Assembly (NCBI GenBank): GCA_902603555.1
Contig: CACKVD010000003.1
Span: 1 to 64,000, forward strand
Origin: an uncultured Pelagibacteraceae bacterium
Lineage (GTDB): Bacteria; Pseudomonadota; Alphaproteobacteria; Pelagibacterales; Pelagibacteraceae
Direction of reading: 5' to 3'
Length of the DNA: 64,000 nt
Shown here: positions 1 through 64,000 of the stretch, one piece after another
How the letters are laid out: each line of letters opens with the position of its first letter
Position numbering within the stretch: the stretch's first letter is position 1
Translations under genes and position numbers: made by a program
Notes under the pieces: model-generated
Databases searched by the model: none
Seen by the model: only the letters and a program-made list of their open reading frames with translations
Told to the model about the DNA's origin: nothing

Positions 1-7
1 AATAAGA

Positions 8-1156
8 ATGGGCAAAATTTATAAAGCAATGGGCCTTATGAGTGGCACTTCATTAGATGGAGTAGATGTATCTATAATTGAGTCAGATGGTAATAGAGAG
101 TTTTCTTCAATTTTAGACAGGTATTTTGAATATGATAAAGAATTAATTCAAAAAATATTGAGCATTAGGGAAAAAATCACACATACTAATAAATTAGATA
201 AATACTCTAAAGAAATCATAGATTTAGACAGAAAAATCACTTTATTTCATGCTGAAGCTGTAAACGAAACCTTAGTATCGTCAAAATTTTCAGTAGATCT
301 AATTGGTTTTCATGGACAAACAATATTTCATGATTCAGAAAAAAAAATTTCTAAACAAGTTGGTGATGGAAATCTATTATCTCAATTAACAAAGAAAAAA
401 ATTGTCTATAACTTTAGACAAAATGATTTAGCAAATGGGGGCCAAGGTGCTCCATTAGCACCAATTTTTCACAACGTACTTGCAAATAAGATAAATAAAA
501 AATTTAATTTAGGCTTTCCTTTAAATATTTTAAATATTGGAGGTATTTCAAATATTACTTCTACTGTAGATTGGAAAAATTTTTTGAGTGAAAAAAATAC
601 TATTGATGCTTATGATATTGGACCGGGAAATTGTTTAATAGACAAATGGATTAGAAAAAATTCTAAGAAGAAATATGACGATGGTGGTTTAATAGCAAGA
701 TCAGGTACAACAGATGAATTAATTTTAAATCAAGCTTTAGAAAATTTTTCTGAAAATAATAATTATAAAAAATCTTTAGATATTAAAGATTTTGATATTT
801 TTTTTGCAAAAGGTCTTTCGTTAGAAAATGGTGCTGCAACTGTTACTAATTTTACTGCTGCACTTATAGCCAATGGAATAAAATATACTCAAAGAACAGA
901 GCAGGCATCTTTATATAAATGGTTAGTGTGTGGTGGTGGAAGAAAAAATAAATATCTTTTAGAAAGTATAAAAAATAACTTTGAAAACATAAGTATTGAA
1001 CCAATTGATCAATATGAAATAAATGGAGATTTTGTAGAGTCCCAAGCTTTTGCTTATTTAGCTATTAGATCTTTTTTAGAATTACCTATTTCTTTTCCAA
1101 CAACAACTGGATGTGAAAAACCTACAACTGGTGGAATGATTATAAAAAATTTTTAA
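8..1156 (+). CDS. anmK: Anhydro-N-acetylmuramic acid kinase
   Basis: N-terminal GLMSGTSLDGVDVS and GFHGQTIFH, NGGQGAPLAPIFH, NIGGISNIT motifs; full-length ORF. Confidence 0.95.
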   Translation: MGKIYKAMGLMSGTSLDGVDVSIIESDGNREFSSILDRYFEYDKELIQKILSIREKITHTNKLDKYSKEIIDLDRKITLFHAEAVNETLVSSKFSVDLIGFHGQTIFHDSEKKISKQVGDGNLLSQLTKKKIVYNFRQNDLANGGQGAPLAPIFHNVLANKINKKFNLGFPLNILNIGGISNITSTVDWKNFLSEKNTIDAYDIGPGNCLIDKWIRKNSKKKYDDGGLIARSGTTDELILNQALENFSENNNYKKSLDIKDFDIFFAKGLSLENGAATVTNFTAALIANGIKYTQRTEQASLYKWLVCGGGRKNKYLLESIKNNFENISIEPIDQYEINGDFVESQAFAYLAIRSFLELPISFPTTTGCEKPTTGGMIIKNF

Positions 1157-1809
1157 TAAAGAGCAGTTTCTTTTTTTATATATTTGTCTAAATATTTTAC
1201 AAGTGAGCTTTCATTTTTTGAAAAAAAATGATTGGCATCTGGAATTGATTGGAACTCAACTTTAATTCCTTTTTGGTCACTTAATCTTTTATTTAATTCA
1301 TTTATATTTTCCACTGGCACTAATTCATCTTTTTTTCCATAAATCATCAATCCAGAAGTTGGGCATGGAGATAAAAAAGAAAAATCATAAACATTAGGTT
1401 GAGGTGAAATAGCAACGAATCTATTAATTTCTGGTCTTCTCATTAATAATTGCATAGCAATTAAAGACCCAAAAGAAAATCCTGAAACCCAACATTGAGA
1501 ATTATCAAAATTTTCTCTTTCAAGCCAATCTAAAGCTGCTGCAGCATCTGCAAGTTCACCTTGACCATTGTCAAACTCTCCATCACTTTTTCCCACACCT
1601 CTAAAATTAACACGACATACAGAAAAATCATTTTCCATAAACGTATTAAATGTTTCCACAACAACTTTATTATTCATTGTTCCACCGTATTGAGGATGTG
1701 GTTGAAGAACTAGAGCTACTGGTGAAGTATTTTTTTTACTTTTAAAATATTTTGCTTCAAGTCTTCCAGCTGGACCTGGGATAAATATTTCTAAAATTTT
1801 ATTTTCCAT
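1153..1809 (-). CDS. Alpha/beta hydrolase (dienelactone hydrolase-like)
   Basis: VSGFSFGS nucleophile elbow, NFRGVGKSDG, C-terminal DANHFF His motif. Confidence 0.8.
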   Translation of the reverse strand: MENKILEIFIPGPAGRLEAKYFKSKKNTSPVALVLQPHPQYGGTMNNKVVVETFNTFMENDFSVCRVNFRGVGKSDGEFDNGQGELADAAAALDWLERENFDNSQCWVSGFSFGSLIAMQLLMRRPEINRFVAISPQPNVYDFSFLSPCPTSGLMIYGKKDELVPVENINELNKRLSDQKGIKVEFQSIPDANHFFSKNESSLVKYLDKYIKKETALY

Positions 1810-1891
1810 AACTGTTATTGATTATCATTCTCAAAAAAAAAATAGGTTTATCACAACTGCGTGACAAAATGTTAGTTTTTTTTTAACTATG

Positions 1892-1916
1892 ATACTTGAC
1901 TATTTTAGTCAGGTTT
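1892..1916 (+). promoter_or_regulatory. IscR type-1-like operator overlapping the suf operon promoter
   Basis: ATACTTGACTATTTTAGTCAGGTTT contains the inverted repeat TGACTA-ttt-TAGTCA and closely matches the E. coli type-1 IscR consensus (recalled); a -35 TTGACT and -10-like TATATA overlap or follow it. Confidence 0.75.
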
Positions 1917-1942
1917 ATATATACCCAATAAAATATAGACTT

Positions 1943-2368
1943 ATGAAACTAACATCCAAAGGCAGATATGCGGTAATGGCTTTAGTAGACCTGGCTAGAT
2001 TTGATAATATCAACCCAGTTTCTCTAAGAGATATCTCATTAAGACAAGGTATTTCCCTGGATTACTTAGAACAAATTTTTTCTAAACTAAGAAAAAAAGA
2101 AATAGTTCAAAGTGTGAGAGGTACTCAGGGTGGTTATATTCTAAATAGAAAAGCTAAAGAAATAAAACTCACAAATATTTTTGATGCCGTAGATGAAAAA
2201 GTTAAAACTGTACAGTGTAAAAAGGACTCTAAAAAAGGATGCAACGGCAAAGCAACAAAATGCGTTACACACAACCTTTGGGATGAGCTTGAAAATCATA
2301 TTAATAATTTTTTTAAAGAAAAAAGTTTAGAAGATTTAGTAAAAGATAATCTGGAGAAAAGAGTTTAA
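1943..2368 (+). CDS. iscR: Rrf2-family Fe-S cluster regulator IscR
   Basis: MKLTSKGRYAVMALVDLA start; QCKKDSKKGCNGKATKCVTHNLW matches the IscR Cys3/His cluster-ligand region. The tracked ORF begins at 1889 but that start lies on the operator. Confidence 0.88.
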   Translation: MKLTSKGRYAVMALVDLARFDNINPVSLRDISLRQGISLDYLEQIFSKLRKKEIVQSVRGTQGGYILNRKAKEIKLTNIFDAVDEKVKTVQCKKDSKKGCNGKATKCVTHNLWDELENHINNFFKEKSLEDLVKDNLEKRV

Positions 2369-3811
2369 ATGGATAAAAGAGAAAAAGATATAGAAAATTT
2401 AAAAGATTATAAATACGGTTTCACAACTGATATTGAAAATATTCGAGCCCCAAAAGGATTAAATGAAGAAGTAATCAAATTCATTTCTAATATCAAAAAA
2501 GAACCAAAATGGATGTTAGATTTTAGATTAAAAGCATTTGAAAGATTTAAATTATTGAAAGAACCAAATTGGCAAAAGCCTAAATATCCTAAAATTGATT
2601 ATCAAGATTTGTATTACTACTCAGCACCCAAAAGCATGAAAGACAAACCTAAAAGTTTAGATGAATTAGACCCAAAACTTTTGGAGACTTATAAAAAACT
2701 AGGTATACCATTACAAGAACAAGCAAGACTTAATGGTATAGCAGTTGATGCTGTTTTCGACTCTGTTTCTGTTGCAACTACATTCAAAGGTGAGTTAACT
2801 AAACATGGTATAATTTTTTGTTCAATGTCAGAAGCAATACAAAAACATCCCGATCTTGTAAAAAAATATTTAGGAACAGTTATTCCAATAACTGACCATT
2901 TTTTTGCTACTCTTAACTCAGCAGTTTTTACTGATGGATCATTTGTTTATATTCCTGAAGGAGTTAAGTGCCCGATGGAGCTTTCTACTTATTTCAGAAT
3001 TAATGCATCAGAGACAGGTCAATTTGAAAGAACATTAATAATTGCTGATAAAGGGAGTTATGTGAGTTATTTAGAGGGATGCACTGCGCCAATGCGAGAT
3101 GAAAATCAATTACATGCAGCAAATGTTGAATTGATTGCTTTAGACGATGCAGAAATAAAATATTCAACTGTACAAAATTGGTATCCGGGGGACGAGAATG
3201 GTAAAGGAGGAATTTATAATTTTGTGACTAAAAGAGGACTATGTAAGGGTAAAAATTCTAAGATCTCTTGGACTCAAGTAGAAACTGGCTCAGCAATAAC
3301 TTGGAAATATCCTAGTTGCATTCTTAAAGGCGACAATTCGATTGGTGAATTTTATTCAATAGCAATTACTAATAATCACCAAAAAGCAGACACAGGTACC
3401 AAGATGATTCATTTAGGTAAAAATACTAAAAGTAAAATAATTTCAAAAGGGATTAGCGCAGGATTTTCAGATATGACTTATAGAGGACTTGTTGATATTA
3501 ATTCAAAAGCAAAAAACTCAAGTAATTATACTCAATGTGATTCTCTTTTAATGGGAAATAAATGTGGAGCCCATACTGTTCCATATATTAGAAATAAAAA
3601 TTTTGACTCAAATATTGCACATGAGGCAACAACTTCAAAAATAAGTGAGGAACAATTACATTACTGTCAACAAAGAGGATTAAACCCTGAAGAAGCAGTA
3701 GGATTGATTGTTAATGGATTTTGTAAAGAAGTTCTTCAACAACTACCAATGGAGTTTGCAGTAGAGGCACAAAAACTTGTTGGGATTAGTTTGGAAGGGA
3801 GCGTTGGCTAA
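2369..3811 (+). CDS. sufB: Fe-S cluster assembly protein SufB
   Basis: SufB sequence ([37 protein letters not shown]) in suf order. Confidence 0.97.
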
Positions 3812-4545
3812 TGCTTAAGATAAATAATTTAAATGCAAATGTTGAAAATAAATCTATTTTAAAGGGTTTTTCATTAAACATTAATCCTGGGGAAGTGCAT
3901 GCAATTATGGGCCCTAATGGATCTGGCAAAAGTACATTATCAAACATTTTATCAGGTAAAAAGGGTTACGAAGTTTCTGGGGAAATTTTATTTGAGAATA
4001 AAAATTTATTTGATCTTGAAACAGAGGAACGAGCTCACAAAGGTATTTTTTTAGCCTTTCAATATCCTTTAGAAATACCAGGTGTTAATACTAATATTTT
4101 TTTAAAGACTTCTTTAAATGCAATTAGAAAAGCGCGAGGGCAGAAGGAACTTGATGCAATTGAGTTTTTAAAACTTGTAAAAGATAAAGCGAAAGAATTA
4201 AAATTTGATGAAGAAAAGCTTAATAGACAACTCAACGTTGGTTTTTCAGGGGGAGAAAAAAAGAAAAATGAAATTTTACAAATGTCAATGTTATCACCAA
4301 AGTTATCAATTTTAGATGAAACAGACTCAGGTTTAGACATAGATGCACTAAAGATAGTAGCAGATGGAGTAAATACTCTGAGAAATAAAGAGAACTCATT
4401 TTTAATAATTACTCACTATCAAAGATTATTAGATTATATAAAACCAGATTTTGTCCATGTTCTAATGAATGGAAAAATAATAAAATCAGGTGGTCCAGAA
4501 CTTGCAATAGAATTAGAAAAAAAAGGTTACGAAAGTTTTAATTAA
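3811..4545 (+). CDS. sufC: Fe-S cluster assembly ATPase SufC
   Basis: Walker A GPNGSGKSTL, FSGGEKKKNEILQM, LDETDSGLDIDAL. Confidence 0.97.
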   Translation: MLKINNLNANVENKSILKGFSLNINPGEVHAIMGPNGSGKSTLSNILSGKKGYEVSGEILFENKNLFDLETEERAHKGIFLAFQYPLEIPGVNTNIFLKTSLNAIRKARGQKELDAIEFLKLVKDKAKELKFDEEKLNRQLNVGFSGGEKKKNEILQMSMLSPKLSILDETDSGLDIDALKIVADGVNTLRNKENSFLIITHYQRLLDYIKPDFVHVLMNGKIIKSGGPELAIELEKKGYESFN

Positions 4546-5793
4546 ATGAAAGATCAATTAAAGACAGATTTTGAAAAAATAATAAAAATCTCTGATTTTT
4601 CAAAAAAAGATATTGAGTATAAAAAAGATCATCTTAATAAATTTATTAAAAGTGGTTTTCCAAATAAGAAACAAGAAAATTGGAAATTTTTAGACTTAAA
4701 TCAAATTATTCAAAAAAATATTGGGGAACTTAGTTTTTATAATGATTATTCAATTACCAATAAAGTTGACACATCTATTTTTATTGATGGTTTAGAACAC
4801 AATAAAATTATTTTCATAAATGGCAGAATAGAAAAAATTGATTTTGGTTATGAAGATAAAAATCAAATTGAAATTTATGATGATATTAAAATGGCTGATA
4901 AACTTGATAATGAAAATTCTTTAATTGATTTAAATAATGCCTTTAGGAACAAATGTTATAAAATTTTAGTCAAAAAAGGCTATGTAACAAAAAAACCTTT
5001 AATTGTTTATCATTTAACTAATGAAAAAATGAAATCTAAAAGTATTAATCTAAGATTGGATTTTGAATTAGAGCAAAACAGCTCTTTAAAATTGGTTGAT
5101 TTTTTTAATGATACTGCTGATAAAAATTTTATGAATATGTTTTGCAATTTTGAATTAAGGAAAGATTCAATTCTTAAAAATTACAAAATTGACAAGTCAT
5201 TGAATAAAAATCTTAAGTATTCATTTAACAATATTAATCAAGATAAAAATAGTATTTCAGAAATTTTTATTTTTTCAGCAGGTTCAGATTATTTGAAAAA
5301 TGATATAAATTGTAATCTAAATGGTGAATATTCATCAGCTTTTATTAATGGTATTTTCTCATTAAAAGAAGGTCAGCAACATGAAATAAGATCAAAAATT
5401 AATCATTTAGTTAAAAATACTAAAAGTTATCAATTAATTAAAAGTGTACTTGGAAAAAACTCAAAAGCCGCATATCAAGGAAGAATATATGTAGACTCAA
5501 AAGCTCAGAAGACAGATGGTTATCAACTAAGTAAAGCGATATTATTGGATGAAACATCTGAGTTTAATGCAAAACCAGAATTAGAAATCTACGCTGATGA
5601 TGTTAAATGCTCCCACGGATCAGCCTCTGGAAGTCTTAATGAGAATTCAATTTTCTATTTGATGTCTAGAGGACTAAATTACAAACAATCAAAAGAACTT
5701 CTGATTAATGGCTTTATGTTAGATGTTGTTGAAAAAATCACTGACACAGAAATTAAAAATTTAATTAAAAATATGATTGGTTTAAAAGAATGA
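4546..5793 (+). CDS. sufD: Fe-S cluster assembly protein SufD
   Basis: SufB/D C-terminal fold motif (DDVKCSHGSASGSL, YLMSRGL), operon position. Confidence 0.93.
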   Translation: MKDQLKTDFEKIIKISDFSKKDIEYKKDHLNKFIKSGFPNKKQENWKFLDLNQIIQKNIGELSFYNDYSITNKVDTSIFIDGLEHNKIIFINGRIEKIDFGYEDKNQIEIYDDIKMADKLDNENSLIDLNNAFRNKCYKILVKKGYVTKKPLIVYHLTNEKMKSKSINLRLDFELEQNSSLKLVDFFNDTADKNFMNMFCNFELRKDSILKNYKIDKSLNKNLKYSFNNINQDKNSISEIFIFSAGSDYLKNDINCNLNGEYSSAFINGIFSLKEGQQHEIRSKINHLVKNTKSYQLIKSVLGKNSKAAYQGRIYVDSKAQKTDGYQLSKAILLDETSEFNAKPELEIYADDVKCSHGSASGSLNENSIFYLMSRGLNYKQSKELLINGFMLDVVEKITDTEIKNLIKNMIGLKE

Positions 5794-7010
5794 AGATAGA
5801 TAATATAAAAAAAGAATTTCCAATTTTTGATGAAAAAATTCAAAACAACGATTTAGTTTATCTAGATAGTGCTAATTCATCACAAAAACCAAAGATTGTT
5901 TTGGATAGAATAAATGACTTTTATTCTAAACAATTTTCTAATGTAGGAAGAAGTTTGCATTATTTGGCTGTTGCAGCGACAAATTTATATGAGAATACAA
6001 GAGTTTCAGTCCAAAAATATATTAATGCAAAAGATAAAAATGAGATTGTTTTTACCAAAGGTGCAACGGAAGCCTTAAACTTAGTAGCAAATACTCTTGG
6101 TCAAACTATTATAGAGCCAAATGATGAAATTTTGATTACTGAATTAGAACATCACTCAAATTATGTGCCTTGGCATTTTTTGAGAAAATCAAAGAATGTA
6201 AAAATAAAGTTTGCTGAAATCAATGAAGATGGTGAAGTTCCGATTGAAAATATAGAAAAAGAAATAACAAATAAAACTAAAGTTATTGCAATTACACATT
6301 TATCAAATGTAACTGGTTCAATTCTTCCTATAAAAGAAATCACTCAATTAGCTCACTCAAAAGGAATAATTGTTGTGGTAGATGGATGTCAAGGAGGACC
6401 TCATCTTAAATTAGATATGCAGGATTTAGATTGTGATTTTTATGCTATTTCATGTCACAAAATGTACGGACCAACAGGATTAGGAGTTTTGTATGGAAAA
6501 AAGAAATGGCTTGAACAACTTCCTCCTTATCAAGGTGGAGGTGGTATGATTAATGAGGTTAAAAAGGATAGAATTTCATATGGAGAACTTCCAAATAAAT
6601 ATGAGGCTGGAACAATGGCAACAGCACAAGTAATTGCTTTTGATAAGTCAATAAAGTTTTTAGAAAGTATTGGAATTGAGAATATTATAAAACATGAAAA
6701 AGAATTAATTGAGTATGGTCAAGAAATTTTACAAAAAAATAATTCTGTTAAATTAATAGGAAATCCAAAAGAACGTGGTGGGGTATTATCATTTACTATT
6801 AAAGGTATTCATCCTCATGATATAGCAACAATTTTAGATGAAACTGGAGTAGCTATTAGGGCAGGTCATCACTGCTGTCAAATACTTCATGATAAATTAG
6901 GTATCCCGGCAAGTGCAAGAGCATCTTTAGGCGTTTATAACACCAAAGATGATTTAGATAAATTAAATGATGGAATTAATAATTGTAAAAAAATTTTTGA
7001 TTTAAAATGA
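5790..7010 (+). CDS. sufS: Cysteine desulfurase SufS
   Basis: FTKGATEALNLVA, SCHKMYGPTGLGVLYGK PLP lysine, RAGHHCCQ. Confidence 0.96.
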   Translation: MKIDNIKKEFPIFDEKIQNNDLVYLDSANSSQKPKIVLDRINDFYSKQFSNVGRSLHYLAVAATNLYENTRVSVQKYINAKDKNEIVFTKGATEALNLVANTLGQTIIEPNDEILITELEHHSNYVPWHFLRKSKNVKIKFAEINEDGEVPIENIEKEITNKTKVIAITHLSNVTGSILPIKEITQLAHSKGIIVVVDGCQGGPHLKLDMQDLDCDFYAISCHKMYGPTGLGVLYGKKKWLEQLPPYQGGGGMINEVKKDRISYGELPNKYEAGTMATAQVIAFDKSIKFLESIGIENIIKHEKELIEYGQEILQKNNSVKLIGNPKERGGVLSFTIKGIHPHDIATILDETGVAIRAGHHCCQILHDKLGIPASARASLGVYNTKDDLDKLNDGINNCKKIFDLK

Positions 7011-7471
7011 ATTTAAAAGAACTTTATCAAGAAATAATTTTAGAACACGGAAAAAATCCTAGAAATTTAGGAAAAACTGAAAACTTTAATAAAGATGCAA
7101 AAGGAAATAATCCGTTATGTGGTGATAATGTTCATGTTTATTTAAAACTTAACGATCAAAGAAAAGTTGAAGATATTTCTTTTGAAGGAAGTGGTTGTGC
7201 TATTTCAATGGCATCAGCATCAATAATGACTGATTTAATAAAAGGAAAAAGTGATAACGAAGCTAAGGAAATTATTGAAGACTTTTTAGGAATGATAAAA
7301 AAAAATCCAGAATTAAAAACAAATTTATTAAAAGAAGATGATAAAACTAAATTAATGTGTTTATCAGGAGTTAAACAATACCCAATGAGAGTTAAATGTG
7401 CTACTTTATCTTGGCATACTTTAGTTTCTGCCATGGAAAATGAAGGCAAAGAAGTAAGCACTGAAAGTTAA
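7007..7471 (+). CDS. sufU: Fe-S scaffold/sulfur transfer protein SufU
   Basis: ELYQEIILEHGKNPRNLG, NPLCGDNVHVYLKL, GSGCAISMASASIM. Confidence 0.93.
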   Translation: MNLKELYQEIILEHGKNPRNLGKTENFNKDAKGNNPLCGDNVHVYLKLNDQRKVEDISFEGSGCAISMASASIMTDLIKGKSDNEAKEIIEDFLGMIKKNPELKTNLLKEDDKTKLMCLSGVKQYPMRVKCATLSWHTLVSAMENEGKEVSTES

Positions 7472-7477
7472 TTATGT

Positions 7478-7774
7478 ATGGAAATAAAGAATAAAATTAT
7501 TGAAGAGATCAGAAAAATTTATGATCCAGAATTACCAGTGAATATTTATGAACTAGGTTTAATATATGATATTAAAGTAGATGGACGAAAAGCTGAAATT
7601 AAAATGACATTAACTACACCCAACTGTCCTGTTGCAGAAAGTTTACCCAAAGAAGTTAAAGAAGGTGCTATGCAAGTAGATGGAATAGATGACGTAGATC
7701 TTCAGTTAGTCTGGGATCCCCCTTGGACCAAAGATATGATGTCTGACGCTGCAAAGTTGGAGCTAAATTTATAA
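7478..7774 (+). CDS. sufT: SufT / MIP18-family (DUF59) Fe-S assembly protein
   Basis: IYDPELPVNIYELGLIYDI, TTPNCPVAESLP; operon position. Confidence 0.9.
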   Translation: MEIKNKIIEEIRKIYDPELPVNIYELGLIYDIKVDGRKAEIKMTLTTPNCPVAESLPKEVKEGAMQVDGIDDVDLQLVWDPPWTKDMMSDAAKLELNL

Positions 7775-8109
7775 TGAATGCTATAATTAAACTCAGTGAT
7801 AATGCTGCCTCAAGAATTAAAGAAATAATGTCAGGTGCCCAAAAAGATTCTATTGGTGTTAGGGTTTCGGTTAAATCAGGTGGATGTGCTGGCATGTCAT
7901 ATGTAATGGAATATTCAAAAGAAATAAATCCAAACGATGAAGTAATTGAGGACAAAGGTGTTAGAGTTTTTATAGATTCTGCAGCTGTAATGTATTTATT
8001 AGGAACTGAAATGGATTATAAAAAAGAGGAATTTTCCTCGTCTTTTGTTTTTAATAACCCCAATGAAACCGAGAGGTGTGGTTGTGGGGAGTCTTTTAAA
8101 ATAGACTAA
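7774..8109 (+). CDS. sufA: A-type Fe-S carrier (SufA/IscA family)
   Basis: VKSGGCAGMSY and C-terminal RCGCGESF. Confidence 0.92.
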   Translation: MNAIIKLSDNAASRIKEIMSGAQKDSIGVRVSVKSGGCAGMSYVMEYSKEINPNDEVIEDKGVRVFIDSAAVMYLLGTEMDYKKEEFSSSFVFNNPNETERCGCGESFKID

Positions 8110-8175
8110 TTAACAATATCCCATAAGTTGCATAGCAGTATTGCATAATATGCATAACTAGTATATGATTCTTTT

Positions 8176-8346
8176 ATGAATAAATTTGAATTTAAAAATC
8201 TTGTTAAAAACCTAAAAGATTCTTTAAAAGAAAAAACTTTTTTTAAAGATCTTCGAAAAGAAGTTAATACTGGTGCTAATGGTACCCAGGATTACGTAGT
8301 TAAAAAAGGTGCTAACAAAGATACAGTTGCTTCAACAAGACAGTAA
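8176..8346 (+). CDS. Small hypothetical protein (56 aa)
   Basis: ATG..TAA read directly: MNKFEFKNLVKNLKDSLKEKTFFKDLRKEVNTGANGTQDYVVKKGANKDTVASTRQ; not in the supplied ORF track; fills the sufA-glnA gap. Confidence 0.5.
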   Translation: MNKFEFKNLVKNLKDSLKEKTFFKDLRKEVNTGANGTQDYVVKKGANKDTVASTRQ

Positions 8347-9753
8347 TTAGCTACTGTAGTACATCTCAAACTCTACTGGATGAGGTGCATGTTCAAACTT
8401 ATGGATTTCTTCAAATTTAAGCGCTATGTAAGCATCAATTTGATCGTCAGAAAAGACACCACCTTGAGTTAAGAATTCTCTATCTTTATCCAAGCTTTCC
8501 ATTGCTTCCCTCAATGATCCACAGACAGTCGGAATAGCTTTTACTTCTTCAGGAGGTAACTCATACAAATCTTTGTCAAAGGATTCACCTGGATGAATTT
8601 TATTTTTAATTCCATCTAAACCTGCCATTAACATTGCAGCAAAAGTTAAATAAGGATTTCCTGAGGCATCGGGAAATCTTATTTCACATCTTGCACCTTT
8701 TTTGCTTAAGGTAATTGGTATACGACAAGATGCAGATCTGTTTCTTGCTGAGTAAGCTAATAATACTGGAGCTTCAAAACCTGGTACTAATCTTTTGTAA
8801 CTATTAGTTGTTGAGTTAGCAAATGCATTTATTGCTTTTGCATGTTTTAATATTCCACCAATATAATGTAATGCAGTTTCAGATAACCCTGCATAAGCAT
8901 CACCAGAAAATACAGGTGTATCACCTTTCCAAATTGATTGATGGATATGCATACCTGATCCATTATCACCGGCTACTGGTTTTGGCATAAAAGTAGCTGT
9001 TTTTCCAAAAGAATGAGTTACCATTTGAACAACATATTTATAAAGTTGAACGTTATCTGCCTGGTTTACCAAAGTACCAAAATACATACCAAGTTCATGT
9101 TGACTTGGAGCTACTTCGTGATGGTGTTTTTCTACTTTAATACCAACCTCTTTTAAATTTTTTAAATATTCTCCTCTCATGTCTTGTTCACTATCAACAG
9201 GAGGAACTGGAAAATATCCACCTTTAATTGGAGGTCTGTGGCCCATGTTTCCATTTTCGTACTCTTTACCTGAATTGTATGGTCCTTCTTTACTATCTAT
9301 TTTAAAACCACATTCATTCATGTCATTTTTAATTCTTACATCATCGAAAACAAAAAACTCAGGTTCAGGACCAAAAAAAGCTTTATCTCCAATACCTGAA
9401 GATTTTAAATATTCCTCAGCTTTTTTTGCTACACCTCTAGGATCTCTTTCATAAGGAGTTTTCTTTACAGCATCTAAAATATCACAAAATAAAACTGCAG
9501 TGTTATGAGATGTGAAGGGATCTAAAAAAAATCTTGAAGTATCAGGTTTTAAAATCATATCAGACTCATTAATTGCCTTCCAACCAGCTATTGATGAACC
9601 ATCAAAGAATACACCGTCTTTCAACATATCCTCATCTACGACTGAAGTATCCATAGTAAGATGTTGTAATTTACCTCTTGGATCAGTAAATCTTAAATCT
9701 ACAAATTCTACATCTTTATCTTTGATAAATTTTAAAACATCATTAGTGCTCAT
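8347..9753 (-). CDS. glnA: Glutamine synthetase type I
   Basis: [65 protein letters not shown]-type SD upstream of MSTNDV start. Confidence 0.97.
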
Positions 9754-9894
9754 TTTTTCTCCTATGTAATTCTGCAAGTTGTATTAACAAAAAAAGACTG
9801 ATAAATAATGCCCTTTTAGTTAATAACACCTATGCAATTTTCACATAAGTGTATAATTAAATGTTTAAAATAACTAACAATTGAAAGTTGAATA

Positions 9895-10374
9895 ATGACT
9901 TTATTAGACAAAGAGCCAGTCAAAAGAGTTGAGAAGATTTTGAAAGAATTTGAATCATCTCAAAAAGTAATAGTTTTAAACAGTTCTGCTAGAACTGCTC
10001 TCGAAGCAGCTTCATCTTTAGGTTGTGAAGTTGGGGCTATTGTTAAAAGCCTCCTTTTTAAAACAGATAGTTTTTTCATATTATGTTTGGTAGCAGGAGA
10101 TAAAAAAGCTTCACTAAATAAGATTAAAAAAACATTGAATATTAAAGATGCATCAATGGCTTCAGCTGATGATGTTAAAAATATTACTGGTTATACTATT
10201 GGAGGTGTTTCACCTATTGGTCATTTAAATAAGATTGACATTTTTATAGACAATTCTCTAGAAAGATTTACGTCTCTCTTTGCAGCCGCTGGACATCCTA
10301 ATTGTGTTTTTAAAATAGATTTTAAAAATTTGCAAAAAATTACCAATGGATCAATTAAGGAAATAACAGAATGA
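9895..10374 (+). CDS. YbaK/EbsC-family aminoacyl-tRNA deacylase
   Basis: GCEVGAIVKSLLFKT, GVSPIGH motifs typical of YbaK/ProX domain. Confidence 0.88.
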   Translation: MTLLDKEPVKRVEKILKEFESSQKVIVLNSSARTALEAASSLGCEVGAIVKSLLFKTDSFFILCLVAGDKKASLNKIKKTLNIKDASMASADDVKNITGYTIGGVSPIGHLNKIDIFIDNSLERFTSLFAAAGHPNCVFKIDFKNLQKITNGSIKEITE

Positions 10375-11258
10375 AGCAACCTAAATTAATAGATTATACT
10401 TTATTAACCATATTATCTTTAATATGGGCATCCGCATTTTTTAATATAAAAATAGCAACTTATTCATTTGGTCCAGTTACTATTGCTTTCCTCAGAGTAT
10501 TTTTTGGAGCAATTCCAGTTTTGATTATTTGTTATTATAAAAAAATAAAAATAGAAGCTTTTTCAGAGGACTGGCATTGGTTTGCCATGATTGGATTTAT
10601 AAATTTAGTTGTACCATTTTTTTTAATTGCTTATGGAGTAAAATCTGTTCAAAGTAATTTGGCTGCAATATTAATGTCAACAACACCATTGAGTTCTACA
10701 ATATTAGGTCATTTTTATACAAAGAATGAAAAATTTAATTTAATCAAAACATTTGGAATTTTAATAGGTTTTTCAGGAATAATTTTTTTATTTTCAGATA
10801 ATCTTTTGATTGATCAAAATAATTTTAGTTCGGCTTTATTAATTTTGTTGGGATCTACATGTTATGTAATTGGCGGAGTATTAACTTTAAGAATTAGCAA
10901 GAAAAAAAATGAAAATGTCACAGGCTCAATATTAATTTGGGCAACAATTATTTTATTACCATTAGTATCATTTATTGAACAGCCATGGCAACAAGTGCCA
11001 AGAACAGACTCATTAATATCTGTAATTTATCTTGGTATTGTCCCAACAGGAATTGCATGGCTATTAAGATTTAAAATATTAAAGGATAATGGTTTGATTT
11101 TTCAGTCTCAAGTATCCTATTTAATACCAATTTTTGGAACAATTTTGGGATACGTTTTCTTAAAAGAATTAATAACAATTAAAGTCTTAATTTCTCTAAC
11201 TGCAGTTTGTATAGGTATCTATTTTGTAAGAAGAGCAGATAGAAAAAAATTATCGTAG
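10371..11258 (+). CDS. EamA/DMT-family transporter
   Basis: Ten hydrophobic segments, IWASAFFNIKIA N-terminus. Confidence 0.87.
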   Translation: MKQPKLIDYTLLTILSLIWASAFFNIKIATYSFGPVTIAFLRVFFGAIPVLIICYYKKIKIEAFSEDWHWFAMIGFINLVVPFFLIAYGVKSVQSNLAAILMSTTPLSSTILGHFYTKNEKFNLIKTFGILIGFSGIIFLFSDNLLIDQNNFSSALLILLGSTCYVIGGVLTLRISKKKNENVTGSILIWATIILLPLVSFIEQPWQQVPRTDSLISVIYLGIVPTGIAWLLRFKILKDNGLIFQSQVSYLIPIFGTILGYVFLKELITIKVLISLTAVCIGIYFVRRADRKKLS

Positions 11259-12167
11259 TTTAACAATTTCTTTAATATCTTCTGGTGTTGTTTCGCAACA
11301 TCCACCAAGTATTGTTGCTCCTTGTACAACAAGCCTTTTTGAAAAATCATAGAATTTTTTAGCTGAGTTATTGTCTCTTTTCCCAAGAGTAATGTTTGGA
11401 TTTGTACCTATTTCATCTGGCTTGGCAGTATTAAATGTTTGAACTGGAGTTGGTTCTTCTACTTTCCAAAGGTTGGCTTTAAAACCAAATGGAATATCCA
11501 ATTTTTTTATTTCAGAGGTACACGCCTCAGCTATTTTTGGAGAAACACATGCAGTAATTATTCCTAGCCAATTATCACTTCTGTATTTATTTAAGACTTC
11601 AGTGATAGTCTCATTAGAGGGGAGCAAGTTATTTTTTTTGATATGAATACCTATTAGAACTGGTTTATTTAATTTAAGAGCAACATTTGATGCTATGTCT
11701 ATTTCTCTTCCGCTTGATAAAACATCTAAATATAAAAAATCTACATATGGAGCAATAATTTTTGCTTGTTCAAAAAAATCTTTTTCTATCTGTTTACTAT
11801 CTCTTTGGTCCTCAACATAAGTATCATTTTGACAAGGTAAACTACCTGCAATTAAAACATCTTTTCCAGATTTTTCTTTTGCTCTAATTGACAAAAGACA
11901 AGCTTGTTCATTTATATATTCAAAATGTTCATCAACTTTATTTTGTATCAATCTAATTTTTCTTGCTGCAAATGTATTTGTAAGTATTACCTCAGATCCA
12001 GCATTTATAAATGACAAATGTACATCTACGACTAGATCATGAAAATTTTTATCTAAATTAGCAGTAGCAGACCACAAAGTACCTTTTGAAATTAGTCCTT
12101 TAGCGAGCAGTTGTTGTCCCATACCACCGTCTAAGATTTTTAATTTATTAAAAAAATTTAAGTCCAT
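11250..12167 (-). CDS. Homocysteine S-methyltransferase family protein
   Basis: LDGGMGQQL N-terminus, C-terminal zinc motif ILGGCCETTPEDI. Confidence 0.88.
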   Translation of the reverse strand: MDLNFFNKLKILDGGMGQQLLAKGLISKGTLWSATANLDKNFHDLVVDVHLSFINAGSEVILTNTFAARKIRLIQNKVDEHFEYINEQACLLSIRAKEKSGKDVLIAGSLPCQNDTYVEDQRDSKQIEKDFFEQAKIIAPYVDFLYLDVLSSGREIDIASNVALKLNKPVLIGIHIKKNNLLPSNETITEVLNKYRSDNWLGIITACVSPKIAEACTSEIKKLDIPFGFKANLWKVEEPTPVQTFNTAKPDEIGTNPNITLGKRDNNSAKKFYDFSKRLVVQGATILGGCCETTPEDIKEIVKLR

Positions 12168-12173
12168 TACTCT

Positions 12174-12920
12174 TTATATGAATATTCTAAAACCCATTCT
12201 TATCGCAACAAAAATAACAAGTGTTGATGTTATAATTGCAAGAACTCTATTTGAAAAAACCTTTAGATTTAAATAATTCCCAAAAAGGCCACCGATTAAA
12301 ACAGCTATAAATAAAGGCCAATATAAAAAAATTTCATTCAATACATTCTCTTTTGATAAATGACCTAAAATTCCAGAGATAGAGTTGATTAGTATAAACA
12401 ATGAAGCTGTTGTGATGATAATTTTAGGCTTATCAGCTTTTAATAAAAAAAGTATAGGACTTAAAAAAATTCCACCACCGATACCTATTATTCCAGAGAT
12501 TAATCCTAGAATAGAACCTATAAAAATTGAAATGAATAAATTAAGTTTTTTTATTACTAAATTTTTACCCTCATAAGATTTATTATTCATCAATAAAAAT
12601 ATTCCTGCAATTGATAAAACTAAAAACAATAATATTTCAAATGTCTCTTTGTTAATTATTAAAGTTCCACCAAAAAATGATAACGGAACTGATCCTATTA
12701 AAAAGGGTAATAATAATTTAAAGTTATGATTTCCTGCTCGTACATAATTAATTGAATTGCCTGTAACAACAATAATATTACAAAATAATGCTATGACTGG
12801 AAAAATGTGGTATGGAATGTCCCATATTAGCAGTAGAGCTAAATAAGTAGATCCTCCTCCAAATCCTACACTTGAGTATAAAATAGCTGTTATAAAAAAT
12901 AAAATTGATAATATAATCAT
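12174..12920 (-). CDS. TauE/SafE-family sulfite/anion exporter
   Basis: GFGGGSTYLALLL and GIIGIGGGIFLSPIL repeat signature. Confidence 0.87.
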   Translation of the reverse strand: MIILSILFFITAILYSSVGFGGGSTYLALLLIWDIPYHIFPVIALFCNIIVVTGNSINYVRAGNHNFKLLLPFLIGSVPLSFFGGTLIINKETFEILLFLVLSIAGIFLLMNNKSYEGKNLVIKKLNLFISIFIGSILGLISGIIGIGGGIFLSPILFLLKADKPKIIITTASLFILINSISGILGHLSKENVLNEIFLYWPLFIAVLIGGLFGNYLNLKVFSNRVLAIITSTLVIFVAIRMGFRIFI

Positions 12921-12934
12921 CTTAAAAAATTTTT

Positions 12935-13435
12935 ATGAAAGTAAACATAGCATTATTGACAGTAACAGATACTAGAACTTTTGATAATGATAAATCAGGG
13001 GCAATCTTAGTTGAAAAAATAAAGTTAGCCAATCATAATTTATTAGACCGAAAAATTTGCAAAGATAATAAAGATGATATTGTTCTAATTTTAAATGAGT
13101 GGATAAAAAAAGATAATATAGATGTTATAATTACAACTGGAGGAACAGGATTAACAGGTAGAGACATAACTCCAGAAGCAATCGATCAAATAGCAGATAA
13201 ACAAATACCTGGTTTTGGAGAAATTTTTAGAAATATAAGTCTTAAAACTGTTGGCACATCAGCTATTCAATCAAGAGCCAGTGCAGTTTTAGCTAATGGA
13301 AAATATATTTTTGCTCTACCTGGATCATCTGGTGGTGTTACTGATGCATGGGATGGAATTTTAAAACATCAATTAGATATAAATCATAAACCATGCAATT
13401 TTGTTGAACTATTTCCTAGATTAAAAGAAAAATAA
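12935..13435 (+). CDS. moaB: Molybdenum cofactor biosynthesis protein B (MoaB/MogA family)
   Basis: TVTDTRTFDNDKSG, ITTGGTGLTGRDITPEA, ALPGSSGGVTDAWDGIL. Confidence 0.93.
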   Translation: MKVNIALLTVTDTRTFDNDKSGAILVEKIKLANHNLLDRKICKDNKDDIVLILNEWIKKDNIDVIITTGGTGLTGRDITPEAIDQIADKQIPGFGEIFRNISLKTVGTSAIQSRASAVLANGKYIFALPGSSGGVTDAWDGILKHQLDINHKPCNFVELFPRLKEK

Positions 13436-13681
13436 TCATTTTTGATATTTTTCTTTCCACTCAGAGTAGGGCATTCCATAAATATGCTTTCTTGCATCTA
13501 AATCTGAAATAGATACACCTTTTTTTTTAGCCTCTTCTCTGAACCATCTTGATAGACAATTTCTACAAAAATTTGCTAAATTCATAAGATCAATATTTTG
13601 AACATCTTTTCTTTCATCTAGGTGTTTTAACAACCTTTCAAAGGTAGCTGATTGGATTTCTACTTTTTCATTTTCATTCAT
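13436..13681 (-). CDS. DUF1244 domain protein
   Basis: LLKHLDERKDVQNIDLMNLANFCRNCLSRWF and HIYGMPYSEWKEKYQ signature. Confidence 0.82.
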   Translation of the reverse strand: MNENEKVEIQSATFERLLKHLDERKDVQNIDLMNLANFCRNCLSRWFREEAKKKGVSISDLDARKHIYGMPYSEWKEKYQK

Positions 13682-13798
13682 AAAAAAATATTAATGAATT
13701 TTTTTCTGAGCACAAGATATAGTATTAATACAATTCTAAGTAGAAAGTTTAAATTATTACAAATAGACTTAAGCAAGTATTGTTAGTTTAATTAATAG

Positions 13799-13993
13799 TT
13801 GCGAAAAAAAAAGAAAAACAAACCTAAACTAAAGACCAAAAAGAAAAAAATAAATTTGGTCAAATCATCTAGAAAAAAAATAAAAACGAAAAAAAAAGAT
13901 GTGGGCAAAAAGTCTGCGACTAAGAAACGTTCTAAAAAATCTAGAAAAAATAATAAGCTAAGAACAACTAAAAAAACAAGAGGAGAAAAAAAA
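13799..13993 (+). other. Lysine-rich in-frame leader ORF (65 codons, TTG start) upstream of the aldehyde dehydrogenase
   Basis: Begins right after a TAG stop at 13796-13798; 30 Lys + 6 Arg in 65 residues; continues in frame into the ALDH ATG. Confidence 0.4.
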
Positions 13994-15544
13994 ATGAGTA
14001 CAGAAACAATGAAAAGTGCTTCGTCTCCATTGTTGGACACGTCTCACTTAAAAGTACCGTTTCCATATAAAGCTAAATATGGAAATTATATAAACGGGAA
14101 ATTTGTAGAGCCTAAGTCTGGTAAATACTTTGACAATGTTACACCGATTAACAACGAGGTAATTTGTAAAATAGCTAGATCAGACGCAAAAGATGTAGAT
14201 GCAGCTTTAGATGCTGCGCATGCTGCATTTCCAACTTGGGGCAAAACATCAATAACAGAAAGATCAAATATTCTTTTGAAAATAGCTGATGTTATAGAAA
14301 AAAATCTTAACACGTTAGCTACAGCAGAATGTTTAGATAATGGAAAACCTATCAGAGAATGTATGGCTGCAGACTTACCATTGGTAGTTGATCACTGGAG
14401 ATATTTTGCAGGTGTTATTAGAGCTGAAGAAGGTTCTGTTGCAGAGATAAGTAATAGTGAATATTCTTATCACATACCAGAGCCACTAGGTGTAGTTGGT
14501 CAAATTATACCTTGGAACTTTCCACTTTTAATGGCAACTTGGAAACTTGCTCCAGCATTGGCTGCAGGTAACTGTGTTGTTTTAAAACCAGCTGAGCAAA
14601 CTCCAGCTTCTATTATGTTATTAATGGAAATGATTGGTGATTTATTACCTCCAGGAGTTGTTAACGTTGTTAGTGGTTTTGGTTTAGAAGCCGGAAAACC
14701 ATTAGCGTCATCTAAGAGGATCAAAAAGATTGCTTTTACAGGTGAAACAACAACTGGTCGTTTGATTATGCAATATGCATCTCAAAACTTAATTCCAATT
14801 ACTTTAGAGCTTGGTGGAAAATCTCCAAATATTTTCTTCGAAGATGTCATGGCTCAAGATGATGACTTCTTTGACAAATGTTTAGAAGGTTTTGCAATGT
14901 TTACACTTAACCAAGGAGAAGTTTGTACTTGTCCAAGTAGAGTACTAGTTCAAGAATCTATCTATGACAAGTTCATGGAAAGAGCTATTGCTAGAACCAA
15001 AGCTGTTAAACAAGACAATCCTCTAAAAATGGAAACTATGATTGGTGCTCAAGCATCAGTAGAACAAATGGAAAAAATCAAATCTTACTTAGATTTAGGT
15101 AAGAAAGAAGGTGCCAAAGTTCTATGTGGTGGAAATGTTGCTAAAGTTAATAGTGGTTTAGAAAAAGGAAACTATATTGAACCAACTATTTTCGAAGGTG
15201 ATAATTCAATGAGAATCTTCCAAGAAGAAATTTTTGGACCAGTAGTATCAGTAACTAAATTTAAAGACGAAGCAGAAGCATTAAAAATTGCTAATGATAC
15301 TCTTTATGGTTTAGGTGCAGGTGTTTGGACTAGAAATGGAAACATCGCATATAGAATGGGTAGAGAGATACAAGCAGGTAGAGTTTGGACAAACTGTTAC
15401 CATGCATATCCAGCGCATGCGGCATTTGGTGGATACAAACAATCTGGTATCGGAAGAGAAACTCACAAAATGATGCTAAATCATTACAGACAAGTGAAAA
15501 ACTTACACGTGTCTTACAGTGAGAAAAAATTAGGCTTCTTTTAA
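13994..15544 (+). CDS. NAD-dependent aldehyde dehydrogenase (ExaC/AldB-like)
   Basis: [54 protein letters not shown] 8 nt before ATG at 13994; linked to a DUF779 gene. Confidence 0.92.
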
Positions 15545-15557
15545 TAGATATATTATA

Positions 15558-15583
15558 ATGGCCCGTATTAAACTACGGGCCAT
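15558..15583 (+). promoter_or_regulatory. 10-bp perfect GC-rich hairpin immediately upstream of the DUF779 start codon
   Basis: ATGGCCCGTA-ttaaac-TACGGGCCAT, ends 6 nt before ATG at 15590; no T tract. Confidence 0.65.
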
Positions 15584-15589
15584 ATAAAT

Positions 15590-15937
15590 ATGAAAGTTAC
15601 AGCAACACCTTCAGCATTAGATTTAATAGAAGAATTAAAAAAAAATCACGGTAAAGAATTGTTATTTCATCAATCAGGTGGATGTTGCGATGGTAGTGCA
15701 CCAATGTGTTATCCGTCAAAAGAATACCAAGTAGGACAAGATGATGTGATGATAGGTAAAATAGGTGGTATTCCTTTTTACATAAGCGAAACACAACATG
15801 AAGCTTGGAAAAATACGGATTTGATAATTGATTGTGTCAAAGGCATGGGTGGAATGTTTTCATTAGATAATGGTACTGGAAGAAGATTTTTAACAAGATC
15901 TGAGATCTGTATACCTGAAGATACTACGATAAATTAA
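15590..15937 (+). CDS. DUF779 family protein (aldehyde dehydrogenase-associated)
   Basis: HQSGGCCDGSAPMCYP, YISETQHEAWK, GTGRRFLTRSEIC. Confidence 0.9.
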   Translation: MKVTATPSALDLIEELKKNHGKELLFHQSGGCCDGSAPMCYPSKEYQVGQDDVMIGKIGGIPFYISETQHEAWKNTDLIIDCVKGMGGMFSLDNGTGRRFLTRSEICIPEDTTIN

Positions 15938-16502
15938 ATTTCCTAAAATTTATTCTGAATAAAAGAAGAATAATTAAGATAATTAAAAAAATTAAAGGTT
16001 TAAAAAATATGGTTTTTGATAACCAAATAAAATGTAAGACCCCAAAAATTGAAACTATATAAATTAATCTATGTAGTTTTTTCCAATTTTTTTTTAAAAT
16101 TCTAACCATCTTATCTGATGAAGTTATTGCTAGAGGAATAAGTAATAACCAAGCAGAAAAACCAATAAAAATAAATTTTTTCTTCAAAACATCATCAATC
16201 AATGGTTCAAAATCAAATCTATAATCTAGACCAACATAACTTAGCATATGAATTGAGGCATAAAAAAAAGTAAATAAACCAAGCATCCTTCTAAATTTGA
16301 TCCACTCTACAGAATTAGTAATTTTCTTAAGAGGTGTCATTGAAAGAGTTAAAAGTACAAATATTAAAGTCCATTCTCCAAAATGATTTATAATCCTATC
16401 GACAGGCTCAGGACCTAATTTATTATATATTAATTGATAAATGATAATGTAAATAGGCCAAAGTGATAATAAGAAAACAGCAGGCTTAAAGTAATTTTTC
16501 AA
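15924..16502 (-). CDS. msrQ: Heme-binding membrane subunit MsrQ (YedZ)
   Basis: Ferric-reductase-like TM protein, GEWTLIFVLLTLSMTPLKKI, FRRMLGLFTFFYASIHMLSY; next to msrP. Confidence 0.92.
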   Translation of the reverse strand: MKNYFKPAVFLLSLWPIYIIIYQLIYNKLGPEPVDRIINHFGEWTLIFVLLTLSMTPLKKITNSVEWIKFRRMLGLFTFFYASIHMLSYVGLDYRFDFEPLIDDVLKKKFIFIGFSAWLLLIPLAITSSDKMVRILKKNWKKLHRLIYIVSIFGVLHFIWLSKTIFFKPLIFLIILIILLLFRINFRKFNLS

Positions 16503-16507
16503 TTTAT

Positions 16508-17407
16508 TTAATAATTTTTTTTAAGGTCCATACCACTATAAAGATAAGCAACCTCATCCCCATAACCATTAAACATTAAAGTTTTTATTCTTGGAGCCAA
16601 TATACTTTCTCCGATTACTCTTTCGGTTGCTTGAGACCATCTTGGATGATCAACTTCAGGATTTACATTAGAGTAAAAACCATATTCTCTCGGTGAAGCA
16701 TTTTTCCAAGCAGTGTTAGGCATATTTTTTGTTAATTTGATTTTGACAATTGATTTCGCACTTTTAAAACCATACTTCCACGGAATAAATATTCTTAAAG
16801 GTGCACCATTTTGATTTGGTAGTGACTTGCCGTACAAACCAGTTACAACAGTTGTTAGAGGATGCATTGCTTCATCTAATCTCAAACCTTCAATGTAAGG
16901 CCAGTTTAAAACAGGATATCTCTGTCCAACCATCTCTTCTGGATTATAAACTGTTTCAAATTCTACAAACTTTGCAGTTGATTTAATCTGAACTTTGTTA
17001 AGTAGCTCACTTAGTGAAAAGCCCAACCATGGAATTACCATAGACCAACCTTCAACACATCGAAGTTTTAGGATTCTCTCTTCAGACTTGATATCTAAAA
17101 TTTCTTCAATTGGAAGTTCAATTGACTTTTCAACTTCACCTTCAATTTTAACAGTCCAGGGCCTTGTAGTAAAATTTTTTGCTCTTCTATGAGGATCACT
17201 TTTACCAGTACCAAACTCATAGTAGTTATTATATGTGGTGATATCTTTGTAACTAGTTGGTTCATTTGAATTATTTGCATTGGCATCAATTAAAGGTACC
17301 GAACTTAAGGTAATTGCACTCAATCCATAGCCCATAGACTTTATAAATGATCTTCTTTTATTATAAATTTTTTCTGGAGTAATGTCTGAATGTTTAAATT
17401 TTCTCAT
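16508..17407 (-). CDS. msrP: Protein-methionine-sulfoxide reductase catalytic subunit MsrP (YedY)
   Basis: Tat signal KRRSFIKSMG, LRCVEGWSMVIPWLGFSL Mo-cofactor motif, PRYGF-like PREYGFYSNVNPEVDHPRWSQATER. Confidence 0.95.
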   Translation of the reverse strand: MRKFKHSDITPEKIYNKRRSFIKSMGYGLSAITLSSVPLIDANANNSNEPTSYKDITTYNNYYEFGTGKSDPHRRAKNFTTRPWTVKIEGEVEKSIELPIEEILDIKSEERILKLRCVEGWSMVIPWLGFSLSELLNKVQIKSTAKFVEFETVYNPEEMVGQRYPVLNWPYIEGLRLDEAMHPLTTVVTGLYGKSLPNQNGAPLRIFIPWKYGFKSAKSIVKIKLTKNMPNTAWKNASPREYGFYSNVNPEVDHPRWSQATERVIGESILAPRIKTLMFNGYGDEVAYLYSGMDLKKNY

Positions 17408-17846
17408 TAGCAATAGTGTTTCCTTTTAACCATTCGCTTTCTTCATTTTCATAATGTTCCTTTTTCCAAATTGGAGATCTTTTTTTTATTTCTTCAATTA
17501 TATATCTAGAAAGCACATAAGCTTGATCACGATGTTTGCAAGCAACTGCGATAATTATACTTACCTCACCTAAGTTTAGATGCCCCTTAGCATGTTCAAT
17601 AAATACAGCTTTATCCTTAATATCTAATTTTTGATCCGCTTCATTGTAAATTTCTTCAAAGCTTTTTATTACCATTTCATCATGACTATCGTAAGTAATT
17701 CCAGTAACTTTTTTATTATCATTTATATTTCTAACAGTACCTAAAAAATAAATTGATGCTCCAAACTTAGAGTCACTTATGAATTTTTCAGCATTTGAAG
17801 TAAGTATCTTCTCTTTTTTAGAATCTACTATTTTTGTATGAAGCAT
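17394..17846 (-). CDS. moaE: Molybdopterin synthase catalytic subunit MoaE
   Basis: GASIYFLGTVRNIN, HAKGHLNLGEVSIIIAVACKHRDQAY, PIWKKEHYE. Confidence 0.93.
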   Translation of the reverse strand: MLHTKIVDSKKEKILTSNAEKFISDSKFGASIYFLGTVRNINDNKKVTGITYDSHDEMVIKSFEEIYNEADQKLDIKDKAVFIEHAKGHLNLGEVSIIIAVACKHRDQAYVLSRYIIEEIKKRSPIWKKEHYENEESEWLKGNTIANEKI

Positions 17847-18115
17847 TAACCTCCTCCGATAGGAGGTATAATACCAATCTTTTGATTTTTTGTGATTTTA
17901 TAATTGTCGCTAATTATTTCATTATTTTCAGAACAAAAAGCAGAAGATTTTACAACTTTGATAAAACTCTCATTACCTTTGAAATTTTTATATATGTATT
18001 TAATGATTTCGTTCCTTAAATCATCTACTGAAGCTTTATCTTGAACTTCAATCTCTAAATGCTCGTTATCACTTAAATCTCTACTTGCTCCAAATAGTTC
18101 TAGTTTGATTTTCAT
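17846..18115 (-). CDS. moaD: Molybdopterin synthase sulfur carrier MoaD
   Basis: Ubiquitin-like, C-terminal IGIIPPIGGG; adjoins moaE. Confidence 0.9.
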   Translation of the reverse strand: MKIKLELFGASRDLSDNEHLEIEVQDKASVDDLRNEIIKYIYKNFKGNESFIKVVKSSAFCSENNEIISDNYKITKNQKIGIIPPIGGG

Positions 18116-19266
18116 TAATTGGTTTTTTTAATTTTATCGTAAACCATTTTTTTCCAATTATAATTTCTATACAATGAACTAACTACTATTATTCTTTTAT
18201 TATCTAAATCGATTAATATTTGCTGACCTGCAAATCCACTCAATCCTAAAATTTTTCTTGTCTTATCAATTCCAAAAATATCAAAATGGATTTGGCCACC
18301 ATATGATTTTGTATAAAGACCTACATCAGTTGCATGTTTTGTATTATCTTTTTTTTGAACTCTATTCTCGTAAATAGTTTTTAAATATTTACCAGCACAA
18401 GTATCATTGTGCCAATCATCCATCATTGTTTTGGCTATTCTTAAATAATCATATCTATCTGCATAAAAAGAGTATCTTCCAGAAACAAAATCTTCATATT
18501 TTAAATATTTTCTAGATTTTTGAAATTGAACATTGTTTTTAACTCCAACATGTTCATTGAATACTTTATGTAATAATTTATCCCAATCATTACCAGCCTT
18601 ATGTTTTACATAATTCATAATTACATTAGTGGTCAAGGCACTATAATTGTAAATTAATTTACTTTTTTCTGTACCTCTTAAATATTTATTCATTACCTTA
18701 ACTAAACCAATGACGTTTACATTTTCTTCTTTCTTTTCACCTTTGATCCTATTGTCAGAACCAACATTTCTTCTTTCACCAACCCATTTTTGGTCTCCAC
18801 CTTTCATATTTAAAAGATCAAGTAGTACTGCGTCTTCGTAAAGAGTGTTTTTAATTAATGGCCAATCATTCAATTTTACATTTACGCTATCAATGTAACC
18901 TTCACAAATTGCGTGTCCTGTTACATAAGACACTAAACTTTTACCCATTGAATGTGATGGTAATAAACCATCAAGTATTGTGTGTCCGCTGCTAACTTTT
19001 TTAGGAATATCAGACACATCAATAACAATTTTATCGTTCTCAAATAACAAATAACTAATTATTCCTGTATTTTTGTTATTTTTAAATTCTTTTAGAACGT
19101 CTTTATCTTCTCTTAAATTTGATTGAAATTTATAATGACTTTCTGAACCTTTAATTACCCATCCGCTATATTCTAAAAGAGGATAATCCCAAGTATTTTT
19201 ACTTTTTTTTGCGTAAGCAGTAGTTGAAAATATTAAGATAAAAATAAATATAAAAAAATTTTTCAT
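18115..19266 (-). CDS. Exported serine hydrolase, beta-lactamase class C family
   Basis: Signal peptide, SMGKSLVSYVTG (SxxK), YNYSALTTNV (YxN). Confidence 0.8.
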   Translation of the reverse strand: MKNFFIFIFILIFSTTAYAKKSKNTWDYPLLEYSGWVIKGSESHYKFQSNLREDKDVLKEFKNNKNTGIISYLLFENDKIVIDVSDIPKKVSSGHTILDGLLPSHSMGKSLVSYVTGHAICEGYIDSVNVKLNDWPLIKNTLYEDAVLLDLLNMKGGDQKWVGERRNVGSDNRIKGEKKEENVNVIGLVKVMNKYLRGTEKSKLIYNYSALTTNVIMNYVKHKAGNDWDKLLHKVFNEHVGVKNNVQFQKSRKYLKYEDFVSGRYSFYADRYDYLRIAKTMMDDWHNDTCAGKYLKTIYENRVQKKDNTKHATDVGLYTKSYGGQIHFDIFGIDKTRKILGLSGFAGQQILIDLDNKRIIVVSSLYRNYNWKKMVYDKIKKTN

Positions 19267-19733
19267 TTTTTAATTTTAGATGAAAATTTTAAATTTTCAC
19301 TATTAAACTTAGATTTATTCTTATTAATAAATTCATCCATTAACTTGACTTTTTCATCCTCAAATTCTGCAACCTTTCTTTCATTAAGGTCTACATACAA
19401 AGCTAGAATTTCAATTGTTGAGGCTAGATATTTTTTTTCTTTATGTATCATTTCTATTTTATATTGAAGTCGTTTTTTATCATGATCAAAATAAACACAG
19501 TTAATATTAACTTCATCATTTAGTTGGAGTTCTTGATTGTAAGTTATATGAGATTCTACAATCATCGTGCTTTTCTTAGTTGTCTTTGCAGAGTGTTCAC
19601 CCATTTTAAACATATTATTTAGAGTATCAGCACCATATTTATCAAACATTAAAAGATAATATGAAACATTCATATGATCGTTATAATCAATCCAATCTTT
19701 GATAACTTTTTGAGAACTTAAATAAACAGACAT
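19263..19733 (-). CDS. Hotdog-fold thioesterase
   Basis: DWIDYNDHMNVSYYLLMFD typical acyl-CoA thioesterase N-terminus. Confidence 0.82.
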   Translation of the reverse strand: MSVYLSSQKVIKDWIDYNDHMNVSYYLLMFDKYGADTLNNMFKMGEHSAKTTKKSTMIVESHITYNQELQLNDEVNINCVYFDHDKKRLQYKIEMIHKEKKYLASTIEILALYVDLNERKVAEFEDEKVKLMDEFINKNKSKFNSENLKFSSKIKK

Positions 19734-19739
19734 TAAATA

Positions 19740-20285
19740 TTAAAAAATATTTTTAAGAAATTCAGGTAATCCATCTGGATTAGTCCACAATTCACTTTTT
19801 CCACCTTCTTTAATTAATAACTTCACGTTATCTATTTTTAGATGTGGATTTACTATTTTACTTAAATCATAAATAGTTATTAAAGCAGCGTTAACACCCA
19901 TTATAGCCTCCATCTCAACACCAGTTTTAGCAACTGCTGAAACAACACAGAAGACCTCTAATGAATTATCAACTTCATTCATGATAATTTTTGTTGCAGT
20001 GTGATCAATTGGTAGTGGGTGACAAAGTGGAATTAATTCACTTGTTTTTTTAACACCTAATACAGCTGATACTTCCGCTAATGTAATAGGATCACCTTTA
20101 GGCATTTTTTTATTTTTAATTAAATCAAAAACTTCTTTTCCAACATAAATTTTACCTGAAGCTAAAGCTCTACGAAATGTTTCTTTCTTAGATGAAACAT
20201 CAACCATATTAAAAGAATTTTTTTGAAAAATTTCTTTCGCCCAATCTTTAAGTTCTTCTTGATTTATAACTTTTAACTTTGTCAT
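19740..20285 (-). CDS. moaC: Cyclic pyranopterin monophosphate synthase MoaC
   Basis: MVDVSSKKETFRRALASG, LIPLCHPLPIDH, KTGVEMEAIMGVNAALITIYDL. Confidence 0.96.
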   Translation of the reverse strand: MTKLKVINQEELKDWAKEIFQKNSFNMVDVSSKKETFRRALASGKIYVGKEVFDLIKNKKMPKGDPITLAEVSAVLGVKKTSELIPLCHPLPIDHTATKIIMNEVDNSLEVFCVVSAVAKTGVEMEAIMGVNAALITIYDLSKIVNPHLKIDNVKLLIKEGGKSELWTNPDGLPEFLKNIF

Positions 20286-21277
20286 TAACCGCCTGTTGTA
20301 GATAAATTTTTAGTTAAACCCGTTTCACCTAGTTCTAAATAATGCGACTCTTTTTTAAATTTCATTTGTCCAAGTATTAGATCTTGCAATTCATTAATTT
20401 GATCATCCTTTTGCAATAAATGTCTAATACTTATACCTGTATTTCCAAACAAACATAATCTTAGATCACCTCTAGAGGTAATTCTTAGACGATTACAAGT
20501 TCTACAAAAATCTTTTGAATAAGGAGCTATAATTCCAAATTTCCCTCTATAGTCTGGATTTATGTAATTTAAAGAGGGTCCAGCATCCTTTCCAAAAGTT
20601 TGATAAATCCAATTATTTTTATCCAGATATTCTTTAAAGATTTTAGAGGAAACATGATACTTATTAAAATAATTTAAATTATCCCCAGTTCGCATTAATT
20701 CTATATATCTAAAATCTACTTTATTTTTTTTAATGAAATTTGCCCAAGTATCAAAATCTTTTTCAGATGTGTTGATATTCTTTAAAAGTACAGCATTAAC
20801 CTTTATATTATCAAAATTTAAATCTTGTAGATTTTGAATTCCCCTAAGAATTTCAGACAGTCTATCGTGGCCAGTTATAGTTTTAAAAGTATTTCTATCA
20901 AGACTGTCAATACTTATATTGATACCATTTAAACCACTATCAACTAGCATTTTAGCTTTTTCATCCAAATGATAACCGTTTGTTGTAATTACAACTTTTT
21001 TAATTTCAGCTTCGTTCTTTAAAATCTTAATAATTTCAAAAAAGTCTTTTCTTACTGTTGGCTCTCCTCCAGTAAGTCTAATTTTTTGTACACCTAATTT
21101 TGAGAAAACTTTTGATAATCGTTTTATCTCATCCAAGTGAAGAAATTTTCTATTATCTTTTTTATCAACTTGATAACCGTTTGGTAGACAATAACCACAC
21201 TTAAAGTTACAGACATCGGTAATTGATAGTCTTATATATGGAAATGTTCGTCCAAAAGAGTCTTTTAAAATTTGCAT
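20285..21277 (-). CDS. moaA: GTP 3',8-cyclase MoaA (radical SAM)
   Basis: CNFKCGYC, RLTGGEPTVRKDF, FCRTCNRLRITSRGDLRLCLFG, C-terminal GG. Confidence 0.97.
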   Translation of the reverse strand: MQILKDSFGRTFPYIRLSITDVCNFKCGYCLPNGYQVDKKDNRKFLHLDEIKRLSKVFSKLGVQKIRLTGGEPTVRKDFFEIIKILKNEAEIKKVVITTNGYHLDEKAKMLVDSGLNGINISIDSLDRNTFKTITGHDRLSEILRGIQNLQDLNFDNIKVNAVLLKNINTSEKDFDTWANFIKKNKVDFRYIELMRTGDNLNYFNKYHVSSKIFKEYLDKNNWIYQTFGKDAGPSLNYINPDYRGKFGIIAPYSKDFCRTCNRLRITSRGDLRLCLFGNTGISIRHLLQKDDQINELQDLILGQMKFKKESHYLELGETGLTKNLSTTGG

Positions 21278-21325
21278 TTAAAAATGATAACACAATCAAT
21301 TTTAACATGCACTAATTATGAAATT

Positions 21326-21348
21326 ACTTCCAGTCCGTAACTGGAAGT
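21326..21348 (-). terminator. Putative intrinsic terminator/hairpin downstream of the GYD gene
   Basis: ACTTCCAGT-ccgta-ACTGGAAGT, 9-bp stem, weak T-rich trail on minus strand. Confidence 0.55.
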
Positions 21349-21366
21349 TAATTTCTTAAAGTTTTC

Positions 21367-21684
21367 TTACTGCCCTGGTGCTTTATAACCAATTTTACTA
21401 GCTTTTGCTGTAGCTTTACCAAAGTCAATTGCTTCCAAGATTGTTAAATTATCAACTGCTCCTGAAGCTTCTACTACTAATTTGATAGCAGCAAAATCAT
21501 CAAAACTTGGTACATCTGTTACAACTATAAAATCATAAGAACCTCTTACTATATCCATGCTGTGCATAGTGCCACCCATTGCTTCAGTAAGTTGTTTTAC
21601 AATAGCTTTTCTATCACTTGATGGATCTTTAAGAAATCCTTGAAAAGCTTTTGCAGTGTAATTACCCATTATGTATGCTTTCAT
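21367..21684 (-). CDS. GYD domain protein
   Basis: RGSYDFIVVTDVPSFDDFAAIKLVVEASGAV matches GYD family pattern. Confidence 0.85.
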   Translation of the reverse strand: MKAYIMGNYTAKAFQGFLKDPSSDRKAIVKQLTEAMGGTMHSMDIVRGSYDFIVVTDVPSFDDFAAIKLVVEASGAVDNLTILEAIDFGKATAKASKIGYKAPGQ

Positions 21685-21788
21685 ATTATACTCCTTTTTT
21701 ATAATCTAAATGCTATCATCGTTCTTAAAATATTTGATGTGTAAAAATTACATAGTAGACACAACTTATTGTAATGTTAGATTGAGAA

Positions 21789-23231
21789 ATGTACGAAAAA
21801 TTTGGACAATTTATCGATGGAAAGTGGTCACCTTCATCTAACGGAGAAACCTACGAAGTTATTAATCCTGCTACAGAAGAAGTTTTAGGTAAAGCTTCTA
21901 AAGCTTCTCCAGACGATGTTGATAGAGCATTAAAGTCAGCTGAAAAAGGATTACAAATTTGGAAAAAAACTGCGCCATGGCAAAGAGCTTATATTATCCG
22001 GCGAATTGCCGACAAGATGAGAGAAAAACAAGATGTTCTTGCAAAATGGATGACATTAGAAGTTGGAAAACCTTTGGCTGAAGCAAAAGGTGAAATTTCA
22101 GGAGCTGCAGATATTTTTGAATGGAATGCTGAAGAGACAAAAAGAATTTTTGGTCAGACTGTAGAAAGTAGATTTGAGGATACTAGAGTGCATGTTTATT
22201 ATCAACCAGTCGGCGTTGTTGCTGCATTGTCTCCATGGAATTTTCCAGCTGTATTGTCAGCAAGAAAAATTTCTACGGCATTAGCAGCGGGTTGTTCTGT
22301 TATTATAAAACCAGATGTGATTACTCCTGGTGTTGTGATGGAGATGGTAGATATCTGCCGAGAAAGTGGGGTACCTCCAGGTGTGGTTAATCTTTTATCA
22401 GGAGATCCTCCAAGTATAGCGCAGCAGTTAATTGCATCTGATATAGTAAAAAAAATTTCAATTACAGGTTCATCAAGAGTAGGAAAATTAATATTAAAAC
22501 AAGCTGCAGATAAAGTTCAAAGAGTAACAATGGAGCTTTCAGGTCATTCACCTTTTATTGTTTTTGATGATGCAGATATAAAAAAAGCCGCAGACATGGC
22601 AATTGCTGCAAAGTTTAGAAATAATGGGCAAGTGTGTATTTCACCAAATAGATTTTATATTCATGAAAGTAAAAAGAATGAATTTGTAAATTTGTTTGTA
22701 GACAAAACAAAGAAATTAAAAATTGGCAATGGAATGGATGCTGATACTCAGTTAGGTCCTCTTACAACTCAAAAAAGATTAAACGAAGTTGAAGAATTAG
22801 TTGAAAAGACAAAACAAGAGGGAGCAAAAGTTTTATTGGGTGGCAAAAGACCTGCAGGATTTAACAAAGGTTTTTATTATGAACCTACAATATTTGATAA
22901 TGTAAAAGATGATTATACCATAATGAAACAAGAACCTTTTGGACCTCTAGTTCCAATGCTTTCTTTTAAATCTTTTGATGAAGTTATAGAAAGAGCTAAT
23001 AATCATGAACTTGGTTTATGTAGTTATGTTTGTACAAATTCTATGGAAAAAGCTCATTTAGCTTCAGAACAATTAGAAACTGGAACGGTAGGGGTTAACA
23101 CGGGCATGATTGCAATAGCGGAGGCTCCTTTTGGAGGAATTAAGCAAAGTGGCTATGGCAGAGAAGGTGGTTCCAATGCGATTAAAGATTATCTAAATGT
23201 TAAATACACTCATTTAGGAATTAAAGGTTAA
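21789..23231 (+). CDS. NAD(P)-dependent aldehyde dehydrogenase
   Basis: SPWNFPAVLSARKISTALAAG, MELSGHSPFIVFDDAD, NNGQVCISPNR. Confidence 0.93.
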   Translation: MYEKFGQFIDGKWSPSSNGETYEVINPATEEVLGKASKASPDDVDRALKSAEKGLQIWKKTAPWQRAYIIRRIADKMREKQDVLAKWMTLEVGKPLAEAKGEISGAADIFEWNAEETKRIFGQTVESRFEDTRVHVYYQPVGVVAALSPWNFPAVLSARKISTALAAGCSVIIKPDVITPGVVMEMVDICRESGVPPGVVNLLSGDPPSIAQQLIASDIVKKISITGSSRVGKLILKQAADKVQRVTMELSGHSPFIVFDDADIKKAADMAIAAKFRNNGQVCISPNRFYIHESKKNEFVNLFVDKTKKLKIGNGMDADTQLGPLTTQKRLNEVEELVEKTKQEGAKVLLGGKRPAGFNKGFYYEPTIFDNVKDDYTIMKQEPFGPLVPMLSFKSFDEVIERANNHELGLCSYVCTNSMEKAHLASEQLETGTVGVNTGMIAIAEAPFGGIKQSGYGREGGSNAIKDYLNVKYTHLGIKG

Positions 23232-23242
23232 TCTTAATTAAA

Positions 23243-23950
23243 ATGATTGAATTATTCGTAGCTTTTGGAGCAGGGTTAATAAGTTTTTTATCTCCTTGTG
23301 TCCTGCCTTTAATTCCTGGATATATATCTTACATTTCAGGAAATTCGTTAAGTGAATTAATTGAAAAAAAAAATGTAAATTTAACACCAATAATTTTATT
23401 TACATTGGGTTTCTCAATTATTTTTATTATTTTTGGAGCTGCTTCAACGTTTTTAGGTCAAGTATTACTTCAAAATTCATATGAACTAAGAATAGCTGCT
23501 GGATTATTAATAGTCATTTTTTCCCTACATATTATTGGAATAATAAATATAAAATTTTTAAATTACGAAAAAAGAATTGAAACAAAGACAAATACAAATT
23601 TTTATAGCCCCATATTAATTGGTATGGCTTTTGCGTTTGGATGGACACCTTGTATAGGACCTATCTTAGGATCAATCTTGGTTTTAGCGGCCACTGAAGA
23701 AAGTATTAATAAAGGTATTTTACTTCTGATTTCATATTCATTGGGATTAGCTTTACCCTTTGTTTTATCCGGTTATTTAATACAAAAGTTTTTAATATTT
23801 TCTAAAAATTTTAAAAAGAATATTAATTTAGTGTCTAAAATTGGTGGAATTATACTATTAATTACCGGTGTTTTAATATTAACTAACCAATTACAAGCTC
23901 TGGGATATTATTTATTAAATATTTTTCCATTCTTACAAAATTTTGGATAA
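23243..23950 (+). CDS. ccdA: Cytochrome c biogenesis protein CcdA
   Basis: GLISFLSPCVLPLIPGYISYISG and GWTPCIGPILGSIL. Confidence 0.95.
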   Translation: MIELFVAFGAGLISFLSPCVLPLIPGYISYISGNSLSELIEKKNVNLTPIILFTLGFSIIFIIFGAASTFLGQVLLQNSYELRIAAGLLIVIFSLHIIGIINIKFLNYEKRIETKTNTNFYSPILIGMAFAFGWTPCIGPILGSILVLAATEESINKGILLLISYSLGLALPFVLSGYLIQKFLIFSKNFKKNINLVSKIGGIILLITGVLILTNQLQALGYYLLNIFPFLQNFG

Positions 23951-23958
23951 TTATAATT

Positions 23959-24540
23959 ATGAAAATTTACCAAATTGATTCAAGTGCAAGAAAAGATGGC
24001 TCAACTTCAAGAGCTTTGGCAAAAAAACTTTTGGATAAAATAAAAAAACCTGATGATGAAGTTATTTATAGAGATCTAAATGATGAAATGGTTTTTGTGT
24101 CTAATTTGACAGAGTCAGGAATGAAAATAGATCCAAAAGATCAAACAGAAACACATAAAAAAATGTTCAAACTTTCAGATACACTTGTAAATGAATTGAA
24201 AGAGAGTGATATTATAATTATTTCTGCTCCAATTTATAATTATGGACCTCCAGCAACTTTAAAAGCCTGGTCGGATCTTGCAGCAAGAGTAGGGGAAACT
24301 TTTAGATTTAAACCAAATGGAAGAAGGGAAGGGTTACTAAAAAATAAGAAAGCTTATCTAGTAATTACTTCGGGTGGGACAAAACTAAATAGCAATGAGG
24401 ATTTTCTTACTCCTTGGCTGAAGTTTATTTTAAATTTTTTTGGTATAGAAAAGGTTGATGTAGTAAGTGCTGATCAAATGTCCCTAGATTATGAAAAATC
24501 AATAAAAGAAGCTGAGAAACAGATAGAAAATTTATCTTAA
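23959..24540 (+). CDS. FMN-dependent NADH-azoreductase-like flavodoxin-fold oxidoreductase
   Basis: IYQIDSSARKDGSTSRALA, IIISAPIYNYGPPATLKAW. Confidence 0.85.
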   Translation: MKIYQIDSSARKDGSTSRALAKKLLDKIKKPDDEVIYRDLNDEMVFVSNLTESGMKIDPKDQTETHKKMFKLSDTLVNELKESDIIIISAPIYNYGPPATLKAWSDLAARVGETFRFKPNGRREGLLKNKKAYLVITSGGTKLNSNEDFLTPWLKFILNFFGIEKVDVVSADQMSLDYEKSIKEAEKQIENLS

Positions 24541-25637
24541 TAATTAAATTTTCTTTTTAAATGTTTAAGCCTTCCCTCAGTGCTATCATAATCAATATAA
24601 CATCCCTGAAGAAAACGATTTCCCTCATTAGCATCATAAGTGGTTCTGCCATGTAACAATCTATAGTTATCCATCATTAACAGATCACCTGGAAGAAGTT
24701 TAAATTCTATTCTATAATTTTCTGAATTATAGAGTTCAGATATTTTTTTTCTTGCAGAATAAAATAAATCTAATTTTTCTTTATCAATTAATGGGACAAA
24801 ATCTAATCTTGGACTAAAACGTACTTGTTTGAAATTACCGTTTTCATCTAACTGAATCATTTCAGCCCAATCTTCTAAAATCACACTTTCATCAATAAAT
24901 TGAAAACGTATTTTTACCTCGGTTAAAATTTTATAATATTCTGGAAAATCTTTTTTTAGTTTCTCAGAAACAGTATATCCATCAACTAGAGTTGATAAAC
25001 CACCCGTTACTTCATTTTTTATACAATGAAGCATTTGAATACATGGCACAGGATTTCTGTATGGATTGTCAGTATGTGGAGCCAATGGTAAAGATGTATA
25101 AGCTAAGTCATTTGGATTTGGTTTTGATTTTACATTAAAAAATTCACCAAAGTTTGTACGTCTCACACTTCCTATAGAATTTGCAAAGTTTATAATAAAA
25201 TTATTTTTTGTTGGTACATTTTTAAAGATTACAAAACCATATTGATAAAAATTAATCAAGGCTTTGTACATTTCATCTGTTTCAAATAAATTTTCTTTGA
25301 ATTTGAAAGTATTTTGATCTTTAAATGAAGAGTCCCATTTTATTTTTTCAATTTGTTTAACATCATTAATATTTGAGAATTCTTTTAAAATATCAATTAT
25401 AGCAATTTTTGTTGAAGTCCCGTCATTGAATTTAATTTCTAAAAAATTACTATTTAAACTTAAATCTTTAATTTGAATGTTTTCTTGTAATTGAGTTGGG
25501 TCAAATAATCTTTGATGAGTAGACTTATCAACAAAGTTTTCTCCGTTTACTCTTTCTCTAAGCCAAAACGGGTGGATCTCTTTTTTAAGACCCTTACTTT
25601 CAAAAAATACCTTGTTATCTTTTAACTCTAATTTCAT
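24537..25637 (-). CDS. Gamma-butyrobetaine hydroxylase-like Fe(II)/2OG dioxygenase (TauD/TfdA family)
   Basis: N-terminal HPFWLRERVNGE domain; LAPHTDNPYRNPVP (HxD) and LLHGRTTY...R motifs. Confidence 0.87.
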   Translation of the reverse strand: MKLELKDNKVFFESKGLKKEIHPFWLRERVNGENFVDKSTHQRLFDPTQLQENIQIKDLSLNSNFLEIKFNDGTSTKIAIIDILKEFSNINDVKQIEKIKWDSSFKDQNTFKFKENLFETDEMYKALINFYQYGFVIFKNVPTKNNFIINFANSIGSVRRTNFGEFFNVKSKPNPNDLAYTSLPLAPHTDNPYRNPVPCIQMLHCIKNEVTGGLSTLVDGYTVSEKLKKDFPEYYKILTEVKIRFQFIDESVILEDWAEMIQLDENGNFKQVRFSPRLDFVPLIDKEKLDLFYSARKKISELYNSENYRIEFKLLPGDLLMMDNYRLLHGRTTYDANEGNRFLQGCYIDYDSTEGRLKHLKRKFNY

Positions 25638-25702
25638 GTATTTTTAAATCATTATTTAAAATTTTGCTTTAATCAATAGTAATAAAATAGTATTAGAACG
25701 TT

Positions 25703-26506
25703 GTGCAAATTTTAAAATCATCAGATTATAAACTTTATTCTAAATTCATTGAAAATTTAGCTAAGAAATTAACTAGATTTTATTACTCTAAATTAAACAA
25801 ACCCTTTAAAGTATCGAATAAACTTAGAAGTGGTTATGACCCCGTGACAACTGCGGATAAGGCTTTTGAACGATTCATCAGAAATGAGATTAAAAAAAAG
25901 TTTCCAAGTCACCAAATTATAGGTGAAGAATTTGGTTATAAAAAAACTAAAAGTGATTATTCATGGGTTATTGATCCTATCGATGGAACTCGATCATTTG
26001 TGATAGGAAATCCAACTTGGAGCAACTTAATATCTTTAAATTATAAAGGTAATCCAGTCGTAGGTCTTGCAAATTTTCCAATTCTTAAAAAGTTTTATTT
26101 TAATACTTCTTATAATTCCGCGTATGTTTCAGAAAATGGAAAGAAAAAGAAAATACTTGTTAACCAGAAAGCAACTTATTCTAAAATGAAATTAACTGCA
26201 GCTTTTCACGGCAGCCTGTCATTAAATAAACAAAAAAAAATTCCTCAAATTTTGAGAAGGATGCAATTTCCCTGCTCGGATGCTTTAAGTTATTCTCATT
26301 TTGCTGAGGGCAAACTTGATGTTGTTATTCAATGTGGAAACAAAATTTGGGATATTCATGCTTTAATACCAATTATTGAGGCTGCAAAAGGGATTGTCTC
26401 GACTTGGAAAAATTATGATGCTAAGAAAGCTGGAAATATTATTTGCTCAGCTAATAATAGTTTACATAAAAAAATGCTTAAAATTTTAAAACCAGTTTCT
26501 AGCTAG
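25703..26506 (+). CDS. hisN: Inositol monophosphatase family / histidinol-phosphatase-like
   Basis: DPVTTADKAFERFIRNEIKKKFPSHQIIGEEFG, WVIDPIDGTRSFVIG, KIWDIHALIPIIEAAKG. Confidence 0.82.
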   Translation: MQILKSSDYKLYSKFIENLAKKLTRFYYSKLNKPFKVSNKLRSGYDPVTTADKAFERFIRNEIKKKFPSHQIIGEEFGYKKTKSDYSWVIDPIDGTRSFVIGNPTWSNLISLNYKGNPVVGLANFPILKKFYFNTSYNSAYVSENGKKKKILVNQKATYSKMKLTAAFHGSLSLNKQKKIPQILRRMQFPCSDALSYSHFAEGKLDVVIQCGNKIWDIHALIPIIEAAKGIVSTWKNYDAKKAGNIICSANNSLHKKMLKILKPVSS

Positions 26507-26834
26507 TTTTACCCAAGGTATTTAAAAGAATTACACCAATAATTATTAAACTAATTCCAATAATCCCATAAAGATTTGGAATTTGCTGATATTTAAAAAC
26601 ACCAAACAGTGTTACTGCTGTTATGGTTAAACCTCCATATGTCGCGTATGTAAAACCAACTGGGATAATATTCATTGCTTTAGATAAACAAAAAATACAA
26701 GCAACTATAGATATGATACAAAAAATAGTTGGTCCAATTATTGTGAATCCATTAGTAGATTTTAAAAAACCATTTGAAGTTATTCCTAGAATGATCGCTA
26801 AAGCCAAAAAGATATAACCAGATAAATTTACCAT
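26499..26834 (-). CDS. SMR-like small transporter subunit (1)
   Basis: Four TM segments, SNGFLKSTNGFT and IPVGFTYATYGG align with EmrE layout. Confidence 0.8.
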   Translation of the reverse strand: MVNLSGYIFLALAIILGITSNGFLKSTNGFTIIGPTIFCIISIVACIFCLSKAMNIIPVGFTYATYGGLTITAVTLFGVFKYQQIPNLYGIIGISLIIIGVILLNTLGKTS

Positions 26835-26837
26835 AAA

Positions 26838-27173
26838 TTATCCTGTTTTACCCAGCAGATTAACAATTAAGACTCCTGATATAATTAATATCAAACCAAC
26901 GATTGTGAATAGATCAGGCACTTGATTGAATTTATATATTCCAACAATTGAAGTCGCTACTATGCATAAACCGGCAAAAGATGCATAGGTAATACCAACA
27001 GGTATAGTTTTCATCACTATTGAAAGAGTAAACATGCAGCCAATTATTGTAATCGCAGTAATTAGACTAGGAACTAACAATGTGAAACCATTTGCACTTT
27101 TTGCAAAACTATTTGCTGCAGTTCCTAATATGACAGCAAGTATAAGAATTAAAAAAGCTATAACGTTACTCAC
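26838..27173 (-). CDS. SMR-like small transporter subunit (2)
   Basis: Four TM segments, ANSFAKSANGFT and IPVGITYASFAG; tandem paralog of the neighbouring ORF. Confidence 0.8.
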   Translation of the reverse strand: MSNVIAFLILILAVILGTAANSFAKSANGFTLLVPSLITAITIIGCMFTLSIVMKTIPVGITYASFAGLCIVATSIVGIYKFNQVPDLFTIVGLILIISGVLIVNLLGKTG

Positions 27174-27188
27174 AAATAAAAGATATTC

Positions 27189-27452
27189 TTATTTGGTAAT
27201 TTTATCTACCAATTTTTTAATCGGGGGACCTACAAGAAGAGCAGCAATTATTGCAATTGGAAGACTTATTGACCATGCTTTAAAAAAACGGTCGACATAC
27301 TCATTGTCCATTCCAGTGTTTATATAGGTAATTATTAGTGTCATTAAAAGACTCATCCCAAATCCCATAACTAATATAAATAAAAGATTAGAATATTTTT
27401 TTGGAAACATTTTAAATACTTTGTTTTTGTAATTGAAGGTGTAGTTTTTCAA
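27189..27452 (-). CDS. DUF2798-like small membrane protein
   Basis: Two TM segments, NLLFILVMGFGMSLLMTLIITYINTG and IAIIAALLVGPPIKKLVDKI; start may be internal. Confidence 0.65.
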   Translation of the reverse strand: MKNYTFNYKNKVFKMFPKKYSNLLFILVMGFGMSLLMTLIITYINTGMDNEYVDRFFKAWSISLPIAIIAALLVGPPIKKLVDKITK

Positions 27453-27963
27453 TCATGATTAAAGGGGACTTCATAAATGGATGAACTTTATGAGCTTGAA
27501 TATAGCTATCAATAGCTTTTTGGTAATTTTTTAAAGCAGTTTGAACCAATCCTTGTCCTGATAAAGCACCAAAATGTCTTTCTTCAATATCAAGCACTCT
27601 GTCAATATCAGCTTGAGACAATTCATATTTGCCCATTAAATATAAAACTGTAGCTCTTTTATTCCATGCTTCAGCCCAATTTGGATCCATTTCTATTACT
27701 TCAGTAAATTTATTGTAAGCAGTTTCAAGTTTATTATCCATCATAGCAGATGACCCATCTGCTAACAATTTTGTTAAATTGTTTTTAGACGGATGGGTTG
27801 TCCAAAGATTCCAAATTTTGTCTTCAATTTTTTTTGAGTTTTCGAAATTTAGTGCACTTTTTAATTGTATAAATAATTTATCGATTTCTTTTTGGTGATT
27901 ATCATCAGCGAATATCGATGATGAAAATATAAAATATAAGAAAATAAACGAAACTTTTTTCAC
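27412..27963 (-). CDS. Exported TPR-repeat protein
   Basis: Signal peptide, AEAWNKRATVLYLMGKYELSQADIDRVLDIEERHFGALSGQGLVQTALKNYQKAIDSY. Confidence 0.82.
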   Translation of the reverse strand: MKKVSFIFLYFIFSSSIFADDNHQKEIDKLFIQLKSALNFENSKKIEDKIWNLWTTHPSKNNLTKLLADGSSAMMDNKLETAYNKFTEVIEMDPNWAEAWNKRATVLYLMGKYELSQADIDRVLDIEERHFGALSGQGLVQTALKNYQKAIDSYIQAHKVHPFMKSPLIMIEKLHLQLQKQSI

Positions 27964-28284
27964 TTATTTAGATATAGGAGTAGCGCCAGTTTCTAAACTA
28001 ACAATTTTTCCATCTTTATATCTATAAACAGCCATTACAGCTTCAACATTTCCATCATTAAATGTAACTAGTGAATGGTGTACGCCCACCTCATCATTTT
28101 CATAAACAACTCTTGCTTTATCCTGATTAATATCACCACTCATCGCCCATTTAATAACATCAGCTTTTCCTAAAGAATTTCCAGATTTGTGCATTATAAA
28201 CTTAAAATCATCATGTAAAAGTTCATTCATTGTTGCTTCATCTTTCTTATCAATTGCATCAGTATATCTTTTTAATATAGACAT
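27964..28284 (-). CDS. NTF2/SnoaL-like protein
   Basis: MSILKRYTDAIDKKDEATMNELLHDDFKFIMH...YRYKDGKIVSLETG. Confidence 0.72.
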   Translation of the reverse strand: MSILKRYTDAIDKKDEATMNELLHDDFKFIMHKSGNSLGKADVIKWAMSGDINQDKARVVYENDEVGVHHSLVTFNDGNVEAVMAVYRYKDGKIVSLETGATPISK

Positions 28285-28349
28285 TTATTCCCCTTAATTG
28301 TTAAAGATCACTCTCATTTGTTAATTTTAATTTATCAGAACCTAAACCT

Positions 28350-28664
28350 TTAGTGTTTAATATATGCATCTGGATAGTTAGTAAGATACTCATCTGAAAT
28401 TGGTATCATTGAAGCACTTTCTATAACAGCTCCAGCTTCCCTTCTTTTCTCAGTAAGTTGTTTATCATCCCTAAATGCTTGTAGTGCTTCCATGTTTGGA
28501 AATTGCATTACTGTATGAAGTTTTGATGGATCATCTTTTTGTGTGCCCGCAAAAATAAACTTTATTCCATGTTCTTTTAATTTTCCATCCTGAGCATAAA
28601 CCATCTCTTTCCACGTTTTAAATCCTTTAGTAATTGTAATTTCACCTTTAACTAATATTCCCAT
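28350..28664 (-). CDS. Small DUF1330/ABM-like dimeric alpha-beta barrel protein
   Basis: KLHTVMQFPNMEALQAFRDDKQLTEKRREAGA pattern. Confidence 0.62.
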   Translation of the reverse strand: MGILVKGEITITKGFKTWKEMVYAQDGKLKEHGIKFIFAGTQKDDPSKLHTVMQFPNMEALQAFRDDKQLTEKRREAGAVIESASMIPISDEYLTNYPDAYIKH

Positions 28665-28681
28665 ACGAACCTCCTTAATCG

Positions 28682-29098
28682 TTAAATATAAATTTTATCA
28701 GCTAAACCGTAACAAAGTACAGCACTTAAAATAGTTAAAAATAGCGGAGCATATATCGCTTCATCAGAAGTTTTGTCTGTATGACCAAGTTTATTTATTT
28801 TTATATTATAAAAACCAACTATAAAAGCTGACAAGTTCTGTAAAAATATAAGATTAAAGAATCCCCATGTTGCCTCTAAACCATTAGGTCTTATGAAGCC
28901 CACATAAATAGCCATAGCTACCGAACCAAAAAATATTGATCCAAAAAACCTAACCATTCCTGCACCAGTATCATCAATACCATACTGATCTAAAAAGGAC
29001 TTAGTTTGGAAAACACATCTAAATCCATAAAAAGCAAATCCTATAAAATGAATTATAAAAACTGCTAAATAAAATATTCCATTAAATTGTTCTATCAT
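28682..29098 (-). CDS. Uncharacterised integral membrane protein (138 aa)
   Basis: Four predicted hydrophobic helices; no family recognised. Confidence 0.7.
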   Translation of the reverse strand: MIEQFNGIFYLAVFIIHFIGFAFYGFRCVFQTKSFLDQYGIDDTGAGMVRFFGSIFFGSVAMAIYVGFIRPNGLEATWGFFNLIFLQNLSAFIVGFYNIKINKLGHTDKTSDEAIYAPLFLTILSAVLCYGLADKIYI

Positions 29099-29110
29099 AT
29101 TTAAAATTCC

Positions 29111-29419
29111 TTAACTAAATATTGGTCTAATCTCATCTTCAATAGTACCCTCTATTGCAACTTCTTTCAGTTGCTCTAAAAGTTTTATATATTCAGGATC
29201 TGCAGACATTTTGGCGTCAGCATCATTATCACCTTCAAACATAGTTCCAATTAAAGTTTCTCTTATTGTTCTTGGGTCCCCACCCATTTGAAAAGAAAAA
29301 TAGACATCATGGTTAGGATAATGTTTTTTTCTAACTGCTGCTAAACCTTTTCCAATTTCCATAGCTTTTCCTAGGCCGTCATCTTTTACTCTCATTGTTC
29401 TAGTATAAATTACTTTCAT
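29111..29419 (-). CDS. Uncharacterised ABM-like small protein
   Basis: MKVIYTRTMRVKDDGLGKAMEIGKGLAAVRKKHYPNHDVYFSFQMGGDP; SD present. Confidence 0.62.
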   Translation of the reverse strand: MKVIYTRTMRVKDDGLGKAMEIGKGLAAVRKKHYPNHDVYFSFQMGGDPRTIRETLIGTMFEGDNDADAKMSADPEYIKLLEQLKEVAIEGTIEDEIRPIFS

Positions 29420-29430
29420 TGTTACTCCTT

Positions 29431-29721
29431 TTATTTAGCATTAAAATCTATAATATTATCTGTACACTCAACAAATTTATGAGGTTCATAGAAATCGTTC
29501 ATAGATTCCAATTGTTTATTTATTGCATCAGGATCAGTTCCTTTCCACCAACAAAACATTGTTAAATTATCACCTGGTGTGATCCAGCTCATTTGACATT
29601 TTGCATTATCACTTGTCATTGCTTTAGTCATATCTTCCATTGACATTGAACCAGTAACTTCAATCATTTTAGCTTTTGCTTCTTTTGATTTAAAAGTATG
29701 TGTTACTATATAGTTTTTCAT
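29431..29721 (-). CDS. Uncharacterised ABM-like small protein
   Basis: MKNYIVTHTFKSKEAKAKMIE...MSWITPGDNLTMFCWWKGTDPDAINKQLES; SD present. Confidence 0.62.
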   Translation of the reverse strand: MKNYIVTHTFKSKEAKAKMIEVTGSMSMEDMTKAMTSDNAKCQMSWITPGDNLTMFCWWKGTDPDAINKQLESMNDFYEPHKFVECTDNIIDFNAK

Positions 29722-29734
29722 ATTTCTCCTTTGA

Positions 29735-30115
29735 TTAATATATTCCTGACTCTGCTATTTTTTTGATTTCATCTTTAGATCCAGAAATTAATTTAAAAAT
29801 AAATTCATCACATTTTTTTGTTGTTTCTTCTTCATATGGTTTACCGTAACGAATATCGACAACTTTTAATAATTCTTCGTTAAGTTTTTCTTTCTTAACA
29901 CCTTCCTTTAACAAATAAGAATTTAAAAACTTTTTGGCTGCGAAAGAGTGAACAATCTTTTCTAATTCAAGCTCTCCCTGGGGTATCATGCTATTAGCAT
30001 AATAAATTCCAGTACATTCTATTGTTTTCTCTTTATCTGCTTTGCTTAAATGACCATCAGCAAATGCAGAAAATGTAAAAAATACTAATGATAAAGTAAA
30101 AATTGTTCTTTTCAT
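29735..30115 (-). CDS. Exported small protein, paralog A
   Basis: Signal peptide; C-x-GIYYANxxxPxGE ... YGxxY...KC motif shared with 30118..30489. Confidence 0.68.
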   Translation of the reverse strand: MKRTIFTLSLVFFTFSAFADGHLSKADKEKTIECTGIYYANSMIPQGELELEKIVHSFAAKKFLNSYLLKEGVKKEKLNEELLKVVDIRYGKPYEEETTKKCDEFIFKLISGSKDEIKKIAESGIY

Positions 30116-30117
30116 AT

Positions 30118-30489
30118 TTAATATAAAGTTTGAATTACTTTTTTGACTCTTTCAGCTCCGTTAGGGATTAAAGCTTCAACAAACGAATGACATTTATCAG
30201 TTTTAGATTTATCATATTTTGATCCATAATGTTTATCTACTGCCTTATTAACTCCTTCATCCCAATCTTTTTCAGGAATACCCATTTCAAGAGCATAAGT
30301 TTTTAATACTTTTACAGTTGATATAGATTTTTCTTTCATGGCGTATTCAAATGTTTCACCAGAGGGAAGAAAGTAGTTAGCCATATAAATACCAGCACAA
30401 TCCCAAGCTTTAGCTTTATCACCCTCACTCATCCCTGCATTAGCAGAAGTGAAAATAAAAAAAGATAAAAATAAAATAATTTTTTTCAT
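30118..30489 (-). CDS. Exported small protein, paralog B
   Basis: Signal peptide; C-x-GIYMANxxxPxGE ... YGxxY...KC motif shared with 29735..30115. Confidence 0.68.
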   Translation of the reverse strand: MKKIILFLSFFIFTSANAGMSEGDKAKAWDCAGIYMANYFLPSGETFEYAMKEKSISTVKVLKTYALEMGIPEKDWDEGVNKAVDKHYGSKYDKSKTDKCHSFVEALIPNGAERVKKVIQTLY

Positions 30490-30542
30490 AATTCTCCAAA
30501 TTTGATTATAGTAATTTTAAGTTAATAAATATTAGTCTAAAA

Positions 30543-30562
30543 ATGTAACTGTTTTGTTACAT
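30543..30562 (-). terminator. Intrinsic terminator of the cysE-cysK unit
   Basis: Minus strand ATGTAAC-aaaaca-GTTACAT followed by a T run. Confidence 0.55.
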
Positions 30563-30577
30563 AGCTGGTATGCGATA

Positions 30578-31579
30578 TTATAGCCAGCTAGGGAAAGGTA
30601 GTTTTTTTTCTTTTAAAAAAGATTTGTTAAACATCTTTGAGTTGTATTTATCTGATTTATCACAAAGAATTGTAACAATTGTTTTTCCTGGGCCTAATTC
30701 TTTTCCAAGCCTAATAGCACCAGCAATATTTATTCCACAACTTGTTCCTAAACTTAAACCCTCGTTTTGTATTAGGTCATAAAGAATAGGTAAGGCCTCA
30801 TGATCATCAATTGAGAAAGCATCATCAATTTTTGCATTTTCAAAATTTTTTGTAATTCTACTTGATCCAATACCTTCTGTGATTGAACCTCCTTCAGATT
30901 TTAATTCACCATTCTTAATATAATTGTAAAGAGCAGAACCTTTTGGATCAGATAAATAGATCTTTATATCTTTATTCTTTTCTTTAAGAGCATTACTAAC
31001 TCCTGAAATTGTTCCACCTGTTCCTGATGAGCAAACAAATCCGTCTACTTTACCTTCAGTTTGTTCCCAAATTTCTTTACCTGTTCCCTCATAGTGTCCT
31101 TTTGCGTTAGCTGTGTTATCAAATTGATTAGCCCAGACAACTCCATTGTTGTTAGAAGGTCTTAATTCATCAGCAAGTCTTGCAGCAACCTTTACATAAT
31201 TACCATCATCTTTATATGGTTTAGCTGGAACCAGTCTTAACTCTGCACCAAGGTTTCTTAAAGCATCTTTCTTTTCTTGAGTTTGATTATCATTCATTAC
31301 TATAATAGTTTTATAACCAAGTGAATTACCTAATAGACCTAATCCAATACCAGTATTACCTGCCGTTCCCTCAACAACAATCCCACCTTTTGAAATTAAT
31401 TTTTTTTCTTGAGCATCTTTAATTAAAGCTAAAGCAGCCCTATCTTTGACCGAACCACCTGGATTTAAAAACTCTGCTTTACCATAAATATTGCACCCAG
31501 TTATTTCTGAGGCTGCTTTTAGTTTTATAAGAGGAGTATTACCTATAGATTCAATAAAATTATTTCTTATATTTTGCAT
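30578..31579 (-). CDS. cysK: Cysteine synthase family protein
   Basis: IESIGNTPLIKLK, FLNPGGSVKDRAAL PLP lysine, EGTAGNTGIGLG, SGTGGTISG. Confidence 0.9.
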   Translation of the reverse strand: MQNIRNNFIESIGNTPLIKLKAASEITGCNIYGKAEFLNPGGSVKDRAALALIKDAQEKKLISKGGIVVEGTAGNTGIGLGLLGNSLGYKTIIVMNDNQTQEKKDALRNLGAELRLVPAKPYKDDGNYVKVAARLADELRPSNNNGVVWANQFDNTANAKGHYEGTGKEIWEQTEGKVDGFVCSSGTGGTISGVSNALKEKNKDIKIYLSDPKGSALYNYIKNGELKSEGGSITEGIGSSRITKNFENAKIDDAFSIDDHEALPILYDLIQNEGLSLGTSCGINIAGAIRLGKELGPGKTIVTILCDKSDKYNSKMFNKSFLKEKKLPFPSWL

Positions 31580-32148
31580 TATTTTTTATCTTCGTCTGTT
31601 ACAGCATAAGGTTTAAATCCTTTTGTAGCATCTCCAACTTTTTTGGCTGGGATACCTGCCATCACAGATTTTTCATGTACATTTTTTGTTACAACTGAGT
31701 TAGAACCAATTAAAGAATTTTTCCCTATCGTAATTGGACCTAATATTTGAGCACCTGATCCAATAACAACATTGTCCTCTAAAGTTGGGTGTCTTTTCAT
31801 ATTTCTCTGATCATCAGAGTTTATACTTGGAGCAATTCCTCCCAAAGTTACATTATGATAAATAGTTACATTGTTTCCGATTTCAGATGTTTCACCAATC
31901 ACTACGCCCATACCGTGATCTATAAAAAAATTTTTTCCAATTTTTGCTTTTGGATGAATCTCAATACCAGTTAAAAATCTTGAAAACTGAGAAATTATTC
32001 TTGCAACTAAATCAAATTTTGCGACAGCAAAAAAATTAGCAATTTTATAAAAAAAAATCGCTTTTACACCAGGATAAGTCAATATTAAACTTAACTTAGA
32101 TTTTGCCGCAGGATCTCTGTCAATTATAGATTGTAAATATTCATTCAT
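31579..32148 (-). CDS. cysE: Serine O-acetyltransferase
   Basis: RDPAAKSKLSLILTYPGVKAI, GIEIHPKAKIG, DHGMGVVIGETSEIG hexapeptide repeats; start set to MNEYLQSI. Confidence 0.93.
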   Translation of the reverse strand: MNEYLQSIIDRDPAAKSKLSLILTYPGVKAIFFYKIANFFAVAKFDLVARIISQFSRFLTGIEIHPKAKIGKNFFIDHGMGVVIGETSEIGNNVTIYHNVTLGGIAPSINSDDQRNMKRHPTLEDNVVIGSGAQILGPITIGKNSLIGSNSVVTKNVHEKSVMAGIPAKKVGDATKGFKPYAVTDEDKK

Positions 32149-32221
32149 AAAATTTGTACGCTTGATATAAAAATTCGCTTGAGTTATATAGTCTTTATAT
32201 TCAGATTTTAAAGGAGAAATT

Positions 32222-32632
32222 ATGTACAAAAATACTAATTGTTTTCATCTAGCAATACCATGTGGTGATTTAGAAATAGCAAAAAAGTTTTATAGCGAAA
32301 CTTTGGGCTGTCGACTTGATAACTCTGCTCAAGAATGGGCTGATGTTGATTTTTGGGGAAATGAATTAACTCTTCATGCAAGTGAACATAAACTTGATAA
32401 TGAAAGACACGATGTTGATATGGGAAATGTATCTGTACCTCATTTTGGAGTACACCTTTCTAGAAAAGATTTTGATACATTAAAAAATAGACTTAAGAAA
32501 AATGGTCACAAGTATTATGATGAACCATATTTAAGATTTAAAGGCACTAAATACGAACAAGAAACATTTTTTATTAAAGATCCAAATGAAAACGTATTAG
32601 AGATAAAGACTTTAACTGCTAATTCAGAATAA
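32222..32632 (+). CDS. Glyoxalase/VOC-family protein
   Basis: FHLAIPCGDLEIAKKFYSETLGCRL, FIKDPNENVLEIK. Confidence 0.88.
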   Translation: MYKNTNCFHLAIPCGDLEIAKKFYSETLGCRLDNSAQEWADVDFWGNELTLHASEHKLDNERHDVDMGNVSVPHFGVHLSRKDFDTLKNRLKKNGHKYYDEPYLRFKGTKYEQETFFIKDPNENVLEIKTLTANSE

Positions 32633-32643
32633 CCTAATTACAA

Positions 32644-33258
32644 ATGGAATACCTGGTATTAGGTTTTTTTACTGGGTTAAGTCTAATTTTAGCTATTGGT
32701 GCTCAAAATATTTTCGTAATAGAGCAGGGTTTAAAAAAACAATATATCTTCTTAGTTTGTTTTGTATGTTCTTTATCTGATTTACTACTAATTTTTTTAG
32801 GAATACTACTATTCCATTTTTTTCATCAATATTTTAACTTATTTGTAGAATTAACTTTAAATGTATTATTAATAATTTTTTTAGTTTATTTTATTTATTC
32901 AAAAATCAAATTAATTAGCAGAAACATAAGTTTTAATAGTGAAGTTAAAGATATTTCAAAAACTGAAATATTATTTAAAACATTAGGTTTTACATATCTT
33001 AATGCACACGTGTATTCAGATACTGTCTTTTTTTTAGGTAATTTTTCAAAAAATTTTTTGTTTGATGAAAAAATTTATTTTGGAACTGGTGCATCTATTG
33101 CATCTTTTATTTTCTTTTTTCTTCTTGGATATTTATCTGCTTATTTTTCTAAATTTGCTCAAAATGACAAAGTTTGGAAATTTATAAATTTATTTATTAT
33201 TACATTTATGACTTCGCTAGCGATTTATATAATTAGAGAAACTATATATTTTCTTTGA
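32644..33258 (+). CDS. LysE-family amino acid exporter
   Basis: GFFTGLSLILAIGAQNIFVIEQGLKK and six TM layout. Confidence 0.88.
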   Translation: MEYLVLGFFTGLSLILAIGAQNIFVIEQGLKKQYIFLVCFVCSLSDLLLIFLGILLFHFFHQYFNLFVELTLNVLLIIFLVYFIYSKIKLISRNISFNSEVKDISKTEILFKTLGFTYLNAHVYSDTVFFLGNFSKNFLFDEKIYFGTGASIASFIFFFLLGYLSAYFSKFAQNDKVWKFINLFIITFMTSLAIYIIRETIYFL

Positions 33259-33325
33259 TATACAACAATTTCAGAGGTCAATTTTGGCACATTTTAAAAT
33301 TCTTTAAAGATATTATTTTAAAGGT

Positions 33326-34012
33326 ATGAATGAACTAGATAAACACTTTGAGCCAAAAAATTTAAGTGACAAGGTTGCATTAGGATTTACTAAATTTCTA
33401 AGGCTTTTAGCTGATACCTTTTTCAAAAAGAGATATGGTCATAGAGCAGTTGTACTTGAGACAGTTGCTGCAGTACCAGGCATGGTTGCTGGAATGTTAA
33501 TACATTTAAAATCGTTAAGAAAAATTGAAGATGATAGAGGATGGATTAAAACTTTATTAGAAGAGGCTGAAAATGAGAGAATGCATTTAATGACATTTAT
33601 TCATATAGCTAAGCCCACAGCTATCGAAAGATTTATAATAATGATTGCTCAATTTATATTTATATTTACTTATGGTTTAATTTATTTGCTATCTCAAAGA
33701 ACAGCTCATAGAATTGTTGGATACTTTGAGGAAGAAGCAGTTGTAAGTTATACAGAATATTTAAACGAACTTGAGGCTGGAACAGTACCTGATCAACCAG
33801 CACCAGAAATTGCAATTAATTATTGGAATTTACCATTACATGCTACATTAAAAGATGTGGTAAGAGTGATAAGAGATGATGAAGCTGGTCACAGAGATGT
33901 AAATCATACTTTTGCCGATTTAATTAATTTGAAGAAAACAAAAGAGGTGATTAATAAAAAAGATAAACTTAAGGAAGAAAATAAAAAAGATATTTTAAAT
34001 CAATTAAAATAA
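33326..34012 (+). CDS. aox: Alternative oxidase (ubiquinol oxidase, AOX)
   Basis: Di-iron motifs [48 protein letters not shown]. Confidence 0.95.
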
Positions 34013-35686
34013 ACCTTCTATCTCACCTTTTTTATTAAGCTTAATAGAGTCTGCTGCTGGAACTCTTGGTAATCCTGGCATAGTCATTATTTCTCCACAA
34101 ACAACAACTATGAACTCTGCGCCTGAAGACAATCTTACTTCTCTAACTGGTAACACGTGTCCTGTTGGTGCACCTTTTAAACTTGGATCAGTTGAAAAAC
34201 TATATTGAGTTTTAGCAATACAGACTGGAAGCTTTCCAAAACCTTTTTCTTCAAAATCTTTTAATTGTTGCCTAATTTTTGTATCAGCAACCACTTCACT
34301 TGCATGATAAATTTCTTGAGCTATTTTTTCAATTTTTTTAAATAGAGGTAAGTTATCTTCATATAAATATTTAAATGTATTTTTTTTATCTTCACAAATT
34401 TCAGCAACGTTTTTTGCTAACTCTTTAGTGCCCTCACTTCCGTTAGACCAGTGAGTACATTTTGATGCTTTAACACCTTGTGTTTTACAAAAATCAAGCA
34501 AAGTTTTCATTTCTTTATCTGTATCTGTGATAAAATGATTTACTGCTATAGTAACTGGTAAACCAAATTTTCTAGTATTATTTATATGTCTTTCTAAATT
34601 TACCAGTCCTTTTTTTAATGCATTAACATTTTCATTTTTTAACTCATCTTTAGATACTCCTCCATGCATTTTTAAAGCTCTTATGGTAGCAACAATGACT
34701 ACACAATCTGGTTTAATTCCTGATTTTCTACACTTTATATTTAAAAATTTTTCAGCACCAAGATCTGCACCAAAACCGGCCTCTGTAACAACATAGTCAG
34801 CCAATTTAAGACCTGCTCTAGTTGCAATCACAGAATTACATCCATGAGCAATATTTGCAAAAGGCCCACCATGAATTATTGCTGGATTATTTTCAAGAGT
34901 TTGTGTGATGTTAGGTCTAATAGCCTCCTTTAATAAAACAGTCATCGGGCCTTGTGCATTTAAATCTTTTGCACATATAGCTTTTTTATCTCGAGTGTAA
35001 CCAACTGTAATGTTTCCTATTCTATTTTCTAAATCTTTTAGATCAGTAGCTAAGCAGAAGATAGCCATAATTTCTGATGCTACAGTTATATCAAAACCAT
35101 CTTGTCTTGGATATCCGTTAGCAACTCCGCCAAGATCAACTATAATTGATCTTAAAGATCTGTCATTCATATCCATAACTCTCTTCCAAACAATTCTTCT
35201 TACATCAATATTAAGTTTGTTACCCCAATAAATATGATTATCAATTAAAGCTGATAACAAATTATGTGCAGAAGTTATTGCATGAAAATCTCCTGTGAAA
35301 TGTAAATTTATTTGTTCCATTGGTACAACCTGAGCATAACCACCTCCTGCAGCACCACCTTTCATACCAAATGAAGGACCAAGACTTGGCTCTCTTAAAC
35401 ACACAATCGATTTTTTTCCTATTTTATTTAATCCATCATTTAAACCAACAGAAGTAGTTGTTTTACCCTCTCCAGCAGGAGTCGGTGTAATTGCTGTAAC
35501 TAGAATTAAATTTCCATCATCTTTTTTAAGTGACTCTAGGTACTCTAAATTTATCTTAGCAATATGTCTGCCCATAGGACTAAAAGCTGAACTTTCATCA
35601 GGCACATTTATTTTAGCCAATATATCTTTAATTGGTTGCATTTTTGCTTCTCTTGCTATTTGGATATCTGATTTTACATCGCTCAT
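34004..35686 (-). CDS. fhs: Formate--tetrahydrofolate ligase
   Basis: [47 protein letters not shown]. Confidence 0.98.
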
Positions 35687-35811
35687 AATAGTCTTTTAAA
35701 ATATAAAAAAGTTGGTCGATTAGTATCTCTTTTTAAGACCTTTGGAAATATCTAAAAATTATATATAAAAAAAATATGAACTATTTATATTCATTATTAT
35801 AAAATTTACTC

Positions 35812-37068
35812 ATGCAAAAATACTCTATTTTCAATCTAGTGAAAAATGCATTTTCAAATCATGAAAATTGGGATTTAGCCTGGAAAGATCCTACGCCAAA
35901 GAAAGAATATGATGTGGTTATTATTGGAGGGGGTGGCCATGGTTTAGCAACTGCTTACTATTTAGCAAAAGAACATAATATTACAAATGTTGCAATTATA
36001 GAGAAAGGCTGGATAGGTGGAGGAAATGTTGGTCGCAACACCACTATAATAAGATCAAATTACATGCACGATGATAATGCTCTTTTCAGTGAATTTGGAA
36101 TGGATCTATGGAGAAAGATGAGTCAGGATTTAAATTATAATGTGATGTTTTCTCCAAGAGGAATTATTAACCTTGCACATTCAGATGCTCAAATGAATGT
36201 TTATGCAAGGAGAGGTAACTCAATGAGATTGAATGGAATTGATGCAGTCTTATTAAATAGAGAAGAAGTAAAAGAAATTATTCCAATGGCAGACTTTACA
36301 GAAAATGTGAGGTTTCCAATTTTTGGAGGTTTAATGCAACCGAGTGCAGGAACAGCAAGACATGATGCTGTAGCTTGGGGTTATGCTCGTCAGGCAGATT
36401 CTATGGGGGTAGATATAATTCAAAATTGTGAAGTAATAGGATTTGATGTATCAGGTGGAAAAATAAAAGGAGTAAGAACTTCTCGTGGAGATATTAAAGC
36501 AAAAAAAATTGGTTTATGTGTTGCAGGCAGTACAAATATTTTAGCTGAAAAATTAAATATGACACTGCCTATTGAAACACATCTTTTACAAGCCTGTGTT
36601 TCTGAACCAGTTAAACCAGTCTTAGATAGAGTAGTTACTTTTGGAGCAGGACATTTTTATATAAGTCAATCTGATAAAGGCGAAATGGTTATGGGTGGAG
36701 ATTTAGATGGCTATAATAGTTATGCACAAAGAGGAAATTTACCAACACTTCAACACGTTTTGACAGAAGGTATAGCAATGATGCCTTTTCTTAGTAAATT
36801 AAAGATGCTTAGAACTTGGGGCGGGATAATGGATATGTCGATGGATGGTTCACCTATTATAGATAAAACACATATTGAAGGTTTATATTTGAATTGTGGT
36901 TGGTGTTATGGTGGATTTAAAGCAACCCCAGCATCTGGTTGGACTTTTGCACATACAATTGCGCAAGATCGAGTTCATGAATTAAACGCAGGATATAGTT
37001 TAAATAGATTTAATACAGGTCACTTACTTGATGAAAAGGGACTTGGTACAAAAACCTGGATTTCATAA
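35812..37068 (+). CDS. soxB: Sarcosine oxidase subunit beta
   Basis: VVIIGGGGHGLATAYYLA dinucleotide motif, GWIGGGNVGRNTTIIRSNY; soxBDAG order. Confidence 0.97.
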   Translation: MQKYSIFNLVKNAFSNHENWDLAWKDPTPKKEYDVVIIGGGGHGLATAYYLAKEHNITNVAIIEKGWIGGGNVGRNTTIIRSNYMHDDNALFSEFGMDLWRKMSQDLNYNVMFSPRGIINLAHSDAQMNVYARRGNSMRLNGIDAVLLNREEVKEIIPMADFTENVRFPIFGGLMQPSAGTARHDAVAWGYARQADSMGVDIIQNCEVIGFDVSGGKIKGVRTSRGDIKAKKIGLCVAGSTNILAEKLNMTLPIETHLLQACVSEPVKPVLDRVVTFGAGHFYISQSDKGEMVMGGDLDGYNSYAQRGNLPTLQHVLTEGIAMMPFLSKLKMLRTWGGIMDMSMDGSPIIDKTHIEGLYLNCGWCYGGFKATPASGWTFAHTIAQDRVHELNAGYSLNRFNTGHLLDEKGLGTKTWIS

Positions 37069-37338
37069 ATGCTTCATATTAAATGTCCACACTGTGGAAT
37101 GAGATCTCAAAATGAATTTTCTTATGGAGGAGATGCTAGCATCAAAAGACCTGAATTAGGTAAAGAAATATCTGATCAAGACTGGGATAATTTTGTTTAT
37201 AATAGAAAAAGTTTAAGAGGAAAACATTGGGAGTTGTGGCAACATATATCTGGTTGTCGACAATGGATCAAAGTTGAAAGAGATACTTCAACTCATGAAA
37301 TTTTTAATACCCTTAAAGCTAATGAGGATATTTCATAA
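37069..37338 (+). CDS. soxD: Sarcosine oxidase subunit delta
   Basis: MLHIKCPHCGMRSQNEFSYGGDA, EHxxGCRQW-like HISGCRQWIKVERD. Confidence 0.96.
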   Translation: MLHIKCPHCGMRSQNEFSYGGDASIKRPELGKEISDQDWDNFVYNRKSLRGKHWELWQHISGCRQWIKVERDTSTHEIFNTLKANEDIS

Positions 37339-40334
37339 TGACTCAAAGCTTTAGATTAGAAAATGTTGGATTAATAAACAGAGACAAAAAGCTTTCATTT
37401 AAATTTAATGGCAAGACTTACTATGGATTTGAAGGGGATACTTTAGCATCAGCATTAATAGCAAATGGAGTTCATTTGGTGGGAAGAAGTTTTAAGTATC
37501 ATAGACCAAGAGGATTCTTTGGAGCAGGTGTCGATGAACCTTATGCAATTGTTCAACTGTATAGGAATGGAGAAACTGAGCCAAATATTAAAGCTACAGA
37601 ACAAGAACTTTTTGAGGGATTAGAGGCAACGAGTGTAAATTGTTGGCCAAATGTTAATTTTGATATTGGAGCAATAAACAATTTTCTGAAAATTTTTCTT
37701 CCAGCTGGGTTTTATTACAAAACTTTTATGTGGCCAAAAAGCTTCTGGTTTAAAGTTTATGAGCCATTTATTAGAAAAGCAGCAGGACTTGGAGTTGCAT
37801 CTATTAAGCATGATAAAGAAAGATACGAACATAAATACGAATATTGTGATTTATTGATTACTGGCTCAGGTCCATCGGGCTTAGCAAGCGCATATGCTGC
37901 AGCAAAGAATGGAGCAAGAGTAATTTTAGCTGAAGATAAATCAAGATTTGGTGGAACTTTACTTACAAGTGAAGTTAATATTGGAAATAAATCAGGTAAA
38001 GAATGGGCTGAAGGAATTATTGCTGAGTTAAGAGAAATGCCCAACGTCACAGTAAAAAATAGATCACAGGTTTTTGGTTATTATGATCATAACATGCTAG
38101 TAATGTCTGAAAGAATTAGTGATCATTTGCCAAAAACAAAAAAATTTCATCCAAAGCAAAGACTTTGGTATATCAGAGCAAAAGAAGTTTTAATTTCATC
38201 AGGATCAATTGAAAGACCAATAGTATTTGGAAACAATGATACACCTGGTGTAATGCTTTCATCAGCTGCAAAAGAATACTTAAAAGTTTATGGAGTGTTA
38301 GTAGGAAAAAATCCTTTAATTTTCACTAACAATGATAGTGGTTACGAAACCGCAATTGAATTTAAAAAAAATGGTGTAGATCCAGTGATTTTGGATACTA
38401 GAAAAGATCCTCGATCTGAAATAGTCGATGAAGCAAAAAATTTAGGAATAAATATTAAGTTTTCTTATGTAGTTGTAGCCGCCCATGGTTATAAAAAAGT
38501 AAAATCAGCTGATATTGCTAAAATCTCAGATGATAAAGAAAAACTTGGAGTAGTAGAAAACATTAGATGCGATTGCATATGTGTTTCTGGTTTTTGGACA
38601 CCTACAATTCATCTAGCTTCACAATCAGGAAATAAAACAAAATTTAATGAAGATATTGACGCTTTTGTTCCAGGAATATCAAAACAAAATGAAACAACAT
38701 TAGGTGCTGCAAATGGATCTTATACTTTAAATGAAACATTAAAAAGTTCTTTTAAAACAGGTCATGAATTATCAAAAAAGATTACAAATAAAGATAATGA
38801 AATTTCTTTTCCAAATGTTATTGAAAAAAAATCAACATCACACGATAAGTTTTGGTGCGTACCATTACCTCAGGGAAAAAATTATAAAAGATTTTTAGAT
38901 TTTCAAAATGATGTTGCTGTTTCCGATATCGAGATAGCTCTTAAAGAAGGTTACAGATCTATTGAACACGTAAAAAGATATACAACTCTTGGAATGGCAA
39001 CAGATCAAGGTAAAACAAGTAATCTTAATGGTTTACAATTAGTTTCTAAAATAGAGAACAAGGTAGTACCAAATGTTGGTCATACTACTTTTAGACCACC
39101 CTATACTCCAGTTTCTATTGGTGCAATTGTTGGAAGAGAAGTTGGAAAATATTCAAAACCAACCAGAAAATCTCCAATGCATTCATGGCATGAAAAAAAT
39201 AATGCAGTATTTGTTGATGCAGGAGTCTGGTTAAGACCTAGATATTACAAACAAGGAAACGAAAATTTATTTGAAGCATCAAAAAGAGAGGCGAAAAATG
39301 TAAGGACCAATGTGGGTGTTTGTGATGTAACTACATTAGGTAAAATAGATATTAAAGGACCAGATGCAGCGAAGTTGCTTAATAGAGTTTATACAAATGC
39401 ATGGCTAAAGTTACCAATTGGTAAGGCAAGATATGGCGTGATGTTAAGAGAAGATGGAATTGTTATGGATGATGGAACAACCACAAGAATCTCTGAAAAT
39501 CATTACCATATGACAACTACCACTGCACAAGCAGCAAACATACTTTCTCATTTAGAATATTATTTACAGTTAGTATGGCCAGAGCTAAATGTAAATGTAG
39601 TTTCAACTACGGAACAATGGGCAGGAGCAGCTATTGCTGGACCAAGATCAAGAGATTTATTACAAAAACTCTTTCCAAATTCAGATGTATCAAATGAAGG
39701 CCTTCCTTTTATGGGTTACATGGAAGGAGATTTGTTTGGTGTAAGTGCAAGAATTTTCAGAATTTCATTTTCTGGAGAGCTTGCATACGAAGTAAATGTA
39801 GAGTCTGATAATGGAAATTTTATGTGGGAAAAAATTATTGAAGCTGGTCAAGAATTTAAAATTCAACCTTACGGTACAGAAGCTTTATCAACTCTTAGAA
39901 TTGAAATGGGACATGTCGCAGGATCAGAGCTTGATGGAAGAACAATTCCTTATGATAATTCTCTTGAAGGATTGTTGAGTAAAAAGAAAGACTTCATAGG
40001 AAAAAGATCTTTAATTAGAAAAGCATTTACAGCTGAAGATAGACAAAAAGTTGTTGGAGTAGTTCCTTTAGATAAAAAAACAAGTATTCCAGAGGGATCC
40101 CATTTAGTAAAAGACTCAAATGCACCGTTACCAAATCCAAAATTAGGTTATATTTCTGCCTCGTGTTGGAGTGTTGAGCATGACAATCCATTTTCTTTAG
40201 CCATTCTTAAGGATGGAAAAAATATGATTGGAGAAAAATTATTTGTAATGTCTCCACTTAAAAATAAAGTTATTCCAGTTGAGATAGTTTCTTCACATTA
40301 TGTTGATCCAAAAGGTGAAAGGGTTAGATCATGA
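37338..40334 (+). CDS. soxA: Sarcosine oxidase subunit alpha
   Basis: SFKYHRPRGFFGAGVDEP, internal FAD domain, C-terminal GcvT-like domain. Confidence 0.97.
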   Translation: MTQSFRLENVGLINRDKKLSFKFNGKTYYGFEGDTLASALIANGVHLVGRSFKYHRPRGFFGAGVDEPYAIVQLYRNGETEPNIKATEQELFEGLEATSVNCWPNVNFDIGAINNFLKIFLPAGFYYKTFMWPKSFWFKVYEPFIRKAAGLGVASIKHDKERYEHKYEYCDLLITGSGPSGLASAYAAAKNGARVILAEDKSRFGGTLLTSEVNIGNKSGKEWAEGIIAELREMPNVTVKNRSQVFGYYDHNMLVMSERISDHLPKTKKFHPKQRLWYIRAKEVLISSGSIERPIVFGNNDTPGVMLSSAAKEYLKVYGVLVGKNPLIFTNNDSGYETAIEFKKNGVDPVILDTRKDPRSEIVDEAKNLGINIKFSYVVVAAHGYKKVKSADIAKISDDKEKLGVVENIRCDCICVSGFWTPTIHLASQSGNKTKFNEDIDAFVPGISKQNETTLGAANGSYTLNETLKSSFKTGHELSKKITNKDNEISFPNVIEKKSTSHDKFWCVPLPQGKNYKRFLDFQNDVAVSDIEIALKEGYRSIEHVKRYTTLGMATDQGKTSNLNGLQLVSKIENKVVPNVGHTTFRPPYTPVSIGAIVGREVGKYSKPTRKSPMHSWHEKNNAVFVDAGVWLRPRYYKQGNENLFEASKREAKNVRTNVGVCDVTTLGKIDIKGPDAAKLLNRVYTNAWLKLPIGKARYGVMLREDGIVMDDGTTTRISENHYHMTTTTAQAANILSHLEYYLQLVWPELNVNVVSTTEQWAGAAIAGPRSRDLLQKLFPNSDVSNEGLPFMGYMEGDLFGVSARIFRISFSGELAYEVNVESDNGNFMWEKIIEAGQEFKIQPYGTEALSTLRIEMGHVAGSELDGRTIPYDNSLEGLLSKKKDFIGKRSLIRKAFTAEDRQKVVGVVPLDKKTSIPEGSHLVKDSNAPLPNPKLGYISASCWSVEHDNPFSLAILKDGKNMIGEKLFVMSPLKNKVIPVEIVSSHYVDPKGERVRS

Positions 40335-40918
40335 ATTTAATATCAGCACTAGCAAATGTTCATTTAACAGGTAAATTTGGTGATCACGAAAGTAAAAATG
40401 AAAATAATCTTTTAAAAATATTAGAAATAAAGAATTTGCTTATAGTTCAAATAACTCAGTACAAAAATTCTACAGTTATGATTGAAAATATTGATGTTGA
40501 TGGTTTAAAATTAAAAGATGAACCATTAAATGTAACAAATAATAACGACACAAGAATTTTATGGAATGGACCAAAAAATTGGCTTTTAGTTTCAACAAAA
40601 AAAAACTTGATCAAAGATATTTTACAAAATTTTAAGGAGTCAGATTTTGCTGTGACAGATTTATCTCACTCAAGAGCTATAATTGAAATAGAAGGTGAAG
40701 AAACTATAGAAGTTTTAAAAAAAGGATGTCCTTTTAATTTTAATAATCTGAAAAAAAATAATTCTATAAATTCTACATACAATGGAATAGCTTTCACAGT
40801 TGATATGTTGGATGAGAGTCCCAATAAAGTAAGATTGTTTACCCTAAGAAGTTTTGGAGAATCTTTATATCACTCTATAACAGACGCATCTTTAGAGTTT
40901 GGTTTTAAATCTATTTAA
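40331..40918 (+). CDS. soxG: Sarcosine oxidase subunit gamma
   Basis: Operon position and VTDLSHSRAIIEIEG; 4-nt overlap with soxA. Confidence 0.88.
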   Translation: MNLISALANVHLTGKFGDHESKNENNLLKILEIKNLLIVQITQYKNSTVMIENIDVDGLKLKDEPLNVTNNNDTRILWNGPKNWLLVSTKKNLIKDILQNFKESDFAVTDLSHSRAIIEIEGEETIEVLKKGCPFNFNNLKKNNSINSTYNGIAFTVDMLDESPNKVRLFTLRSFGESLYHSITDASLEFGFKSI

Positions 40919-40922
40919 AATT

Positions 40923-41771
40923 TTAATCTCGAGTAGCAATATAAACACCAATTGTTGTTATTAAAAAACCTAGAAGATCCAGATTAGTCAAATTTTCATT
41001 TAAAAAAAGCCAAGCCATAAAAGCAGATGTTGCTGGTATTAAAAAAAATATAGAAACAGTTTTGCTTGCTGAGTTGTTTTTAATTAAATACATTAGTATT
41101 GTAAAAGCTCCAAATGATACTAAAAATATTTGATGACTCATTGCAATTATAAATGTTTTTGAAAAATCAATATATGGTTTAGCAAAAAATAATATTAATA
41201 TAATATGAAACGAACATCCCCCAACAGCTTGATAAAAATTACTAACAGGCAAAGGTAAGTTGTTACTTAGTTTTTTTTGCCAAATTGTTGAAGTGGTAAT
41301 TGCAATTAATGCCACAATTGTTGCAACTAATCCTAATAAAGGTATATCTGAACCAACATCTAAACCTAAAACCAGTGCTGCACCTAAAAATCCAAGCAAA
41401 ACACCAATCCATTGTTTCACAGTCACCCTTTCACCTAGTATTGGTCCACTAAGTGCATTAGTTAAAACAGGTTGCAGTGTTACTATTAAAGCAGCTATGC
41501 CGGTAGGCATACCAATTGAGATAGAATAAAAAACTCCTCCTAAATATAATCCGTGAAAAAGGACCCCACTAAATACAGATTCAATTAGATTTTTTTGATT
41601 AATAATTATTGAATATTTTGAATAAAGTGAAAACAACAAAAAACCTAAAGCCACAAAAAAAAATCTAAAAGCAAGAGCTGCAAAAGGATCACTGTTATCA
41701 ATAATTGGCTTAGTTGTGATAAAAGCAGATGACCAAAGCAATATAAATATAAGTGGAAAAATTCTGACCAT
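40923..41771 (-). CDS. EamA/DMT-family transporter
   Basis: IFILLWSSAFITTKP N-terminus and ten TM segments. Confidence 0.88.
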   Translation of the reverse strand: MVRIFPLIFILLWSSAFITTKPIIDNSDPFAALAFRFFFVALGFLLFSLYSKYSIIINQKNLIESVFSGVLFHGLYLGGVFYSISIGMPTGIAALIVTLQPVLTNALSGPILGERVTVKQWIGVLLGFLGAALVLGLDVGSDIPLLGLVATIVALIAITTSTIWQKKLSNNLPLPVSNFYQAVGGCSFHIILILFFAKPYIDFSKTFIIAMSHQIFLVSFGAFTILMYLIKNNSASKTVSIFFLIPATSAFMAWLFLNENLTNLDLLGFLITTIGVYIATRD

Positions 41772-41896
41772 TTCAGGTTTTATAGAACATTTATTCTTAC
41801 TTTGAGTCTTTAAATTTAGTTAAATTTAGTATGAAAATAAAGGCCTTAAGTTCTACCTTGAGTTGTATAGTAAAATGTATAAGATTCGCTAGAGCT

Positions 41897-42220
41897 ATGA
41901 TTAATAGAAAAATAATTTTAGGATTATTTATAGTTAGTTTTTTGGGTGCTTGTGCATCTCCTACAGCAATGCTGGGTCCAGCTTATACTTTAACTTCTTC
42001 TGGTAATGTTATTCAGGCCGGTCTTAGTTATGGATCTAATGAAATGATTACAATGTATACAGGAAAAACTCCACTTGAAAATTTACAAGAAATTAGCTCA
42101 ATTGAACAAAACAAGAAAAAAAATATTCATAAAAAAACTTTAGAAAGCGAAGATTTTTATTTTTTAGTAAAAGAAAAAATTGAAAAAACCAATAAAATTT
42201 TAAAATCTTCTAGTCAATAA
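41897..42220 (+). CDS. Small putative lipoprotein
   Basis: MINRKIILGLFIVSFLGAC lipobox; ATG at 41897 preferred to the upstream tracked start at 41831. Confidence 0.65.
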   Translation: MINRKIILGLFIVSFLGACASPTAMLGPAYTLTSSGNVIQAGLSYGSNEMITMYTGKTPLENLQEISSIEQNKKKNIHKKTLESEDFYFLVKEKIEKTNKILKSSSQ

Positions 42221-42647
42221 TTTTCAAAAAAATAAGCTTTGTTTGCTTAGTTTCTTTACACCACAATTCATAACTTTCACACATTCTCCATAAATGATTA
42301 AATGCTCTTTGTGAAACTTCTAATGGATAATGACTTTTCGTATAATAGAGACTTGGAAAATGAATTAATTGTTTTATCATCATATCTTTTTGAATTTTTA
42401 GTAATCTTATCGTTTCATCAGGAATCTTTTTTTTAGTATCAACATCAATAAAATTATTTTTTTCTAAAAATTTAAACCATTCATCGTGAAATTGACCATT
42501 ACTAATTTTTTTATAAGTTTCAGTTCCTATAAAACCTTCAACTGCATCAATATTAGAAAAACTAGGATTTTTTTTTTTAATTTCACAAATTTTTGAATAA
42601 ATTACTTCAGCAACAAATAATACATATGGTCTTTCTTTAGACTGCAT
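42210..42647 (-). CDS. Hypothetical protein (145 aa)
   Basis: Full ORF, abuts the racemase gene. Confidence 0.6.
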   Translation of the reverse strand: MQSKERPYVLFVAEVIYSKICEIKKKNPSFSNIDAVEGFIGTETYKKISNGQFHDEWFKFLEKNNFIDVDTKKKIPDETIRLLKIQKDMMIKQLIHFPSLYYTKSHYPLEVSQRAFNHLWRMCESYELWCKETKQTKLIFLKIID

Positions 42648-43393
42648 TATTTATTATATTTTTTCATAGCAGCATTTGCTAAAATTAAATTTGGATCTAA
42701 AAATATTTTAGATGATTTAATGGTTTTAAACGATTTAAAAGCAAATATTGCAATAGGAAGCTCAGTGCATCCGAGAATAATTTTTTTACATTCTTTTTTT
42801 ATTAAATAATTAATTGCAGGTTTAATAATTTTGCTAGCAGCTTTAACATTTCCCATTTTTACAAGTTTAATAGCTTTGTTCACTGAATTTTTTTGATTTA
42901 CCTTATTTGGAAAAACTAGATCAAAATGTTTATCAAAAAATTTATTATAAACACCTGTTTTTAAAGTACCTTCAGTTGCCAAAAGACCAATCTTAGATTT
43001 TTTTTTACATTTTTTTAAAGTGTATCTAAATACTTCTTGAGGCATATTTATCATTGGTAGATTTATTTTTCTTTTTAAATCATCATACCAATAATGAGCT
43101 GTATTACAGGGGATAACTATAAATTTACACTTACTTTTCTTTAATACCTTACATCCATTCAACAAACTTTTTAAAACTAATAAATATTTTTTTTCACTAA
43201 TTCTATTATTGGGTCTGTTTGACAAACTTTTAGTTTGAACCCCTATAGATTCAGGTCTTCCAGGAATATTTGATTTATTATAAAGAAGAAATAAAGGGTA
43301 TTCTTGATCTATTTTTCCTCTGTATAAAATTGCAAGCTTATTACAAAAGTCTAGGCCTGCTTGCGTTCCCATTCCTCCCAATATACCAATCAT
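42647..43393 (-). CDS. Aspartate/glutamate racemase family protein
   Basis: IGILGGMGTQAGLDF, IPCNTAHYWYDDL, ILGCTELPIA. Confidence 0.92.
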   Translation of the reverse strand: MIGILGGMGTQAGLDFCNKLAILYRGKIDQEYPLFLLYNKSNIPGRPESIGVQTKSLSNRPNNRISEKKYLLVLKSLLNGCKVLKKSKCKFIVIPCNTAHYWYDDLKRKINLPMINMPQEVFRYTLKKCKKKSKIGLLATEGTLKTGVYNKFFDKHFDLVFPNKVNQKNSVNKAIKLVKMGNVKAASKIIKPAINYLIKKECKKIILGCTELPIAIFAFKSFKTIKSSKIFLDPNLILANAAMKKYNK

Positions 43394-43406
43394 AATAAAA
43401 TTATTT

Positions 43407-43493
43407 TTCTTTTATTAATTAATAAAAGAATAAATAATTGGCTATAAAAATAAATCAATTCTTAAAAAAAGAATTAAATAATCTATAGCCAAT
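43407..43493 (-). terminator. Structured region downstream of cspA: nested stem-loop plus palindrome
   Basis: ATTGGCTATA...TATAGCCAAT enclosing AATTCTT-aaaaa-AAGAATT, then 24-bp palindrome TTCTTTTATTAATTAATAAAAGAA. Confidence 0.5.
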
Positions 43494-43510
43494 AAATATT
43501 AGTGTGAAAA

Positions 43511-43717
43511 TTATGCAGTTTTTAAGTTAACTGCTGAAGGACCTTTAGGACCATCTTCAACATCGAAAGTCAAAGCTTGACCCTCATCTAAACCGTTCAT
43601 ACCAGCATCTCTTACTGCTGAAACATGTACAAACACATCTTTTTCTTTGTCTTCTCTTTCAATAAAACCAAAACCTTTGGTTGGATTGAACCATTTTACT
43701 TTTCCTTGTAGACTCAT
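43511..43717 (-). CDS. cspA: Cold-shock domain protein
   Basis: [27 protein letters not shown]. Confidence 0.96.
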
Positions 43718-43834
43718 ATTTTTCTTCTTACTTTTTGTTATATTAATTTATTACTTATAATTAAGTAATAACCGCTTTCTTTAGAATTTAGAGGGTTTTG
43801 TCAACTAAATTGATAGATTAAAGGTATATTTATT

Positions 43835-44302
43835 TTAATCGTTGCTAATAAGCTTGGTTAAATAAATTGAATTAACATCTTCTTTATAATGAGCAAAAGG
43901 TTCACATGGTTCAAAAAGGCATTTTTTGAACAGTTTTCTAGCTGGTTCAAAAAAATTTCCTGCTCCTGTTTCAATGCTCAATCTCTTAATATTTAATTTT
44001 TTTGCTTCAGCAATTAAATGTTCTACAACTTTTATACCATTACCTTTTTGTCTAAATTTATCATGAATTCTTATTGATTTAAATTCACCATGTTCTTTAT
44101 CTAAAAATTTCAAAGCACCACAACCTAACAATTGTTCCTCTTCCCATAAACTCCAAAATTTGATTGAATCATCTTTTAAACCAGGTATATCCAAAACATG
44201 TGCACTTCCTTGGGGAGAAGCTGCTCTTAGTTCAATAAAATGTTTTGTCAAAAGTTCATTTACTTCTGGGTGTTCAAAATTTCCCTCAATTGATTTAAGC
44301 AT
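43835..44302 (-). CDS. GNAT-family N-acetyltransferase
   Basis: ELLGCGALKFLDKEHGEFKSIRIHDKFRQKGNGIKVVEHLI. Confidence 0.9.
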   Translation of the reverse strand: MLKSIEGNFEHPEVNELLTKHFIELRAASPQGSAHVLDIPGLKDDSIKFWSLWEEEQLLGCGALKFLDKEHGEFKSIRIHDKFRQKGNGIKVVEHLIAEAKKLNIKRLSIETGAGNFFEPARKLFKKCLFEPCEPFAHYKEDVNSIYLTKLISND

Positions 44303-45349
44303 CTATAATAAAGTAGTTATATGTCCCATTTTTCTTTTTTCTTTTATCTCCTTTTTAAGATAATCAAAGAAAAATTCATTATGATTTAAATTAGTATTAT
44401 TTCTATATTCTTTTATTTGATTTCCAATCAAATTAATCATTTTTGCATTAGATAATTTTTTTAAAGGGATTTTTTCAAAGGAACAAACTGCTCTTACATG
44501 ATTTTCAAATTGACTTACATTATAAGCATTTATTGTTAAATGACCTGAGTTATGAACTCTAGGAGCTATTTCATTAACATATAAATTTTCATTTCTATCA
44601 ATGAAAAATTCCACACATAAAGTACCAATATATTTTAATTCTTCTGCAATCTGTTTTGCCCATTCTTTAGATTGTTCCAATATTTTATTGCTTATTTCTG
44701 CTGGAATTTTTGAATGTTTAAGTATTTGATCTTCATGAGTATTTTCTATTGGTTCATATATCTCATAATTGTTATTGCTAAATCTTGTTATAATGACTGA
44801 AATTTCTTTTTTAAGTTTTACTAGTTTTTCAAGAATATATCCTTTTGAAAAATCTACATTTATCAAATTGAGATCTTCTATCTTTTTAATAGGGTATTGT
44901 CCTTTGCCATCATACCCCATAGTAGTTGTTTTTAAAATTCCTGGAAGAAAATCCTCTAAGGTTTCAATATCAGATTTTTTTTCTATACTTACATACCTGG
45001 TAGTTCGAATATTTAATTTATTTATAAAATCTTTTTCTGCTAATCTATGTTGTATTAGTCTATTTACTGAGGGTTTTGGTAAGACAGTTTTTAATTTATT
45101 CATTTCGTTGAGAGTTTCAAAGGGAATATTTTCAAATTCATAAGTTATAACGTCAACTTTTTTGACGAATTCTAAAATTTTTTCATTGTCTCTATAAGAA
45201 CCAAATATAAATTCATCACAAAAATTTTGTGCAGGTGCATCTTTGTCATCACAGTAAATTGTAGTTTTTATATTCAATTTTTTTGCAGCCACTGAAAGCA
45301 TACTTCCTAATTGACCTCCACCAATAATACCCAGATTTTTATGTGACAT
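44303..45349 (-). CDS. purK: N5-carboxyaminoimidazole ribonucleotide synthase
   Basis: IGIIGGGQLGSMLSVAA, ILKTTTMGYDGKGQY, EIAPRVHNSGHLT. Confidence 0.96.
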   Translation of the reverse strand: MSHKNLGIIGGGQLGSMLSVAAKKLNIKTTIYCDDKDAPAQNFCDEFIFGSYRDNEKILEFVKKVDVITYEFENIPFETLNEMNKLKTVLPKPSVNRLIQHRLAEKDFINKLNIRTTRYVSIEKKSDIETLEDFLPGILKTTTMGYDGKGQYPIKKIEDLNLINVDFSKGYILEKLVKLKKEISVIITRFSNNNYEIYEPIENTHEDQILKHSKIPAEISNKILEQSKEWAKQIAEELKYIGTLCVEFFIDRNENLYVNEIAPRVHNSGHLTINAYNVSQFENHVRAVCSFEKIPLKKLSNAKMINLIGNQIKEYRNNTNLNHNEFFFDYLKKEIKEKRKMGHITTLL

Positions 45350-45353
45350 GTTT

Positions 45354-45845
45354 TTACTTAGGTTTTTTTTTAATTGACCTTGTTTGTTTTAATCGCCAAT
45401 TATTTAATCTTTTTTTTATTTTAAAATCATTGTTTGCAATAATTGAAGCTGCCAACAACGCCGCATTTATAGCACCATCTCCACCTATGGCCAAAGTACC
45501 AACTGGGATACCTTTAGGCATTTGAGCTATTGAGAGTAAACTATCTAGACCTTTGAGTTTTTTAGTCTCAATTGGAACACCTAATACTGGTATTGACGTC
45601 AAAGACGATATCATTCCTGGCAAATGTGCTGAACCTCCAGCTCCTGCTATTATTACTCCAATATTATTTTTTTCAACAGATAGGGCAAAATCAAACATTC
45701 TCTTAGGTGTACGATGAGCTGAAATTATTTTAGTTTCATGTTTAATACCCATCATTTTAAGGATTTTGACTGATAATTTCATAGTTTTGTAATCAGATTG
45801 ACTACCCATAACAATTGAAACTTTGAGTTTTTTATTCTTTTTCAT
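45354..45845 (-). CDS. purE: N5-carboxyaminoimidazole ribonucleotide mutase
   Basis: VSIVMGSQSDYKTM, ISAHRTPKRM, IAGAGGSAHLPGM. Confidence 0.97.
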   Translation of the reverse strand: MKKNKKLKVSIVMGSQSDYKTMKLSVKILKMMGIKHETKIISAHRTPKRMFDFALSVEKNNIGVIIAGAGGSAHLPGMISSLTSIPVLGVPIETKKLKGLDSLLSIAQMPKGIPVGTLAIGGDGAINAALLAASIIANNDFKIKKRLNNWRLKQTRSIKKKPK

Positions 45846-45948
45846 GATTTTGTTTACTTAAACCTTATTTCAAAAATACATAAAAAATTCAATAAAATAA
45901 ATAGAATTTAAAAAAACATATTGGTATGGTTTAAAATTAGTAATCAAA

Positions 45949-46914
45949 ATGAAATTTAAAATAGATAATCTTCAGTACTGCAAATGGTCAAGAGAAATTT
46001 TTGAAATTAATAGACAAGCAGGCCTTGATGCCGTTCATGTGACTATAGTTTATCACGAAGATTATGATGAGTTATTAAATGAAATTAAAAAATGGGAAAA
46101 ATTATTCAAAGATAATGCTGATCTTATTTTTTTAGGAAAAAATTTTAAAGATATTGAAAAAGCAAATACTGAAAAGAAAACAGCAATTTTTTTTGGCTTT
46201 CAAAATTGTTCACCAATAGAGGATGATATAAGTTTAGTTGAAAAAGTTCATGATCTTGGTTGTAGATTTATGCAGCTTACGTATAATAATCAATCTCTAT
46301 TAGCTACAGGTTGCTATGAAAAGATTGATAGTGGTGTAACTAATTTTGGTAGAGAGGTTATAAAAGAAATGAATAGAGTGGGTGTTGTCATTGATATGTC
46401 ACACTCAGCAGAAAAAAGCACTTTTGATGCTATAGAAATAAGTGAAAAACCTATTGTTATTACTCATGCAAACCCATCTTTTTGGCATGCAGCAAAAAGA
46501 AATAAATCTTCCGAATTATTAAAAACTTTAAGTGATAGTGGCGGTATCTTAGGGTTATCACTTTATCCACATCACTTAAAAAACAATACAAACTGTTCTT
46601 TAGAAAGTTTTTGTGAAATGGTAGCTAAAACTGCTGATGTTATGAGCGTTAATAATATTGGCATTGGTTCAGATCTCTGTATGAATCAACCCGATGAGGT
46701 TGTTGAATGGATGAGAAATGGCACTTGGTCAAAAAATAAAAATTATGGAGAAGGTTCAAAAAATAAGCCTGGTTTTCCAAAACAACCAGTCTGGTTTGAG
46801 GATGCGAGAGGTTTTTCTAATTTAGAAATAGGATTAAAAAAAGTAGGTTTTTCAGAAACTGAGACCAATGGGATACTTGGTAATAACTGGTATAATTTTT
46901 ATAAAGCAATTTAG
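45949..46914 (+). CDS. Membrane dipeptidase (peptidase M19 family)
   Basis: DMSHSAEKSTFDAIEISEKPIVITHANP, GIGSDLCMNQP; GNNWYNFYKA C-terminus. Confidence 0.88.
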   Translation: MKFKIDNLQYCKWSREIFEINRQAGLDAVHVTIVYHEDYDELLNEIKKWEKLFKDNADLIFLGKNFKDIEKANTEKKTAIFFGFQNCSPIEDDISLVEKVHDLGCRFMQLTYNNQSLLATGCYEKIDSGVTNFGREVIKEMNRVGVVIDMSHSAEKSTFDAIEISEKPIVITHANPSFWHAAKRNKSSELLKTLSDSGGILGLSLYPHHLKNNTNCSLESFCEMVAKTADVMSVNNIGIGSDLCMNQPDEVVEWMRNGTWSKNKNYGEGSKNKPGFPKQPVWFEDARGFSNLEIGLKKVGFSETETNGILGNNWYNFYKAI

Positions 46915-46916
46915 AA

Positions 46917-48578
46917 ATGAAAGTAGAATTAAGAGATCCAAATGTAATAATGAAACTTTCAAGACTTGGGTCGTTTCATCAATCAAAATTATCATTTTTA
47001 AGAAGTTTCTTGAGTGAATTTAAGGACTGGGATTATAAAAGAGATGTATTCAATTTAGATAAAGATGGATTTGGAGTAGCGGTATATTCTTTTAAAAAAA
47101 AAGAAAGAGTTTACTCATTAGTATGTTTTGCTAATAAAATTAATGATGATGATAGATCAGATAGGGTTATTGCCACGAAATGGGATGCGGCTTTTACATT
47201 GCATGATGGTGTTCCAGATATCAAAGATATTGAAAGATTAAAAAATGAGGTCCCAAAACAAGAAGTTGGAAGACTATCTTATAAAGAACTTACATTATCA
47301 AGAGCCAATAAATCAGTTAGAATGTTTAACCATGTTGTTGAAAGTTTAAGTAATGGATCTCAACCAAATTTAGAATTATTAGAAAAAGTTGGTTATCTTT
47401 ACAGGACTACTGCAGTTTATGGCTCAGGTAAATTTGGTTTAGCAGATCGCTTTAGAATTAAAAATAGAGAAGAAATAAATGGTCCTTTCAGACTAGAAAT
47501 GATGTTAGTTTATTTAGTAAGACAATTCACCTTTGACCAAGTTAATCATGTTGCGAAATCAAAGAATCCTAAAAAAGCAGTAAAACTAGATCCTAAAATT
47601 TGTAAAAATCTCGGAATAGGAAATTCGACTGGATTAGGTATGGCCCCTTTTATTGTTAATCACCCTACTTTACTTAACAATTGGATTTTCTGTCGGGAAA
47701 CAGCCTTAAAAAAGATTAGAGAAATCAAAATAGTAAAAATTCAAGATAGTGAGTTATTTAAAAGTTGCGTAAGAAACTCAATCAAAAATATAACTAGCTG
47801 GAATACTGAAAGCGAATATCAGCTTAAAAAAATAAATCATTTACTAAGAGATGTAAGAAAATTTTTAGATTTTGTTGAAAATAAATTTAGCTTTGAAACA
47901 GATTATCCATTTAATAAAATTTATTTGTGGTTAGAAAAAGAGGCATGTGAAGAATGTATTGAATATATTGTTTCAATTATGATGGAACCTTTTGGTGAAA
48001 TCACTGAACCTTTAATAAAAAAAATGAGTTCTGATGAGGAAAAATACTTTAATATACCTACGAATAGAACAGCCGGAAATTTAAAAAGCATCATAGAGGC
48101 AAAATACAAAAATATTCTAGAAATTGATTTTGAAAAACAGACAAATTTTAAAAAATTTTGGTTTATTTCAAAAAATAAAGAAGAACCAAGATTAGCTGAT
48201 CGCTTTGAAGAGCAGGGATCAGAATTAGAGCAGCCTCTTGCGATAGCAAGAGATATTAAAAAATTATACAATAAATTGTTATCAACAAAAAAAACTTTAA
48301 GGATAGATAAGTTTTTAAATGAAAATTCAGACTTAAGACATGTTGTAAGAAGAGCTTTTATTATTGAAAAATTTCCTTATTCAGAGATTCAAGATAATAC
48401 AATTAGTGAAAATATTGTTCCAATAGATATGCTTAGATTAAAATTATCTTTTTTTGGAGCTTTAAAATTTGATCCAAGATCAGATAAATGGCTTCGTATA
48501 TGCATGTTTCAAGGTGCACCACTTCCAAATGAGCTTGGTGATTACGATGAACAGTGGGTTTATAAATCTCATTCTTAA
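46917..48578 (+). CDS. Uncharacterised conserved-looking protein (553 aa)
   Basis: Full ORF directly after dipeptidase; GNSTGLGMAPFIVNHPTLLNNW, no family recognised. Confidence 0.75.
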   Translation: MKVELRDPNVIMKLSRLGSFHQSKLSFLRSFLSEFKDWDYKRDVFNLDKDGFGVAVYSFKKKERVYSLVCFANKINDDDRSDRVIATKWDAAFTLHDGVPDIKDIERLKNEVPKQEVGRLSYKELTLSRANKSVRMFNHVVESLSNGSQPNLELLEKVGYLYRTTAVYGSGKFGLADRFRIKNREEINGPFRLEMMLVYLVRQFTFDQVNHVAKSKNPKKAVKLDPKICKNLGIGNSTGLGMAPFIVNHPTLLNNWIFCRETALKKIREIKIVKIQDSELFKSCVRNSIKNITSWNTESEYQLKKINHLLRDVRKFLDFVENKFSFETDYPFNKIYLWLEKEACEECIEYIVSIMMEPFGEITEPLIKKMSSDEEKYFNIPTNRTAGNLKSIIEAKYKNILEIDFEKQTNFKKFWFISKNKEEPRLADRFEEQGSELEQPLAIARDIKKLYNKLLSTKKTLRIDKFLNENSDLRHVVRRAFIIEKFPYSEIQDNTISENIVPIDMLRLKLSFFGALKFDPRSDKWLRICMFQGAPLPNELGDYDEQWVYKSHS

Positions 48579-48581
48579 TTT

Positions 48582-49193
48582 ATGAAATCATTGAGTGAAA
48601 TAGAAACAACATCAAAAAGAGCTAGTCGTGCCATGGGTTTTTCTTGGGGAGTCGCTGAAGAGGTCGCTAAAGGTATAAGATTATTGGAATTTTTTGGTTT
48701 GCCTGGAATTAAAAATTTAAATCAATACTATAAAGATCGTGACAATCGTAATTATGAAAATTCAAAAATAATAAAAAAAAACAATAAACCAAACAAATTA
48801 CCTTATTGTCCAATTACTCTTGGTGTAAGCTTTCTAGATCAAATTAAAAAAATTGAAAAGTTCAAAAAATGCACTTTTCAAAAAATTGCTTATCCAATTT
48901 TATTTTTACCTTTTTTAAGTAGAAGTTCAGAAATCATAGGAAAGAAATTACTATTTCAATTTGATAAGAATGAATTTTTATTAAATTTTAATGTTAATAT
49001 TTCATCTAATTTTATAAGAAAAAAATTTCCATCAATTGCTAAAAAAATTGAAGTAAATTTTTTAGATAATAAAGATTCATTTACTGGAACGGAATGGAAA
49101 AATTTATACAAATTATCTGAAGACACATTTGTTGAGGAAACAGATAGTTTAAAACAAGGAGCTGCAGGGGCTGGTTTAACTGACAATGATTAA
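48582..49193 (+). CDS. DUF3726 family protein
   Basis: SLSEIETTSKRASRAMGFSWGVAEEVAKGIRLLE; C-terminal GAAGAGLTDND. Confidence 0.8.
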   Translation: MKSLSEIETTSKRASRAMGFSWGVAEEVAKGIRLLEFFGLPGIKNLNQYYKDRDNRNYENSKIIKKNNKPNKLPYCPITLGVSFLDQIKKIEKFKKCTFQKIAYPILFLPFLSRSSEIIGKKLLFQFDKNEFLLNFNVNISSNFIRKKFPSIAKKIEVNFLDNKDSFTGTEWKNLYKLSEDTFVEETDSLKQGAAGAGLTDND

Positions 49194-49347
49194 AGATAAA
49201 GATAATGAAGAAAAGGATTTGAAAGAATTAGATAATATCTGCGAGGAATGTAAAGATGAAAACGAAAGTGTTTCTCAAAATTTAATTCTTATAGGTTATA
49301 AAATTTGTAAATCTTGCAGAGTATCAAAAACAATTTTTCCTATTTAG
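49186..49347 (+). CDS. Small CxxC-CxxC protein (53 aa), putative zinc ribbon
   Basis: ATG overlaps the DUF3726 stop by 8 nt; MIKDKDNEEKDLKELDNICEECKDENESVSQNLILIGYKICKSCRVSKTIFPI; below track cutoff. Confidence 0.6.
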   Translation: MIKDKDNEEKDLKELDNICEECKDENESVSQNLILIGYKICKSCRVSKTIFPI

Positions 49348-49886
49348 ATATGATTGACTGGCATCATGTTCATTCTACTCATTACAAAAGAAATTGATAA
49401 AAAGGCAATAATTAAAAAAGATAAAAAAACTATTCCAAAAGACTTAAAACTTGATTTGAGATTTAAGATTTGTTTCGTTGAAATTATTAAACCTGCAAAA
49501 ATCCAAAATTGCGTTAAAAATATAATTGGTATCATTAAATCAGGAGTTAAAGCGAAAAATCTTAAGAGCCCAGGAGCATGAGCAAAACCTACAGCAGTCA
49601 AAACTTTTTTAAAAGACACCTTAGTTTGTTTATCAGGAAATAATTTTACACCTATTACAAATATAAATAACGCCCAAATAAACCAAGTTATAATTGCTGT
49701 TAACCCAGACATTGCAACTGCAGTTTTAATAACTGTATTGGCAGCAACTGCGCCAGCGATCCCATCTAAAATCATTATTAGTCCAGCAAAATAAATTGAC
49801 GCTTCACCAAAATTTTTATTATCGCTATAGAGAGATTTATCTAACTTAATAGATTTAAAAATAATACTGAGAAATTCACCAAACAT
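49344..49886 (-). CDS. YIP1-family membrane protein
   Basis: Five TM segments with AGLIMILDGIAGAVAAN and KVLTAVGFAHAPGLL pattern. Confidence 0.78.
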   Translation of the reverse strand: MFGEFLSIIFKSIKLDKSLYSDNKNFGEASIYFAGLIMILDGIAGAVAANTVIKTAVAMSGLTAIITWFIWALFIFVIGVKLFPDKQTKVSFKKVLTAVGFAHAPGLLRFFALTPDLMIPIIFLTQFWIFAGLIISTKQILNLKSSFKSFGIVFLSFLIIAFLSISFVMSRMNMMPVNHI

Positions 49887-49991
49887 TTATTTTTTTTTAT
49901 TTTTTTGTTCTTTGTAAGATACAATTAGTGGAAAGAGTATTAAAGCAATAGCAATTATAATGCAAATTCCAATTAAGAAACCTTTAGTCAT
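49887..49991 (-). CDS. Single-TM microprotein (34 aa)
   Basis: MTKGFLIGICIIIAIALILFPLIVSYKEQKNKKK read on minus strand; stop directly abuts the YIP1 start. Confidence 0.4.
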   Translation of the reverse strand: MTKGFLIGICIIIAIALILFPLIVSYKEQKNKKK

Positions 49992-50001
49992 TAAAATATT
50001 T

Positions 50002-50023
50002 AAGGGGGAGCAAACTCCCCCTT
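50002..50023 (-). terminator. Strong GC-rich intrinsic terminator of the metF-like/gcvT-like unit
   Basis: AAGGGGGAG-caaa-CTCCCCCTT, 9-bp stem flanked by A/T runs. Confidence 0.8.
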
Positions 50024-50031
50024 TAAAAAAG

Positions 50032-51390
50032 TTAGCCTTTTACAACTTCTCTTGTATTAGCATTGAAAGACTCTTTAAATGGTATATCCACTACTACAGC
50101 ATCTACAGGTTCACCTGCTTTATCTGAGTATTTCTCAGGCAAATGAATTTTATATTTAGTTCCAACTTTTCCTTTTGGAAATCCGTTTGAGTTCAGAGTT
50201 CCATCAAATGGCACATATCCCATTGCTATATTTGTTTTTTTTTCAGGATGGTACCAAGGTGATGTAATAAAACCTATTGGATCCCCACCATCAGCTCCTG
50301 AAATTAACCAAAAATCAGGTGCATAATCTTCAATTGGTTTTCCCCCTAATTCAAGACCGACTAACTGAAGTTTATATGGTTTTTTACCCTCTTTGAGCTC
50401 TTTACCCATTTTTTCTAAAGCAGCTTTACCAACATAATCAGCTTTTTTATTCCATTCTCCTTTACCCGAAAGTGAAACCTGATAACCTAAATTACATTGA
50501 AAAGGATTATGCTGTTGATCCATGTCCTGACCCCATGAAAGAATTCCAGCTTGAATTCTTCTATGGTGCGCTGGAGCAATAACCATAAGTTGATGTTTTT
50601 TTCCAGCTTCAAGAACTGCATTCCACATATCTTCCGCATATAGAGTAGCATTTCTTAAATAAATTTCATACCCAGCTTCACCTGAGAAACCAGATTGAGA
50701 TATAACACAGCTTCTTCCCCCAACTTTTACTTCTGCTAAACCATAAAAAGGCATGTTATCAAAATCAACTTGATCTCCACATAAATCTTTCATTAAAGCT
50801 TTTGATTTAGGTCCTTGTATTTGCACAGGACACGCATCAATTTCTTCAACTGTACAATTAAATCTTCCATCAGCATTAACACCTTGAAGATACATACCTA
50901 TATCCGAGTCTGATAAAGAAAACCAAAACTCATCTTTTGAAATTCTTAAAAGAATTGGATCATTTAAAACTCCACCATAAGTATTACATAAAATTACATA
51001 TCTAGCTCTCATAGGGGAAATTTTAGTTGCATCTCTTGTTATTACATAATCTGTGAATTTTTCTGCATCTGGACCTTTAACTCTTATTTGTCTTTCAACA
51101 GCAACGTTCCACATTGTAACATGATTGACAATAGCATCATATTCTACCATTGCTCCACCGTCTTCAGGTTTTACATAACCTCTTGGATGATAAATACGAT
51201 TGTAAACAGTTGCTCTCCAACAACCAGCTTGCATTGATAAATGCCAATAAGGTGACTTTCTTACCCTTGTTGAAATTAACATCTCAACCTTTGTTGGCCC
51301 ACTTTGTCTTAAATTATATGGTACTTCTCGATCTGATTGATCAACTGAAGTAACATGTTTTAGTTTAGTATAGTCAAATTCTTTAGACAT
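50032..51390 (-). CDS. GcvT/DmdA-like aminomethyltransferase-family protein
   Basis: VERQIRVKGPDAEKFTDYVITRDA, SDSDIGMYLQGV, QSGFSGEAGYEIYL, GxxRRIQAGILSWGQDM; start placed at the second Met of MVMSKEF. Confidence 0.88.
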   Translation of the reverse strand: MSKEFDYTKLKHVTSVDQSDREVPYNLRQSGPTKVEMLISTRVRKSPYWHLSMQAGCWRATVYNRIYHPRGYVKPEDGGAMVEYDAIVNHVTMWNVAVERQIRVKGPDAEKFTDYVITRDATKISPMRARYVILCNTYGGVLNDPILLRISKDEFWFSLSDSDIGMYLQGVNADGRFNCTVEEIDACPVQIQGPKSKALMKDLCGDQVDFDNMPFYGLAEVKVGGRSCVISQSGFSGEAGYEIYLRNATLYAEDMWNAVLEAGKKHQLMVIAPAHHRRIQAGILSWGQDMDQQHNPFQCNLGYQVSLSGKGEWNKKADYVGKAALEKMGKELKEGKKPYKLQLVGLELGGKPIEDYAPDFWLISGADGGDPIGFITSPWYHPEKKTNIAMGYVPFDGTLNSNGFPKGKVGTKYKIHLPEKYSDKAGEPVDAVVVDIPFKESFNANTREVVKG

Positions 51391-52111
51391 AACCATTCTC
51401 CTTCAACCACTTGTTAGTTTCCTTCAAGCCGCCGAATGTATAAATGTGGAAGAAATCAGTATGCGATTTAACTTTCCCAATTAAATCATTAGGGTCTTTA
51501 GGTTTTAATAAATCTAACGCCTTACTAAAATTAGACTTAAGAAAATTAATGGAATTTTTTGCTCCAACAATATTAGCAAATTTAATTAAGCTAGATATTT
51601 TTAGAGGCCCAGTAATTCCCACATGCACTGGTATGCTTTGTTTAGATATAAAATCTATAATAGGCTGGGGATCCAGTAACCATTGAGTTACTATATAATC
51701 AGCATAAGGCTTTTTATCTATCATAGCTTTTTCTAAATCTGAGTCGGATATATCAGGACTCCCCTCAGGGTGTCCAGCAATTCCTATTATCATCTTCTCA
51801 AAATAACCAGTCTCTAAAAGTTGAAACGAGCTATCAAATTTTCCAACTGGCTCTCTACCGCCGCCAATGATTAAGACTTGTTTTACACCCCCGTCTTTAC
51901 ATCTAGAGACATAATCTTTAAGCTCTTCTTCATTATGCATTGATCTTGCAGGAAAATGAGGGACAGGGTTAAAACCTTTTTTAACAAGTTCAATAGCTTT
52001 TTGAGCTGTTTCTTTATAATCTCCACCAGGTAACATAGTTATATACACATCATTTACTGGTGGTACCGTTTCTAGATCTGTATTAGGCCCAATTTCTAAC
52101 GAAAATTTCAT
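51383..52111 (-). CDS. Methylenetetrahydrofolate reductase-like (MetF family)
   Basis: FSLEIGPNTDLETVPPVNDVYITMLPG, VPHFPARSMHNEEELKDYV, IIGIAGHPEGSP; start reset to MKFSLE. Confidence 0.85.
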   Translation of the reverse strand: MKFSLEIGPNTDLETVPPVNDVYITMLPGGDYKETAQKAIELVKKGFNPVPHFPARSMHNEEELKDYVSRCKDGGVKQVLIIGGGREPVGKFDSSFQLLETGYFEKMIIGIAGHPEGSPDISDSDLEKAMIDKKPYADYIVTQWLLDPQPIIDFISKQSIPVHVGITGPLKISSLIKFANIVGAKNSINFLKSNFSKALDLLKPKDPNDLIGKVKSHTDFFHIYTFGGLKETNKWLKENGYV

Positions 52112-52198
52112 TTTCAGATCATTATCTTTTTTGAAAAAGCTGTCAAAGAAATTCAACAATTGACCCCCAACTGATAATTGTTGCCAAAAACGGTGCTC

Positions 52199-53407
52199 AT
52201 GATAATTTTTTTTGTGGACCAAAATTACAAAAATAAAAACCTATCTGAAATCCTAGATATTGAAAAAATAGAGGCTGTTAAGAAGTCAATAGAGATAGCA
52301 AATGGCCTTCCAAATGAATGCTACACGAGTGAGGACTATTTAATTTATGAAAAAAAGAGAATTTTTTGGGATAAATGGACAGTCGTTGGAGTTGGAAGTT
52401 CGATACCAAACCCAGGAGATGCCAAGCCATACAATTTATTGGGGATTCCCTTAATTTTAATTAGAGGGAAAGATATGCGGATCCGAGTTTTTCACAACGT
52501 TTGTAGTCACAGAGGATTTAAACTTTTGGACAAAACCTGTAATTTAAAAAATGTAATCAGATGTCCTTATCATTCTTGGTCATACGACTTTGAAGGAAAT
52601 TTAGTCGCAACACCTCATATTGGTGGACTAAACAAACACCACTCAGAAAAATTTGATAAAATCAAAAGTAATTTAAAAGAGGTTAAAACTAAAGTTTGGA
52701 TGGATATCATTTTTATAAATATTAATTCTAATGAAATTGAATTTGATGAATACATAAAACCTCTTGAACAAAGATGGTCAAAATTCATTAATAAAAATGA
52801 TCAAGAATTGATAGTGCATTCTAACGACTATGGTTATTTTAATTTAGATGTAAATTGTAATTGGAAATTTGCTATAGAAAATTATTGTGAAAGTTATCAT
52901 CTGCCAACTATTCATCCTGAATTAAATAAAGTTTCTAACATTAATGATCATTATCATATCCAAGGTTTACCGAACAGATTTGCTGGACAAGGAAGTAAAA
53001 AATATGAACAACCTGTTAAAGGAAATAAAAAATTTAATACTTTTCCAAACTGGGAAAAAAATATGTTAAAAAATTCTGAATACATCGCGTTATTTCCTAA
53101 TGTAATGATTGGTCTACATGTTGATCATTTTTATGTTTTTTGGTTAGAGCCACTTACCGTAAGTAAAACAAAAGAACATATGCAGATGTATTATGTTGGA
53201 AATCATAGTGCTAATGGAGAAGAGTTAAAAGATTTAAGAAAAGAAAACGCAAGGTTTTGGAAAGACGTTATGTCAGAGGATGTTAATGCAATTGAAGGAA
53301 TGCAAGGGGGAAGAAGCTCTCCAGTTTATAATGGGGGAAATTTTTCACCTGTAATGGATCAACCAACACACCAATTTCATAAGTGGGTAGCTAATAGTTT
53401 AATGTAA
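52199..53407 (+). CDS. Rieske-type aromatic-ring-hydroxylating-like oxygenase alpha subunit
   Basis: Rieske motif CSHRGFKLLDKTCNLKNVIRCPYHSW; mononuclear iron region NWKFAIENYCESYHLPTIHPEL. Confidence 0.92.
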   Translation: MIIFFVDQNYKNKNLSEILDIEKIEAVKKSIEIANGLPNECYTSEDYLIYEKKRIFWDKWTVVGVGSSIPNPGDAKPYNLLGIPLILIRGKDMRIRVFHNVCSHRGFKLLDKTCNLKNVIRCPYHSWSYDFEGNLVATPHIGGLNKHHSEKFDKIKSNLKEVKTKVWMDIIFININSNEIEFDEYIKPLEQRWSKFINKNDQELIVHSNDYGYFNLDVNCNWKFAIENYCESYHLPTIHPELNKVSNINDHYHIQGLPNRFAGQGSKKYEQPVKGNKKFNTFPNWEKNMLKNSEYIALFPNVMIGLHVDHFYVFWLEPLTVSKTKEHMQMYYVGNHSANGEELKDLRKENARFWKDVMSEDVNAIEGMQGGRSSPVYNGGNFSPVMDQPTHQFHKWVANSLM

Positions 53408-53408
53408 T

Positions 53409-53816
53409 ATGAAAATAATTCTTATAATGGGTTTACCAGGGTCAGGCAAAACAACTTTAGCAAATGAATTGGGTCCGATGTTAAATGCTAAAAGATTGAA
53501 TGCAGATGAAGTAAGAAAAGAAGCTAACGATTGGGATTTTTCTGAAGAAGGTAGAAAAAGACAAGCTAAAAGAATGGCAGACTTTGCTATTAAATTAAAA
53601 AATGAGGGAAATTATGTTGTTGCTGATTTTATTTGTCCAACACCTGAGGCAAGAAGTTTATTTCCTGCAGATTTTATTATTTGGGTTGATACAATTAAAA
53701 AAGGTAGATTTGATGATACGAATAAAATGTTTGTAAAACCAGATAAGTATGACTTTCATGTTACTACTCAAGATGCTAAAAACTGGGCACCAAAAATATT
53801 AAAGGAGATAAAATAA
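53409..53816 (+). CDS. P-loop kinase, adenylylsulfate-kinase-like
   Basis: IMGLPGSGKTTLANELG Walker A, RLNADEVRKEANDWDFSEEGRKRQAKRMADFA. Confidence 0.82.
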   Translation: MKIILIMGLPGSGKTTLANELGPMLNAKRLNADEVRKEANDWDFSEEGRKRQAKRMADFAIKLKNEGNYVVADFICPTPEARSLFPADFIIWVDTIKKGRFDDTNKMFVKPDKYDFHVTTQDAKNWAPKILKEIK

Positions 53817-54190
53817 TGACTTATAAATGGGATAATAAAAAACCAACAGCACAAATGTTAGGAAGATGGCAACCGTTTCACGATGGTCATTATAATTTAT
53901 TCAAAGAAATTATAAAAAAAACAGGTCAGGTTTGTATTCAGATTAGAGACGTTCAGGGAGTGGATGACAATCCATTTGATTTTGAGACAGTAAAAAAAAA
54001 TATTGAAGAGAGATTGAACCCAGAGTTTGAGGGGCATTTCAAGATTATGATGGTGCCAAATATTACCAATATTTGTTATGGTAGAGGTGTGGGTTATAAA
54101 ATTGAAGAAATTGAACTTTCTAAAGAAATTCAAGAAATTTCAGCTACTAAAATAAGAGCAAAAATGAGAGAAGAGGGTAAACTTAAATAA
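53816..54190 (+). CDS. HxGH-type nucleotidyltransferase (cytidylyltransferase-like)
   Basis: GRWQPFHDGHYNLFKEII and C-terminal EISATKIRAKM. Confidence 0.85.
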   Translation: MTYKWDNKKPTAQMLGRWQPFHDGHYNLFKEIIKKTGQVCIQIRDVQGVDDNPFDFETVKKNIEERLNPEFEGHFKIMMVPNITNICYGRGVGYKIEEIELSKEIQEISATKIRAKMREEGKLK

Positions 54191-54200
54191 ATAATCCCTT

Positions 54201-54974
54201 ATGAATATTAAAATAATTAATCAAGGAAAAGACATTTCAAGAGTAATTATTAATGACCCCAAAACATATAATTCTTTATCAACCAGGAACCTTATTGATT
54301 TAATTAAAGTTTTTAAAAAACTTAATAATGATAGAAATATTAAAGTAATAATTCTTGAGGGTGCCGGAAAAGGGTTTAGTGCAGGTCATAATTTAAAGGA
54401 AGTAAGAGGATTAAAGAAAAAAGAAAAATACCAAAAGTTATTTAATCTTTGCTCTAAACTAATGTTACAAATTGTTGAGGGAAAAAAACCAGTTATTGCT
54501 AAGGTACATGGAGCTGCTTATGCAGCGGGTTGTCAACTGGTTGCAAGTTGTGACTTAGCCTATAGCACTAAAGATGCTATGTTCGCGACGCCAGGTGTAA
54601 ATATTGGTTTATTTTGTAGTACTCCAATGGTCGCTGTTAGTAGAAAGATTAATAGAAAATCAATGATGAAAATGTTACTTACAGGGGAACCGATTAAGGC
54701 AAATTATGCGAAAGAAATTGGTTTAATTAACGATAGCTATTCGAAATCTAGATTAAATAATGAAGTATTAAAAGTTGCAAAAAAAATTGCTTCTAAATCA
54801 AATCTTACAATCAAAATTGGTAAGCAAGCTTTTTATAAACAATTAGAAATGCCATTAAAGAAAGCCTATGCTTACACCAGTAAAATGATGACTCTTAATA
54901 TGATGGCTATGGATGCTAAAGAAGGTATTTCAGCATTTCTAGAAAAAAGAAAACCAAAGTGGAAAAATAAATGA
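54201..54974 (+). CDS. Enoyl-CoA hydratase/isomerase family protein
   Basis: GAGKGFSAGHNLKEVRG, KVHGAAYAAGCQLVASCDLAYS, TPGVNIGL. Confidence 0.92.
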   Translation: MNIKIINQGKDISRVIINDPKTYNSLSTRNLIDLIKVFKKLNNDRNIKVIILEGAGKGFSAGHNLKEVRGLKKKEKYQKLFNLCSKLMLQIVEGKKPVIAKVHGAAYAAGCQLVASCDLAYSTKDAMFATPGVNIGLFCSTPMVAVSRKINRKSMMKMLLTGEPIKANYAKEIGLINDSYSKSRLNNEVLKVAKKIASKSNLTIKIGKQAFYKQLEMPLKKAYAYTSKMMTLNMMAMDAKEGISAFLEKRKPKWKNK

Positions 54975-55168
54975 CCATTAAAAATGGTTTAATCGTAATT
55001 TTTATAATTATTGGGCTTTATATAGTCTTAGACATGCGAGATCATAATTTTAAAAGAGCTGTTGATGCCTGCGTTGCAGGCAGCCAAAAATTATCTGAGA
55101 CTAAAATAATAGATCTGAATGAAGCAAAGAAGTTTTGTGAAGATCAAATAAGAAAAAATAATGAGTGA
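54971..55168 (+). CDS. Small membrane-anchored hypothetical protein
   Basis: 65-aa ORF, N-terminal TM, overlaps both neighbours by a few nt. Confidence 0.6.
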   Translation: MTIKNGLIVIFIIIGLYIVLDMRDHNFKRAVDACVAGSQKLSETKIIDLNEAKKFCEDQIRKNNE

Positions 55169-55595
55169 TATTAAAGATATTCTTTTTAAGTATAAATCTA
55201 TTGCAATGATAGGAGTAAGTAATGATCCAACTAAAGCATCAACTATTGTAATGAAGTATATGCAGAAGTATGGATTTAAAGTTTTTCCTGTTAATCCTAA
55301 AGCTAAAGGACAAAAAATTTTAGGAGAAGAAGTTTTTGAAAAAATAACTGATATTAAAGACTCAGTTGATATCGTAGATGTTTTTAGACCATCAAAAGAA
55401 GCCTTAGATATTGCAAAAGATGCAGTAAGTATTAAAGCTAAAGTTTTATGGTTACAGTTAGGCATCAAAAGTGAAGAGGCAAAAAAAGTTGTTGAGGAAA
55501 ATAATATTGAATATGTTGAAGATAAGTGCACAAAAATGGAATACCAAAAACACTTTTTAAAAGTACGCCAAGCGTTTCCAGTTTTACAAAATTAA
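55161..55595 (+). CDS. CoA-binding domain protein
   Basis: YKSIAMIGVSNDPTKASTIVMKYMQKYGFKVFPVNPKAKGQKILGE, VDIVDVFRPS. Confidence 0.92.
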   Translation: MSDIKDILFKYKSIAMIGVSNDPTKASTIVMKYMQKYGFKVFPVNPKAKGQKILGEEVFEKITDIKDSVDIVDVFRPSKEALDIAKDAVSIKAKVLWLQLGIKSEEAKKVVEENNIEYVEDKCTKMEYQKHFLKVRQAFPVLQN

Positions 55596-55596
55596 T

Positions 55597-56166
55597 ATGA
55601 AAAAAATATTTCTTATATATGGTCATTATAATGATAAATCGTTTAATGCTGCTATAAGAGATACATTTATGAGAACAGCAAAAGATAAAGGACATTCAGT
55701 TGATGTTGTAGATTTATATAAAGAGAAATTCGATCCTGTTTTTGCTGGAGAAGAGCCTGATAAAACTGTTTTAGATCATAGAAAAAGAATTGAAACTTGT
55801 GATACCATTGTTTTGATTGCACCTATTTGGAATTTTAGAATGCCAGCTATTGTAGAGGGGTGGATAGACAAAGTTCTAGCACCCCCATGGGCTTTTAAAT
55901 TTAAACAGTTATGGGGAAACTATGGATATCCAATCGGAAATTTAGGAAATAAAAAAGCAATTATTTTTTGCACATATGGCTCACCAAGATTAGCAATTAC
56001 TACATTTTTTTTAAATCTACCTATTAGGAGATTAAAAAGAGGAGTTTTCCATATGTGCGGCATTTATAATATTAATTATAGAAGATATTTTGCAGTACCA
56101 TTTGTTAGTGAAAAAAAAAGAGAAGAATTTCTTAAAGATGTTAAAAAAACTGCACTTAGCATTTAG
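55597..56166 (+). CDS. NAD(P)H quinone oxidoreductase-like flavodoxin-fold protein
   Basis: IFLIYGHYNDKSFNAAIRDTF, IVLIAPIWNFRMPAIVEGWIDKVL. Confidence 0.87.
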   Translation: MKKIFLIYGHYNDKSFNAAIRDTFMRTAKDKGHSVDVVDLYKEKFDPVFAGEEPDKTVLDHRKRIETCDTIVLIAPIWNFRMPAIVEGWIDKVLAPPWAFKFKQLWGNYGYPIGNLGNKKAIIFCTYGSPRLAITTFFLNLPIRRLKRGVFHMCGIYNINYRRYFAVPFVSEKKREEFLKDVKKTALSI

Positions 56167-56611
56167 TGTAGTTTTATTTTTTTTCCTTAATATTTCATCA
56201 TTAAAAGCTGATTTATTAATTCCAAATGATTCTATTCAGCCAGCTGAAGTAATAAAAATTCAACTTGTTGCTTTAATGAACAATGACAGTGAATTTAAAG
56301 ATAGCGGTATCGAACAAACTTGGAATTTTGCTCATCCAAATAATAAAAAAAATACTGGCCCTTTACCTAATTTTAAAATGATGATTAAGGGTAATTCCTA
56401 TCAAATGCTCTTAAATCATTTAAGTCACAGTATAACAGAACTTGGAAGTGGTGATGAATGGGCTCAATTTGAGGTAGTTATTTTAGATAAAGAGAAGATT
56501 TATCATAAATTTAATTGGCAAGTTGAAAAATTCACAATGGAAGGACCTTTGCAAGGTTGTTGGTTAACAACAGTCGTTTCCAGCCCAATTCCATTAGGAA
56601 GTTCAATTTAG
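56138..56611 (+). CDS. Exported DUF4864-like protein
   Basis: Signal peptide at MLKKLHLAFSVVLFFF; LIPNDSIQPAEVIKIQLVALMNND. Confidence 0.7.
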   Translation: MLKKLHLAFSVVLFFFLNISSLKADLLIPNDSIQPAEVIKIQLVALMNNDSEFKDSGIEQTWNFAHPNNKKNTGPLPNFKMMIKGNSYQMLLNHLSHSITELGSGDEWAQFEVVILDKEKIYHKFNWQVEKFTMEGPLQGCWLTTVVSSPIPLGSSI

Positions 56612-56665
56612 TGTCCTCGTACAATTTTGTTTCGTTATGAATAAAAATTTAGTAGGAATCGCTTA

Positions 56666-59098
56666 ATGAAATCAAAAACAAAAGTAGTTGTTGTTGGAGG
56701 TGGTGTTGTTGGAGTTAGTGCACTATATCACCTAGCAAAAAAAGGTTGGTCAAATGTAGTTCTTGTTGAAAGAAAAGAATTAACTTCTGGTTCAACTTGG
56801 CACGCAGCAGGATTATTACCATTGTTTAATATGAGTTATTCTGTTGGACAACTTCATAAATATGCAGTTGATCTTTATAAAAAGTTAGAGGAAGAAACAG
56901 GAAAAAATGTTGGTTTCAGTGTAGTTTCAAATATTCGTTTAGCTTCCACCAAAGATAGGATGGATGAGTATCATCAATATGCCGGTGTAGCTAAAACAAT
57001 TGGTGTTGATGTGAAGTTTTTAACACCTCAACAAGTAAAAGAAATTTGGCCTTTATGTCATACTGACGATTTAGTCGGTGCTATTCAGCATCCTGAGGAT
57101 GGTTATATTCAACCAGCAGACCTAACCCAAGCACTTGCAACAGGTGCTAGAAATATGGGGGCAGAAATTTATCGAAACACAACTGTCGTAGCTATGAAAC
57201 AAACTAAAGATGGTTGGATTGTAGAGACAGACAAAGGATCTATTGAGTGTGAGCATATAATTTCTTGCTCCGGAAATTTCGCAAGACAAACTGGAGAAAT
57301 GGTTGGATTAGATATACCTGTTATACCAGTTGAACACCAATATATTGTTACTGAACCGCATCCAGAAATTCAAAAAAGAAAAAAAGATGGTCTTCCAGAA
57401 ATGGGAGTTCTTAGAGATAGTGATAGCAGATGGTACATGAGGGAAGAAGCTGGAGGATTAATTTTAGGCCCTTATGAAGATGGTGCTCCGGCCTGTTATG
57501 TAGAAGGTCCGTCAAAAAATTCTGAGTACGAACTATTTCAAGAAGATCTAGATAGACTTGCACCCCATATTGAAGGAGCAATACATAGAGTACCTGCCTT
57601 TGGTGAAGTAGGTGTGAAAAAAGTTTACAATGGTGCAATTTGTTATACTCCAGATGGAAATCCAATTGTAGGTCCAGCATGGGGATTAAAAAACTTTTGG
57701 ATAAACGAGGGTCATAGTTTTGGAATTACAGCTGCTGGAGGAGCTGGTTGGCAATTAGCAGAATGGATAGTTGATGGAGAACCAACAATAGATATGCTCG
57801 GTGTTGAACCTAGACGTTATGGAAATTATGCAACTAAATCTTATTTAAAAGCTAAAAATGAGGAGGCATATAGCCATGTTTTTATAACTCACTATCCTGA
57901 TGAAGAAAGACCTGCTGCAAGACCTTTAAGAACTTCACCGTGTTATGAAAGAATGAAAGATCTAGGTGCTGTATTTGGTCAAAAGTTTGGTTGGGAAAGA
58001 CCAAATTTTTTTGCAACGGATGGAATGGAGCAAAAAGATGATTGGTCTTTTAGAAGATCTAAATGGTTTGATGCAATTAAAAAAGAATGTCAGAATGTAA
58101 AAGAAAATGTTGGTCTTTTAGATATGACAGCGTTTGCAAAATGTAGAATTAAAGGACCAAAAGCAGAAGAGTTTCTAGATTACTTGGTAGCAAATAAATT
58201 GCCAAAAAAAATTGGAAGAATTGGATTATGTCACGCACTTAATACAAAAGGCGGTGTTCACTCAGAGTTTACAATTATGAAGGAGGCTGAAAATAGTTAT
58301 TATTTAGTTTCTGCTGGAGCCAATTTAAGACTTGATCATGACTGGATTCAAAAATGGATGCCAACTGATGGATCAGTAATATTTGAAGATTTAACAAACA
58401 GCACAGGTGTACTTGTAATAGCAGGGCCAAAAGCAAGAGAATTAATGCAAAAAGTTTCTACAGATGATTTTTCGAATGAAAACTTTAAATGGCTAACCGC
58501 AAAGAATGTTAATGTAGGATATGCGCCAGTAAACGCAATGAGAGTAAATTTTGTTGGTGAACTTGGATGGGAATTACATCATCCAATTGAATACCAAAAC
58601 CATATTTTTGATAAATTAATGGATGTAGGAAAAGATTTGGGAATAAAACCTTTTGGAATAAGAGCAATGAATAGTTTAAGAGTTGAAAAATCTTATAAAC
58701 TTGTGGGAACAGAATTATCAATAGAATATTCACCCTATGAATCTGGTTTAGATAGATTTATTCATCCAAATAAAGGAAATTTTATAGGGCTTGAAGCTCT
58801 AAACAAATGGAGGGAAAAAGGTTTTGAAAATAAATTAGTAACACTCGAAGTTCACAACACCACGGATTCAGATGTGTTGGGAAATAATCCCATATATAAA
58901 GACGACAAAGTTGTTGGAAGAGCAACAGGTGGTGAGTATGGATTTAGATTAGATAAATCAATTGCTTTAGCAATGGTAAAACCTGATTTAGCTAATGTAG
59001 GTGAGAAACTTAAAGTTGATATATTGGGCAAAATGTATGAGGCTACAATTTTAGAAGAAAGTCCATACGATGTTGAAAATAAATTATTGAGAGCTTAA
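56666..59098 (+). CDS. Dimethylglycine dehydrogenase-like FAD/GcvT two-domain protein
   Basis: [46 protein letters not shown]-terminal aminomethyltransferase domain. Confidence 0.92.
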
Positions 59099-59847
59099 TG
59101 AAAATTCTCGTCGCAGTAAAAAGAGTAATAGATTATAATGTTCAAATTAGAGTAAAAGAAGATGGATCAGGTATTGTTACTGATAATGTTAAAATGTCAA
59201 CAAACCCACCTGATGATAACGCAATTGAAGAAGCAGTAAAAATTAAAGAGTCTGGAAAAGCAACCGAAGTAGTAGCAATTTCAGTAGGGGAAGAAAAGGC
59301 TCAAGAAACAGTTCGAAAAGCATTAGCTGTTGGAGCTGATAGAGGAATATTGGTCAAAGCAGAAGGTACCGTAGAGCCACTAGCTGTTTCAAAAATTTTA
59401 CAGAAAATTGTTGAAAAAGAAAAACCTGATTTAGTATTTATGGGTAAGCAAGCTATCGACGATGATTGTAATCAAACTGGACAAATGCTAGCAGCATTAT
59501 TGAATTGGCCTCAAGCTACATTCGCATCAAAAATCGAAGTTAAAGAAAAATCTTTAGAAGTGACAAGAGAAATCGACGAAGGTCTTGAGACTATTGAGGT
59601 AAATGTTCCAGCAATAGTAACGTGTGATTTAAGATTAAATGAGCCAAGATATGCTTCTTTACCTAATATAATGAAAGCAAAAAAAAAACCAATCGAGCAA
59701 ATAAATGCTTCTGATTTAGGTATTGATACAAAACCAAGAATTGATCAAATAAAAGTTGAAGAACCTCCTAAGAGAAAAGCAGGGATTAAAGTCGCAAGTG
59801 TAGAAGAATTGGTTCAAAAATTGAAAAATGAGGCTAAAGTAATATAA
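59098..59847 (+). CDS. etfB: Electron transfer flavoprotein beta subunit
   Basis: [32 protein letters not shown]-like, [20 protein letters not shown]. Confidence 0.97.
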
Positions 59848-60800
59848 TGTCAATTTTATTAATAGCAGAGCATAATAATAAAGAAGTAAAACCTTTTACT
59901 TTAAATGCAATTTCTGCGGCATCTCAAATAAGCGAAGATTTAAATGTTTTAGTATTAGGTTCTAATTCAGACACTGTTGCGAAATCTATTTCTGAATGTC
60001 CTAATGTAAAAAAAGTAATACATATCAATAATGAGCTTTATGAAAATTATTTAGCTGAAAATTATTCATCAGCTATCATTAAACTTTCGAAAAGCTATTC
60101 ACACATTATCTGTTCAGCAAATACTTTTGGTAAGAATCTTATGCCAAGAATTGCCGCTTTATTAGATGTTTCACAAGTTAGCGACATCACAAAAGTTGTT
60201 TCTGAGGATACTTTTATAAGACCAATATATGCAGGAAATGCATTTGCAACAGTAAAAAGTAATGACAAAATTAAATGTGTAACAATAAGACCTACTTCAT
60301 TTGATCCAGCGCCATCATCAGGAGGTTCTGCTGAAATTCAAAATGGTGAACCTGGTGACTCAACAGAGTTGTCTAAGTTTATAAAAAAAGAGGAAATTAA
60401 ATCAGATAGACCTGAATTGGGTACAGCTAGAGTTGTAGTTTCAGGGGGAAGAGGAATGCAGAGTGGAGAGAATTTTAAATTAATAACTGCAGTTGCAGAT
60501 AAATTAAATGCTGCAATAGGAGCATCTAGAGCAGCAGTGGATGCAGGCTATATTACCAATGATCATCAAGTTGGTCAGACGGGTAAAGTGGTAGTTCCTG
60601 ATTTATATATTGCTGTAGGAATTTCTGGAGCAATTCAGCACTTAGCTGGAATGAAAGAGAGCAAAGTGATTGTCGCAATTAATAAAGATGGTGAGGCGCC
60701 AATTTTTAGTGTCGCTGATTATGGTTTAGAAGCAGATCTTTTTGACGCTTTACCTAAGTTCTTAGAGGAATTGAACAAATTAAACACTATACAAAAATAA
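59847..60800 (+). CDS. etfA: Electron transfer flavoprotein alpha subunit
   Basis: VVSGGRGMQSGENFKLI, GASRAAVDAGYITNDHQVGQTGKVV, DLFDALPKFLEEL. Confidence 0.97.
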   Translation: MSILLIAEHNNKEVKPFTLNAISAASQISEDLNVLVLGSNSDTVAKSISECPNVKKVIHINNELYENYLAENYSSAIIKLSKSYSHIICSANTFGKNLMPRIAALLDVSQVSDITKVVSEDTFIRPIYAGNAFATVKSNDKIKCVTIRPTSFDPAPSSGGSAEIQNGEPGDSTELSKFIKKEEIKSDRPELGTARVVVSGGRGMQSGENFKLITAVADKLNAAIGASRAAVDAGYITNDHQVGQTGKVVVPDLYIAVGISGAIQHLAGMKESKVIVAINKDGEAPIFSVADYGLEADLFDALPKFLEELNKLNTIQK

Positions 60801-60823
60801 TAGAATCTGTAAAAAATTAGATT

Positions 60824-62443
60824 ATGTCCAGAGAGACAATGGAATATGATGTTGTTATTGTAGGTGGTGGCCCCTCAGGTTTATCTACTGCTATTAAATT
60901 GAAACAATTAGACTCAAATTTAAATGTTTGTTTATTAGAAAAAGCATCTGAGATTGGTGCTCATATTCTAAGTGGGAATGTTTTTGAAACAAGAGCTTTA
61001 GATGAATTAATCCCTAATTGGAAAGAATTAAATTCTCCAATTAAAACAAAAGTTAGTAAAGAAAAATTTTTATTCTTAAGTAAATCAAAGTCACTTAGTT
61101 GGCCAACATGGCTATTACCCTCTGTTCAACAAAATCATAATAATTATATTATTAGCTTAGCTAACTTGTGTAGGTGGCTTGCAGAACAAGCTGAGACACT
61201 TGGAGTTGAAATTTTTCCAGGATTTCCAGCAAGCGAAATTTTATATAATGAAGATGGTTCAGTTAGAGGTGTTGCTACTCAAGATATGGGTATCGATAAA
61301 GAAGGTAATAAAAAAGACAGTTTTGAACCTGGCATTGAGCTTTTAGGAAAAGTGACTGTATTTGCAGAAGGATGCAGAGGACATTTAGGTAAACAACTTA
61401 TTCGAAAGTTTGAATTAGATAAAGGAAAAGATCCTCAACAATATGGGATTGGTTTTAAAGAAATATGGGAAGTTGATGAAAAAAATTATGAGGAAGGGCT
61501 AGTAATGCATACGGCTGGATGGCCTTTAGACAATAACACTTATGGTGGTAGTTTTATGTACCACGCTGAAAATAAACAAGTTTTTTTAGGATATGTAATT
61601 GGTTTAGATTACAAGAATCCTCATTTATCTCCTTTTGATGAATTTCAAAGATTCAAAACCCACCCAGCTATAAAAAAAATAATTGAAGGTGGAAAAAGAA
61701 TTTCTTATGGTGCAAGAGCTTTAATTGAAGGTGGCTATCAAAGTTTACCGAAAATGTTTATGCCAGGAGCACTTCTTATTGGATGTGATGCTGGAACACT
61801 TAATATGCCAAAAATTAAAGGTTCACATACTGCAATGAAAAGTGGAATTATTGCTGCAGAAACTATCAATGAACATCTTAATTTTCAAAAAGACTTATCT
61901 ACATTTGAAGAAAAATTTAAAAATAGTTGGCTCTATGACGAACTATTTAAAGCAAGAAATGTAAAACCAAGTTTTAGTTGGGGCTTAATTTTAGGAATTA
62001 TTTTTACTGGAATAGATCAAATTTTATTTAGAGGTAAATTACCTTTTACCCTCAAACATAAACATGCAGATCATGAAACTTTAAAACCAGCAAATGAAAT
62101 GCCAAAAATTGAATATCCAAAACCAGACAATATAATTACATTTGATAAAACAAGTTCAGTTTATTTAACAGGAACAAATCATACTGATAATCAACCAGTT
62201 CATTTACAATTAAAAGATCCAAATTTACCAATTAGTTATACGTTAGATAAATTTGATGAACCAGCACAGAGATATTGTCCAGCTGGAGTATATGAAATTC
62301 AAAAGGAAAATAATGTTAATAAATTTGTGATTAATTCACAAAATTGTATTCATTGTAAAACTTGTGATATAAAAGAACCTTCACAAAACATTAATTGGGT
62401 CACTCCTGAAGGTGGTGGTGGACCAAAATATGGAAATATGTAA
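60824..62443 (+). CDS. Electron transfer flavoprotein-ubiquinone oxidoreductase
   Basis: DVVIVGGGPSGLSTAIKLKQ, GAHILSGNVFE, 4Fe-4S CPAGVYEI...CIHCKTCDIK, GGGGPKYGNM. Confidence 0.97.
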   Translation: MSRETMEYDVVIVGGGPSGLSTAIKLKQLDSNLNVCLLEKASEIGAHILSGNVFETRALDELIPNWKELNSPIKTKVSKEKFLFLSKSKSLSWPTWLLPSVQQNHNNYIISLANLCRWLAEQAETLGVEIFPGFPASEILYNEDGSVRGVATQDMGIDKEGNKKDSFEPGIELLGKVTVFAEGCRGHLGKQLIRKFELDKGKDPQQYGIGFKEIWEVDEKNYEEGLVMHTAGWPLDNNTYGGSFMYHAENKQVFLGYVIGLDYKNPHLSPFDEFQRFKTHPAIKKIIEGGKRISYGARALIEGGYQSLPKMFMPGALLIGCDAGTLNMPKIKGSHTAMKSGIIAAETINEHLNFQKDLSTFEEKFKNSWLYDELFKARNVKPSFSWGLILGIIFTGIDQILFRGKLPFTLKHKHADHETLKPANEMPKIEYPKPDNIITFDKTSSVYLTGTNHTDNQPVHLQLKDPNLPISYTLDKFDEPAQRYCPAGVYEIQKENNVNKFVINSQNCIHCKTCDIKEPSQNINWVTPEGGGGPKYGNM

Positions 62444-62818
62444 CTAAGAAATATCTATTGCAAACATTTTTAATGTTTCAATGGGTAAAATTTTTAAAGT
62501 ATTCTCATGTGTTCTTTTTAAAAATATTGGACATCCTTTTCCAGCTTCAACAGCTCTAGCATACCATGTTGCGCAAACACACCAGCCATCTCCATCTTTA
62601 AGTCCTGGGAAACCAAATTCAGGGTGAGGAGTAATCAAATCATTACCAGCTTCTTTACACCATTCTAAAAATTCAGTTGTGACTTTAGCACAAACTGTGT
62701 GTAAACCATGATCATTTTCATCTGTATTACAACAACCATCTCTGTACCACCCTGTCATAGGATCTGAAGAACATTCTTCTAGATTTTCACCTAGAACATT
62801 TTTTTGTTTTTTAATCAT
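62444..62818 (-). CDS. DUF2237 family protein
   Basis: NVLGENLEECSSDPMTGWYRDGCCNT, HTVCAKVTTEFLEW, GDGWCVCATWYARA. Confidence 0.88.
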   Translation of the reverse strand: MIKKQKNVLGENLEECSSDPMTGWYRDGCCNTDENDHGLHTVCAKVTTEFLEWCKEAGNDLITPHPEFGFPGLKDGDGWCVCATWYARAVEAGKGCPIFLKRTHENTLKILPIETLKMFAIDIS

Positions 62819-63286
62819 TTATATTTTTGTAGGATTTGGTTGGTCTTTGTAAACTTTTTCAGGATCAAATTTTTTTTCTTTTTCAGTAAATTTCATTTTA
62901 ATTTCTCTACCATTATCTATTGGACCTAAAGGAATAGATCTATAAAAACAAGATCGGTACCCAACGTGGCAGCTGGCACCATCTCCAATATCAACAGTTA
63001 ACCAAATAGAGTCCTGATCATCATCAATTTTGATTTCAATAACTTTTTGAGTAAAACCACTTGTTTTTCCTTTATGCCAAATAGCTTTTCTTGATCTACT
63101 GAAATAATGAGCTTCTTTAGTTTCAATTGTTTTTTTAAGTGCTTCGATATTCATATATCCATGCATTAAAATTTCCTTAGTTTTCGAGCACATTGTAATG
63201 ACTGGTATTAGCCCGTCATTATCAAATTTTGGTGAAAGAAGATTGCCCTCTTCAATTTCAACTACATTCTCTCTTTTTTTGAACAT
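62819..63286 (-). CDS. hisI: Phosphoribosyl-AMP cyclohydrolase
   Basis: MHGYMNIEALKKTIETKEAHYFSRSRKAIWHKGKTSGFTQKV, DGASCHVGYRSCFY. Confidence 0.95.
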   Translation of the reverse strand: MFKKRENVVEIEEGNLLSPKFDNDGLIPVITMCSKTKEILMHGYMNIEALKKTIETKEAHYFSRSRKAIWHKGKTSGFTQKVIEIKIDDDQDSIWLTVDIGDGASCHVGYRSCFYRSIPLGPIDNGREIKMKFTEKEKKFDPEKVYKDQPNPTKI

Positions 63287-63362
63287 ATTAAGTTATTATG
63301 TAGCACATATAGGTATATTTTAAATATTTTAAAATTATGAAAATATAGGTATAAAACCTTGC

Positions 63363-63977
63363 ATGAAACTTGTTAAAGATACTAATAATCAAAATCAAAT
63401 TAAACAAATCTCAGATAAAGAAGCTGAAGAAGCTTTTAAAACAATTTTAGCTTGGATGGGTGAAGATCCCAATAGGGAAGGATTGTTAGAAACTCCAAAA
63501 AGAGTTGTTAAAGCGTTTAAAGAATATTTTAAAGGATACAAAGAAGATCCAAATCAAATTTTAGATAAAACTTTTGGTGATGTTGATGGTTATGATGATA
63601 TGGTTATTCAGAAAAATATTTCAGTTCAAAGTCATTGCGAACATCATATGGCGCCTATTATTGGAAAAGCACATGTTGCTTATATACCAAAAGATAGAGT
63701 AGTTGGTTTAAGTAAATTGGCAAGAGTCGTTGAGGTGTTTTCTAAAAGACTGCAAACACAAGAAAGACTTACTATGCAGATTGCGAATACCTTAATGAAA
63801 TCATTAGACGCTAAGGGAGTAGCTGTAACAATTGATTCAACTCATCAATGTATGACTATGAGAGGAATTAAAAAAGAGCAAGCAACAACAGTTACAAATT
63901 ATTATTTAGGTCAATTTAAGGATGATCTTAGTTATCAAAATAGATATTTGAGATTTATAAGTATACCAAAAGATTAA
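63363..63977 (+). CDS. folE: GTP cyclohydrolase I
   Basis: GEDPNREGLLETPKRV, QSHCEHHMAPIIGKAHVAYIP, HQCMTMRGI. Confidence 0.98.
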   Translation: MKLVKDTNNQNQIKQISDKEAEEAFKTILAWMGEDPNREGLLETPKRVVKAFKEYFKGYKEDPNQILDKTFGDVDGYDDMVIQKNISVQSHCEHHMAPIIGKAHVAYIPKDRVVGLSKLARVVEVFSKRLQTQERLTMQIANTLMKSLDAKGVAVTIDSTHQCMTMRGIKKEQATTVTNYYLGQFKDDLSYQNRYLRFISIPKD

Positions 63978-64000
63978 AGTGTCAGATCAATTTAAAGCAT

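Follow-up and report, generated by a model that had tools for sequence, protein, structure and literature searches.

The locus lies in a window of 64,000 nucleotides, the whole stretch of DNA analysed here, from a SAR11 (Pelagibacter-like) genome of 938 kb, which is 72% complete and divided into 37 contigs and was assigned to SAR11 by its Pelagibacteraceae relatives; SAR11 are the commonest bacteria of the sea. All nine ORFs of the initial annotation were found at positions 27189-30489, and its description of one strand, tight spacing and SD-like sequences was borne out, with intergenic gaps of 0-65 bp, mostly shorter than 20 bp, and AAGGAG/GGAG motifs preceding most of the nine starts. One directon comprises cysE and cysK, the nine genes that lie downstream of them, and then an SMR transporter pair (Table 1). 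The median dN/dS against relatives was 0.04-0.21 across the nine genes, as compared with 0.063 for the neighbouring cysK, and we therefore regard them as maintained proteins; this purifying selection, together with their recurrence across relatives, shows that they are not chance ORFs.

Table 1. Features of the locus, listed from the cysK side to the SMR side
Feature	Positions	Strand	Description	Basis
cysK + cysE	30578..32229	-	upstream boundary	boundary in the 38-locus sample
Leader	30543..30573	-	GCATACCAG + dyad ATGTAAC-AAAACA-GTTACAT, then T-run	conserved at the cysK/array junction
P9	30118..30489	-	EXP family; exported 5-helix protein, two invariant Cys	AlphaFold2, relatives
P8	29735..30115	-	exported, paralog of P9	36% identity to P9
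P7	29431..29721	-	BAR7 family; weakly SCO4226-like ferredoxin-fold barrel protein	weak PF14026 match
P6	29111..29419	-	BAR6; conserved protein, barrel fold unconfirmed	median dN/dS 0.043
P5	28682..29098	-	TM5 family; 4-TM protein	AlphaFold2 pLDDT 92
P4	28350..28664	-	DUF3764 protein	Pfam PF12594
P3	27964..28284	-	SnoaL/NTF2-like protein	Pfam SnoaL_2
P2	27412..27963	-	exported TPR protein	Pfam TPR_1 above cut-off
P1	27189..27410	-	DUF2798 membrane protein	Pfam DUF2798; probable ATG start 27410
SMR transporter pair	26499..27173	-	downstream boundary	Pfam Multi_Drug_Res at 26499-26834; boundary in 34/38 loci

Most of the protein assignments made earlier also held. The DUF2798-like, NTF2-like and TPR proteins (P1, P3 and P2) all exceeded their Pfam cut-offs, P1 with 73.6 bits (cut-off 23.5) and P3, a SnoaL_2/DUF4440 protein, with 34.9 bits (cut-off 27 for SnoaL_2). 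The start of P1 is most likely the ATG (73 aa) and not the TTG at 27452, because its relatives begin at that ATG, and this choice abolishes the overlap between P1 and P2. As for the three barrel proteins that had been proposed, P4 passed the DUF3764 cut-off (29.9 against 24 bits), P7 is only weakly SCO4226-like (15.7 against 28.5 bits for PF14026, a family matched weakly by 11 of 12 P7 relatives, best E 3e-4), and P6, with neither a Pfam family nor an hhalign match to DUF1330 or DUF3764, may be a barrel, judging by its apparent strand/helix pattern only. Among the P4, P6 and P7-type profiles, the sole hint given by hhalign connected P4 with DUF1330.

No reliable Pfam match was obtained for P5, P6, P8 or P9. 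The predicted 4-TM protein, P5, was modelled as a four-helix membrane bundle, and the exported paralogs, P8 and P9, were likewise upheld, the P9 model having a pLDDT of 88 that is low just at the signal peptide. Neither the P5 nor the P9 model found a fold match in the PDB, and a MAPEG-like fold for P5 was rejected, the fold matches being at chance level only; the P5 and P8/P9 families represent high-confidence folds without a solved relative. Relatives of P9 occur in 78 of 197 genomes of the order, the P7 family in 75 and the P5 family in 141, in the last case often outside arrays or alone, and in a phylum-wide sample P7 relatives were found in the window genome only. Two adjacent P5-family genes were also seen in an alphaproteobacterium outside the order (locus L162, 8617-9474, minus strand). 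Another exported family, EXP35 (locus L034, 9555-10043), carries a repeated G-rich motif that by eye recalls allene-oxide-cyclase-like barrels, with no Pfam match.

A changing row of genes between cysK and the SMR pair

In 40 loci, each covering up to 18 kb around a P9 relative, a changing row of small genes occupied the interval that separates cysK from the SMR genes. A sample avoiding the bias of searching by array genes was drawn from the genus by cysK alone (n = 38 loci of sufficient length); 35 of these possessed a pool array, the far end of which was formed by SMR in 34 cases and by DUF952 in one. The 38 loci displayed 32 distinct gene orders, and 245 of their 264 genes lay on the cysK strand, some of the opposite-strand genes belonging to the three loci that have no array. 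The larger set, biased by being chosen through array genes, comprised 109 complete arrays of 2-12 genes each, in 71 orders. The site accordingly has the character of a flexible genomic island, i.e., variable content at one conserved chromosomal position.

The pool of genes is limited to about 15-20 small families, as assigned by a custom ORF caller and BLAST clustering with which single small genes may be missed. It includes DUF1330, DUF3764, GYD, ABM and SCO4226-like barrels, SnoaL/NTF2 proteins, cupins, small exported proteins, the 4-TM protein and DsbA-like proteins, and tautomerase, glyoxalase and DsbA-like members are present in the arrays of other strains. The commonest in the cysK-picked loci were the P3 family (29), DUF1330 (23), ABM7 (22), the P8/P9 family (19) and P5 (18). 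No gene is obligatory, content and order differ between close relatives, and membership is loose because P5 so often stands alone. A solitary GYD-domain gene was noticed elsewhere in the window (21367-21684, minus strand, 65.9 bits), GYD being a family found inside the arrays of other strains. Three arrays (L178, L208 and L216) contain a glutathione-reductase-like gene and a Pfam-checked ABM protein between cysK and SMR, and that of L208 additionally an enolase-superfamily-like gene.

The alleles of the array genes fall into deeply split classes, which are swapped independently of the flanks. In strains with flanks 97% identical to those of the window, P5, P6 and P7 are at about 56, 61 and 65%, respectively, whereas P6 is at 99% in strains with flanks near 81% identical. 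Recombination between conserved flanks would be expected to leave such a mismatch between alleles and flanks.

The leader behind cysK

Between cysK and the first array gene, whichever gene comes first, a leader is kept, with the consensus GCATA-N-C-(A/T)-G, after which come a dyad of the TGTAAY-AAAA type and a T-run. Its 9-mer, for which 2.1 chance matches are expected per whole 64 kb window, recurs in many gaps holding an oppositely oriented P5 as well as in the array leaders of a sister genus. At the innermost pair of the dyad, 58 of 87 distinct leaders have C-G, 14 have T-A and 10 have T-G, which favours an RNA hairpin, either terminator or attenuator; part of the dyad belongs to the pattern by which the leaders were picked, so that the conservation of its left arm is to some extent built in. 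The hairpin could be the terminator of cysK, and the dyad might also act as an operator. Since the single-sequence folding energy of the hairpin was not significant, the case for conservation of the leader rests on comparison. Rfam gave no match in the region. The full composite was found in just 3 of 99 genomes of the family, once each, and hence we claim no leader regulon.

Recurrence at other sites and proposed role

These families also form clusters elsewhere on the chromosome, in sets that overlap. In the sister genus, beside unrelated genes, GYD, ABM31, P5, P7, ABM7, DUF1330 and P8/P9 types stand together; another family of the Pelagibacterales has clusters of GYD-ABM-SnoaL-P7-DUF3764 or GYD-ABM-SnoaL-cupin-P7; and outside the order, one alphaproteobacterium combines DUF6854, a cupin, an unassigned protein, a second cupin, GYD and P7, and another has an adjacent DUF3764/NTF2-like pair. 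In the clusters of the other Pelagibacterales family, three of four neighbours were labelled as pool members by BLAST; with pool genes at a background rate of 1.8%, the probability of this is about 2e-5. The fourth was assigned by Pfam, and the three-of-four figure was used for that reason. A Fisher test on the window array was set aside as circular, the pool being defined from such arrays. Because overlapping sets recur in this manner, we take the association of the families to be selected and not just local clutter. Independent scattering of the genes, which the initial annotation had named as an outcome that would tell against a system, was seen in part, in that P5 wanders, while all the P7 loci inspected lay in clusters alongside further members of the pool.

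The nine genes are, we hold with high confidence, one state of a modular, selected array that occupies one fixed site, and not a fixed nine-gene pathway. The earlier idea of a candidate undescribed system survives to the extent that the cluster is real and that we found no description of the array in the literature searched; as a set of nine it does not, given 32 orders in 38 loci. Pool genes are gained, lost, reordered and swapped by allele, probably through recombination between the conserved flanks, and the array would probably be co-transcribed from the cysK side behind the conserved leader.

ABM, SnoaL, cupin and tautomerase folds are known to bind or isomerise small organic molecules. 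Most of the assigned products are small stand-alone proteins, i.e., ferredoxin-like barrels, NTF2/SnoaL proteins and cupins, accompanied by small exported and membrane proteins. Each gene product most likely deals with one particular small metabolite or reactive compound, and the subset that a strain carries may be its kit for detoxifying or salvaging dissolved organic compounds, a reading suggested by the small-molecule folds, the exported and membrane proteins and the adjoining SMR exporter. We propose such a role in small-molecule handling tentatively. The small-molecule modification, detoxification or sensing pathway suggested at the outset agrees with it as regards the families, and fails as a single fixed pathway, no gene being obligatory. 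For the explanation as a whole, an operon-like, modular island that occupies a fixed SAR11 site and encodes small ligand-handling proteins, we estimate a probability of about 0.45. More doubtful, and yet possible, is a combinatorial metabolic expression site, in which the leader behind cysK would drive the strain's own subset of single-domain ligand-handling proteins; if true, SAR11 populations would tune their handling of organic compounds gene by gene despite streamlined genomes.

The chief rival to the detoxification or salvage kit is the accumulation of useful but functionally unrelated small genes at a recombination-prone site, the clustering merely reflecting tolerance of insertions behind cysK. 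We consider it a serious possibility, though less likely than not, in view of the extreme variability of array content, the entry of larger genes too (glutathione reductase-like, 2-hydroxyacid oxidase-like and enolase-superfamily-like, as read from sequence) and the finding of P5 and of single DUF1330 or EXP54 genes elsewhere. It is opposed, however, by the clustering of the same families at unrelated sites in other genera and families, and by the rarity by chance of the pool neighbours described above.

A metal, heme or redox-stress unit is unlikely. SCO4226-like, cupin, cupredoxin, DsbA-like and glyoxalase members would, on that account, handle metals or oxidants; some arrays do have cupredoxin and DsbA-like members, SCO4226 (PF14026) itself is a nickel-binding protein (PMC4186839), and in strain HTCC1062 the DUF952 gene SAR11_0785, which adjoins the site, was up 1.5-fold under iron limitation (PMC2864753). 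However, the SCO4226 match of P7 falls below the family cut-off, cupredoxin is missing from most arrays and occurs in just 7 of the 38 loci, and SAR11_0785 belongs to the flank of the site and not to the array itself.

A mobile or defence element (integron-like cassettes, phage cargo or an anti-phage island), to which the cassette-like variable content at a fixed site might point, is highly improbable, and we rejected each of its forms: a known anti-phage system, since PADLOC gave a generic TPR match alone (E 0.006); phage or plasmid cargo, as no relatives were found of P7 or P8/P9 in IMG/VR, of P6 in the phages of INPHARED or of P4 in the plasmids of PLSDB; and an integron, the gaps leaving almost no room for attC sites and no integrase being recognised by inspection among the neighbouring ORFs of the window.

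A limited pool of tiny genes at a single site, selected and yet dealt differently to each strain, offers a direct handle on niche differences at the strain level. Separately, an aminomethyltransferase-like gene was observed beside a methylenetetrahydrofolate-reductase-like gene in the window (50032-52222, minus strand), possibly a DMSP demethylation pair as read from the sequence only.

Comparison with known systems

Relatives of P7 resemble SCO4226 through a weak profile match. With integron gene cassettes, the array shares short one-gene units, a mostly single strand and variable order, but it differs from them in the lack of attC-sized gaps and of a recognised integrase and in being kept genus-wide at one site. 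In HTCC1062, the equivalent site is at about SAR11_0785-0791, running from SAR11_0785 (DUF952) and SAR11_0786 (qacH, an SMR gene) on to SAR11_0791; it was placed by the DUF952 and qacH neighbours and lies outside HVR1-4, the gene lists of which are elsewhere. SAR11_0788 is recorded as a protein of no known function without a strong Sargasso Sea homolog, and neither this record nor that of SAR11_0785 shows a role of the array. The array also resembles the hypervariable regions HVR1-4 of SAR11 (PMC2217521) and replacement flexible genomic islands (PMC4033161), in both of which variable gene content is likewise held between conserved flanks at a fixed site. In contrast to these, the array draws on a limited pool, keeps to one strand with tight spacing and a conserved leader, and consists of sets that recur elsewhere.
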